A stretch of DNA of 42,808 nt from an uncultured Acidobacteriota bacterium (GTDB taxonomy: Bacteria; Acidobacteriota; Blastocatellia; RBC074): contig CAIOZW010000435.1 of the NCBI GenBank assembly GCA_903862855.1, forward strand, positions 1-42,808, given 5' to 3'. Of the stretch, positions 1 to 42,808 are shown piece by piece; within the stretch, counting starts at the first letter, position 1; every line of letters starts with the position of its first letter. Under the pieces are notes generated by a model, which searched no databases, had not been told where the DNA came from, and saw nothing but the letters and a program-made list of their open reading frames with translations. The translations under genes were made by a program, and so were the position numbers.

Positions 1-192
1 AGGAAAGTAGTAGACCTCATTCGGATTGTTGGCGACGCGGGCGACCGTAATATAGTCGTTGACCTCCGGAAGAGAGAGGAGCGACGAATCGAGTGTACCG
101 ATGACGATCATGAGCGGAGCAGCGAGAGAGACGGGCATGGTGACAACCTGCCGCGAGATCTCGAGAAACCACTCCATGAACCAGTCGAACAT
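1..192 (-). CDS. VTT/DedA-like membrane protein, 5' part only (runs off the window)
   Basis: Only the first 64 codons are present. They read from an ATG at 192 with the Shine-Dalgarno-like AAGGGGA just upstream, and the frame stays open to base 1. The visible protein starts with an amphipathic stretch ([11 protein letters not shown]), then a hydrophobic segment that ends in [13 protein letters not shown]. That motif is typical of the N-terminus of the VTT (SNARE-associated/DedA-like) family of polytopic inner-membrane proteins, which are linked to lipid scrambling and membrane homeostasis. The gene lies 65 bp downstream of dprA on the same strand and may be co-transcribed. The family call rests on one motif because most of the protein is outside the window. 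Confidence 0.62.
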
Positions 193-257
193 AATCCCCT
201 TCACCGTTGCGGTCAATTGATGCGAAAGAATCCGCGGTCATCCGGCTTAAATAGAGC

Positions 258-1382
258 TTAGAGTCGTCGCAAAAAACTCTTGCCCGGAAGCTGGATGATT
301 CTATCTTTCATTTCGAGACCAAGCAATGCATTCATCATCGCGGGAGAAGAGAGTTGACTGGCCAGAAGGAGCTGATCGATGTGGGCAGGCACATCGGTCG
401 AGAGGAGTTCGATGACGGACCGTTCGACCTCGGTGAGGATAACCGAGTCGATACTGGTCTGGACGGCAGGAGATGGACCGTCAGAGAGTTCGTGTATGTC
501 AGAGCGGAGGTCATTTGGCAGCTCCTCGAGAACGTCGCGTGCGCACTGAATCAGTTTGGCGCCGTCCTTGATGAGATAGTTGGGTCCGAACGAGGTCTGG
601 GAGGTGATATTGCCAGGAACGGCATAGACATCACGCCCCTGTTCGGCAGCCATCCGGGCGGTGATGAGCGAGCCGCTGTGCTCGGCGGCCTCGACGATCA
701 GCACACCAAAGCAGAGACCGCTCAGGATGCGGTTACGATAGGGAAAGTTCTGGGGAAGCGGAGGGGTCGCGAGAGGAAACTCGGAGATGATGGCCCCGGA
801 GGCCACGATCTCGGTTGAGAGTGGGCGATGTTCCGCCGGGTAGGTGCTGTCGAGACCCGTGCCGACGACGGCGATGGTCAGTCCGGCACCGTCGAGAGCC
901 CCGCGATGGGCCGCGGCATCGATGCCACGGGCCAGACCGGAGACGATGGTCAGACCCTGCGCGGCGAGGTCACGCGCGAGGCTTGCTGCGGCATTGATGC
1001 CATAGCTCGATGAGCGGCGTGATCCGACGACGGCAAGGCAGGGCCGCGCGATCGCTTCACGCCACCGTCCACGCAGATAGAGAACCAGTGGCGGATCGTG
1101 AATCTCGCGCAGCAGAGACGGGTAGTCCGGGTCACCAAGGGTGACCAGTTCGATCCCCAGCGGTTCGAGCCGTTCGATCTCAGCCGCCGCCTTCTGTAGA
1201 ACCTCGCTGTCGTGGAGTTCGCGGATCGTCGGCGGCTTGAGTCCAACCCTCTCGAGTGCGGAACGCGATGCGGTGAAGACATTGGCCGGGCAGCCAAATT
1301 CACGCAGAAGCTGATTGGCGGAACGAGGCCCGATTCCACGAACCATATTGAGCGCGACCCAGTCGGCTGTTTCAGCAGGCAT
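258..1382 (-). CDS. dprA: DNA-processing protein DprA (Smf)
   Basis: DprA binds single-stranded DNA entering the cell and loads RecA during natural transformation. At 374 residues the length is normal. Order of parts: an N-terminal helix-hairpin-helix region (VRGIGPRSANQLLREFG), the Rossmann-like DprA domain with GSRRSSSYG, SGLARGIDAAAHRGAL, GTGLDSTYPAEH and SEFPL...FPYRNRILSGL, and a C-terminal winged-helix region ending QLPGKSFLRRL. I chose the ATG at 1382 because AGGAGGT lies 10 nt upstream. The frame could extend 15 codons further, to 1427, but that extension covers the ribosome-binding site and lacks family-like sequence. No other competence gene is nearby. The identification is secure. 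Confidence 0.95.
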   Translation of the reverse strand: MPAETADWVALNMVRGIGPRSANQLLREFGCPANVFTASRSALERVGLKPPTIRELHDSEVLQKAAAEIERLEPLGIELVTLGDPDYPSLLREIHDPPLVLYLRGRWREAIARPCLAVVGSRRSSSYGINAAASLARDLAAQGLTIVSGLARGIDAAAHRGALDGAGLTIAVVGTGLDSTYPAEHRPLSTEIVASGAIISEFPLATPPLPQNFPYRNRILSGLCFGVLIVEAAEHSGSLITARMAAEQGRDVYAVPGNITSQTSFGPNYLIKDGAKLIQCARDVLEELPNDLRSDIHELSDGPSPAVQTSIDSVILTEVERSVIELLSTDVPAHIDQLLLASQLSSPAMMNALLGLEMKDRIIQLPGKSFLRRL

Positions 1383-2177
1383 GGTTAAAGTACCTCCTAA
1401 TGGCTGTCGTTGTTCACTTGGCGCCATTATACGAAGGTTACACTCGAAATCCTACCAAAAATTTTCTGTCAGACTCCGATGGCAGCAGGTTCGCGGCAGG
1501 GGGCGATCGAGCCCGGCGCAGGGTGATGAGCGATATTTGTGAAACTATATGATATGTCGAAGGGTGAAGATGCGTGGGTGAGAATCAGGGTCGATTTACT
1601 TATGATTCTGGCGGGCAATGACACCCCAACTCGATGAAGCTGGGGCTGTCACGGGGTAGAGACGAAGTTTAAGTCAGGTCTTTCAATCAGGACGGTCATC
1701 TCACAAACCAAACCAATCTGAGTTCGGCGCTCAGGACGGGGGATCTGAGTGACCACTGATCACGCTCTTCGGCGTGAATGAGTAACGTGTGTGTAGTTTG
1801 TGAGTGCCGCTCGATCTTGGGTGCGAAGAGAATATCGAAAGGGTCGATTGCTCACTGGGTACAATCGACCCTCTTCGTACCAAAGATCGAGTCGAGCGTT
1901 GGCGACGGAGCATCCCTTTTACGGTAACACCTCGTGCTGCCCAACATCGGCAGATCATACCGACGCTATAAGTAAACACATTTCGCCATGTTTATTCCAG
2001 TCTTTTTTTACAAAAAGAGATTTTTTTTTACGGTTAACCAATTTCGACGACCAAGGTTAAAAAATCGGTCTCTGAGATGGCGAGGATGCCCTGCTCAGGG
2101 CAGGATTCAGGTCGGGAAATCATTCAGGATTCCCCGACCCGAGAGCCGGCGTCAATGAGTGGGTCGAGCGGAATGGC
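1383..2177. other. Long non-coding stretch between larB and dprA with several hairpins
   Basis: About 800 bp without a convincing gene; open frames here have no family-like sequence or good start signals. It holds a hairpin at 1619-1651 (arms around CCCCA/TGGGG, 6-nt loop, no T-run), a small TCACGC/GCGTGA hairpin near 1759, the large bulged inverted repeat at 1810-1891, T-runs of 7 and 9 around 2010-2030, and hairpins at about 2090-2104 and 2110-2140 just after larB. The density of paired structure suggests a non-coding RNA or a decayed element, but no known RNA family is recognised. Confidence 0.5.
1810..1891. repeat. Long bulged inverted repeat (82 nt hairpin)
   Basis: Outer arms at 1810-1830 and 1871-1891 pair over 21 positions with one mismatch and one possible wobble pair. 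Inner arms GGGTCGATTG (1841-1850) and CAATCGACCC (1861-1870) pair perfectly over 10. A 10-nt bulge (1831-1840) sits on the left side only, and the loop is 10 nt. There is no T-run on either side, so it is not an ordinary terminator. It may be a structured RNA, a protein-binding cruciform or the remnant of a small palindromic element. Confidence 0.75.
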
Positions 2178-2924
2178 TCAACCACGATTGATGAGGCTGG
2201 CGACAAAACCAGCGCCAAAACCATTGTCGATATTGACGACGGTGACATTGGAGGAGCAAGAGTTGAGCATGCCGAGCAGGGCGGCGATGCCATTGAAGCT
2301 GGCGCCATAGCCGATGGAGGTCGGGACAGCGATGACCGGGACATTGACCAGACCGCCGACGACCGAGGGAAGAGCGCCCTCCATGCCGGCGACACAGATG
2401 ATGACCCGTGCAGAATCGAGCACCTGGCGGCGGCTGAGAATACGGTGGATGCCGGCGACACCGACATCGAAGAGGCGTTCGATACGGTTGCCCATGATCT
2501 CGACAGTGAGGGCAGCCTCATCAGCGACGGGGATGTCGGATGTTCCGGCCGTGACGACGGCAATCGTTCCGTGACCATGAATGGATGTATCGCGACGGAC
2601 GGAGATGGCACGGCAGCTCTCGTGGTAGACCGCATCGGGAGCGGTCTGGCGAACGATCTCGAACGACTCGGGGTTGGTCCGGGTGACAAGGAGGTTCGAA
2701 GAGCGCTCAAGAAGTCGAGCGGCAATGCCACCGACCTGTTCAGGGGTCTTTCCCTGGCCAAAGATCACTTCTGGAAACCCCTGGCGAAGAGCGCGGTGGT
2801 GGTCAACGTGCGCAAATCCCAGATCCTCAAAAGGGAGATGGCGAAGATCGGCAACCACCTGATCAAGCTCGGTCTGTCCGTCTTTATATGATTTGAGTAT
2901 TTCCCTCAGTCTTGTCTGATCCAT
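2178..2924 (-). CDS. larB: LarB-family pyridinium-3,5-biscarboxylic acid mononucleotide synthase
   Basis: LarB carboxylates and hydrolyses nicotinic acid adenine dinucleotide, the first step in making the nickel-pincer cofactor of lactate racemase and related enzymes. The 248-residue length is normal. The PurE-like C-terminal half carries the family's strongest signatures: [12 protein letters not shown], the [15 protein letters not shown] segment, PTSIGYG and [10 protein letters not shown]. The partners larC and larE are not within this window. The ATG at 2924 has no good ribosome-binding site; the DNA just upstream is A+T-rich and holds a short palindrome at 2936-2949. The start could therefore be on a very short leader. 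The family call is firm; the link to lactate racemase here is inference. Confidence 0.9.
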
Positions 2925-2935
2925 AATATTAATTA

Positions 2936-2949
2936 TTGAAATTTTTCAA
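2936..2949. promoter_or_regulatory. Operator-like palindrome upstream of larB
   Basis: TTGAAA and TTTCAA flank two bases, 11 bp upstream of the larB start and within A+T-rich DNA where its promoter should lie. It could be a repressor site overlapping the promoter. No regulator can be named from sequence alone. Confidence 0.35.
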
Positions 2950-3239
2950 GTAAGCCGTTGGTCGGTTGGAATCGGCTGGTCGAGATCCAGCGAATGGATA
3001 GTCTGACCGTCGAACCCGGTGCGCCTCACCTCAATTGTCGGTCCGTAGACGGGTCTGTGGGTTTTACGCCTCCTGACTCTTTTCTGATCGTCAGGGAAGA
3101 TCCGTACGAGACGGGTCAATGAAAACAGAATCTGCACATAAGTTTCAAATCGAATCGTGCATTGTGGGCGAGATAAATTGGATGGCCATTGGTCAAATTT
3201 TGTCAATTTTCTTGAATTTACAGGGTTCTGAAGCGCAGC

Positions 3240-3269
3240 TTGACAAGCTTTTCCCGCGACTTCTATAGT
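3240..3269 (+). promoter_or_regulatory. Sigma-70-type promoter of the menaquinone operon
   Basis: TTGACA (3240-3245) and TATAGT (3264-3269) are 18 bp apart, which predicts a start near 3276 and a leader of about 115 nt before ubiX. The palindrome CTGTCA-G-TGACAG at 3293-3305 falls just downstream of the predicted start and could be an operator. Confidence 0.65.
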
Positions 3270-3292
3270 GAAAAACTTGTACTAAGAGCTAT

Positions 3293-3305
3293 CTGTCAGT
3301 GACAG
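3293..3305. promoter_or_regulatory. Inverted repeat CTGTCA-G-TGACAG in the ubiX leader
   Basis: Perfect 6-bp arms around one base lie about 20 bp after the predicted transcription start of the ubiX operon. The same TGACAG half-site appears in inverted repeats upstream of the FKBP gene (12509) and speA (25250), with different spacing. A shared regulator is possible but unproven. Confidence 0.35.
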
Positions 3306-3390
3306 TGGATTGCGGTGATGGCACAGGAGATGCGACATCGGGTCGAGAAAACGGGGACCAACTAGTCTGAGGACTGATTCTTTTAATTCT

Positions 3391-4020
3391 ATGAATCGAG
3401 GCAAGCGGATCACCATTGGAGTAACTGGAGCAAGTGGAGCAATCTATGCCCAGCGGTTGCTGCAATGGCTGGATGCCAGTCCGGAGGTTGAGCGGATCGA
3501 TCTGGTCGTCACCCAGGCTGGGGTGCGGGTCGCGAATGAGGAGTTGGGTCTCAACCTGGCGGGGACCGACGGGCGGGTCGCCCGGGAGCTGATCGGACGG
3601 GATTCGGAGAAGATCGTCCCGCATTCGGCGAACGACATCGGGGCGACGATTGCGAGTGGGTCATACCTGTCGGATGCGATGGTCATCCTGCCCTGCAGCA
3701 TGGGATCGCTGGGGGCGATTGCGAGCGGGGTGACAAGGGATCTGGTGCACCGGGCAGCGGATGTGATCCTGAAAGAGCGGCGTTTGTTGATCATCGTGCC
3801 GCGCGAGACGCCGCTCAATGAGATCCACCTCGAGAATATGCTCAAGCTGGCGCGGATGGGGGTACGGATCGTCCCGGCGATGCCTAGCTTCTACCATTTT
3901 CCAAAGAGTATCGACGACCTGATCGATCACTTCTGCCATCGACTGCTGGATCATCTCGGGATCTCACACGAGCAGTTGACGCGCTGGGAGGGGAGTCGAC
4001 CGGCGCGGCAGCGAGGCTGA
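3391..4020 (+). CDS. ubiX: UbiX/Pad1-type flavin prenyltransferase (MqnM role likely)
   Basis: UbiX enzymes join dimethylallyl phosphate to FMN, making the prenylated flavin that UbiD-type decarboxylases need. The 209-residue protein starts with the FMN-binding [18 protein letters not shown]. It also shows [24 protein letters not shown], the [21 protein letters not shown] segment and the [16 protein letters not shown] region, all typical of the family. It is the first gene of a run with a UbiA-type prenyltransferase, mqnE and mqnD, so its product probably serves the UbiD-like decarboxylase of the futalosine menaquinone route (often called MqnM). That decarboxylase gene is not in the window. 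The ribosome-binding site is poor: GAGGA lies 17 nt from the ATG. Confidence 0.93.
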
Positions 4021-4042
4021 GAACGGGAGCGAAATCGATCCT

Positions 4043-4903
4043 ATGTTGAAGAACCTGAAGACGACACTGGAGATGATCAAGTTCGAACACACGCTCTTTG
4101 CGTTGCCCTTTGCGCTGTTGGGAGCGGTGCTCGCAGCACGCGGTCTACCGGGTTTGAAGCAGGTGGTCTGGATTGTGATGGCGATGGTTGGGGCGCGGTC
4201 GGCAGCGATGGCCTTCAACCGGCTGGTCGACCGCGATTTTGATGCGGCCAATCCGCGGACGCGGATGCGGGCGATACCGGCGGGTCTGTTGAGTACCCGC
4301 TACGTGGTGATCTTCACGCTGGGAGCGTCAGGAATCTTTTTTGTGGCGGCAGCGATGCTCAATCCGCTGGCGCTGAAGCTCTCGCCGCTGGCGCTGGGAT
4401 CGGTACTCTTCTATTCGTACACGAAGCGGTTCACGGCGCTCTCGCACGTCGCGCTGGGATGGGCGCTGGCGATTGCGCCAACCGGGGCGTGGATTGCGGT
4501 TCGGGGAGCGATCGACGCGCCGACTCCACTGCTGCTGAGCCTGGCGGTGCTGCTCTGGACGGCCGGGTTCGATATTATCTACGCCTGTCAGGATGAAGGC
4601 TTTGACCGCCAGGCGGGTCTTCATTCGATACCCTCCCGGATTGGTGTGGCACGGGCACTGCAGATTGCGCGGCTCTTCCATCTCGTGATGTTCGTCGTGC
4701 TGCTCTGGATCGCCTGGTTGACCGGACTGCACTGGGTCGGAATGGTCGGACTGGCGGCAACGGCTGGGCTGCTGATCCACCAGCACCGTCTGGTAAGACC
4801 GGATGATCTGTCAAAACTCGATATGGCATTCTTTACGACCAATGCCTATGTGAGTGTGATCCTCTTCGTGACGATCGCCGCCGATGTTCTCCTCTTTTCG
4901 TGA
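4043..4903 (+). CDS. UbiA-family polyprenyltransferase (MqnP type)
   Basis: UbiA enzymes are integral-membrane prenyltransferases. In this operon the likely acceptor is 1,4-dihydroxy-6-naphthoate, which makes it MqnP. The 286-residue protein has about eight to nine hydrophobic segments and both Asp-rich magnesium/diphosphate motifs: [12 protein letters not shown] (residues 59-70) and [13 protein letters not shown] (177-189). The [10 protein letters not shown] and YSYTKRF segments also fit the group often labelled 4-hydroxybenzoate prenyltransferase. It lies 22 bp after ubiX with GGGAG upstream of its ATG. The substrate is inferred from its neighbours mqnE and mqnD; the fold and reaction class are clear from the motifs. 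Confidence 0.9.
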
Positions 4904-4927
4904 AGAGGCCGGCCGCGGGAGGCTATG

Positions 4928-5542
4928 ATGAAAGCTAACAAATGGACCGTCTGGATGTTGCTGCTGGTCGGGCTGTTGGCCGGAGAGGGACTTGGTCAGG
5001 AGGCGGAGGCGGTTGCCGAGACCGGGAGCCGGAGTCACGACTACGCCTCATTGCGGAATGTTGATCTGGAGCTCGACAACTTTGAAGTACAGACGCTTGA
5101 TGGGCGCAAGGTCCACCTGAGCGAGCTGGTGAGGGATGGCAAGATCGTGCTGCTTCACTTCTTTGCCACCTTCTGCCATAACAGCAACTACGATATGGTA
5201 ACGGTCAACGACCTCTATCGTACATATGGGGCTGAGGGTTTCGAGGTGATCGGGATCAGCGAGTATTCAAATGCCGCCGAGCTGGAGAAGTTCCGCGGAC
5301 GCCACAAACCGGTCTATCCGATGGTCACCGAGGAGGAGACCGGACGGAAGAGAACGCGCCATTACCGGCTCCGCACAAAGGCCGGAGATGAGCGGAAATG
5401 GGGAACGCCATTCAGTATCGTCATCGATGGTCGTGAGATTGAGCGGGAGGGTGGGACGCTCGCCCGGCGAATGTATGTGGCGACAGGTGAACTGGTGCGG
5501 GCGGAGATCGAATCTCTGATCCGACGCCGTTTGAAGGAGTAA
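4928..5542 (+). CDS. Exported thioredoxin-fold (redoxin/TlpA-like) protein with a single cysteine
   Basis: An N-terminal signal peptide (hydrophobic [15 protein letters not shown]) leads into a thioredoxin-like domain: a [17 protein letters not shown] start, a LLHFFATFC core, the [10 protein letters not shown] strand and the cis-proline loop [11 protein letters not shown]. TlpA/ResA proteins carry a CxxC pair at this core; here the motif is CHNS, and Cys83 is the only cysteine in the 204 residues. It therefore cannot be an ordinary dithiol oxidoreductase. A one-cysteine peroxiredoxin-like or structural role is possible. I chose the second of two adjacent ATGs because GGGAGG is 5 nt before it and only 2 nt before the first. 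It sits between ubiA and mqnE, 4 bp before mqnE. Confidence 0.8.
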
Positions 5543-5546
5543 AGAG

Positions 5547-6668
5547 ATGAACGAGAATTTCTATCTGGTCGATGAACGACTTGCGCCGATAGCTGAGAAG
5601 GTGCTGGCGGGAGTGCGCCTCGACTTTGCCGATGGGATGAGACTTTTTGAGAGCAGTGACCTGCATGGGATAGGCCGGCTCGCCGATATCGTGCGAAGAA
5701 GAAAGCACGATCGGGCAACCTACTTCAACGTCAACCGGCACCTCAATCCGACCAACTACTGCTATGCCGACTGCAAGTTCTGCGGGTTCTTTGCCAAGCA
5801 CAACGAAGAGCACGGCTACACGCACAGCATCGAGGAGTGCCTGAAGATCGCGCGGGATGCCTGGGAGCAGGGGGCGACGGAACTGCACATCGTCAGTGGG
5901 CTCAACACCCGACTCCCCTTCTCGTACTATACCGACCTGCTCTCATCGATCAAGCGCGATTTTCCATCGCTCCACCTGAAGGCCTTCACGATGGTCGAGA
6001 TCGATTTCTTCGCCAAGTTCTACAAGATGTCGGATGAGGAGACGATCGAGCAGCTGAAGGAGGCCGGGCTCGACTCGTGCCCGGGAGGCGGGGCGGAGGT
6101 CTTTGCCGAGGAGACCCGGGCCAAGGTCTGTACGCACAAGACGGATGGAAACCGCTGGCTGGAGGTCGCAGGAAAGGTGCATGCCGCCGGACTGAAGACC
6201 AATGCGACAATCCTTTACGGACATGTCGAGACAACCGCCGACCGGGTCGATCATCTGGTGCGATTGCGCGAGCAGCAGGATCGCTCGGGAGGTTTCCAGT
6301 GCTTCATTCCGCTCGCCTTCTATCCGCCGGGAACGCAACTGGGCCATCTGCCAGGCCCATCGGGTATCGACAGCCTGAAGATGATCGCCGTCTCGCGACT
6401 CATGCTCGACAATATCGATCACATCAAGGCCTACTGGGTGATGCTCGGCAAGCGGCTCGCGCAGACAGCGCTCCACTTTGGGGCAAACGACTTTGACGGG
6501 ACGATCACGCGGGGTGGGGAGCTGATGGAGTCCTACCTGGTCGAGGCACGGAGCGACAATGAGGCTTCTCGTGACGAGATCGTCAGGCTGATCAACGAGG
6601 CCGGCTTCCTGCCTGTCGAACGCGACACGCTCTATCATCCGTTGCGAGAGTATGCTGCGGCCGATTGA
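5547..6668 (+). CDS. mqnE: Aminofutalosine synthase (radical SAM)
   Basis: MqnE adds an adenosyl group to 3-[(1-carboxyvinyl)oxy]benzoate and rearranges it to 6-amino-6-deoxyfutalosine. The 373-residue protein has the radical-SAM CxxxCxxC cluster at Cys72, Cys76 and Cys79 (CYADCKFC). It also has ELHIVSGLN, the [16 protein letters not shown] block, [12 protein letters not shown] and [13 protein letters not shown]. The GGGAE and YGHVET blocks favour MqnE over its relative MqnC. The start follows GAAGGAG, which overlaps the end of the redoxin gene. The neighbouring mqnD, ubiA and ubiX support the pathway call. Confidence 0.95.
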
Positions 6669-6717
6669 GCCGCGCCAGAAAACCGCTGTTTATCATATCA
6701 AGAGGATTCTTCATCTT

Positions 6718-7554
6718 ATGAAACGAGAGATCAAGGTAGCTCACAGTCCGGATTCGGACGATGCCTTCATGTTCTACGGTCTGGCGACCGACAAGCTGGA
6801 CACGGGCGAGCTCCATTTTACACACGTTCTGCGAGACATCCAGTCGCTCAATCAGGTCGCGATGACGACCCGTGAGTATGATGTGACGGCCGTCTCCTTC
6901 CACGCCTATGCGTACATTGCTGAGAACTACATGCTATTGCCGCATGGAGCGAGCATTGGCGATGGGTATGGACCGATCGTCGTCGCCCGGGAGAAGTTTT
7001 CTGCAAGCGATCTGCCAAAGAAGCGGATTGCCGTGCCGGGAACGCTGACAAGTGCCTACCTTGCGCTGCGGCTCCACACGCCGGAGTTCGAGTTTGGCGT
7101 CGTCCCCTTCGATGAGATCATTGAAGCGGTGGTGAGAGGCGATTACGATGCCGGGCTGCTGATCCACGAGGGTCAGTTGACCTATGAGAATGACGGGTTG
7201 CAGAAGATTGTCGATCTTGGTGAGTGGTGGAAGGAGAAGACTGGACTGCCATTGCCGATGGGTGGGAATGTGATCCGGCGGGATCTCGGGCCGGAGCTGC
7301 AGCGGAAGGTCTCAGGCTGGCTCCACCGGAGCATCCAGTATTCGATGGATCATCGCGAAGATGCGCTGAACTATGCGATGCAGTTCGCGCGGGACATGCC
7401 GGTCGAGACGGCCGACGAGTTTGTGGCGATGTGGGTCAACAGCAGTACGCTTGGGTATACCGATCGGGATCGTGAGGCAGTCCAGTTGATGCTCGATGAG
7501 GGGTTCCGCAAGGGAGTCATCCCAAACCAGGTCAAGGTCGAGTTTGTCGACTGA
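6718..7554 (+). CDS. mqnD: 1,4-dihydroxy-6-naphthoate synthase
   Basis: MqnD turns cyclic de-hypoxanthine futalosine into 1,4-dihydroxy-6-naphthoate, the acceptor for prenylation. The 278-residue protein has a periplasmic-binding-protein-like fold. Visible signatures are [15 protein letters not shown] near the start, [13 protein letters not shown], and [17 protein letters not shown] followed by [18 protein letters not shown]. That last pair separates MqnD from MqnA and carries the expected catalytic histidine. I chose the ATG at 6718 with AGAGGA 11 nt upstream; a longer frame from 6652 would overlap mqnE and adds no family-like sequence. It is the last gene of the operon and is followed by a terminator at 7590. 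Confidence 0.92.
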
Positions 7555-7589
7555 GACGCGTCGGGTCTGACTGGAGAGTCAAAGAGGTT

Positions 7590-7634
7590 GGGGAGGGGGC
7601 TGCGGCAGATTTGAAGCAGCTCCCTCCCCTTTTT
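7590..7634 (+). terminator. Rho-independent terminator of the menaquinone operon
   Basis: A 14-bp G+C-rich stem (7590-7603 with 7616-7629, one mismatch) and a 12-nt loop are followed directly by TTTTT. It lies 35 bp after the mqnD stop. The minus-strand gene that ends at 7654 would read into the same stem, but without a good T-run. Confidence 0.9.
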
Positions 7635-7653
7635 GGTGGTCAGTCCGGGTGGA

Positions 7654-8613
7654 TCAGCCCTTCAAGGCCCGGTTGACCCGCTCGATTCCCTCGTCGATCT
7701 CAGCGGGAGACTTGAAGCCCATGACGCAGGCATCGACAAAACCGCAGTTCATGACGTAACGGGCGGCCTTTTCACGGTCGTCGGCATTGACGAAGTCGCC
7801 ATTTCCGACCAGTTTCATGGCGATGATGCCACGTCCCTTGTCGTGCATCGACTTGATCTCCTTCATGGCCTCGGGAACCTTGCCATGGGGATCGTGGGGA
7901 TTGGTCGGATGGTCACCATCGACGTGGTGGCCCTGCGGGTTGATACGGGCAAGCTGAACCTCGAGCCAGTCGCTCTTCGCGGCGATGCGGAGGGCTGAGA
8001 GACCGTGGCAAGACATGCCCTTCGCCCGAATCCAGCCGCGGGCCTGGGCCTCATCGAAGGCCTCCATGACCTTCTTCATGCGTTCCGGCCAATCGGCCGT
8101 GACGGTACAGTGGATCAGCAGTGCGTCGATGTAGTCGACACCCAGATCCTGGCGGTACTGATCGATCGTCTTGAGTGGATCGACCGGACCGGTGCCTCCG
8201 GAGGGCATCTTGGAGAGAAGAAAGTACTGGTCACGCGGCAGTGGCTTGAGGGCCTCGCGCATCATCCCATATGTCAGATAGTTCTTGGCGGTATCGATGT
8301 AGCGGATGCCGCTGTCGAAGGCATACTGAACAAGCTTGTTGAAGGTGGGCTGGCCAAGCTCCATCTGGACACGGCCATTGTGTGAGCCGGTGCCCATCCC
8401 GAGCCGGGTGATCTTCAACTTGCCCTTGTTGAGACGGCCAAGCTGAACCCAGTCGGTCGCCTTGCGGGCAGCCGGCTCGGCAGCCGAAACGATCTCGTTG
8501 TTGAGAGTCGTCAGACCGAGCATTCCGGCCGCAGTCGCCGAAGTGCGGATAAAGTCACGACGCGTGACGACAGGACTGGGCGCTTCTTCTTTAATGTTGT
8601 TCTCTGCTGGCAT
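7654..8613 (-). CDS. Tat-exported aldo/keto reductase
   Basis: The 319-residue protein begins with a twin-arginine signal: [17 protein letters not shown], a hydrophobic stretch, then a polar region. A TIM-barrel aldo/keto reductase domain follows, with [25 protein letters not shown] (Asp and Tyr of the tetrad), a lysine in LLSKMPSGG, the [12 protein letters not shown] histidine and a C-terminal [16 protein letters not shown]. These enzymes reduce carbonyls with NADPH; exported members are common in soil bacteria, but their substrate and electron donor are unclear. I chose the ATG at 8613 because GGAGGT is 5 nt upstream. It is the last gene of a minus-strand run starting at the FKBP gene, and the Tat machinery is encoded at 38530-40018. 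Confidence 0.88.
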
Positions 8614-8648
8614 GAATACCTCCGCTGGATCTGGGACCCTCACAGATC

Positions 8649-9560
8649 TCAGTCCAGTTGATCAGGTGGCAATGGTTCGACGTGAATCGTCGCCGTCACG
8701 CGTCCAAGAGCCTCTTTGAGGCGCTCCTCGACCTCTTCGGTCACCGCGTGGGTGGCGTAATGGTCTTGCTCGATTCGTGGATCGACGTGCATATGCATCT
8801 CGATAAAGATCTCCCCGCCGTGGGAGCGGGAACGAATGTCGTGGACCGAATGGACTCCGGTCACCCCTGCCGCGATCTCGGCAATCCGGGCAGGTGGAAC
8901 TGGAGCTTCATCGACCAGGACGGGGACGGTGCTCTTGAAGATCTGGTATCCGCTCCAGGCAATGAAGACCGCCACGCCGAGAGAGAGAACCGGATCGAGC
9001 CAGTAGTAGCCCTGTCGGATCAGGAAGAGTCCGACGAGGATCGCGCAACTGACGACAACATCGCTCCGGGTGTGGATGGAATCAGCGATCAGAAAATCGC
9101 TCTTCAGCCTCTTCCCTTCGCGATACTCGTAGAGGGTGACGACGACGTTGGTCGCAATGGTGACGACCATCACGCCGATTGTCAGCCACGAGATCTCGGG
9201 TGGAGTGGAGGGAGGATCGAAGATGCGCCCCAGCGCACTCAGCCCGAGCTGATAGCAGGTGACAAAGAGAAAACCGGCGATGACGAAGGCGGCGAGCGTC
9301 TCGAACTTGGCGTGGCCGTAGGGATGGTTCTCATCCGGTTCGGCCGATGCATATTTCGTCACCACCAGACCCACCACATTGTTGAGCGAATCGACCGAAG
9401 AGTGGATCGCATCACTGATGACGCTCAGGCTGCCGGCAAGGATACCGGCGACCAATTTTCCCGCAACAACCGCCAGATTGAGGCAGAGCGTGATAAAAAG
9501 AACACGCTGTACACCACGCTGGTACTGATGATTGGCGGTGATGGCTGGTATTTCACTCAT
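8649..9560 (-). CDS. Cation diffusion facilitator (zinc/iron/manganese exporter type)
   Basis: CDF transporters export divalent metals in exchange for protons. The protein has about six transmembrane segments, then a cytoplasmic C-terminal domain from about residue 205 that ends with several histidines ([20 protein letters not shown]). The metal-site motifs are SDAIHSSVD in TM2 and ADSIHTRSD in TM5, with HPYGHAKFE between TM2 and TM3, all typical of the family. Which metal it moves cannot be told from these motifs. I used the ATG at 9560; a GTG at 9572 in the same frame is possible, and neither has a strong ribosome-binding site. It starts 16 bp after aguA ends, so translational coupling is likely. 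Confidence 0.92.
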
Positions 9561-9576
9561 ATTCGAACCCACCCGC

Positions 9577-10641
9577 TCATCCCGCCGCAGGTTGCTGCTG
9601 CGTCACACAATGGATCGCTCCGAGCCCCCAGATCAGGGAAGAGCAGTCGACAGGGATAACTTTACGCCCGGAGAAGAACGACTGCAAGATCGCACAGGCC
9701 TTCTCGTCATTTGGATGGCGATAGGTAGGAACGAGAACGACCCGATTGGCAACGTAAAAGTTGGCATAGCTGGCCGGGAGGCGATGGCCATTGAAGGAGA
9801 CCGGACCGGGCATCGGCAGTTCGACGACCCGGAAGGGGCGGCCATCCTGATCGACCATTCCTTTCAGACGGGCAAGGTTTTCGCGCAACGGGTGGTAGTT
9901 CTCGTCGAGCGGGTCATCCTCGACGGCGGTGACGATGATCTCAGGGGTGACGAAGCGGGTCAGATCGTCGATGTGGCCATCGGTATCGTCACCAACGATG
10001 CCATCACCAAGCCAGAGAATGTGGTGAACACCGAGGTAGTCGCGCAGGAAGCGCTCGATTCCGGCACGATCGAGATGCGGGTTACGGTTGGGATTGAGCA
10101 GGCAGGACTCGGTCGTGAGGAGAGTCCCGCGCCCATTGACCTCGATCGAACCGCCCTCCATGACGATGCCGGGGGTGAAGAGTGGTTCACCCGACTCGGA
10201 GGCGATACGGGTCGGCACGACATCATCGAGGTCATAGGGAGGATACTTGTCGCCCCAGGCGTTGTAGCCCCAGTCGTTGATCGCCCGCTCACGCCGTCCA
10301 TTCCGGTCGCGTACGACATAGATCGGCCCGTGGTCGCGACACCAGGCGTCGTTGGTCGGATTGAGGTGAAAGCGGACGGCTTGCAGATCGACGCCGGAGC
10401 GCTCGAGCAGGCTCCGCACCTGGCGGGCAAAATCCTCATCAGCAACATTGATCCGCACCAGCTCTGACTGGGAGAGGTGGCGGGTCATTTCGGCAAAGAT
10501 CTCCGGGACGGGTTCGAAGGCTCCCGGCCAGCTCGCCTCCTTGTGTGGCCACGAGAGCCAGGTGGCTTCGTGGGGCTCCCACTCGGCCGGCATGTGGTAT
10601 CCAAGTTGAGCAGGGGTGGACTTAATCTGCGTAGCGGTCAA
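9577..10641 (-). CDS. aguA: Agmatine deiminase
   Basis: AguA hydrolyses agmatine to N-carbamoylputrescine and ammonia, the second step of putrescine synthesis from arginine. The 354-residue protein has the guanidine-modifying-enzyme fold. Key segments are MPAEWEPHEATWLSWPH, NDAWCRDHGP, the MEGGSIEVNG active-site strand, the DDTDGHIDDL histidine/aspartate block and the catalytic Cys345 in GAIHCVTQQQP. Translation probably starts at the TTG at 10641, which has GAGGAG 6 nt upstream; the first in-frame ATG is 16 codons later and would cut into a less conserved N-terminus. It lies 14 bp after aguB, the next enzyme, and speA at 25499 supplies agmatine. Confidence 0.95.
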   Translation of the reverse strand: MTATQIKSTPAQLGYHMPAEWEPHEATWLSWPHKEASWPGAFEPVPEIFAEMTRHLSQSELVRINVADEDFARQVRSLLERSGVDLQAVRFHLNPTNDAWCRDHGPIYVVRDRNGRRERAINDWGYNAWGDKYPPYDLDDVVPTRIASESGEPLFTPGIVMEGGSIEVNGRGTLLTTESCLLNPNRNPHLDRAGIERFLRDYLGVHHILWLGDGIVGDDTDGHIDDLTRFVTPEIIVTAVEDDPLDENYHPLRENLARLKGMVDQDGRPFRVVELPMPGPVSFNGHRLPASYANFYVANRVVLVPTYRHPNDEKACAILQSFFSGRKVIPVDCSSLIWGLGAIHCVTQQQPAAG

Positions 10642-10655
10642 ATCGGTCTCCTCGA

Positions 10656-11552
10656 TCAGTCGATGAAACGGCGCGTCAGATCTCCATAGGCATCGATCCG
10701 CCGATCACGAAGAAACGGCCAGTGGGTCCGCTGGACATCGCTCTTGCCAAGGTCGATCTCCGCAATCAAAATCTCTTCACTGGCGACCGAGGCCTTGTCA
10801 ATGATCTGGCCGGATGGATCAGAGATAAAGCTCTGCCCCCAGAACTCGATTCCCTCCCCGGGATGGCCGGCCGGAGTCGGCTCGTGTCCGACCCGGTTGG
10901 CGACGGCGACATAGACGCCATTGGCGATGGCATGGCCGCGCTGGATCGTCTCCCACGAGGCGTGCTGGCGAACTCCATACTCGACCTTCTCGGATGGATG
11001 CCAACCGATCGCCGTCGGATAGAAGATGATCTGCGCCCCGGTGAGGGCGGTCAGACGGGCCGCTTCGGGGTACCACTGGTCCCAGCAGATGAGGACACCG
11101 ACGCGTCCAAAGCGGGTCTGAAAGGAGCGAAAGCCCAAGTCTCCCGGCGTAAAGTAGAACTTCTCATAGAAGAGCGGATCGTCCGGGATATGCATCTTGC
11201 GGTAGAGTCCGCAGAGCGATCCATCGGCATCGATCACGACGGCCGTGTTGTGGTAGAGCCCGGGCGCGCGACGCTCAAAGAGCGATCCGACAATGACGAC
11301 GCCACGCGAGGCCGCCAGCCGGCAGAGCGCATCGGTACTTGGCCCGGGGATCGATTCGGCAAGATCGAAATTGGCATGCTCCTCGGTCTGGCAGAAATAG
11401 CGCGATCGAAAGAGCTCCTGGGTGCTGATGATCCGGGCTCCACGGTCGGCCGCCTCACCGATCTTTGCGATGATCTTGTCAAGATTCCCGGCCGGATCGA
11501 CTCCACAGCTCATCTGGACCAGACCGACTCGGACACGATTGCTTTTGCTCAT
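10656..11552 (-). CDS. aguB: N-carbamoylputrescine amidase
   Basis: AguB hydrolyses N-carbamoylputrescine to putrescine, carbon dioxide and ammonia. It is a 298-residue nitrilase-superfamily enzyme with the Glu-Lys-Cys triad visible: Glu46 in ISTQELF, Lys119 in LYRKMHIPDDP and Cys156 in LICWDQWYPEAARL. The YEKFYFTPGD segment, the WETIQRGHAIANG block and a conserved THWPFLRDRRIDAY near the C-terminus are typical of AguB and not of other nitrilases. Its close pairing with aguA supports the call. The ribosome-binding site before the ATG at 11552 is weak. Confidence 0.95.
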   Translation of the reverse strand: MSKSNRVRVGLVQMSCGVDPAGNLDKIIAKIGEAADRGARIISTQELFRSRYFCQTEEHANFDLAESIPGPSTDALCRLAASRGVVIVGSLFERRAPGLYHNTAVVIDADGSLCGLYRKMHIPDDPLFYEKFYFTPGDLGFRSFQTRFGRVGVLICWDQWYPEAARLTALTGAQIIFYPTAIGWHPSEKVEYGVRQHASWETIQRGHAIANGVYVAVANRVGHEPTPAGHPGEGIEFWGQSFISDPSGQIIDKASVASEEILIAEIDLGKSDVQRTHWPFLRDRRIDAYGDLTRRFID

Positions 11553-11585
11553 AGGATTTGCAGATCCGTCATTCGTCCGATGGGA

Positions 11586-12488
11586 CTATGGTTTGATCTC
11601 CAGCAGTTCGACCTCGAAGACGAGGGTTGAGTTGGGAGGAATAACTCCAAGATCACGGCCACCATATCCAAGGTGGGGCGGGATGATCAGCTTCCGCTTG
11701 CTACGAAGCTTCATCGACATGACGCCTTCGTCCCAGCCCCTGATGACCTGCCCCTCGCCGATGCGGAACTCAAAGGGGCGATTGCGATCGAGCGAGCTGT
11801 CGAACTTCTGGCCATTGAGAAGTCTGCCGGTGTAGTGAACGACGACGGTCTGACCGCGGGTGGGAGTCGGGCCCGCTCCCGGGTCGAGATCCTCGTAACG
11901 CAGACCGGTCCGTGTGATGACCTCACGACTCGGAAGCAGCAGATTGGGCGACGTCAACTGCCCCTCGGGAAGCACCGGAAGAGAGTTGACCGACGCGAGG
12001 CGCCAGACGCCCTTCACTCGCACCCAGACCTCGGTGACACTTGCTTCGGCGAGGCGATCATCACCATTTTTGAAGACGAAACGTCCATTTTTGATGGCGG
12101 TTCCAGGATAGAGACGAACCTTCGAGTCGAGCAGATCGATCTGGACCGAGCCGGCTCGACTGTCGGCCATGCGGGCAATGATGTCGGCCTTCGTCAGTGG
12201 GGCTCCATCGTGATCGGTAAGGATGAAATCGTCGGCAAGGATACCTTTGAGGATTACTGTGTCATTGGTGGTGACAGCCTTGATCCAGCGCTGTTCGGCC
12301 TGGAGAATCTGATCCTCGGGACGCGCCACCGCCGCCGGTCCGGATGCAGATGACCGCACCGGAGCCCGGGTTCCGGTCGCCGCTCCCTTGCGCGGCGCTG
12401 GCTTTGTCTGGGCACGAACCACCTCGGTTGTCCTGATCGTCAAGATGACCAGAATGGTCAGTAGAATCGCTTGAAGAACCCTGTTCAA
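11586..12488 (-). CDS. Exported DUF4440 (NTF2-like) - FKBP peptidyl-prolyl isomerase fusion
   Basis: This 300-residue protein joins two domains behind an N-terminal hydrophobic signal (residues 5-18) and a Pro/Ala/Arg-rich linker. Residues 57-170 read as a DUF4440/SnoaL-like, NTF2-fold domain (EQRWIKAVTTNDTVILKGIL, a LTKADIIARM loop and VWRLASVNS at the end). Residues 192-299 form an FKBP domain with VVVHYTGRLLNGQKFDSS, EGQVIRGWDEGVMSMK, PPHLGYGG and IPPNSTLVFEVELL, which keeps the usual isomerase residues. It probably helps periplasmic proteins fold, with the NTF2-like part as a binding module; that role is inference. Translation likely starts at the TTG at 12488, with GGAGG 7 nt upstream. 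It is the first gene of the aguB-aguA-CDF-AKR run. Confidence 0.88.
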   Translation of the reverse strand: MNRVLQAILLTILVILTIRTTEVVRAQTKPAPRKGAATGTRAPVRSSASGPAAVARPEDQILQAEQRWIKAVTTNDTVILKGILADDFILTDHDGAPLTKADIIARMADSRAGSVQIDLLDSKVRLYPGTAIKNGRFVFKNGDDRLAEASVTEVWVRVKGVWRLASVNSLPVLPEGQLTSPNLLLPSREVITRTGLRYEDLDPGAGPTPTRGQTVVVHYTGRLLNGQKFDSSLDRNRPFEFRIGEGQVIRGWDEGVMSMKLRSKRKLIIPPHLGYGGRDLGVIPPNSTLVFEVELLEIKP

Positions 12489-12508
12489 ACCTCATCCTCC
12501 CGGTTATC

Positions 12509-12529
12509 TGACAGGCGGCCGACCTGTCA
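12509..12529. promoter_or_regulatory. Inverted repeat TGACAGG-N7-CCTGTCA upstream of the FKBP gene
   Basis: Perfect 7-bp arms lie 20 bp before the start of the five-gene minus-strand operon. The pairing is partly extended by TTATC/GATAA further out. The position suits either an operator or a leader hairpin. It shares the TGACAG half-site with elements near ubiX and speA. Confidence 0.4.
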
Positions 12530-12751
12530 CCTGATAATTTATCTGACCGAAAAAGATCCACCCGACACGGCGCGGACTGGCCTCGGATGGTCCGATGGTC
12601 TTAAGATCTTCCCAATACAGATTGTGACTATAACAGAATGAGACAATAATTGATCGACCGTGATCAGGCAAGTCGGTCTGGATGAGCGATCGTCTTCCCA
12701 GACTACGTTGCAACGCAACTTTAATCAGACAACCTTAATCCTGAAATCGAG

Positions 12752-14422
12752 ATGAAGAAGAGAGTACGCCGTGTTGATGATGGTCGGCGCAGATTCATGA
12801 AGTCGCTTCCGGCAGCGGGAGCGGCGGTCATGCTGCCCGAGAGTGGAGTTACGGAAGCCGGAGCTGGTCAGGCCCCGGTCAATGGACGCATCTCGCGGGA
12901 GATGCTCCACGAAGCAGCGCAGCTTGCCGGTCTTTCGCTGACCGAGGGACAGGAGACACAGGCACTGCCGGGGATCAACCGCAATCTGACCAGCTATGAG
13001 ACACTGCGGCGGATCGATGTACCGCTCGACACCGAGCTGGCGACGCTCTTCAATCCCGCCCTGCCAGGGAAGCGTTATCAGCGGACGCGGACTCCGCTGC
13101 GGCGAACACGGGTCGCGCCCCCGAGCTTCACGAAGGTCGAGGATCTCGCCTTCTGTACCGTCACTCAGCTCGCAGAGCTGGTGCGGACCCGACGCGTCAC
13201 GTCGGTCGAGTTGACGCAGATGTATCTCGACCGGTTGAAGAAGGAGGGTGAGAAGCTGCTCTGCGTCGTCACCCTGACCGAGGAACTGGCGCAGCAGCAG
13301 GCGGCAGCGGCCGATCGTGAGATTGCGGCTGGACGCTACCGTGGACCGCTGCACGGCATACCTTATGGACTAAAGGATCTCTTTGCGACGAAGGGATACT
13401 TGACCACCTGGGGCGCCGAGCCATTTCGTGAGCAGATGATCGATCTCGATGCGACAGTGGTCGAGAGGCTGCGGGAGGCTGGAGCAGTGCTCGTCGCCAA
13501 GCTCTCGATGGGTGCACTGGCCCAGGGAGCACGCTGGTTCAAAGGAGTGACGCGCAACCCAAAACAGCCCGAGGAGGCAACCATCGGTTCCAGCGGCTCT
13601 TCGGCCGGTTCGGCAGCGGCGACGGCGGCCGGTCTGGTCGGCTTTGCGATCGGGACTGAGACCCTTGGGTCGATCATCTCGCCATCGGCGCGGTGTGGCG
13701 TCACCGGACTCCGCCCGACTTATGGGAGAATCAGCCGCTATGGGGCAATGGCCCTCAGTTGGACCATGGACAAGATCGGGCCGATCTGCCGCGGAGTCGA
13801 GGACTGCGCCCTCGTGCTGGATGCGTTGTATGGGCCTGATGGACGCGATCTGAGCGTCAGCGATGCCGCCTTCAATTGGTCTCCCCGCCGACAACTCTCG
13901 AAGATGCGGATTGGTTACCTGAAGAATGAGTTCGAACAGGGTGATGAGGCGCGGCGAAAAGTATACGCAGAGGCACTCGACAGGCTCCGCGCCGCCGGGG
14001 CCAACCTGCAACCGATCGAGCTGCCAAAGATCGAGGCCGGGGCGCTGCGGATCATCCTCTCTGCCGAGGCAGCAACGGCTTTTGACGATATCACCCGAGA
14101 CGGGCGGGTCAACCAGCTCTCCGGGCAGGGCCCGAACGACTGGCCAAACTCCTTCCGCACCTCGCGCTTCATTCCAGCTGTCGAGTACCTGCGGGCCCAG
14201 CGGATCCGTCGGCTGCTGATGATCGAGATGGATCGCCTCATGAGTCAGTGGGATGTCTTCGTCTCTCCGGCGCCGGGGAGCGCCAGTCTGACGATCACCA
14301 ATCTGACGGGCCATCCCGCAGTCGTGACCCCTTGTGGCGCAGTCAACGGACTGCCCCTGGGGATTATGTTTACTGGCAATGTTTATGACGAGGGGGCTCC
14401 ACTGAGAGTCGCCATGGGATAG
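12752..14422 (+). CDS. Tat-type secreted amidase, C-terminus apparently cut short
   Basis: An amidase-signature enzyme of 556 residues. The N-terminus reads GRRRFMKSLPAAGAA, a twin-arginine-like signal, so export is likely. The Ser-cisSer-Lys residues are visible: Lys208 in GLKDLF, the SSGSSAGSAAATAAG serine block (281-295) and Ser307 in GTETLGSIISPSARCG. The substrate is unknown; amidase signature enzymes hydrolyse many amides. The frame ends in TAG at 14420-14422, immediately after YDEGAPLRVAM, where relatives continue for about 15-20 residues. Downstream sequence still resembles that tail: TFQTA in the same frame, then KYHQ in the next frame, ending TGA at 14485-14487, 1 bp before the next gene. 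A stop plus a frameshift may have removed the tail. The product may still be active. Confidence 0.88.
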   Translation: MKKRVRRVDDGRRRFMKSLPAAGAAVMLPESGVTEAGAGQAPVNGRISREMLHEAAQLAGLSLTEGQETQALPGINRNLTSYETLRRIDVPLDTELATLFNPALPGKRYQRTRTPLRRTRVAPPSFTKVEDLAFCTVTQLAELVRTRRVTSVELTQMYLDRLKKEGEKLLCVVTLTEELAQQQAAAADREIAAGRYRGPLHGIPYGLKDLFATKGYLTTWGAEPFREQMIDLDATVVERLREAGAVLVAKLSMGALAQGARWFKGVTRNPKQPEEATIGSSGSSAGSAAATAAGLVGFAIGTETLGSIISPSARCGVTGLRPTYGRISRYGAMALSWTMDKIGPICRGVEDCALVLDALYGPDGRDLSVSDAAFNWSPRRQLSKMRIGYLKNEFEQGDEARRKVYAEALDRLRAAGANLQPIELPKIEAGALRIILSAEAATAFDDITRDGRVNQLSGQGPNDWPNSFRTSRFIPAVEYLRAQRIRRLLMIEMDRLMSQWDVFVSPAPGSASLTITNLTGHPAVVTPCGAVNGLPLGIMFTGNVYDEGAPLRVAMG

Positions 14423-14488
14423 GGACTGACCTTCCAGACTGCAAGTACCATCAAAGTTCTATCAAAGTGCTACTGAAGGGAAAATGAC

Positions 14489-15418
<930 letters not shown>

Positions 15419-15454
15419 ATAAATGTAGCCGAGTGTGAAGAGCTGAGAGAGGAT

Positions 15455-15486
15455 GACCCGGGGTGGTAACCAGACCACCCCGGGTC
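15455..15486. terminator. Hairpin between convergent genes, probable bidirectional terminator
   Basis: A perfect 13-bp stem (GACCCGGGGTGGT with its complement) and a 6-nt loop sit between the stop codons of the PIG-L gene (15418) and the acyl-CoA dehydrogenase (15495). The T-run on the plus side is weak (GTTCATTTT), so termination in both directions is likely but not certain. Confidence 0.75.
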
Positions 15487-15494
15487 GTTCATTT

Positions 15495-16664
<1,170 letters not shown>

Positions 16665-16717
16665 AACATACTCCTCCCGCGACATTGCGGCGGGTCGATG
16701 GTTGAGACCGGTGAAGA

Positions 16718-17599
16718 CTACTCGGGGGTAATGCTGGCCTCGATCTTCGTAAAGCCCAGTCCGTAGGCGACGAGGGCATGGGGGAGACGAAGCAGAACCT
16801 CGTTGTAACTCTCCACACTCTGCAGGTAATCCTTCTGCGCGGTAGAGGTCTGGGTGATGGTCTCCTTGTAGGCATCGACCAGGCGCAGATAGGCATCATT
16901 GGCCTTCAGTTCAGCGTGATTGTCGGCAAGGGCGTTGACAGCCTCGACCTGCGACTGAAGTTCACGGTAGAAGCTGGCGATTGACTGACGGTCACCATCC
17001 TTGTCGGCGGTGACGGCGGCGTCGTAGCCGGCCTTGAGCGTAACCAGATTGGCCAGGACTCCGGGATCGGTCTTGATGACGGCATTGGCCGTCTCGACAG
17101 CCTTCTGTCCGGACTCACGCTGCTTGCCAATGATCGTTACGAAGTTGCTCCATTTGGCGATGGTCGCCTGCTTGCGACGCATCAGTTCGTCTCTGCTGTA
17201 AGGGAAGAGTTTGTCGATCGGATAGAACTTGCGATTCTCCTCGAAGTCGACCCAGTTCCACTCCTTGCCGTCCGATCCGGGAGGAGGTGGGGCAAAGTGT
17301 ATGCGGGTCGATTTGTTGGTGAATGCCGCGCTCGACGGTGTTCGTTCCCGGACAATGACCAGCGAACGGCCATCGGCCTCGGCGGTAATCGAGGTGACCT
17401 CGATCAGACTATCGATCTCCGAGGCGATGGCGCTGACCGGCGACTCGTTGATCTGCTTCAGTCGACGCGCAATCGAGAAGAATACTTCGTCCTTGCTGAT
17501 CGTCTTTGCTCCAGGGTTCTGGGCGAAGAGAATCGGCCCACCAGCGGAGAAAAGCAGGCTCACCAGCAGAATAGTTGCGATGCGGATTGTTATCTTCAT
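16718..17599 (-). CDS. LemA-like exported coiled-coil protein
   Basis: A 293-residue protein with a hydrophobic N-terminal signal (IRIATILLVSLLFSAGGPILFAQ). About 110 residues of unassigned sequence follow, then a helical LemA-like region. That region includes RRKQATIAKWSNFVTIIGKQ and ends NDAYLRLVDAYKETITQTSTAQKDYLQSVESYNEVLLRLPH, the usual C-terminal pattern of LemA proteins, whose function is still unclear. The N-terminal part (TSITAEADGRSLVIVRERTP) is not usual for the family and may be a separate domain. I chose the ATG at 17599 with GCGAGG just upstream; the frame continues to 17737 without family-like sequence. It is transcribed away from hflX. Confidence 0.62.
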   Translation of the reverse strand: MKITIRIATILLVSLLFSAGGPILFAQNPGAKTISKDEVFFSIARRLKQINESPVSAIASEIDSLIEVTSITAEADGRSLVIVRERTPSSAAFTNKSTRIHFAPPPPGSDGKEWNWVDFEENRKFYPIDKLFPYSRDELMRRKQATIAKWSNFVTIIGKQRESGQKAVETANAVIKTDPGVLANLVTLKAGYDAAVTADKDGDRQSIASFYRELQSQVEAVNALADNHAELKANDAYLRLVDAYKETITQTSTAQKDYLQSVESYNEVLLRLPHALVAYGLGFTKIEASITPE

Positions 17600-17878
17600 T
17601 TTACCTCGCTGATCATTATCAAGGTCAAGATCCAGATCAAGTTGTTCGAGATCATTCCTCACTGTCAGGGTTACCGAAAATCGGCCTGACGTCGGGGCAG
17701 TCACCCGCTCGAGATCAGGCGACCGGACTGGCGTCAATCGACAGTAACCGGTTGCGCCTGACGTAGAGTATTATTTATCTTTGACAGGCCGAATAAAAGT
17801 CAACTGAGACAAGGCAGGAACGGAGAGAAGACTATTCCACATATTGAAGGAAAAACACTGGGTCTGAAGGCCAACCAG

Positions 17879-19516
17879 TTGCGGAGACTGGAGAAGATGT
17901 ACCAGCGACGGCTGCCCCCGGCAGAGATCGTTACGCCCGATTTTGCGCGGCAGATGACGGAGCTTTCGCACGAGGTTGGAAGGCAGATTGGGGTGCTGGT
18001 CGACCGTAAGGGACATGTCGAGCACGTCATCCTCGGAGATGCAACGCGGATCGTCCTGCCAGCGCTCGACCGGTCACGACTCGGGAAGTCGCGCTTCAAC
18101 GGGCTGCGCTGCATTCACACGCACCTGCGCGGAGAGGCGGGGCTGACCCGCGACGACCTGACCGATCTGGCCCTGCTGCGTCTCGACCTGATGGTCGCGA
18201 TCGATGTCGAGTCCGGGAGTGGATTGCCGGGAGACGTCCATGCTGCGCATCTGCTGCCGATCACTGCCGGGAGCGGGGATGAATTGAATATTGATGGTGA
18301 GACGGGAATGTACAGGTTTCTGGATCCCTGTCCGGTTGGGCGGCTCGAGATCGACTTTCTCTCACTGATCGAATCGCTCGAAGCGGAGATGGCCCGCAAT
18401 CGTGGCATGCGCAAGGCCTCGGACCAGCGGGAACGGGCGATTCTGGTGAGCGTGACGACCGGAACGACCGCCGAAGCACGTGATTCACTCGACGAGCTGC
18501 GCGAGCTGGCAACCTCAGGAGGGCTGGTGACCCTCGATGAGATCATCCAGCGCCGGCCGTCTCTCGACCCGCGGACGCTGATTGGCAAAGGAAAGCTGGA
18601 GGAGATCATCATCCGCTCGCTGCAGCTCGGGGCGGACATCATGGTCTTTGATCGGGAGCTGACACCGTCGCAGGTGAGGGCAATCACCGCCGCGACCGAT
18701 CTGAAGGTACTCGACCGGTCACAACTTATCCTCGACATCTTTGCGCAGCGGGCGCAGACAAGTGAGGGACGAATCCAGGTCGAGTTGGCCCAGTTGAAGT
18801 ACATGCTGCCGCGACTGACCGGTAGCGGAACAGAGATGTCGCGGCTCATGGGCGGAATCGGCGGGCGCGGTCCCGGCGAGACGAAGCTCGAGGTCGATCG
18901 ACGGCGGGTACGCGACCGCATCACGCTGCTCGAAGATAAGCTGGGCCATGTCCGTGAGAGCCGGCAGCAGCGACGAGCCGCGCGCCAGCGGCGCGAGATG
19001 CCGGTGGTCTCGATTGTCGGCTACACGAATGCCGGCAAGAGTACCCTGCTCAACGCCCTCACCAACAGTCAGGTCACGGCAGAACAGCGGATGTTCGCGA
19101 CGCTCGATCCAACGAGCCGCCGGCTCCGTCTTCCGCAGGAGCAGGAGATTATCGTCAACGATACGGTCGGGTTCATCCGTGACCTGCCGCGTGACCTGCT
19201 CTCAGCCTTCAAGGCAACGCTCGAAGAGATGGAGCAGTCGGATCTGCTGATTCACCTTGTCGATGCGGCAAGCCCGCAGCTCGAGAGCCAGGTCAACTCG
19301 GTGCGAAGGATTCTGGTCGAACTGCAGCTCGACCGAATTCCACGGCTTCTCGTCTTCAACAAGACCGATCTGGTCGATCCCGAGGAGTTGTCACATCTCT
19401 GTGAGACCTGGAATGCCCTGCCGATCGCCGCGATCCGGCGCGAGACCCTCGACCGGCTCTCACGTGAGATAGAGGAGCGGCTCATCTACCGGACCACCAG
19501 CCTCATGGTCAATTAG
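17879..19516 (+). CDS. hflX: Ribosome-associated GTPase HflX
   Basis: HflX is a GTPase that splits stalled or stress-damaged 70S ribosomes. In order: the N-terminal nucleotide-binding-like region (RRLPPAEIVTPDFARQMTEL, the IHTHLRGEAGLTRDDLTDLALLR block), the HflX hallmark MLPRLTGSGTEMSRLMGGIG and GRGPGETKLEVDRR, then the G domain with GYTNAGKST at residues 381-389, NDTVGFIRDLP and the NKTD specificity motif. TTG at 17879 is the first ordinary start codon. However, the frame stays open upstream, and the codons just before it read EGKTLGLKANQ, which fits the usual HflX N-terminus. Translation may therefore begin earlier, at ATT 17834 (GGAG 8 nt before it) or ATT 17843. Confidence 0.95.
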   Translation: MRRLEKMYQRRLPPAEIVTPDFARQMTELSHEVGRQIGVLVDRKGHVEHVILGDATRIVLPALDRSRLGKSRFNGLRCIHTHLRGEAGLTRDDLTDLALLRLDLMVAIDVESGSGLPGDVHAAHLLPITAGSGDELNIDGETGMYRFLDPCPVGRLEIDFLSLIESLEAEMARNRGMRKASDQRERAILVSVTTGTTAEARDSLDELRELATSGGLVTLDEIIQRRPSLDPRTLIGKGKLEEIIIRSLQLGADIMVFDRELTPSQVRAITAATDLKVLDRSQLILDIFAQRAQTSEGRIQVELAQLKYMLPRLTGSGTEMSRLMGGIGGRGPGETKLEVDRRRVRDRITLLEDKLGHVRESRQQRRAARQRREMPVVSIVGYTNAGKSTLLNALTNSQVTAEQRMFATLDPTSRRLRLPQEQEIIVNDTVGFIRDLPRDLLSAFKATLEEMEQSDLLIHLVDAASPQLESQVNSVRRILVELQLDRIPRLLVFNKTDLVDPEELSHLCETWNALPIAAIRRETLDRLSREIEERLIYRTTSLMVN

Positions 19517-19702
19517 TAGCTGGTGGCGCCCGTTGACTGGATGAGCGATATTTCTCTCTCCTCCACGCTTGATCTTGCCGGGATCGATTTATCCGGGTTA
19601 CATTTGCGAAAATCGAACGGCACATTTTCTCTTTGGCCTTATTGAAAAAAGCCAAATTGAAGCAACCTGAAATGATCAGAAAGACCGGGGGGGAGTACTT
19701 GT

Positions 19703-21406
19703 ATGCAGAGAGCGCGGCAGAGAGTCTATGACGCAATCGTGGTCGGTTCGGGAGCGACGGGAGGCTGGGCGGCAAAGGTGCTGACCGAGAAGGGGCTGCG
19801 GGTGATTGTCCTTGAGGCAGGCCGTTCGATCGATCCAACCCGCGACTACCGGATGATGACCCAGCCCTACGAGCTGCGCTATCACGGTGTCGCCCCGGGC
19901 TCGATCTATGCCCCGCGTCAGCCGATCCAGTCGAAATGTTATGCGGGCAACGAGTACAGCCGCCACCTCTTCGTCGACGACATCGACAATCCGTACACGA
20001 CACCGGAGGGTAAGCCATTCTGGTGGATCCGTGGCCGGCATGTCGGCGGACGGTCGCTCACCTGGGGCCGCCAGTCCTATCGCCTCTCGGACTACGATTT
20101 CAAGGCGGCCAGCCACGATGGTTACGGCGAGGATTGGCCGATCAGCCTGAAGGATCTGACCCCCTATTACGAAATGGTCGAGGATTTCGTCGGCATCAGC
20201 GGATCGGTCGAGAACCTCCCGCAGTTGCCGGACAGCCATTTTCTGCCGGCGATGAACATGACCTGCGGTGAGCACCTGCTGAAGCGGGCGGTCGAGAGCC
20301 GGTGGAGTGACCGGCGGGTGACGATCGGGCGGGCGGCGATCCTGACCCGACCTCATCAGGGTCGGGCGGCCTGCCACTACTGCGGCCACTGCGACCGGGG
20401 CTGCGACACACACTCATATTTCAGCAGTGTTGGTTCGACGCTGCCGGCGGCGGCAAAGACCGGGCGGATGACGCTGCGTCCGAACGCGATCGCCCGGGAG
20501 CTGATCATCGACCCGCAGACCGGCAAGGCGCGGGGAGTCCGGATCATCAATCAGGTGACGAAGCGAGAGGAGGAGGTCTTTGGCAAGGCGATCGTCCTCT
20601 GCGCCTCGACGATCGAATCGACCCGGCTACTGCTCAACTCGACCTCGCGCCAGCATCCGCAGGGGTTTGGCAACTCATCGGGGCTGGTCGGACACTACCT
20701 GATGGATCATATGTATTCGATCTCGGCAGTGGGCACGGCGCCGATGCTCCGCGGAAGCGAGTATGACTATTCCGACGGGCGGGCGAACGGAATCTATGTG
20801 CCGCGCTTCCAGAACCTCAAGAATCGCAAAGCGGACTTTATCCGCGGCTATGGAATGCAGGGCCGGGTCGGGCAGGGTTTCTCCTATGCCCACGCGCGGC
20901 AGATGCCTGGTTTTGGGGCTGACTTCAAGAAATTTGTGCGTGACAATCCGCGCGAGGTCAATTTCTTCCTCGGTGCGTGGTGCGAGATGCTGCCGCGCAA
21001 GGATAACCGGGTGACGATCGATCCAGGCAAGGTTGATGCGTGGGGGATCCCGGTGGTGCGAATCGACTGTACTCACGGAGAGAACGAGCGGGCGATGGCG
21101 CGTGACGCGATCGTCGCGATTCAGGAGATGGTCGATGCCGCCGGATTCCGGACGACGGCGACCAGTACCACTCCGGCGCCGCCCGGGTTCTGCATCCACG
21201 AAGTAGGGACGGCGCGGATGGGCAACGATCCAAAGAGCTCGGTGCTCAACGAGTGGAATCAGGTCTGGGATTCGAAGAATGTTCTGGTCACCGATGGAGC
21301 CTGTTTTGTCTCGCAGGGATGCCAGAATCCGACGCTGACCATGATGGCGATCACCGCCCGAGCGTGCGACCACCTGGCTGAGCAGATGCGGCGTGGTGAG
21401 ATCTGA
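19703..21406 (+). CDS. GMC-family FAD-dependent oxidoreductase
   Basis: A 567-residue flavoprotein of the glucose-methanol-choline group. The N-terminal FAD-binding Rossmann motif is [17 protein letters not shown], followed by LEAGR, the [18 protein letters not shown] loop and a mid-protein cysteine cluster [11 protein letters not shown]. The C-terminal GMC domain has [11 protein letters not shown], the [18 protein letters not shown] block and [11 protein letters not shown]. Members of this bacterial group oxidise sugars or alcohols; the substrate is not clear. The start is supported by GGGAG 7 nt upstream of the ATG. There is no obvious signal peptide, and no cytochrome or small subunit gene is alongside. 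The cysteine cluster could bind iron-sulfur or zinc, which is inference. Confidence 0.88.
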
Positions 21407-21468
21407 TTGCCTGATGATCGGCGGGGTGGGGATGGAGGGTCATTCCCCGGATTATCATGCGGTAGATT

Positions 21469-24015
<2,547 letters not shown>

Positions 24016-24016
24016 G

Positions 24017-24664
24017 ATGGCTCCCCCGACGACGCACTGCCATGACTGCGGCAAGCTGACCGCCCATCGATACGAGACGGTCCGTCCAGCCACCTACCCT
24101 GCTCCGGGAACGACGACGGTGAAGGATCTCTGTCCGACCTGCGCCCGCCAGACACGGCAACAGCTCATCTCGATCGAGCGCCTGCCTCCAACCAGTTCAC
24201 CGGAGGATACGTGGATCGTCCGCAGGGAACTGATCGACCAGCTCGATCGCTTCTTTGCCGAGGCGGGAATCTTCGAGATCTGCGCCCGCTGTCACGCCCA
24301 GGGTACTGGCTGCTGCCCGCCAACCTGTCGGGTCATGGGCGATCGTGGCTGCGATCCAGAGAATCGCTATGGCAAGACCATCTTCTGCGCCGCCTTCATC
24401 TGCAGCGCTCTTCTGAATGCCATCAGCGAAGTCGATCCCGAGTGTGGACGGACTCTCCGCTGGGTCAAGGAAGAGCTTGGACCGGCCGAGTACCACATCT
24501 ACGAGATGATCACCCGCGTCCCAACCGCGCATCGGGAACCTGAACGACCACTGTCACTCCCTGCCGTCTATCCGCGTCCACCACTCACTGGCCACGCGGC
24601 CGGACTGCGCACGGCTCTTCTGCCGCTCGTTGACGAGATTCTTGCCGTGCGGCGACTCTGGTAA
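24017..24664 (+). CDS. Cysteine-rich protein of unknown function, coupled to the copper ATPase
   Basis: I do not recognise this family. The 215-residue protein has two cysteine clusters: CxxC at residues 8-11 and 39-42, resembling a zinc ribbon, and a dense cluster between residues 89 and 129 (Cys89, Cys92, Cys99, Cys100, Cys104, Cys112, Cys124, Cys129), plus Cys143. It has no signal peptide or membrane segment. The gene starts 1 bp after the ATPase stop, so the two are very likely translated together. A metal-binding or metal-delivery role next to the copper pump is reasonable but unproven. An iron-sulfur protein is also possible. Confidence 0.7.
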   Translation: MAPPTTHCHDCGKLTAHRYETVRPATYPAPGTTTVKDLCPTCARQTRQQLISIERLPPTSSPEDTWIVRRELIDQLDRFFAEAGIFEICARCHAQGTGCCPPTCRVMGDRGCDPENRYGKTIFCAAFICSALLNAISEVDPECGRTLRWVKEELGPAEYHIYEMITRVPTAHREPERPLSLPAVYPRPPLTGHAAGLRTALLPLVDEILAVRRLW

Positions 24665-24729
24665 CCGGCCCGGCCCAGTTCGCAACTGATGGCCCAACCG
24701 GCTCGATTGAACATTGAAAGGAATCGACC

Positions 24730-25173
24730 ATGCAAATTCTTCTGCTGACCATTCTCACCATTCTCCCCACTCCCTCTCCTGATCAGACCGATGAGCGGTC
24801 GATTCGCGATCTGGTCGCCCGCTATGTCGAGGCCCGCGAGAAGATCGATCCGCAGGCGGTCGCCGAACTCTTCACACCCGAGGCTGACCAGCTCGTCTCA
24901 TCCGGCGAATGGCGCCGCGGCCGCCCGGCCCTCGTCGAGGGAACCATGGCCAGCTCGCGCCGCAACTCGGGCCACCGTACCATCACCATCGAGACCATCC
25001 GTCTCCTCTCTCCAGGGATCGCCATTGTCGATGGCCGGTATGAACTGGCCGGAGCAAATGGAGCGGAGAGTCGTAAAATGTGGTCGACGCTCATTCTCCA
25101 GCGGACCGATGCCGGTTGGAGAATCGCGGCGATCCGCAACATGCTTCCAGCCTCGCCACCCGCAACCCGCTGA
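24730..25173 (+). CDS. Exported DUF4440/SnoaL-like (NTF2-fold) protein
   Basis: A 147-residue protein with a short N-terminal hydrophobic stretch ([15 protein letters not shown]) that looks like a signal peptide, then an NTF2-fold domain. Visible parts are [48 protein letters not shown], the strand [11 protein letters not shown] and [17 protein letters not shown] at the end, which resembles the DUF4440/SgcJ group. The start is supported by AAAGGA 8 nt upstream. The same fold appears in the N-terminal half of the FKBP fusion at 11586. The gene is followed by the speA promoter region. Function is unknown. Confidence 0.75.
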
Positions 25174-25222
25174 GCATCAACAAGTTCGGGGTGCCATACC
25201 CGCGTCGCTCACCCACTCCGGT

Positions 25223-25235
25223 GCCCCGCCGGGGC
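25223..25235 (+). terminator. Possible short terminator stem before the speA promoter
   Basis: GCCCC-GCC-GGGGC forms a 5-bp stem, followed after GGGAAAAATAG by TTTTT. The stem is short and the T-run is displaced, so this is a weak candidate for ending the transcript from the copper ATPase genes. Confidence 0.3.
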
Positions 25236-25249
25236 GGGAAAAATAGTTT

Positions 25250-25278
25250 TTGACAGCTCCCTGTCAATCTGTTAGATT
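25250..25278 (+). promoter_or_regulatory. speA promoter with an overlapping palindrome
   Basis: TTGACA (25250-25255) and TAGATT (25273-25278) are 17 bp apart, close to the sigma-70 consensus. The -35 box is the left end of a perfect inverted repeat, TTGACAG-N4-CTGTCAA (25250-25267). A repressor bound there would cover the -35 box and most of the spacer. The predicted start near 25285 leaves a leader of about 215 nt. Confidence 0.7.
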
Positions 25279-25316
25279 CCCTCTCTAGTACGGCACCCTT
25301 GATAATCGTCCTCTGC

Positions 25317-25377
25317 GGCACCAGAGTACCCCGAAGTATTCTCCTTTTTGAATGCTTTAGGTACTGGCTGAAGTGCC
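25317..25377 (+). promoter_or_regulatory. Structured leader hairpin upstream of speA
   Basis: Three nested stems pair in register: GGCAC/GTGCC (25317-25321 with 25373-25377), AGTACC/GGTACT (25325-25330 with 25360-25365) and AAGTATTC/GAATGCTT (25334-25341 with 25350-25357), with an 8-nt loop TCCTTTTT. It lies inside the long leader of the polyamine operon and ends about 120 nt before the speA start. It does not match a riboswitch consensus I know. Confidence 0.5.
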
Positions 25378-25498
25378 CCTTGCGCCGACTATCTAGTCTC
25401 ATCCAATTGCTCGTCGCCAATGCTTGTAACTTGAGGTGGGGCCGAATCTGACAGGCTTGAATCTATCCTAACAACTGGAGGTCGTCGAACAGAGAGAG

Positions 25499-27406
25499 AT
25501 GAAATCAGCTATTGCTGAGGTTGCACAAACCTATGGTATCGAGAATTGGGGCGCCGGTTACTTTTCGATCAATTCACAAGGCCACCTGATCGCCCGCCCG
25601 GCTGAAGGAGATCCACGATTTGTTGACATCAAGAGAGTTGTCGACGACCTCCTCGCCCGGCGCATGAAACTCCCCCTGCTGATCCGCTTTCCCCAGATTT
25701 TTGCCAGCCAGGTGCGAAAGATGAACCATTCCTTTCGCCAGGCAATGAACGAATTTGGATATCGTGGCAATCATCTGGCCGTCTTTCCGATGAAGGTCAA
25801 CCAGCGGCGTCACGTCATCGAGGCCTACCTTGAAGAGGCGACCAAATACCATTATGGACTTGAGGCCGGAAGCAAATCCGAGCTCTATGCCGCCATCTCT
25901 CTCGATCAGTCTCCAGATTCGCTGCTTGTCTGCAATGGATTCAAGGACGACCAGTTCATCGATCTTGCCTATCTTGGCAAACAGGCCGGCAAGAATGTCG
26001 TCATCGTCATCGAGAAGCTCAACGAGCTCGGCAAGGTGATCGAGAAGACACAGACCACCGGCATCCGGCCGATGCTTGGGATGCGTGTCCGGCTCTACAC
26101 TCGCGGTTCAGGCCGCTGGGAGAAGTCCGGCGGCGAGCAGTCCAAATTTGGCCTGACGACGACCGAGCTGCTCCAGGCGATGCGCATGCTGCGCGATGCC
26201 GGTCTGATCGACATGTTGCGGGTCCTCCATTTCCACATTGGCTCCCAGATTACCCAGATCAAGCGGGTCAAGGCCGGGGTCAAGGAGGCTGCCCGCGTCT
26301 ATGCCAAGATCCGCAAGATGGGCATCGATGTCGACCACCTCAATGTCGGCGGTGGAGCCGGAGTCGACTACGACGGCAGCAAGACCAGTTTTGAATCATC
26401 GGCCAACTATACGCTGCAGGAGTTTGCCAACGACGTCATCTACACGATCAAGTCGGTCTGCGAAGAGGAGAACGTCCCCGAACCGAATGTAATCACCGAG
26501 TCAGGACGGGTTCTGGTCGCCTACCACGCCGTCCTGATCACCAATATCATCGACGAGATCGAGACCGTCCAGGGGATCCACAATCTGCCGGTCACCGAGA
26601 GCAAGGCCCCGGTAATCAATGAGATGCATGATCTCTACCGGAGCATGAACGTCAAGAACTTCCTCGAGTACTATCACGACGCACTCGAGCATAAGGAGGA
26701 GCTCTTTACGCTCTTCGATCTCGGCTTTCTCACCCTTGATGAACGGGCAACCGGCGAGGTTCTCTTCTGGGAGATCTGTGACAAGGCCAACAACTATGCC
26801 AAGCTCTCCCAGCTCAAATCAGAGGAGTTCGACGATCTGCGCAAGCTCCTCTCGGCCAAGTATCTCTGTAACTTCTCGGTATTCCGTTCGGTGCCGGATC
26901 ACTGGGCAATCGATCAGCTCTTTCCGATCATCCCGATCCACAAACTGAACGAGATTCCGACCGACACGGCGACCCTCGTCGACATCACCTGCGATTCTGA
27001 TGGAGTGGTCGATCGTTTTATCGATCTTCACGATGTGAAAGATGTTCTTGAGGTTCACGACCTGAAGAACAAGGAGCCCTACTACCTCGCCATGATGCTG
27101 GTTGGTGCTTATCAGGAGGTCATGGGCAACTTTCACAATCTCTTTGGAACAACCAATGAGGCCCACGTGATCATCGCCGACAGTGGAGACTACCATATCA
27201 GCCGAGTCATCAACGGTTCGACCGTCGGTGATATGATCAACTTCGCCGAGTATCGCCGTGACTATGTTCAGGAAGGATTCCGCACCCTCCTCAATCGACA
27301 GCAGAAGAATGGCCGGCTCACGGAAGATGAGGTGGCCCGAATTACCGCGGAGTACGAAGCATCTTTCAACTGTTATACCTATCTCGACTCCAACGATATG
27401 CGATAA
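25499..27406 (+). CDS. speA: Biosynthetic arginine decarboxylase
   Basis: SpeA decarboxylates arginine to agmatine using pyridoxal phosphate. At 635 residues it matches the fold-III biosynthetic enzyme. Visible are the N-terminal WGAGYFSINSQGHL, the cofactor lysine Lys99 in AVFPMKVNQRRHV, the YGLEAGSKSEL loop, HFHIGSQI, the NVGGGAGVDYDGS phosphate-binding loop and the C-terminal VDITCDSDGVVDRFID carrying the catalytic cysteine. Upstream lies a strong promoter with an overlapping palindrome and a folded leader, so expression is likely controlled. The ATG follows a purine-rich AGAGAGAG; GGAGG lies further up. The gene after it is a deoxyhypusine-synthase-like enzyme, and aguA/aguB at about 10 kb take agmatine to putrescine. 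Confidence 0.96.
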   Translation: MKSAIAEVAQTYGIENWGAGYFSINSQGHLIARPAEGDPRFVDIKRVVDDLLARRMKLPLLIRFPQIFASQVRKMNHSFRQAMNEFGYRGNHLAVFPMKVNQRRHVIEAYLEEATKYHYGLEAGSKSELYAAISLDQSPDSLLVCNGFKDDQFIDLAYLGKQAGKNVVIVIEKLNELGKVIEKTQTTGIRPMLGMRVRLYTRGSGRWEKSGGEQSKFGLTTTELLQAMRMLRDAGLIDMLRVLHFHIGSQITQIKRVKAGVKEAARVYAKIRKMGIDVDHLNVGGGAGVDYDGSKTSFESSANYTLQEFANDVIYTIKSVCEEENVPEPNVITESGRVLVAYHAVLITNIIDEIETVQGIHNLPVTESKAPVINEMHDLYRSMNVKNFLEYYHDALEHKEELFTLFDLGFLTLDERATGEVLFWEICDKANNYAKLSQLKSEEFDDLRKLLSAKYLCNFSVFRSVPDHWAIDQLFPIIPIHKLNEIPTDTATLVDITCDSDGVVDRFIDLHDVKDVLEVHDLKNKEPYYLAMMLVGAYQEVMGNFHNLFGTTNEAHVIIADSGDYHISRVINGSTVGDMINFAEYRRDYVQEGFRTLLNRQQKNGRLTEDEVARITAEYEASFNCYTYLDSNDMR

Positions 27407-27470
27407 TCAGTAACCAACGCCCGGTTTGAGGGCGGAACATGCATTTTCTCCAACAGATGGAATCTGTAAT

Positions 27471-28520
27471 ATGATCCGAAGAATAAAAGGCGCAAAATAT
27501 CTCACCAAGCCAACACAGCCACTGCAGATCGACCGTGATCGCAGTGTACCGGGGCTCCTCGACAAGATGGAGCACATCTCATTTCAGGGGCGCAATCTGG
27601 CCCAGGCCCACCAGATCTGGCTGCAGATGCTGCAGGAGAATGCAGTAGTCATGATGGGTCTCGGCGGCGCACTGGTCCCGGCCGGCATGCGACGTCTGGT
27701 TGCCTACCTGATCAAGAACCGCTGTATCGACGTTCTGGTGGCAACGGGAGCAAACATCTTTCACGATCTGCACGAGACTCTGGGTCGACACCACTATCTG
27801 GGTGATGCGCGGGCCAATGATGCCGACCTGCTCGATGAGAAGGTCGACCGGATCTATGACACTTACGCCTCGGAGGAGGAATTTCGCGAGGCAAATGAAT
27901 GGATCGGCGGATTTGCCGCACAGCTCGACAATACGCACCCCTATTCGACGCGGGAGTTTCTACACCTGCTGGGGCGCGAATTGAGCGAGATTGCGACCGA
28001 GGATGGAATTCTGACCTCGGCCTTCAAGTCACGAGTACCGATCTTCTGCCCGGCCATCACTGACAGTGCCTTCGGGGTTGCGATTGGAGTGAGCCGGATC
28101 GAGAAGAAGAACCAGTTTCAGTTCGATGTAATTCAGGATGTCGTGGAGATGGCCCAGATCGTCGCCAAGTCGCGTTCGACCGGGGTGGTCCATTTTGGAG
28201 GTGGAACGGCCAAGACCTTCATCCAGCAGAGTGAGACGGCGGCAGCGCTTCTGCACAATACGATGCGTGGCCACAAGTATGCCGTTCAGATCGTCACGGA
28301 GACACCAGAGTACGGTGGCTACTCGGGAGCCGACTTCGATCAGTCACAGTCATTCGGCCGGTTGGCCAAGAATGCCCGCGCCGTGACGGTACGCTGCGAT
28401 GCGACGATCGCCATGCCCCTGCTCGTCACCTCGCTCTCCCAGACGGCGTCGAAGGCGATGCGGGCGCGGAAGCGGATCCAGTTCACTTTCGGGCGTGATC
28501 TGGGCATCACGTTGCCATAA
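27471..28520 (+). CDS. Deoxyhypusine-synthase-family enzyme, probably a polyamine synthase
   Basis: Deoxyhypusine synthase (DHS) moves the aminobutyl group of spermidine onto a protein lysine in archaea and eukaryotes. Bacterial relatives (sometimes called SpeY) are thought to use small amines and make homospermidine or similar. The 349-residue protein shows MGLGGALVPAGMRRLV, the ATGANIFHDLHETLG NAD-side segment, FCPAITDSAFG, and VVHFGGGTAKTFIQ, which carries a lysine where DHS has its catalytic lysine. It directly follows speA, and bacteria lack the eIF5A substrate, so a polyamine product is far more likely than deoxyhypusine; that is inference. I used the ATG at 27471; an in-frame start at 27426 adds 15 residues without family-like sequence. 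A terminator follows at 28550. Confidence 0.85.
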   Translation: MIRRIKGAKYLTKPTQPLQIDRDRSVPGLLDKMEHISFQGRNLAQAHQIWLQMLQENAVVMMGLGGALVPAGMRRLVAYLIKNRCIDVLVATGANIFHDLHETLGRHHYLGDARANDADLLDEKVDRIYDTYASEEEFREANEWIGGFAAQLDNTHPYSTREFLHLLGRELSEIATEDGILTSAFKSRVPIFCPAITDSAFGVAIGVSRIEKKNQFQFDVIQDVVEMAQIVAKSRSTGVVHFGGGTAKTFIQQSETAAALLHNTMRGHKYAVQIVTETPEYGGYSGADFDQSQSFGRLAKNARAVTVRCDATIAMPLLVTSLSQTASKAMRARKRIQFTFGRDLGITLP

Positions 28521-28549
28521 CCAGGCTCCACATCGGCCAAAAATGAGCA

Positions 28550-28594
28550 GGGCGCGGAAGGTCACCTCAGACCCTTCGCGCCCCTCAATTTTTT
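28550..28594 (+). terminator. Rho-independent terminator of the speA operon
   Basis: A GGGCGCG/CGCGCCC stem extended by AAGG/CCTT past a one-base bulge (28550-28561 with 28573-28583) is followed after five bases by TTTTTT (28589-28594). It lies between the convergent DHS-family and LysM genes. Confidence 0.8.
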
Positions 28595-28607
28595 CAGCTG
28601 CAGGCTC

Positions 28608-28982
28608 TCAGGAGATCTTCAGTTCCTGCCCGACCCTGATCTTGTCGGGATCGCTCAACTGATCGCGATTGGCCTCGAAGATGCGGTTGTACTGATTCGC
28701 ATCGCCGTAGTACCGTTTGGCAATCTTCGAGAGCGTGTCACCGGCAAGAACCTTGTAGACGATTCCGGACTGCACATTGACGTCGGCAATGATGTCGCTG
28801 AGGCTTGAATCGATCTTTTTGATCTCATCCCAGATCTCGTTCTTCGCATAGTCCGTCGGGACAACGCCGCGCAGGAGAAGCTTGTCACCCTCCTGATGAA
28901 GATTCTGGACCGACAGTCCAAGCTCATTTCCCCTTGCGATTACTGCGTTATACTTTGCTTTCAGTTCTTCAAAGCTGGCCAT
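28608..28982 (-). CDS. Small BON-LysM protein
   Basis: A 124-residue protein of the YgaU/LysM type. Residues 20-70 resemble a BON domain ([20 protein letters not shown], then [19 protein letters not shown]), and residues 75-123 form a LysM module ([42 protein letters not shown]) expected to bind peptidoglycan. There is no signal peptide, as is common in this group. I chose the ATG at 28982 because GGAGGA precedes it at good spacing; the frame upstream to 29090 runs through a perfect inverted repeat and is non-coding. E. coli relatives respond to envelope or potassium stress; no function can be assigned here beyond that resemblance. Confidence 0.9.
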
Positions 28983-29035
28983 TATTCTATTCCTCCGGGT
29001 TTGGTTGGGGCGGATCGTGAAAGCAGTCCATTCAT

Positions 29036-29070
29036 CTCCGGCTCGATCTTGAGTATCGATCGAGCCGGAG
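29036..29070. repeat. Perfect 13-bp inverted repeat upstream of the LysM gene
   Basis: CTCCGGCTCGATC (29036-29048) pairs with GATCGAGCCGGAG (29058-29070) across a 9-nt loop. There is no T-run on either side. It lies between the VIT-VWA gene's end and the LysM start, 54 bp before the latter. It could be a leader structure, a weak terminator for the VIT-VWA transcript, or a processing site. Confidence 0.6.
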
Positions 29071-29151
29071 CAACGACCGGCCATCAGCAATCCTCTCCTG
29101 AAAATGTGTTGACATCATACAGGATTCCGCCCCGGAGAGGGATGAGAATCG

Positions 29152-31626
29152 TCACTTTCGAGTGACAAGACTCTTTTCGACAATCTTCCAGTGTCGCTCA
29201 AGGGCCTGCACCTCCTTGAGCACTGCGGAGCCGCGCACGGTTATTTTCTCGAGACCATCCTTGAACGGCGGAGGCGTGCCGGCCTCGACCATCTCGAGAA
29301 AGAGGCGTCGTGGCGAGGCAGCATCCGGGGGAGTAGCTGTTCTGAGAAACCCGAGCAGCCGCGCGACGTGGAGACGAAAGACTCCGGCCTGCGCCGTATG
29401 GCCTTCGCTGAGCATGGCGAGCAGGGTCAGGGCCGTCGCAATCCAGCGTTCATCGCTGTTCCCGCCAGGCATTCCGCCGTCGGGTTCGATCTGGCCAGCC
29501 AACTGGACAAGCAGGTCGACCGGCTCAGGATCATCTGATTCTTGTCGGCTGAACAAGCCGAACAGTGAGCCCTCCCTCAGTAACGCGAAATGGCCGGCAT
29601 CTACACTGAGACAATCATCAACCGCATCCATTCGAGACAATCTATCTCTATCGCTACTTTTACTAATCTGTGGCGATGACGTCATCATATAACCACGAAG
29701 AGAACTCTCCATAGAAAACAATGCACTTCTATCAACCTGTGAAGAACCAAAAGTGGCAAAATAGGCATCGAAACTGGTCTGACCCGGCATCCCGACCGGG
29801 ACGACCATCGTCTTCGGAATGACTGCAGACTGGTCACCGCGTCGTTTAACCACCGCGACAAGAGAGGTGACCTGGCAGGCGAGACCATACTTGAGGCTGA
29901 GATTGCTGAGCATCCGTTGCCAGCGATCTTGTTCACGCCTTGTCTCGCCAACCTTGGCGCCCTGGGCCTCGAGATTGGTGATCAGCTGCGCCCCCTGCAG
30001 CAGTCTGACTGTATTGGCCGCGTCGGCCTCGCCACGGCGGGAAAGACTGACCGGAAGATCGAGCTTACGCTGACCATCCGCACCCTTCCAGGCGAGATGG
30101 ACGACCGTCTCTGTCTGCCCTGTTGACTCAGCGAAGAGAACCAGCGGATTTCCGGCAAAGATGGTTGGCGGTGGTGCCGGCGCAAAATCGACCCCCTCCG
30201 CTTCGACCTTGATCTGGCTCGCGACCGGGGTTCCAATGCTGGCGTAGAGTTCGATAGCCTCCAGATCGACCCTTTCGCGCGGTGTGACAAAGCGACTGAC
30301 GCCCCCGGTCTCGCGGGCAAGCAGGGTCAGAAACCGGTCCTGACTCGAACTTCCAATGCCGAGACAATGGATTCTGATTCCGGCGGAGCGGGCAGTGGCG
30401 AGGATCGCATCCGTACCCGAGACCTGCCCATCGGTCAGAACCATCACATCTCCACCCTCGGCGCCGAGCATCTTCGCCGCCGCCATAAAGCCTGCCGCCA
30501 GCTCTGTTCCACCCCGGGCATCGACCATGTTGAGAAAGTTCCGCGCCATCTCACGACTCCTCTGCGAGCCATCGAGCATGCTCTCCGACAGGCTCTCGAT
30601 CCGGTCGTCAAAGGCGACTATGCCAAACTGGTCCCCCGGTGCCATCGTACCGAGACAGGCCTCGATCGCCCGGCGTGCCTGGATCATCGGCTCGCCACTC
30701 ATCGACCCCGAACGATCGACGACAAAGACCAATCGGCTTGACCGGGCCGGCCGGGTTTCTCCAGCTCTAAATAGGGTCGAGGGTATCAGCAGCGCAAAAT
30801 GGCCGCGACCATCCTCCATCAGCCCCCCGGTCACACCCACTGACTCCTCACCTGTGACCCGTGTCTGGACATCGAGGACCAGGTCACGATCCGGGATGTC
30901 ACCCTCTGGTGCGAGCACGACACGATGATGGCCATCATTCTCATGACGGAACCGGATCGCATGTGATGGTGAGCCAACCTCGGTCACTCCCTGCGGGATC
31001 ACCACCGCGAGATCGAATCCTATCCGATGCAGCCCTTCGGCATCCTTCATCCATTGTGGCAGAACAAGGTTGTCAAACTCTGGTGGCAGCTCGAGCTCAC
31101 CTACTCCCTTCCCGATCCCGCTGCTTCTGGCCTGGCTGTGATAGGTGGGCGCAAGCGTGAACGGAAACCGGAACCGCAACCCATCATCACGCAACTCGAC
31201 ACCGGCGATAAGCTCCAGATCGACCACTACCGTCTCTCCCGGCCGAATGTTCCCGACACTCAGATTGATCACTCCATCCCTGTACTGTCTCGCCAATGAC
31301 GAGAGGCTCCCACTCTCGATTCCCTTCTCATAGATCTTCTCCGCCTCCTCAACCGGTTTCAGCTCCGACTCGACTGAAAATCCATCCCCGATGATCCGAA
31401 AACGGCGCAATGCCGCATCTCGCGGCAACCCAAATGCGTAGATGATCTCAACCGGCTCATCCTCCCCGCTCCTGAAGACGTGGCGAACTCGCAGCACTGC
31501 ACCAACCGGAAGAATCGTCCCCGTCAGCATCAACTCCTGCATCGAAAGTTTGACCTCTCCTCCGGTCGCGGAAGAGATGATGGAAAATGTGCCATTCTTA
31601 TGATCTGTGTTCACTCCAATTGCCAT
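29152..31626 (-). CDS. VIT and VWA domain protein (inter-alpha-trypsin-inhibitor-like)
   Basis: An 824-residue protein. An N-terminal VIT domain (residues about 15-150: LMLTGTILPVGAVLRVRHVF, KIYEKGIESGSLSSL, NLSVGNIRPGETVVV) is followed by a VWA domain from about 298. Its metal-ion site is complete: DRSGSMSG (Asp304), the RGGTEL threonine and TDGQ. The region after about 480 is unassigned, with low-complexity patches and a C-terminal helical domain. No signal peptide or transmembrane segment is visible, so it probably acts in the cytoplasm, in protein-protein interactions. I chose the second ATG because GGAGGT overlaps the first. It lies 17 bp after a MerR-type regulator gene and is probably controlled with it. 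The biological role is unknown. Confidence 0.88.
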   Translation of the reverse strand: MAIGVNTDHKNGTFSIISSATGGEVKLSMQELMLTGTILPVGAVLRVRHVFRSGEDEPVEIIYAFGLPRDAALRRFRIIGDGFSVESELKPVEEAEKIYEKGIESGSLSSLARQYRDGVINLSVGNIRPGETVVVDLELIAGVELRDDGLRFRFPFTLAPTYHSQARSSGIGKGVGELELPPEFDNLVLPQWMKDAEGLHRIGFDLAVVIPQGVTEVGSPSHAIRFRHENDGHHRVVLAPEGDIPDRDLVLDVQTRVTGEESVGVTGGLMEDGRGHFALLIPSTLFRAGETRPARSSRLVFVVDRSGSMSGEPMIQARRAIEACLGTMAPGDQFGIVAFDDRIESLSESMLDGSQRSREMARNFLNMVDARGGTELAAGFMAAAKMLGAEGGDVMVLTDGQVSGTDAILATARSAGIRIHCLGIGSSSQDRFLTLLARETGGVSRFVTPRERVDLEAIELYASIGTPVASQIKVEAEGVDFAPAPPPTIFAGNPLVLFAESTGQTETVVHLAWKGADGQRKLDLPVSLSRRGEADAANTVRLLQGAQLITNLEAQGAKVGETRREQDRWQRMLSNLSLKYGLACQVTSLVAVVKRRGDQSAVIPKTMVVPVGMPGQTSFDAYFATFGSSQVDRSALFSMESSLRGYMMTSSPQISKSSDRDRLSRMDAVDDCLSVDAGHFALLREGSLFGLFSRQESDDPEPVDLLVQLAGQIEPDGGMPGGNSDERWIATALTLLAMLSEGHTAQAGVFRLHVARLLGFLRTATPPDAASPRRLFLEMVEAGTPPPFKDGLEKITVRGSAVLKEVQALERHWKIVEKSLVTRK

Positions 31627-31643
31627 TGCTACCTCCATACTGG

Positions 31644-32075
31644 TTATCGATCATCCTCGTCATCAAACGACTCTTCACCCTCTCCAGACAACAGAATCGC
31701 CGCATCACGCAGTACTCTCTGAATCTGCCGCAATCTCCACGGACTGACATTTGCCTGCACCTGAACCGTCACCTCTGGTGCGATCTGATAGGAGAAGAGC
31801 CCGATCGGCTCTCCAAGTGCGGGGCGTGCACGATCTGCCCCCGCCAGCCGTCGCCCCACCTCCGTCAGCGTCAAGCCCTTCGACTGCCAATCCTTTATCT
31901 CTGCCAGCCGCGCAAGATGCTCCTCACTGTAGATCGCGCCACGCCCAGCCTTGATCGGCCCGTCCATCAGCCCACGCGCAATGTAGAACCTGATTGTTCG
32001 CGGAGGTGTCCCCGACCTCTCCGCCAACTCTGACAGACTCAACTCGCGCTCTCCGTTTTCAGGCTCTCTGCTCAT
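31644..32075 (-). CDS. MerR-family transcriptional regulator
   Basis: A 143-residue MerR-type regulator. The winged helix-turn-helix reads LSLSELAERSGTPPRTIRFYIARGLM, then the wing AGRGAIYSEEHLARLAEIKDW and the helix KGLTLTEVGRRLAGAD. The C-terminal part has no cysteines, so it is unlikely to be a metal or redox sensor; it ends in an acidic tail (GEGEESFDDEDDR). The ATG at 32075 has no ribosome-binding site but sits where a transcript from the promoter at 32084-32111 would start, so the mRNA is probably leaderless. The VIT-VWA gene follows after 17 bp. It probably controls its own two-gene operon; that is inference from position. Confidence 0.85.
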   Translation of the reverse strand: MSREPENGERELSLSELAERSGTPPRTIRFYIARGLMDGPIKAGRGAIYSEEHLARLAEIKDWQSKGLTLTEVGRRLAGADRARPALGEPIGLFSYQIAPEVTVQVQANVSPWRLRQIQRVLRDAAILLSGEGEESFDDEDDR

Positions 32076-32083
32076 CAGTCTGG

Positions 32084-32111
32084 ATAATAGACGATAATTT
32101 GCCACTGTCAA
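32084..32111 (-). promoter_or_regulatory. Promoter of the merR-VIT/VWA operon
   Basis: On the minus strand TTGACA (32111-32106) and TATTAT (32089-32084) are 16 bp apart. The predicted start falls 0-3 bp before the ATG at 32075. A second TTGACA lies 10 bp upstream of the first, giving a tandem repeat with a one-turn spacing that could be a regulator's site. Confidence 0.6.
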
Positions 32112-32239
32112 GTAGTGTCAAAATATTAATGTATAAAACTCTGCTTCCTGACCCACGGTCAGGCAGGCCGGGATCGACGATCGGCAGATCGGTTCAGCGA
32201 GTTATTGGATTATCAGAGGGTAATAGAGGAGCCGGGTAG

Positions 32240-32611
32240 TCAGAGACCGAGATCGACGACGTGGATTTCGAGCGGCCACTGCCAGGAGTGGAAAGGTAGA
32301 TGGAGGGTTCTTTCGTAGGAGATATGTGCAGAGACAACGCGCCCCTCGCGGACGACATCGATGCGGGCGGTGGTCGGAAGCTGGGATTCACGGGCCTGTT
32401 CGACGATCTGGGCACGGATATCGGATATGTCGAGCTGTTGCAGGGCGCCGCGGCGAACAATACTTGCCGTCGCTTCGCGCAACTGCCGATGGCCGAGCCA
32501 GGCCGGGAGAAGCGAGATCATCAGATAGAAGAGAGAGGCGCTGAGGGCCATGACAAAGATGAAGGCAAAACGGCTCGACCGGCTGCGCCTCTGGATGCGA
32601 ATCTGATTCAT
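32240..32611 (-). CDS. Small single-pass membrane protein of unknown function (DUF4845-like)
   Basis: A 123-residue protein with a basic N-terminus (RIQRRSRSSR), one transmembrane segment (FAFIFVMALSASLFYLMISLL), then an outside domain with LDISDIRAQIVEQARESQLP and a YERTLHLPFHSWQWPLEIHV end, which resembles the DUF4845 pattern. The start is supported by AGGAGG 4 nt upstream. It follows aroB by 22 bp and belongs to the same operon. The function is unknown; the family resemblance is weak. Confidence 0.6.
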   Translation of the reverse strand: MNQIRIQRRSRSSRFAFIFVMALSASLFYLMISLLPAWLGHRQLREATASIVRRGALQQLDISDIRAQIVEQARESQLPTTARIDVVREGRVVSAHISYERTLHLPFHSWQWPLEIHVVDLGL

Positions 32612-32633
32612 CAGGCCTCCTGCGTGATGGTGG

Positions 32634-33767
32634 TCAATACTGGCGGATCAACTGACGGATCGTCGTGCGGATCAGCGTCGGTGGCAGGTCATCTCGAACG
32701 ACGACATTCCCGATGGTCGTCGGGAGAATGAAAGGAAGACGCCCGTGGGCGACCTTCTTGTCATGAGCCATGGCGGCAATGACCTCCGCCGCATCGAGAT
32801 CCCCGATGGCTGGTCGCCGTCCAATCATCTCGGTCTGCTCGCGAATCGTCTCCGCCTCGGCCGCCGTGAGTATTCCAAGTCCGGTGGCAAGTCTCGCCGC
32901 ACAGATCATACCATAACCGACTGCCTCACCGTGCTTGAGTCGACGGTAGGAGGTGACAGCCTCGAGCGCATGACCGACCGTATGTCCGTAATTGAGGATT
33001 CGCCGCAATCCACCCTCTCGCTCATCGGCGGCGACGACATCGGCCTTGATCTGGCAGCAGCGGGCAATGAGATGGGTCAGTGGCTGATCATCGAGCCGCT
33101 TGATCGCGGCCAGGTTGGCGGCGATGAAATCGGCCAGCTGGCGATCACGGATGATTCCGTACTTGAGTGCTTCATACATACCCGCCCCAAATTCACGGGC
33201 AGGAAGAGTGCGGAGAACGATCGGATCGATGACTACGCCAACCGGCTGGTGGAATGATCCGATCAGATTCTTACCGCGTGGGCTGTTGACAGCAGTCTTG
33301 CCACCAACCGAACTGTCGATCTGGGCGAGGAGAGTGGTCGGAATCTGAAGAAAGGGAATACCGCGCTGATAGGTGGCGGCGACGAAACCCGCGAGATCTC
33401 CCACCACTCCACCTCCGAGGGCGACAATACCCTCGCGACGCTCGATGCGGTTCTCGATCAGAAAGTCCCAGACCTTCTCGGCAGTGCGAACCGATTTGGC
33501 ACGCTCGCCATCACCAATGAGATACTTGACGGTCTTGAAGCCGGTCCGGCGCAGGGCGCGGCTGACCGACTCGCCATAGTGGCGGTCAACGACGGGATTG
33601 GAGATGATCGCCAGCCTCGCCGCCTTTGGACCAAAGACACGGCGTGCGACTTCACCGACGCGCGCGAGAGCCCCGCTGCCTATCTCGATCTCGTAGCTGC
33701 GTTCTCCGAGGGGAACCCTCACCGTTTCGCCCGCTGAAGGCTGGTCATTCCGATCGTTACTGTTCAT
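32634..33767 (-). CDS. aroB: 3-dehydroquinate synthase
   Basis: AroB converts DAHP to 3-dehydroquinate in the shikimate pathway, using NAD and a divalent metal. The 377-residue protein shows YLIGDGERAKS near the nucleotide site, LGGGVVGDLAGFVAATYQRG, IPTTLLAQIDSSVGGKTAVN, the FHQPVGVVIDP block, EALKYGIIRD, LRRILNYGHTVGHALE (metal-binding histidine) and LKHGEAVGYGM. Its start overlaps the end of the upstream M3-like gene by 11 bp, so the two are co-translated. No other shikimate gene is nearby, but chorismate also feeds the futalosine pathway found at 3-7.5 kb. Confidence 0.95.
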   Translation of the reverse strand: MNSNDRNDQPSAGETVRVPLGERSYEIEIGSGALARVGEVARRVFGPKAARLAIISNPVVDRHYGESVSRALRRTGFKTVKYLIGDGERAKSVRTAEKVWDFLIENRIERREGIVALGGGVVGDLAGFVAATYQRGIPFLQIPTTLLAQIDSSVGGKTAVNSPRGKNLIGSFHQPVGVVIDPIVLRTLPAREFGAGMYEALKYGIIRDRQLADFIAANLAAIKRLDDQPLTHLIARCCQIKADVVAADEREGGLRRILNYGHTVGHALEAVTSYRRLKHGEAVGYGMICAARLATGLGILTAAEAETIREQTEMIGRRPAIGDLDAAEVIAAMAHDKKVAHGRLPFILPTTIGNVVVRDDLPPTLIRTTIRQLIRQY

Positions 33768-35232
33768 TGTTCTCTCTCAGAAGTTCATCGATCAACCATT
33801 GGAAGTCGAGTGGACCAAATCCGACCATCCGGGCCAGCTCATCTGGTGGATAGCGGTAACCCGTATTCCAGACATCGATCAGCATCTCACCGGCACGGCG
33901 GTTCCTCCACCAGTCAGAGCCGTATGATGATTTTAAATGCTCGCGGCACTGCGATTCAAAGACTGCCGCACGGAGGAGGCTGGCCGCGCCGGGTGGGTGG
34001 AGGCCAAAGCGGGAGGTCACCGAGGAGAGAGCGACTCCACGGATCCGCCCGATTCCGCGGCGATAGTCATCAGAATCACCCGGGCTGACTGGAATGAGAA
34101 GTGCGAGACCGAGCAGTTCACGGTAACGATCACCGGCCCGCGTACTCACCTGCCCCTTCAGATATTCAACCTCATAGATGAGCCGCGCCGCAGCCAGGCG
34201 CAGCTCGATGAGACGCAGGCAGCGGATACCGGAAAGAAAATCGTCCGTTCCGGTGTGGCCAAAGGCGATGGTCAACCACTGTCGCTCACCAAGCAGTCCA
34301 TCAAAAAGCATTCCCCAGGCAAGCGGCAAGGTATGATCGGAAGCGACCACCGGGTACTGAAATTCCGGTGCGAGACTGGCCGACGTCCAGGCCGCCATCT
34401 GGGCCGCTCCGGCAGACTGCCAGAACGCTCGCTCGGCAGAGCGTCCATCAAGGGGGCGATAACCGAGGGTGATCCTCTCCGGTGGGCGAACCGACCAGAC
34501 ATCGGGCAGATCAGAGGGCATCGCCACTGAGTCCGACAACCGGCAGAGCTCTAGCCCGGTCTGCTGGTCGGTGCGAAAGCCAAGATCGGCAAAGAGGTCG
34601 GCATAACGTGCCAGTCGCGTCTCAAAGCGGAGCGCGTGCGCCCCTGCACCAGAAAGCTCGAGCGCAGCGAGGTCGGCACGACTCGCCTGGTGGAGTGGAA
34701 GCTGCCGCTCGCGCCGAAGCATCGCGGCCAGACTACGCTCGGCCACCCGCTCGGTCAGCTCAAGCAGGCGACCCGCCAGCCCGACCAGGCCAACATAGTC
34801 GATCCCATCCAACTCCGTTCGCAGGTGGAGCAGATCGGCATAACCAAGCTCCTTCGCCGTCCGCCGGTGCAGTTCCAGCTGTTCACCATAGAGATCGTCA
34901 AGCAACCCCGGGGCTTCGATCACTCGCGGATCCACTGACTGTCGCGCCAGCTCCTCATCGATCTCAAGCGCCGCCGATGTGAGTCGACCTTCGATCGAAA
35001 ACCCGAGCAGACGCCGCGCTCCGATAAGCTCCCTCTCTCCAGTCCCGCCCTCTCCCTGCAACTTCAGGTAATCCCGGAGTTGTCCGATCATTCCCACACT
35101 GAAGAGGTCACGGTGCTCTCGAAAGATCGCCAGGCTCTCCGTCGCACGGCGCAGTCCCTTCCGGCAGAGCAATGCCATCTCCGTACTGGTCGATCGGTAG
35201 TCGATGAAACGTCGTCGATATTCAGTCAGCAT
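33757..35232 (-). CDS. M3-like peptidase homologue lacking the zinc-binding motif (probable pseudoenzyme)
   Basis: A 491-residue, mostly helical protein. From about residue 250 it resembles the bacterial M3 oligopeptidase-like group: YRPLDGRSAERAFW, then a long segment matching the region around the HExxH zinc site and the following glutamate. Here HEAGHA-like sequence is replaced by QSAGAA (residues 272-277), and the region where the third ligand glutamate is expected reads TLPLAWGMLF. None of the three zinc ligands or the catalytic glutamate is present, so peptidase activity is unlikely. The frame itself is intact, with no frameshift or stop, which argues for a kept, non-catalytic role. Upstream sequence in the same frame to 35388 is an inverted repeat and not coding. 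The ATG at 35232 lacks a strong ribosome-binding site. Family assignment is by eye. Confidence 0.7.
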   Translation of the reverse strand: MLTEYRRRFIDYRSTSTEMALLCRKGLRRATESLAIFREHRDLFSVGMIGQLRDYLKLQGEGGTGERELIGARRLLGFSIEGRLTSAALEIDEELARQSVDPRVIEAPGLLDDLYGEQLELHRRTAKELGYADLLHLRTELDGIDYVGLVGLAGRLLELTERVAERSLAAMLRRERQLPLHQASRADLAALELSGAGAHALRFETRLARYADLFADLGFRTDQQTGLELCRLSDSVAMPSDLPDVWSVRPPERITLGYRPLDGRSAERAFWQSAGAAQMAAWTSASLAPEFQYPVVASDHTLPLAWGMLFDGLLGERQWLTIAFGHTGTDDFLSGIRCLRLIELRLAAARLIYEVEYLKGQVSTRAGDRYRELLGLALLIPVSPGDSDDYRRGIGRIRGVALSSVTSRFGLHPPGAASLLRAAVFESQCREHLKSSYGSDWWRNRRAGEMLIDVWNTGYRYPPDELARMVGFGPLDFQWLIDELLRENNEQ

Positions 35233-35294
35233 GTCTTGAACCGGAACTGTACCGGAGGGGCAGGAAGAGTGGCCAATCCTGTGTTGGACAACCT

Positions 35295-35386
35295 GGCAGT
35301 CTGGTCGGCGCATTAACGCGTTTTCCGGTGCATCCCCCACCGCAATCCATTGCTGGATTGCGCGCTCATGCGCCGACCACACTGCC
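35295..35386. repeat. Long imperfect inverted repeat with an inner hairpin
   Basis: Arms at 35295-35320 and 35361-35386 match over 26 bp with three differences. Within the 40-bp middle, CGCAATCC and GGATTGCG (35341-35348, 35355-35362) form a second stem that competes with part of the outer one. It lies 60 bp upstream of the M3-like gene's start. No T-run follows either arm, so termination is unlikely. Possible roles are a cruciform protein site, a structured leader or a small palindromic element. Confidence 0.75.
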
Positions 35387-35692
35387 ACTGCCCCGGCTGG
35401 TCATAACTGCTCTTTCACAGCGCAGCAAATTATTGAACAGTCTATGCTTTCATACTCTTTTCCGAAAGAGTCAAAGGGCCATTTTCAGTCACAATCAAGG
35501 TGAAGTCCCGAGAGATGAAGGGAAGTGCCAGACTGTCCTGACTCTTTGCAGTTGAACCGAACGTGAACAGGATAAATGCCCAACGAGAAAGACTGGCGAC
35601 TGTCGCAAACCTGATACAAAAACGAGTTAAATTATAAAGTATATCGTTTGGCGGGTTTGAACAAGGAGAGGACTTGATTGCAGATAAAAATA

Positions 35693-35782
35693 GGCGTCCA
35701 GGCACAGGGCGATCGCATTATGAAGAGACTTGACAAGATAGGAGATGCTGGAACCGCTATTCGCCACTAATTCAATAACTTT
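35693..35782. repeat. Direct repeat, copy 1
   Basis: About 90 bp beginning GGCGTC and ending ACTTTGG. The core 71 bp (35712-35782) matches copy 2 at 35952-36041 at roughly 87% identity, without gaps. Read in one frame, it encodes MKRLDKIGDAGTAIRH and a stop. The two copies lie 259 bp apart. Confidence 0.75.
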
Positions 35783-35888
35783 GGGGTGGAGTCTCTGGTC
35801 TCTCAGCTCGGTCCTTAAAATGTGAGTTGATTGGGATTATTCCGAGAATGGCATCTATGCTTCATGTGGGGAAAGGCAGATGGTTCCT

Positions 35889-35905
35889 GCGCCCCGTTGG
35901 GGCGC
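35889..35905. repeat. Perfect G+C-rich hairpin between the direct repeats
   Basis: GCGCCCC-GTT-GGGGCGC pairs over 7 bp with a 3-nt loop. It is followed on the plus side by TTCAAAA, which is not a T-run. It may be a weak terminator or part of the repeat element around it. Confidence 0.5.
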
Positions 35906-35951
35906 TTCAAAACGCGCTCGTGCAGATCCTGAGAAATCATGCGATTGCCCT

Positions 35952-36041
35952 GGCGTCAAGGCAGCACAATCGCATGATGAAGAGACTCGACAAAACAGAA
36001 GATGCTGGAACCGCTATTAGCCAGTAATTCAACTACTTTGG
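35952..36041. repeat. Direct repeat, copy 2
   Basis: Second copy of the repeat at 35693, with a 2-nt gap in its left part. It encodes MMKRLDKTEDAGTAISQ and a stop in the matching frame. Just before its core, GCGATTG (35941-35947) and CAATCGC (35967-35973) form an inverted repeat. Confidence 0.75.
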
Positions 36042-36127
36042 TCGTGAGTTATGACAACTCGATCACGTGACAGCAGGTCTGGCGGATGGATCCGACTGGA
36101 AATGCGTCTTGCCGCCAAAACGACTTT

Positions 36128-36147
36128 CCTGATATTGTTCTATCAGG
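36128..36147. repeat. Hairpin upstream of the secreted-protein operon
   Basis: CCTGATA-TTGTTC-TATCAGG is a perfect 7-bp inverted repeat, 80 bp before the gene that starts at 36227. It may be an operator or leader stem. Confidence 0.4.
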
Positions 36148-36226
36148 ACAATGAAGAAGCGACTCTTCTCGAGTAAGGGGTACTGAAAAGTGGTAACGAT
36201 GCTGGCATATGGAGAATGGTGGTCCG

Positions 36227-36811
36227 ATGATGAGCAATAGATTCAATTATTCAAAGATAACCCAGACATTCCTGCTGCTTCTGCTGCTGGGGATCGGCAG
36301 TGAAGCAATGGCCCAGATTCAGCTCTCACGACCAAAGATCGAGCAGCCGCTCGACAATCCATACACGATGGGTGTGGCACGTGAGCAGATCATCAAGACG
36401 GTCCAGGATGTCCTGAAGGAGTGCCGGATCGAGATCCGCAAAGAGAGCGGGTTGAGCAATGGTCGAATCCTGACCGAGCCAATCTCCTTCTCGCGCGGGG
36501 TGACGACCCGGAACAATCTCGAGTATCTGGCGACGATGCCATCGAGCGAGGTGCGTAACTGGCTGCAGGGCAGATTCTATCTCGAGATAACTGCGCTGCC
36601 ACTGGATCAGAACCGGTCGCAGCTCTTTGTGGCTGCGCATATCGAGGGTCGTTACGCCGATGCGATGGCTGGAGCGATCTGGGTAGAGGGCCAGTCGAAC
36701 GGTCGACTCGAAGACGAGATTCTGCGTGGTCTGGCCGGCAAGATCCTTGGCATCGACCTGAGCCTGAAGACGGCGACCACCCAGCGGAGAATCCTGAACT
36801 GTACCTACTGA
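36227..36811 (+). CDS. Secreted protein of unknown function, first gene of the VWFA-tat run
   Basis: A 194-residue protein with a clear Sec signal peptide: FLLLLLLGIGSEAMA, cleaved before Q in AMAQ. The mature part has alternating helices and strands (YTMGVAREQIIKTVQDVLKE, EPISFSRGVTTRNNLEYL, LEITALPLDQNRSQLFVAAH) that recall BamC-like or other periplasmic two-layer domains. I cannot name a family with confidence. I chose the ATG at 36227, as GGTGG and GGAG lie upstream; in-frame ATGs at 36209 and 36230 are alternatives. The next secreted-protein gene starts 11 bp after it. Confidence 0.72.
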   Translation: MMSNRFNYSKITQTFLLLLLLGIGSEAMAQIQLSRPKIEQPLDNPYTMGVAREQIIKTVQDVLKECRIEIRKESGLSNGRILTEPISFSRGVTTRNNLEYLATMPSSEVRNWLQGRFYLEITALPLDQNRSQLFVAAHIEGRYADAMAGAIWVEGQSNGRLEDEILRGLAGKILGIDLSLKTATTQRRILNCTY

Positions 36812-36822
36812 GAGTATCTGAA

Positions 36823-37338
36823 ATGCTCACCCGGGTGATCCTGTTGATTCTCATCCTCTGTAGCTCGGCCGGGGTCATCCCGGCCCAGGGAACCGGTGCA
36901 CCGGTCGGTCTTCCCGATGATATCGAGCAGAATGAGACCATGCGGGACACGCTGAAGCGCATGCAGATCAAACGGGAGGAGAGCGATTTTCAGAAGCTGG
37001 TTGAAAAGTCGGTCTCGATCCGTGATGGAGCCCGGAAGCTGGCGGCCGAGCTGGGGAGAGGGGCGGCCCCGACCAGTCTGCGGCAGCACGACAAGCTGTT
37101 GCGGGAGATTGAGAAGTATGCCCGTCAGATCCGCGCCGAGTCTGGTGGATCGGACGATGGCGATCCCCTGGTGATCAAGGAGGGGATCGACGAGGTCGTC
37201 GACCGACTAGTCACCGCAAGCGAGTTGCTGAGCGATTCGATGAGCAGAACCTCACGTCGGGTCATCTCGGTAACGGTGATCGAGGCCTGCTCCGAGGTGA
37301 TCGACCTGATCCGCGAACTTCGCCTGCGACATCGCTGA
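36823..37338 (+). CDS. Secreted helical protein of unknown function
   Basis: A 171-residue protein with an N-terminal Sec signal (VILLILILCSSAGVIPAQ) and a mostly helical mature part (ETMRDTLKRMQIKREESDFQ, KLLREIEKYARQIRAES, IDEVVDRLVTASELLSDSM). It contains no cysteine in the mature part before Cys157 and no lipobox. I do not recognise a family. It sits between another secreted protein and the VWFA protein and is probably in the same operon. Confidence 0.68.
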   Translation: MLTRVILLILILCSSAGVIPAQGTGAPVGLPDDIEQNETMRDTLKRMQIKREESDFQKLVEKSVSIRDGARKLAAELGRGAAPTSLRQHDKLLREIEKYARQIRAESGGSDDGDPLVIKEGIDEVVDRLVTASELLSDSMSRTSRRVISVTVIEACSEVIDLIRELRLRHR

Positions 37339-37392
37339 CCAACGATAACCTACTCTGACGATGCTCTCTCTGCTTCGATTTGTCGAAATATC

Positions 37393-38424
37393 ATGACCAC
37401 TCACCTGAAACTGCTTCTGTCAGCAACTGCCCTTGTGGCTCTGGCGATCGCCATCCTGCATCACCCCGGGGGAATGGGTGCTGGCCGGGCAGCGGAACCC
37501 GTCCCGATTGGAGCCGTCAGCCCGAATCCTGAAGAGGAAGGGAGACAGAAAGAGCAGGAGGGGCGGGCAAAGGCGCGTGAGGAGACTTTTGCGATCGAGA
37601 CCAATCTGGTCGTCGTCAATGTGACCATCAGGGACCGGAACCGTCAGTTTGTCCCGGATCTGGCCTTGCGCAACTTCAGGATCATCGAGGATCGGGTCGA
37701 GCAGAAGATCCTCAGCTTCGATTATGAGGAGAATCCCTTTGCCGGAGCGATACTGCTCGATGCAAGTGGAAGTATGGAGAGCCGGCTGAGCCTGGTTCGT
37801 GCGGCGTGCGCCACCTTCGTCGACCGGCTGCGCGAGGGCGACAGCTACTCGATCTTCAGCTTCGGTGATGCGAAGGTACGCCTGCTCCAGGATTTCACCG
37901 AGATCCGGGATATTCCTGATGCGGTCTGGGATCTGAAGGCGAAGGGGATGACCACGCTCTATGATGCAATCGTGCGTGCCGCCGAAGCACTCGCGCGGAG
38001 ACCGGAGAAGCGACGGGCAATTCTCGTCGTCTCTGATGGAGCCGACAACCAGAGCCGGGCCTCACTTGATCAGGCGATCCGCAGTGCCATCGATGCCCAG
38101 ATGGTGGTCTATGCGGTCGATCTGAGCTACAGCGGGCCAAATATGCAGATCAGTGGAGCGGCCGCCCTGCGGGCGCTCGCCACCAGAACCGGGGGGCGCT
38201 TCTTCTCTACCCCTGGTGGAAACCGGCTGCGGGAGGCCTTTGCGGAGACGATCGATGAACTGCGCCATCAGTATACGCTGACCTATGATTCATCATACGG
38301 GGGAATGGCCAGAGAGAATCGCCGGGAGAAGAAGAACGGTCAGTGGCGTTCCATCGAGGTCCAGATCGATCGCCCTGGCCTCGACATCCGTACCCGTCAG
38401 GGCTATTGGGCGCGTCAGCCTTGA
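37393..38424 (+). CDS. Secreted VWFA-related Acidobacterial domain protein
   Basis: A 343-residue protein with an N-terminal hydrophobic signal (LLLSATALVALAIAIL), a Glu/Arg-rich linker (residues 45-65), then NLVVVNVTIRDRNRQFVPDL and the VWA domain. The metal-ion site is intact: DASGSMESR, the GMTTLYDAI threonine and SDGADNQS. The C-terminal HQYTLTYDSSY and IDRPGLDIRTRQGYWA are hallmarks of the 'VWFA-related Acidobacterial domain' family, whose function is unknown. This is the main taxonomic clue in the window. It is followed by tatA after 105 bp. Confidence 0.92.
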   Translation: MTTHLKLLLSATALVALAIAILHHPGGMGAGRAAEPVPIGAVSPNPEEEGRQKEQEGRAKAREETFAIETNLVVVNVTIRDRNRQFVPDLALRNFRIIEDRVEQKILSFDYEENPFAGAILLDASGSMESRLSLVRAACATFVDRLREGDSYSIFSFGDAKVRLLQDFTEIRDIPDAVWDLKAKGMTTLYDAIVRAAEALARRPEKRRAILVVSDGADNQSRASLDQAIRSAIDAQMVVYAVDLSYSGPNMQISGAAALRALATRTGGRFFSTPGGNRLREAFAETIDELRHQYTLTYDSSYGGMARENRREKKNGQWRSIEVQIDRPGLDIRTRQGYWARQP

Positions 38425-38529
38425 ACTGGCCAGTTGCGGCATCTTGACTCATCCCAACGGGGTCACTTATAGTTCACAGGCTGTGATACGTCATTATAAG
38501 TCTGCGTAGAAAGTGAGTGGTAAGTCATT

Positions 38530-38955
38530 ATGGGCCTGGGAATGCCGGAAGTCATACTCATTCTCGTGATCGCGCTGATCGTCTTCGGTCCGCGAAAATT
38601 GCCTGAGCTTGGGAAATCGCTTGGACAGGCGATGTCGCAATTCAGACGGGCATCCGAGGATTTCAAGCGAACCTGGGAGCAGGAGGTCGATCTCGAGAAG
38701 ACCAAGCCTGACACCTCCACGGCTGCGCTGGGATCGGCCAATCCGGAGGCGTCCGGATACTCTTCCGACTACTATTCCTACGGCTACGAGCCGGAGTACG
38801 GGTCGAGTGAATCGTCGACTGCCGCAGACTCTGGCACCCAAACCCCATCCGACGCCTCGACTCCGACAGCGGCGACTCCCCACGAACAGGGCGCGGCTGT
38901 GCCCCCGGAGTCGGCAACCAGCAAGTCGACACCCGAAAAGAGCAACTGGATTTAA
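38530..38955 (+). CDS. TatA/TatB-type translocase subunit with a long Ser/Thr/Pro tail
   Basis: The N-terminal 60 residues are typical: a membrane helix (MPEVILILVIALIVFGPRKL), the FGPRKLPELGKSLGQ hinge and an amphipathic helix (MSQFRRASEDFKRTWEQEV). The remaining 80 residues are low complexity, rich in Ser, Thr, Pro, Tyr and Glu, and much longer than the tail of most TatA proteins. Whether it acts as TatA or TatB cannot be decided from this sequence. tatC starts 4 bp after its stop, so they form one unit. Two Tat-type proteins, the aldo/keto reductase and the amidase, are encoded in the same window. Confidence 0.92.
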   Translation: MGLGMPEVILILVIALIVFGPRKLPELGKSLGQAMSQFRRASEDFKRTWEQEVDLEKTKPDTSTAALGSANPEASGYSSDYYSYGYEPEYGSSESSTAADSGTQTPSDASTPTAATPHEQGAAVPPESATSKSTPEKSNWI

Positions 38956-38959
38956 ATGC

Positions 38960-40018
38960 ATGAGTGAGGATAGTTCCGAAAAAGAAGGGATCCAGATGTC
39001 ATTTCTGGATCATCTCGACGAGCTCCGTCAGAGGCTGATCAACAGTGCCATCTCGATCGTCCTGGCTTTTGGGGTCTGCTTTGCCTTCTCCGAACCAATC
39101 TACAAGTTTCTCTCTGTTCCGGTCATCAAACAGCTCCAGAAAGAACGGCGAACCATGCAGGCCTCCTATGGTTCGATCAATGTCGACGAGGTCGCCGAAG
39201 GTGAGACAATCGAATACACCTTCACCCGTGAGACATCGGTCAATGGAGTGAAGATCCCACTCGGGACGACGATTCCGGTGCGGCGGATCACGGTAGATGG
39301 CAAAGCGCAACTTGTACTGGCCGAGCGCTGGTCGGTGGCGAAGACGATCCTGCCGGTCAATACTCCGATCGAGCAGATTCAGCGTGAGGGCGAATCGAAG
39401 ATCTTCTTTGATGACGAGAGCAACCAGCTTGTTCTGCGCGGAGTGACCAGTCCATTCATGGTCTACGTGCGGGTGGCGCTCTACACGGGAATCGCCCTTG
39501 CCATTCCATTCCTCTTTTACCAGCTCTGGGCCTTTATATCGCCGGGACTCTATCAGCACGAGAAGAAATATATCGTTCCGGTAATCCTCATGTCGACGTT
39601 CTTCTTTGTCAGCGGGGCCTCATTCGCCTACCTGGTCGCCTTTCCGGCCGTCTGTGACTACATGCTGGGGCTGGCGATGGAGGGAGGATTCAGAACCCTG
39701 CTCGATGCGGAGGACTATCTGGACCTGATCATTATGATCATGCTCGGACTGGGGATCGTTTTTCAGATACCGACGATCTCATTTGTCCTTGGACGGATTG
39801 GTCTGCTGACGGCAAAGATGATGATCAAGGCCTGGCGCTATGCGCTGGTCGGCATCATGATCATTGCCGCCGTTGCCACACCGACACCAGATGCCTTCAA
39901 CATGCTCATGTTTGCTGCGCCAATGATGCTGCTCTATCTGTTGAGTATTGTCATTGTCTGGCTCTTCGGCAAGAAACGTCAGACAGACGACGAGTACCAG
40001 CTCGAGCACGGAAGCTGA
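38960..40018 (+). CDS. tatC: Sec-independent translocase TatC with a large first periplasmic loop
   Basis: TatC recognises twin-arginine signal peptides and forms the core of the Tat complex. The start MSFLDHLDELRQRL is conserved. After TM1 comes an unusually long periplasmic region (residues about 52-163) containing a Tyr/Thr/Val-rich, strand-forming insert (EYTFTRETSVNGVKIPLGTT and LVLAERWSVAKTI). Standard sequence resumes at SPFMVYVRVALYTG, then YQLWAFISPGLYQHEKK with the key glutamate, and the C-terminal transmembrane segments. The 352 residues exceed the family's usual 240-270 by about the length of the insert. An in-frame ATG at 38996 with AAGGGA 6 nt before it is an alternative start. 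Confidence 0.94.
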   Translation: MSEDSSEKEGIQMSFLDHLDELRQRLINSAISIVLAFGVCFAFSEPIYKFLSVPVIKQLQKERRTMQASYGSINVDEVAEGETIEYTFTRETSVNGVKIPLGTTIPVRRITVDGKAQLVLAERWSVAKTILPVNTPIEQIQREGESKIFFDDESNQLVLRGVTSPFMVYVRVALYTGIALAIPFLFYQLWAFISPGLYQHEKKYIVPVILMSTFFFVSGASFAYLVAFPAVCDYMLGLAMEGGFRTLLDAEDYLDLIIMIMLGLGIVFQIPTISFVLGRIGLLTAKMMIKAWRYALVGIMIIAAVATPTPDAFNMLMFAAPMMLLYLLSIVIVWLFGKKRQTDDEYQLEHGS

Positions 40019-40060
40019 GCAGCTCGACTACCGCCGCGCAACGGCTGCGGATCGAACCGG

Positions 40061-41089
40061 TCAGTTGACCTTGTTGCGCGGCATCCTTCCTGCAATCCAA
40101 TCCATAACATTATCGACGGCCAGTCTGGCCATGGCGGTGCGTGTCTCGAGCGTCGCGCTGCCGATATGCGGCAGGAGGACGACGTTCTGACGTTGAAGAA
40201 GTCCCGGATGGACGCGTGGCTCATCCTCAAAGACATCGAGACCGGCGCCAGCCAGATGGCCCGCATCGAGAGCCTCGACGAGAGCCGACTCATCGACGAT
40301 CGGACCGCGGGCGGTATTGATCAGATAGGATCCCGGCTTCATGCGTCGGAATGTTTCACGGTCGATCAGATGGCGAGTTGTGGGAGCGAGCGGGGTATGG
40401 AGAGAGACGATATCCGCGGACTCGACCAGTTCGTAAAACGAGACATGGCGGGCAGCGAGGCCGTCAAAATGGGCGCTCTGGTTGATAGGGCTCGCGAGTG
40501 GCGAACTTGGAACCGCCCGGGACTGGTAGCGGGGATCGTCACGAAAAGCGACATCTTCGCGGCTGCAGTACTGGACATTGACGCCAAACCCGGCGGCACG
40601 ACGGGCGACGGCGCGGCCGATGCGACCATAACCGATCAGCCCAAGGGTCTTGCCAGTCAGTCCGCTCCCGAGTAGCATCTCAAAATCCCAGCCATCAAAT
40701 CTGCCCGCACGGAGAAAAGCATCGGCCTCGACGATTCGCCGGGTCACGGAGAGAATGAGGGCCCAGGTCAGATCGGCCGTTGCATCGGTCAGGACATCGG
40801 GAGTATTGGTGACGTGAATACCACGTCGTGTTGCCGCCTCGACATCGATGTTATTGTAACCGACGGCAACATTGGCAATGATCCGGAGCTTCGATCCTGC
40901 CTCGATCACCGCTTCATCAATGCGATCGGTCAACTGACAGATGAGGCCTTCGACACCATCAAGACCGGTCAGCAGAGCCTCGCGGGTGATCGACCCGCTG
41001 ACCACTCCGATTCGATATTGACAGGCTGCGCCAAGGCGCTCGAGGACACTCTCGGGAAGCTGTCGGGTGATCAGGATCGTCGATGACAA
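40061..41089 (-). CDS. D-2-hydroxyacid dehydrogenase, glyoxylate/D-glycerate type
   Basis: An NAD-dependent dehydrogenase of 342 residues. Visible are NVAVGYNNIDVEAATRRGI, VTNTPDVLTDATADLTWALIL, the NAD-binding GLIGYGRIGRAVARR, and the Arg-Glu-His residues in NTARGPIVDE, DVFEDEP and LPHIGSAT. The VTNTPDVLTDATA pattern points to the glyoxylate reductase/D-glycerate dehydrogenase group. Between the NAD strand and ESADIVSLH it carries about 20-25 extra residues (around residues 175-205). Translation probably starts at the TTG at 41089, with GAGGAG 10 nt upstream. It converges with tatC. Confidence 0.9.
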   Translation of the reverse strand: MSSTILITRQLPESVLERLGAACQYRIGVVSGSITREALLTGLDGVEGLICQLTDRIDEAVIEAGSKLRIIANVAVGYNNIDVEAATRRGIHVTNTPDVLTDATADLTWALILSVTRRIVEADAFLRAGRFDGWDFEMLLGSGLTGKTLGLIGYGRIGRAVARRAAGFGVNVQYCSREDVAFRDDPRYQSRAVPSSPLASPINQSAHFDGLAARHVSFYELVESADIVSLHTPLAPTTRHLIDRETFRRMKPGSYLINTARGPIVDESALVEALDAGHLAGAGLDVFEDEPRVHPGLLQRQNVVLLPHIGSATLETRTAMARLAVDNVMDWIAGRMPRNKVN

Positions 41090-41407
41090 AGCAGTTTATC
41101 TCCTCATCTCTCTCGAATTTTGTCGAACTACTCAATCATACCGATCAATTCTCAATTGGCAATGCCTGAAGATGGCGGCAGTTATCACCAACTTGAATGG
41201 TTTCATTTCGTGCATAAAATCATCCGCGACTCTCCATTTGGCTTTTTATGTGAGAAGAGTAAAATACGACGTCCGATTCTGCATCGATGACAGGAGAGGA
41301 CCTTGTGAAACTGTGCCTTTGATATGTGCGATACCAGTGGCAGAGTCGAATCGATAATCTCAATCTGTGAACGGCGACGAGCCGGGTAGACGATCCGGAA
41401 ATACTAC
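41090..41407. other. Divergent intergenic region with one weak promoter candidate
   Basis: About 320 bp between the divergent hydroxyacid dehydrogenase and the membrane-protein gene. The only recognisable element is TTGGCT-N16-TAAAAT at 41238-41265, which could drive the membrane-protein gene with a leader of about 135 nt. I see nothing else in it. Confidence 0.4.
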
Positions 41408-42265
41408 ATGGAATTTGTCATTATTGGAACATACGATCATACCGCCTACTACGAGACGCGCCTGCTGCTTGCCGCACTGGGCCTGGCGATCTCGGTCTAC
41501 CTCATGGCAATGCGCAAGGACCATCGGCATCTGACCGTCTTTCTGAGCAGTGGGCTGTTGATGGGATTGATGGAGTATCTGCTGCAGTCACAGGGGCTGC
41601 GTGGACCCGGATACGGGTTCTCGCTCTTTGGCCAATCGCCACCAGCCGGTACCGGACCATTCCTGCAGGGAGTGCTCGACGGTGGAATATGGGGTCTGAT
41701 GGCGCTCTGGTTTGCCGATCTGCGCACGTCACGGGCACGCTTCGCTCAGTGGAGGCTCTGGATGGTCATGGCGGCTCTCGTGCTGGGTCTCTCGATCTTT
41801 ACGGGCATGAAGGCCGGTACGCACGCGATCACCTCCAGCCAGCCGATCTTCTCGACCACGCCGATCGCCATCATCACGACGATCATCTTCTTCTCACTGC
41901 TGATTGCCTGGCAAAAGGATACGATCGGACCACTCGCCAACTTCTATGCCGGGCTGCTGATCTTTTCGCTGCTAAATTACGAACCGCTGCACATTGCTGG
42001 CGCACGTTATGTGGGAGTCGTCAGCGGTATCGAGACAACACGGGCGGGTGCTCCCTGGCAGTATGTGATGATGTTCCTCACATATGTCTATGAAGCAGCC
42101 GGCGGAAAACTCCACTTTCTGATGGTGCCACTCGCCTGCGGGCTGATCCGGATCAGGGAGAGATCGATCCTCGAGTCCGAACGCCTCACCTATCAGCATC
42201 TGCAGAATCTTGCCAACCGTGGCTGGCGGCGCAAGTCGAATCCATTCAAACGCTATGGCGAATAG
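41408..42265 (+). CDS. Polytopic membrane protein of unknown function
   Basis: A 285-residue protein with about seven hydrophobic segments (for example LLLAALGLAISVYLMAM, VFLSSGLLMGLMEYLL, WMVMAALVLGLSIFTGM and IAIITTIIFFSLLIAW) and a basic C-terminal tail (RGWRRKSNPFKRYGE). No family motif is recognised. Short glycine- and aromatic-rich loops lie between segments, and several histidines (H138, H195, H236) lie near membrane edges; that could mean metal or quinone binding, but this is only a guess. It converges with the pilin gene 11 bp away. Confidence 0.7.
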   Translation: MEFVIIGTYDHTAYYETRLLLAALGLAISVYLMAMRKDHRHLTVFLSSGLLMGLMEYLLQSQGLRGPGYGFSLFGQSPPAGTGPFLQGVLDGGIWGLMALWFADLRTSRARFAQWRLWMVMAALVLGLSIFTGMKAGTHAITSSQPIFSTTPIAIITTIIFFSLLIAWQKDTIGPLANFYAGLLIFSLLNYEPLHIAGARYVGVVSGIETTRAGAPWQYVMMFLTYVYEAAGGKLHFLMVPLACGLIRIRERSILESERLTYQHLQNLANRGWRRKSNPFKRYGE

Positions 42266-42276
42266 CCGCCAATGCG

Positions 42277-42531
42277 TCAGCGCTCCTGATACTTGTCGAT
42301 CGCCCATTCGGTGTAATGAACAATCGTCAGGCTGTCGACACCGACCAGGCGACCGATGCTCAGCCCCATCAAGGTGACCATGAATACCGAGGAGGCGCTG
42401 ATCAGGCTCAAGAGCAGTGAGTACTCGACCACGCTCTGCCCACCCTCATCCCGCATGAATGCAGCCAGCCAGTCGATGACTCCTCTGCCGGGAATGACGG
42501 GTTCGCGTTGAATATTCGGTCTTAAATACAT
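42277..42531 (-). CDS. Flp-type (type IVb) pilin-like protein
   Basis: An 84-residue protein whose central motif GGQSVVEYSLLLSLISAS matches the prepilin segment of Flp/Tad pilins: a glycine before the cleavage site, a glutamate five residues later (Q-S-V-V-E), then a hydrophobic helix. The leader before the motif is longer than usual (about 30 residues). The ATG at 42531 has GAAGGGAG 6 nt upstream. No Tad secretion genes are in the window; they may lie elsewhere. Confidence 0.7.
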   Translation of the reverse strand: MYLRPNIQREPVIPGRGVIDWLAAFMRDEGGQSVVEYSLLLSLISASSVFMVTLMGLSIGRLVGVDSLTIVHYTEWAIDKYQER

Positions 42532-42753
42532 TTGAAACTCCCTTCCTGATCCACTGGAGATCAACCTGGCAGGTTCCCTCCACTTCTTCAGCCGATGAGT
42601 GAACGACTGCTCTGCTGCTTTACGTCTAATCTTGTTGCGAAAAACGTGCCAGACGCAGGCTCTCCCCTAACCCCTGTCTTTTCAACAGGATGTGTATTAC
42701 CGCCCGACACTGTGACAAGAAATGAAGACATCCAGGCAAGTCTCCCGGAAGAA

Positions 42754-42777
42754 GAGTGTCCACTCCTGAGGACACTC
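42754..42777. repeat. Perfect 8-bp hairpin near the window end
   Basis: GAGTGTCC pairs with GGACACTC across an 8-nt loop. A smaller CCTGT/ACAGG hairpin lies upstream near 42676. No gene is supported after 42531, so these may belong to a terminator or leader whose gene is outside the window. Confidence 0.45.
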
Positions 42778-42808
42778 CTACGCAAAGGCTTTTGGTGAGA
42801 AGTATCAC

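Follow-up and report, generated by a model that had tools for sequence, protein, structure and literature searches.

A candidate structured small RNA, conserved within one Acidobacteriota family, in the larB-dprA gap

Results

A bulged hairpin lies between larB and dprA

The window, i.e., the whole 42,808-nucleotide stretch of DNA that was analysed, carries the genes larB and dprA on its minus strand, and a bulged hairpin in the gap between them:

2178-2924, minus strand: larB, the upstream neighbour on the same strand (NCBIfam LarB, 296 bits, over cut-off)
258-1427, minus strand: dprA, the downstream neighbour on the same strand and not part of the RNA described below (TIGR00732, 242 bits, over cut-off)
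1810-1891, minus strand: 82-nt hairpin, composed of a conserved hairpin (P3) and an outer extension in which the linker pairs with the 3' flank (from the inverted repeat and fold predictions)

The original prediction had placed a bulged 82-nt hairpin in the larB-dprA gap and had held its chance formation to be very unlikely, and each of these points was borne out. Both flanking genes scored over their cut-offs. The arms of the inverted repeat (1810-1830 and 1871-1891, 21 nt each) are 90% complementary, and the predicted fold includes the inner 10-bp stem and the one-sided bulge. Predicted folding energies were -43.9 kcal/mol (z -8.1) for the plus strand and -40.3 kcal/mol (z -7.4) for the minus strand, with 0 of 200 shuffles as good on either strand. 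A genome-wide search for further copies, which had also been envisaged, found no second copy of the hairpin in its own genome (4.6 Mb, 517 contigs).

Comparison with relatives showed that conservation of the hairpin is confined to approximately 1831-1881, and that the outermost pairs (1810-1830 with 1882-1891) extend it locally. The outer extension is longest in this genome; in minimum-energy folds it is also present in the same-genus genome G001, is shorter in G003, G002 and G005, and in the four genomes of genus g5 is either absent or three pairs long. Because the extension varies among the folds of relatives, the bulged shape of the hairpin appears to be mainly a local elaboration of the conserved hairpin.

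Two further hairpins were observed in the window. One (1617-1655), with arms of approximately 10 nt, TGACA and CCCCA (by eye), lies between the RNA and dprA, outside the conserved part. The other (35294-35387) has 27-nt arms that are 89% complementary, and the region 35280-35400 folds at -71.7 kcal/mol on the minus strand; a 543-aa open frame (33757-35388, minus strand) has this hairpin at its 5' end and gave no NCBIfam match. The stem string of the hairpin, TGCGCCGACCA, recurs at 12781-12791 and, with up to one mismatch, occurs at 5 places in the window versus 1.24 expected. The resemblance previously drawn between this hairpin and the one in the larB-dprA gap stands as one of layout only.

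The hairpin most likely forms the tail of a longer conserved RNA

To find homologous regions, positions 1400-2200 were used as a blastn query against 58 genomes, including the window's own; 46 of the 58 gave a match at E 1, and the seven strongest places were used. A 149-base match (79%) was found in the same-genus G001, and five other genomes of the family matched over 59-61 bases (85-89%). Conservation extends from approximately 1831 to beyond 1972, well upstream of the 82-nt hairpin. Thus, the hairpin appears to belong to a longer conserved structured RNA, most likely encoded on the minus strand (approximately 1972-1825), and to form its 3' portion. The parts, with a promoter-like box upstream, are as follows:

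1996-2000, minus strand: CTGGA box, a putative -35-like promoter element (fixed spacing in 9/9 genomes)
1825-1972, minus strand: structured RNA element, full-length covariance model match (R2, 111.1 bits; R1, 122.5 bits, with the window among its 7 sequences)
1946-1964, minus strand: P1, a 7-bp stem with a 5-nt loop ending in invariant GATC (covariance alignment)
1891-1945, minus strand: P2, a long irregular stem (covariance alignment)
1880-1890, minus strand: linker with invariant TCTTTGG at 1880-1886 (aligned sequences)
1831-1881, minus strand: P3, the conserved long 3' hairpin with 20 model pairs (model-fitted alignment)
1851-1859, minus strand: apical loop of P3, CCCAGTGAG, invariant (identical in 9/9)

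P1 and P3 are well kept in this genome, and much of the P2 consensus is lost: the six non-standard pairs of the window all fall within P2, one more P2 pair has a gap, and the P2 apex GGTCCGATGCCGG, common to the eight other genomes, is degenerate here. A pseudoknot between the P3 loop and the linker, considered by eye, was set aside, as a 20-bp stem keeps the two stretches apart, one at each end, and one linker position varies with no compensation. Across the match of 148-158 nt, none of the six frames is stop-free in all nine genomes, the best being free in five of the nine (frames counted from the end, with indels as they stand); therefore, the element has no conserved protein-coding frame.

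Covariation was assessed on two alignments. In the unfitted MAFFT alignment of nine sequences, 15 of the 40 predicted pairs showed double changes that keep pairing, so that a comparison with homologous regions, as envisaged in the original prediction, gave a positive result. In the alignment fitted to the model, 97.0% of 403 cells were paired (shuffled mean 90.3%) and double changes occurred at 16 of 45 pairs (shuffled mean 6.4), values that 0 of 500 shuffles reached in either case; when the structure was slid along the same alignment as a control, at most 57.6% of cells were paired, with at most five double-change pairs. The number of further pair types in the fitted alignment, 37 against a shuffled mean of 34.6, was not clearly above shuffles (reached by 59 of 500). 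Most of the double changes fall in P3, with 12 of its 20 pairs affected and 99.4% of cells paired, and its loop string is unchanged in all nine sequences while the stem varies in this way; P1 showed double changes in two of seven pairs, with 100% of cells paired over nine sequences. In addition, a search of 162 genomes of the class with R1 (7 sequences) recovered two members that the model had not seen, G002 at 101 bits and G005 at 92.6 bits. These comparisons provide strong evidence, at the level of sequence, for a conserved RNA structure.

The minus strand is the better candidate for the RNA

RNAalifold gave -54.0 for the minus strand versus -40.3 for the plus strand on the first seven sequences. 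When the strands of the unfitted nine-sequence alignment were folded separately, the minus strand reached -45.5 with 40 pairs and the plus strand -31.9 with 25 pairs. The minus structure contained 65 G-U and 2 A-C cells of 360, and the plus structure 7 G-U and 8 A-C cells of 225. The model-fitted alignment, which was built for the minus strand and is biased towards it, held 65 G-U and 2 A-C among its 403 cells. Double changes were seen on the plus strand too (14 of 25 pairs, next to 15 of 40 for the minus strand), since P1 and P3 can pair on either; covariation alone does not tell the strand. Overall, there is good evidence from the modelled folds that the minus strand is the RNA strand.

The element was found in one Acidobacteriota family

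A strong match, one in each genome, was present in 9 of the 11 genomes of the family (G000, G001, G002, G003, G005, G006, G008, G009 and G010). The other two lacked a strong match: G004 (97% complete) gave none, and G007 (88% complete) gave one at E 0.6 only. With R2 at E 0.01, the same search over the class matched 9 of 162 genomes and 0 of the 151 outside the family. R1 matched 11 of the 162, among them G024 (29.3 bits) and G031 (18.6 bits), which were dropped because the matches lie inside long open frames, by eye those of a metal transporter and a DNA polymerase. Under laxer filters, applied to 23 genomes, 15 matched at E 1, i.e., the nine and six weak ones (G007 at E 0.6, G015, G023 at E 0.0095, G024, G031 and G036); the 12 genomes of other families in this set gave weak matches only, the best at 29 bits (G024). 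In a sample of the phylum, 4 of 396 genomes matched, of which three are family members and the fourth, G323, was dropped as a local match of 39 nt. Both large searches were run with stricter filters, at the cost of weak matches, and may have overlooked distant relatives.

Other approaches yielded candidates that were rejected. The pattern TCTTTGG-gap-CCCAGTGAGC occurred in 11 of the 162 genomes, namely the same nine plus G121 and G019, and in these two the best model match (5.7 bits) lay elsewhere and no P3-like fold was seen at the pattern places. Of 18 non-carrier genomes queried for their dprA loci, 17 yielded one (G007 did not), and these gave scattered model matches of at most 15.4 bits (E 0.005), none of which was taken as real. 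The 15-nt loop string is present in 29 viral contigs, and a model search of viral contigs gave eight matches up to E 1 (the best at 14.9 and 14.2 bits); both were taken as chance. Thus, in what was searched, the distribution of the element is limited to one Acidobacteriota family.

Neighbouring genes differ among the members

The next gene on the strand of the RNA is dprA in four of the nine genomes (this one, G001, G003 and G002), at a distance of 151-398 nt, a protein of approximately 116 aa in another four (G006, G008, G009 and G010), and a DUF4126 protein in G005. Upstream neighbours also vary, comprising larB, CHAD, DUF4432 and SDR-like genes (SDR and some of the copies were called by eye). 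With three kinds of downstream gene and varied upstream neighbours, the RNA follows no single gene. All four genomes in which the conserved protein of approximately 116 aa follows the RNA belong to one genus (L004, L005, L006 and L008); in the one copy scanned, that of G009 (L040:2734-3084), neither Pfam nor NCBIfam gave a match. In genomes of three genera (L034, L037 and L038), the RNA has a divergent CHAD-domain gene next to it, which was unseen beside other members; the call rests on a Pfam match in L037 and L038 and on sequence likeness in L034.

This context bears on whether the RNA could be a cis-acting leader of dprA, riboswitch-like or an attenuator, in which P3 would serve as a switchable terminator. 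That dprA follows in four members, and that the outer extension of P3, pairing the linker with the 3' flank, is predicted to fold in those four and in G005, would suit such a role. However, the position before dprA is not constant, as another gene comes next in five of the nine, and each genome has one strong match. The stretch between the RNA and dprA is also poorly conserved even within the genus: the blastn match to G001 ends at 1832, and identities per 30 columns were 21-29 in the P3 blocks and 12-17 beyond (one P2 block had only 10). We therefore regard a dprA leader as unlikely. Since the neighbouring genes differ, the RNA looks like an independent gene.

A promoter-like box precedes the RNA at a fixed distance

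In all nine genomes, the start of the CTGGA box lies exactly 36 nt upstream of the first P1 base, and a T at -12 is likewise present in 9/9 members; further upstream than the box, to -88, no column is invariant among the nine. A promoter would be expected to show such a constant distance and few conserved positions within it, and the box is promoter-like for this reason. Its sequence resembles -35 boxes of the ECF type (GGAA), and a consensus scan found no sigma-70-like promoter on the strand of the RNA. At the other end, a scan that allows loops of 3-8 nt found no terminator-like site at P3, whose loop has 9 nt, and in most members P3 is followed by a short U-run (by eye).

Discussion

The original prediction had read the hairpin as a non-coding RNA or a decayed palindromic element. 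The first of these readings is favoured by the covariation, the better fold of the minus strand, the box at fixed distance and the retention of the element in 9 of 11 family genomes; the extent first proposed proved too short upstream and named no strand, the conserved element covering approximately 1825-2000, most likely on the minus strand. We consider it probable that the locus is a free-standing gene for a structured sRNA of approximately 150 nt, on the minus strand and with its own promoter, and that this sRNA most likely acts in trans. Transcription would start at approximately 1964 from a promoter that includes the CTGGA box at 1996-2000, and the RNA would end at or just after P3, which may double as a terminator. 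The invariant unpaired stretches, i.e., the P3 loop CCCAGUGAG, the UCUUUGG of the linker and the GAUC of the P1 loop, would contact mRNAs or protein. Action in trans would be by base-pairing with mRNAs, possibly with Hfq.

The most likely reading is an sRNA particular to this lineage that acts in trans, pairing with mRNAs through its exposed loops. Perhaps it has Hfq as a partner, by analogy with known sRNAs: the same genome encodes Hfq (93 bits), and matches exceed the cut-off in 8 of the 11 genomes of the family, this one included, but in only six of the nine that carry the RNA. An exact 11-nt complement to the P3 loop, searched for in six of the nine genomes, was present at five places outside the RNA in four of the six (a reversed-pattern control gave two places); none lay in the window's own genome and none was shared among the six. 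That this is an undescribed class of sRNA restricted to a single Acidobacteriota family, with a dedicated promoter whose -36 box is reminiscent of ECF boxes and a stress-linked regulatory role exerted through the invariant 9-nt loop on its rapidly changing stem, seems to us doubtful.

The RNA might instead chiefly bind protein, as a scaffold, a sponge or a polymerase mimic, rather than mRNAs. Invariant loops carried on covarying stems would fit this, as would the lack of an exact P3-loop target common to the six genomes. On the other hand, matches to known RNA families were not found in Rfam, the 6S RNA is encoded elsewhere in the same genome, and the SRP RNA was found in 8 of 11 family genomes including this one; a mainly protein-binding RNA is thus quite unlikely. 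A palindromic DNA element, be it a decayed mobile element, a recombination site or a protein-binding palindrome, is highly improbable, as the long imperfect inverted repeat and the pairing of P1 and P3 on either strand have to be set against one strong match per genome, stems kept through changes, a better minus-strand fold with many G-U pairs, conservation of the other stems and the upstream box alongside the hairpin, and no match in plasmid records (query: the gap) or phage records (query: 1825-1972).

As a candidate, the element is well supported: it would be a new family within a known kind of small RNA, with a function that we only infer. Acidobacteriota is a large phylum with few cultured members, and to our knowledge few regulatory RNAs have been described in it. 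The candidate family comes with a structure, a strand, a region for its start and the genomes that carry it, and metatranscriptomes could be searched for it directly. It also illustrates how a conserved RNA gene can first show itself as a single hairpin spotted by eye.

The RNA matches no family of Rfam 15 in the window, the gap or the eight homologous loci. At gathering scores, the whole window gave 0 matches. A permissive scan of the gap returned a single sub-threshold miRNA model (1806-1895, plus strand, 22.6 bits against a threshold of 100), and the same scan of the eight homologous loci returned a flanking tRNA over threshold, two sub-threshold miRNA models and nothing else. A literature search found no title on this Acidobacteriota RNA. 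Acido-1 (RF01686) and Acido-Lenti-1 (RF01687) are candidate structured RNAs in Acidobacteria that are listed as not cis-regulatory (PMC2864571), and in these respects, as far as that listing goes, they are like the RNA described here. They differ from it in that neither appeared in the permissive scans of the gap and the eight homologous loci.

In the same genome, 6S RNA (RF00013) was over cut-off on another contig at 57.2 bits, and both matches up to E 10 lie off the contig of the window. Like the present RNA, 6S RNA is single-copy, autonomous, structured and of similar size; it forms one long rod with a central bubble, whereas three hairpins in a row are predicted here. Compared with Hfq-associated trans-acting sRNAs, this RNA differs in its 3' U-run, which is weak in most members (by eye). 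It is like them in size, in its promoter-like box, in its 3' stem-loop and in its exposed conserved loops, and its genome encodes Hfq, a putative partner.
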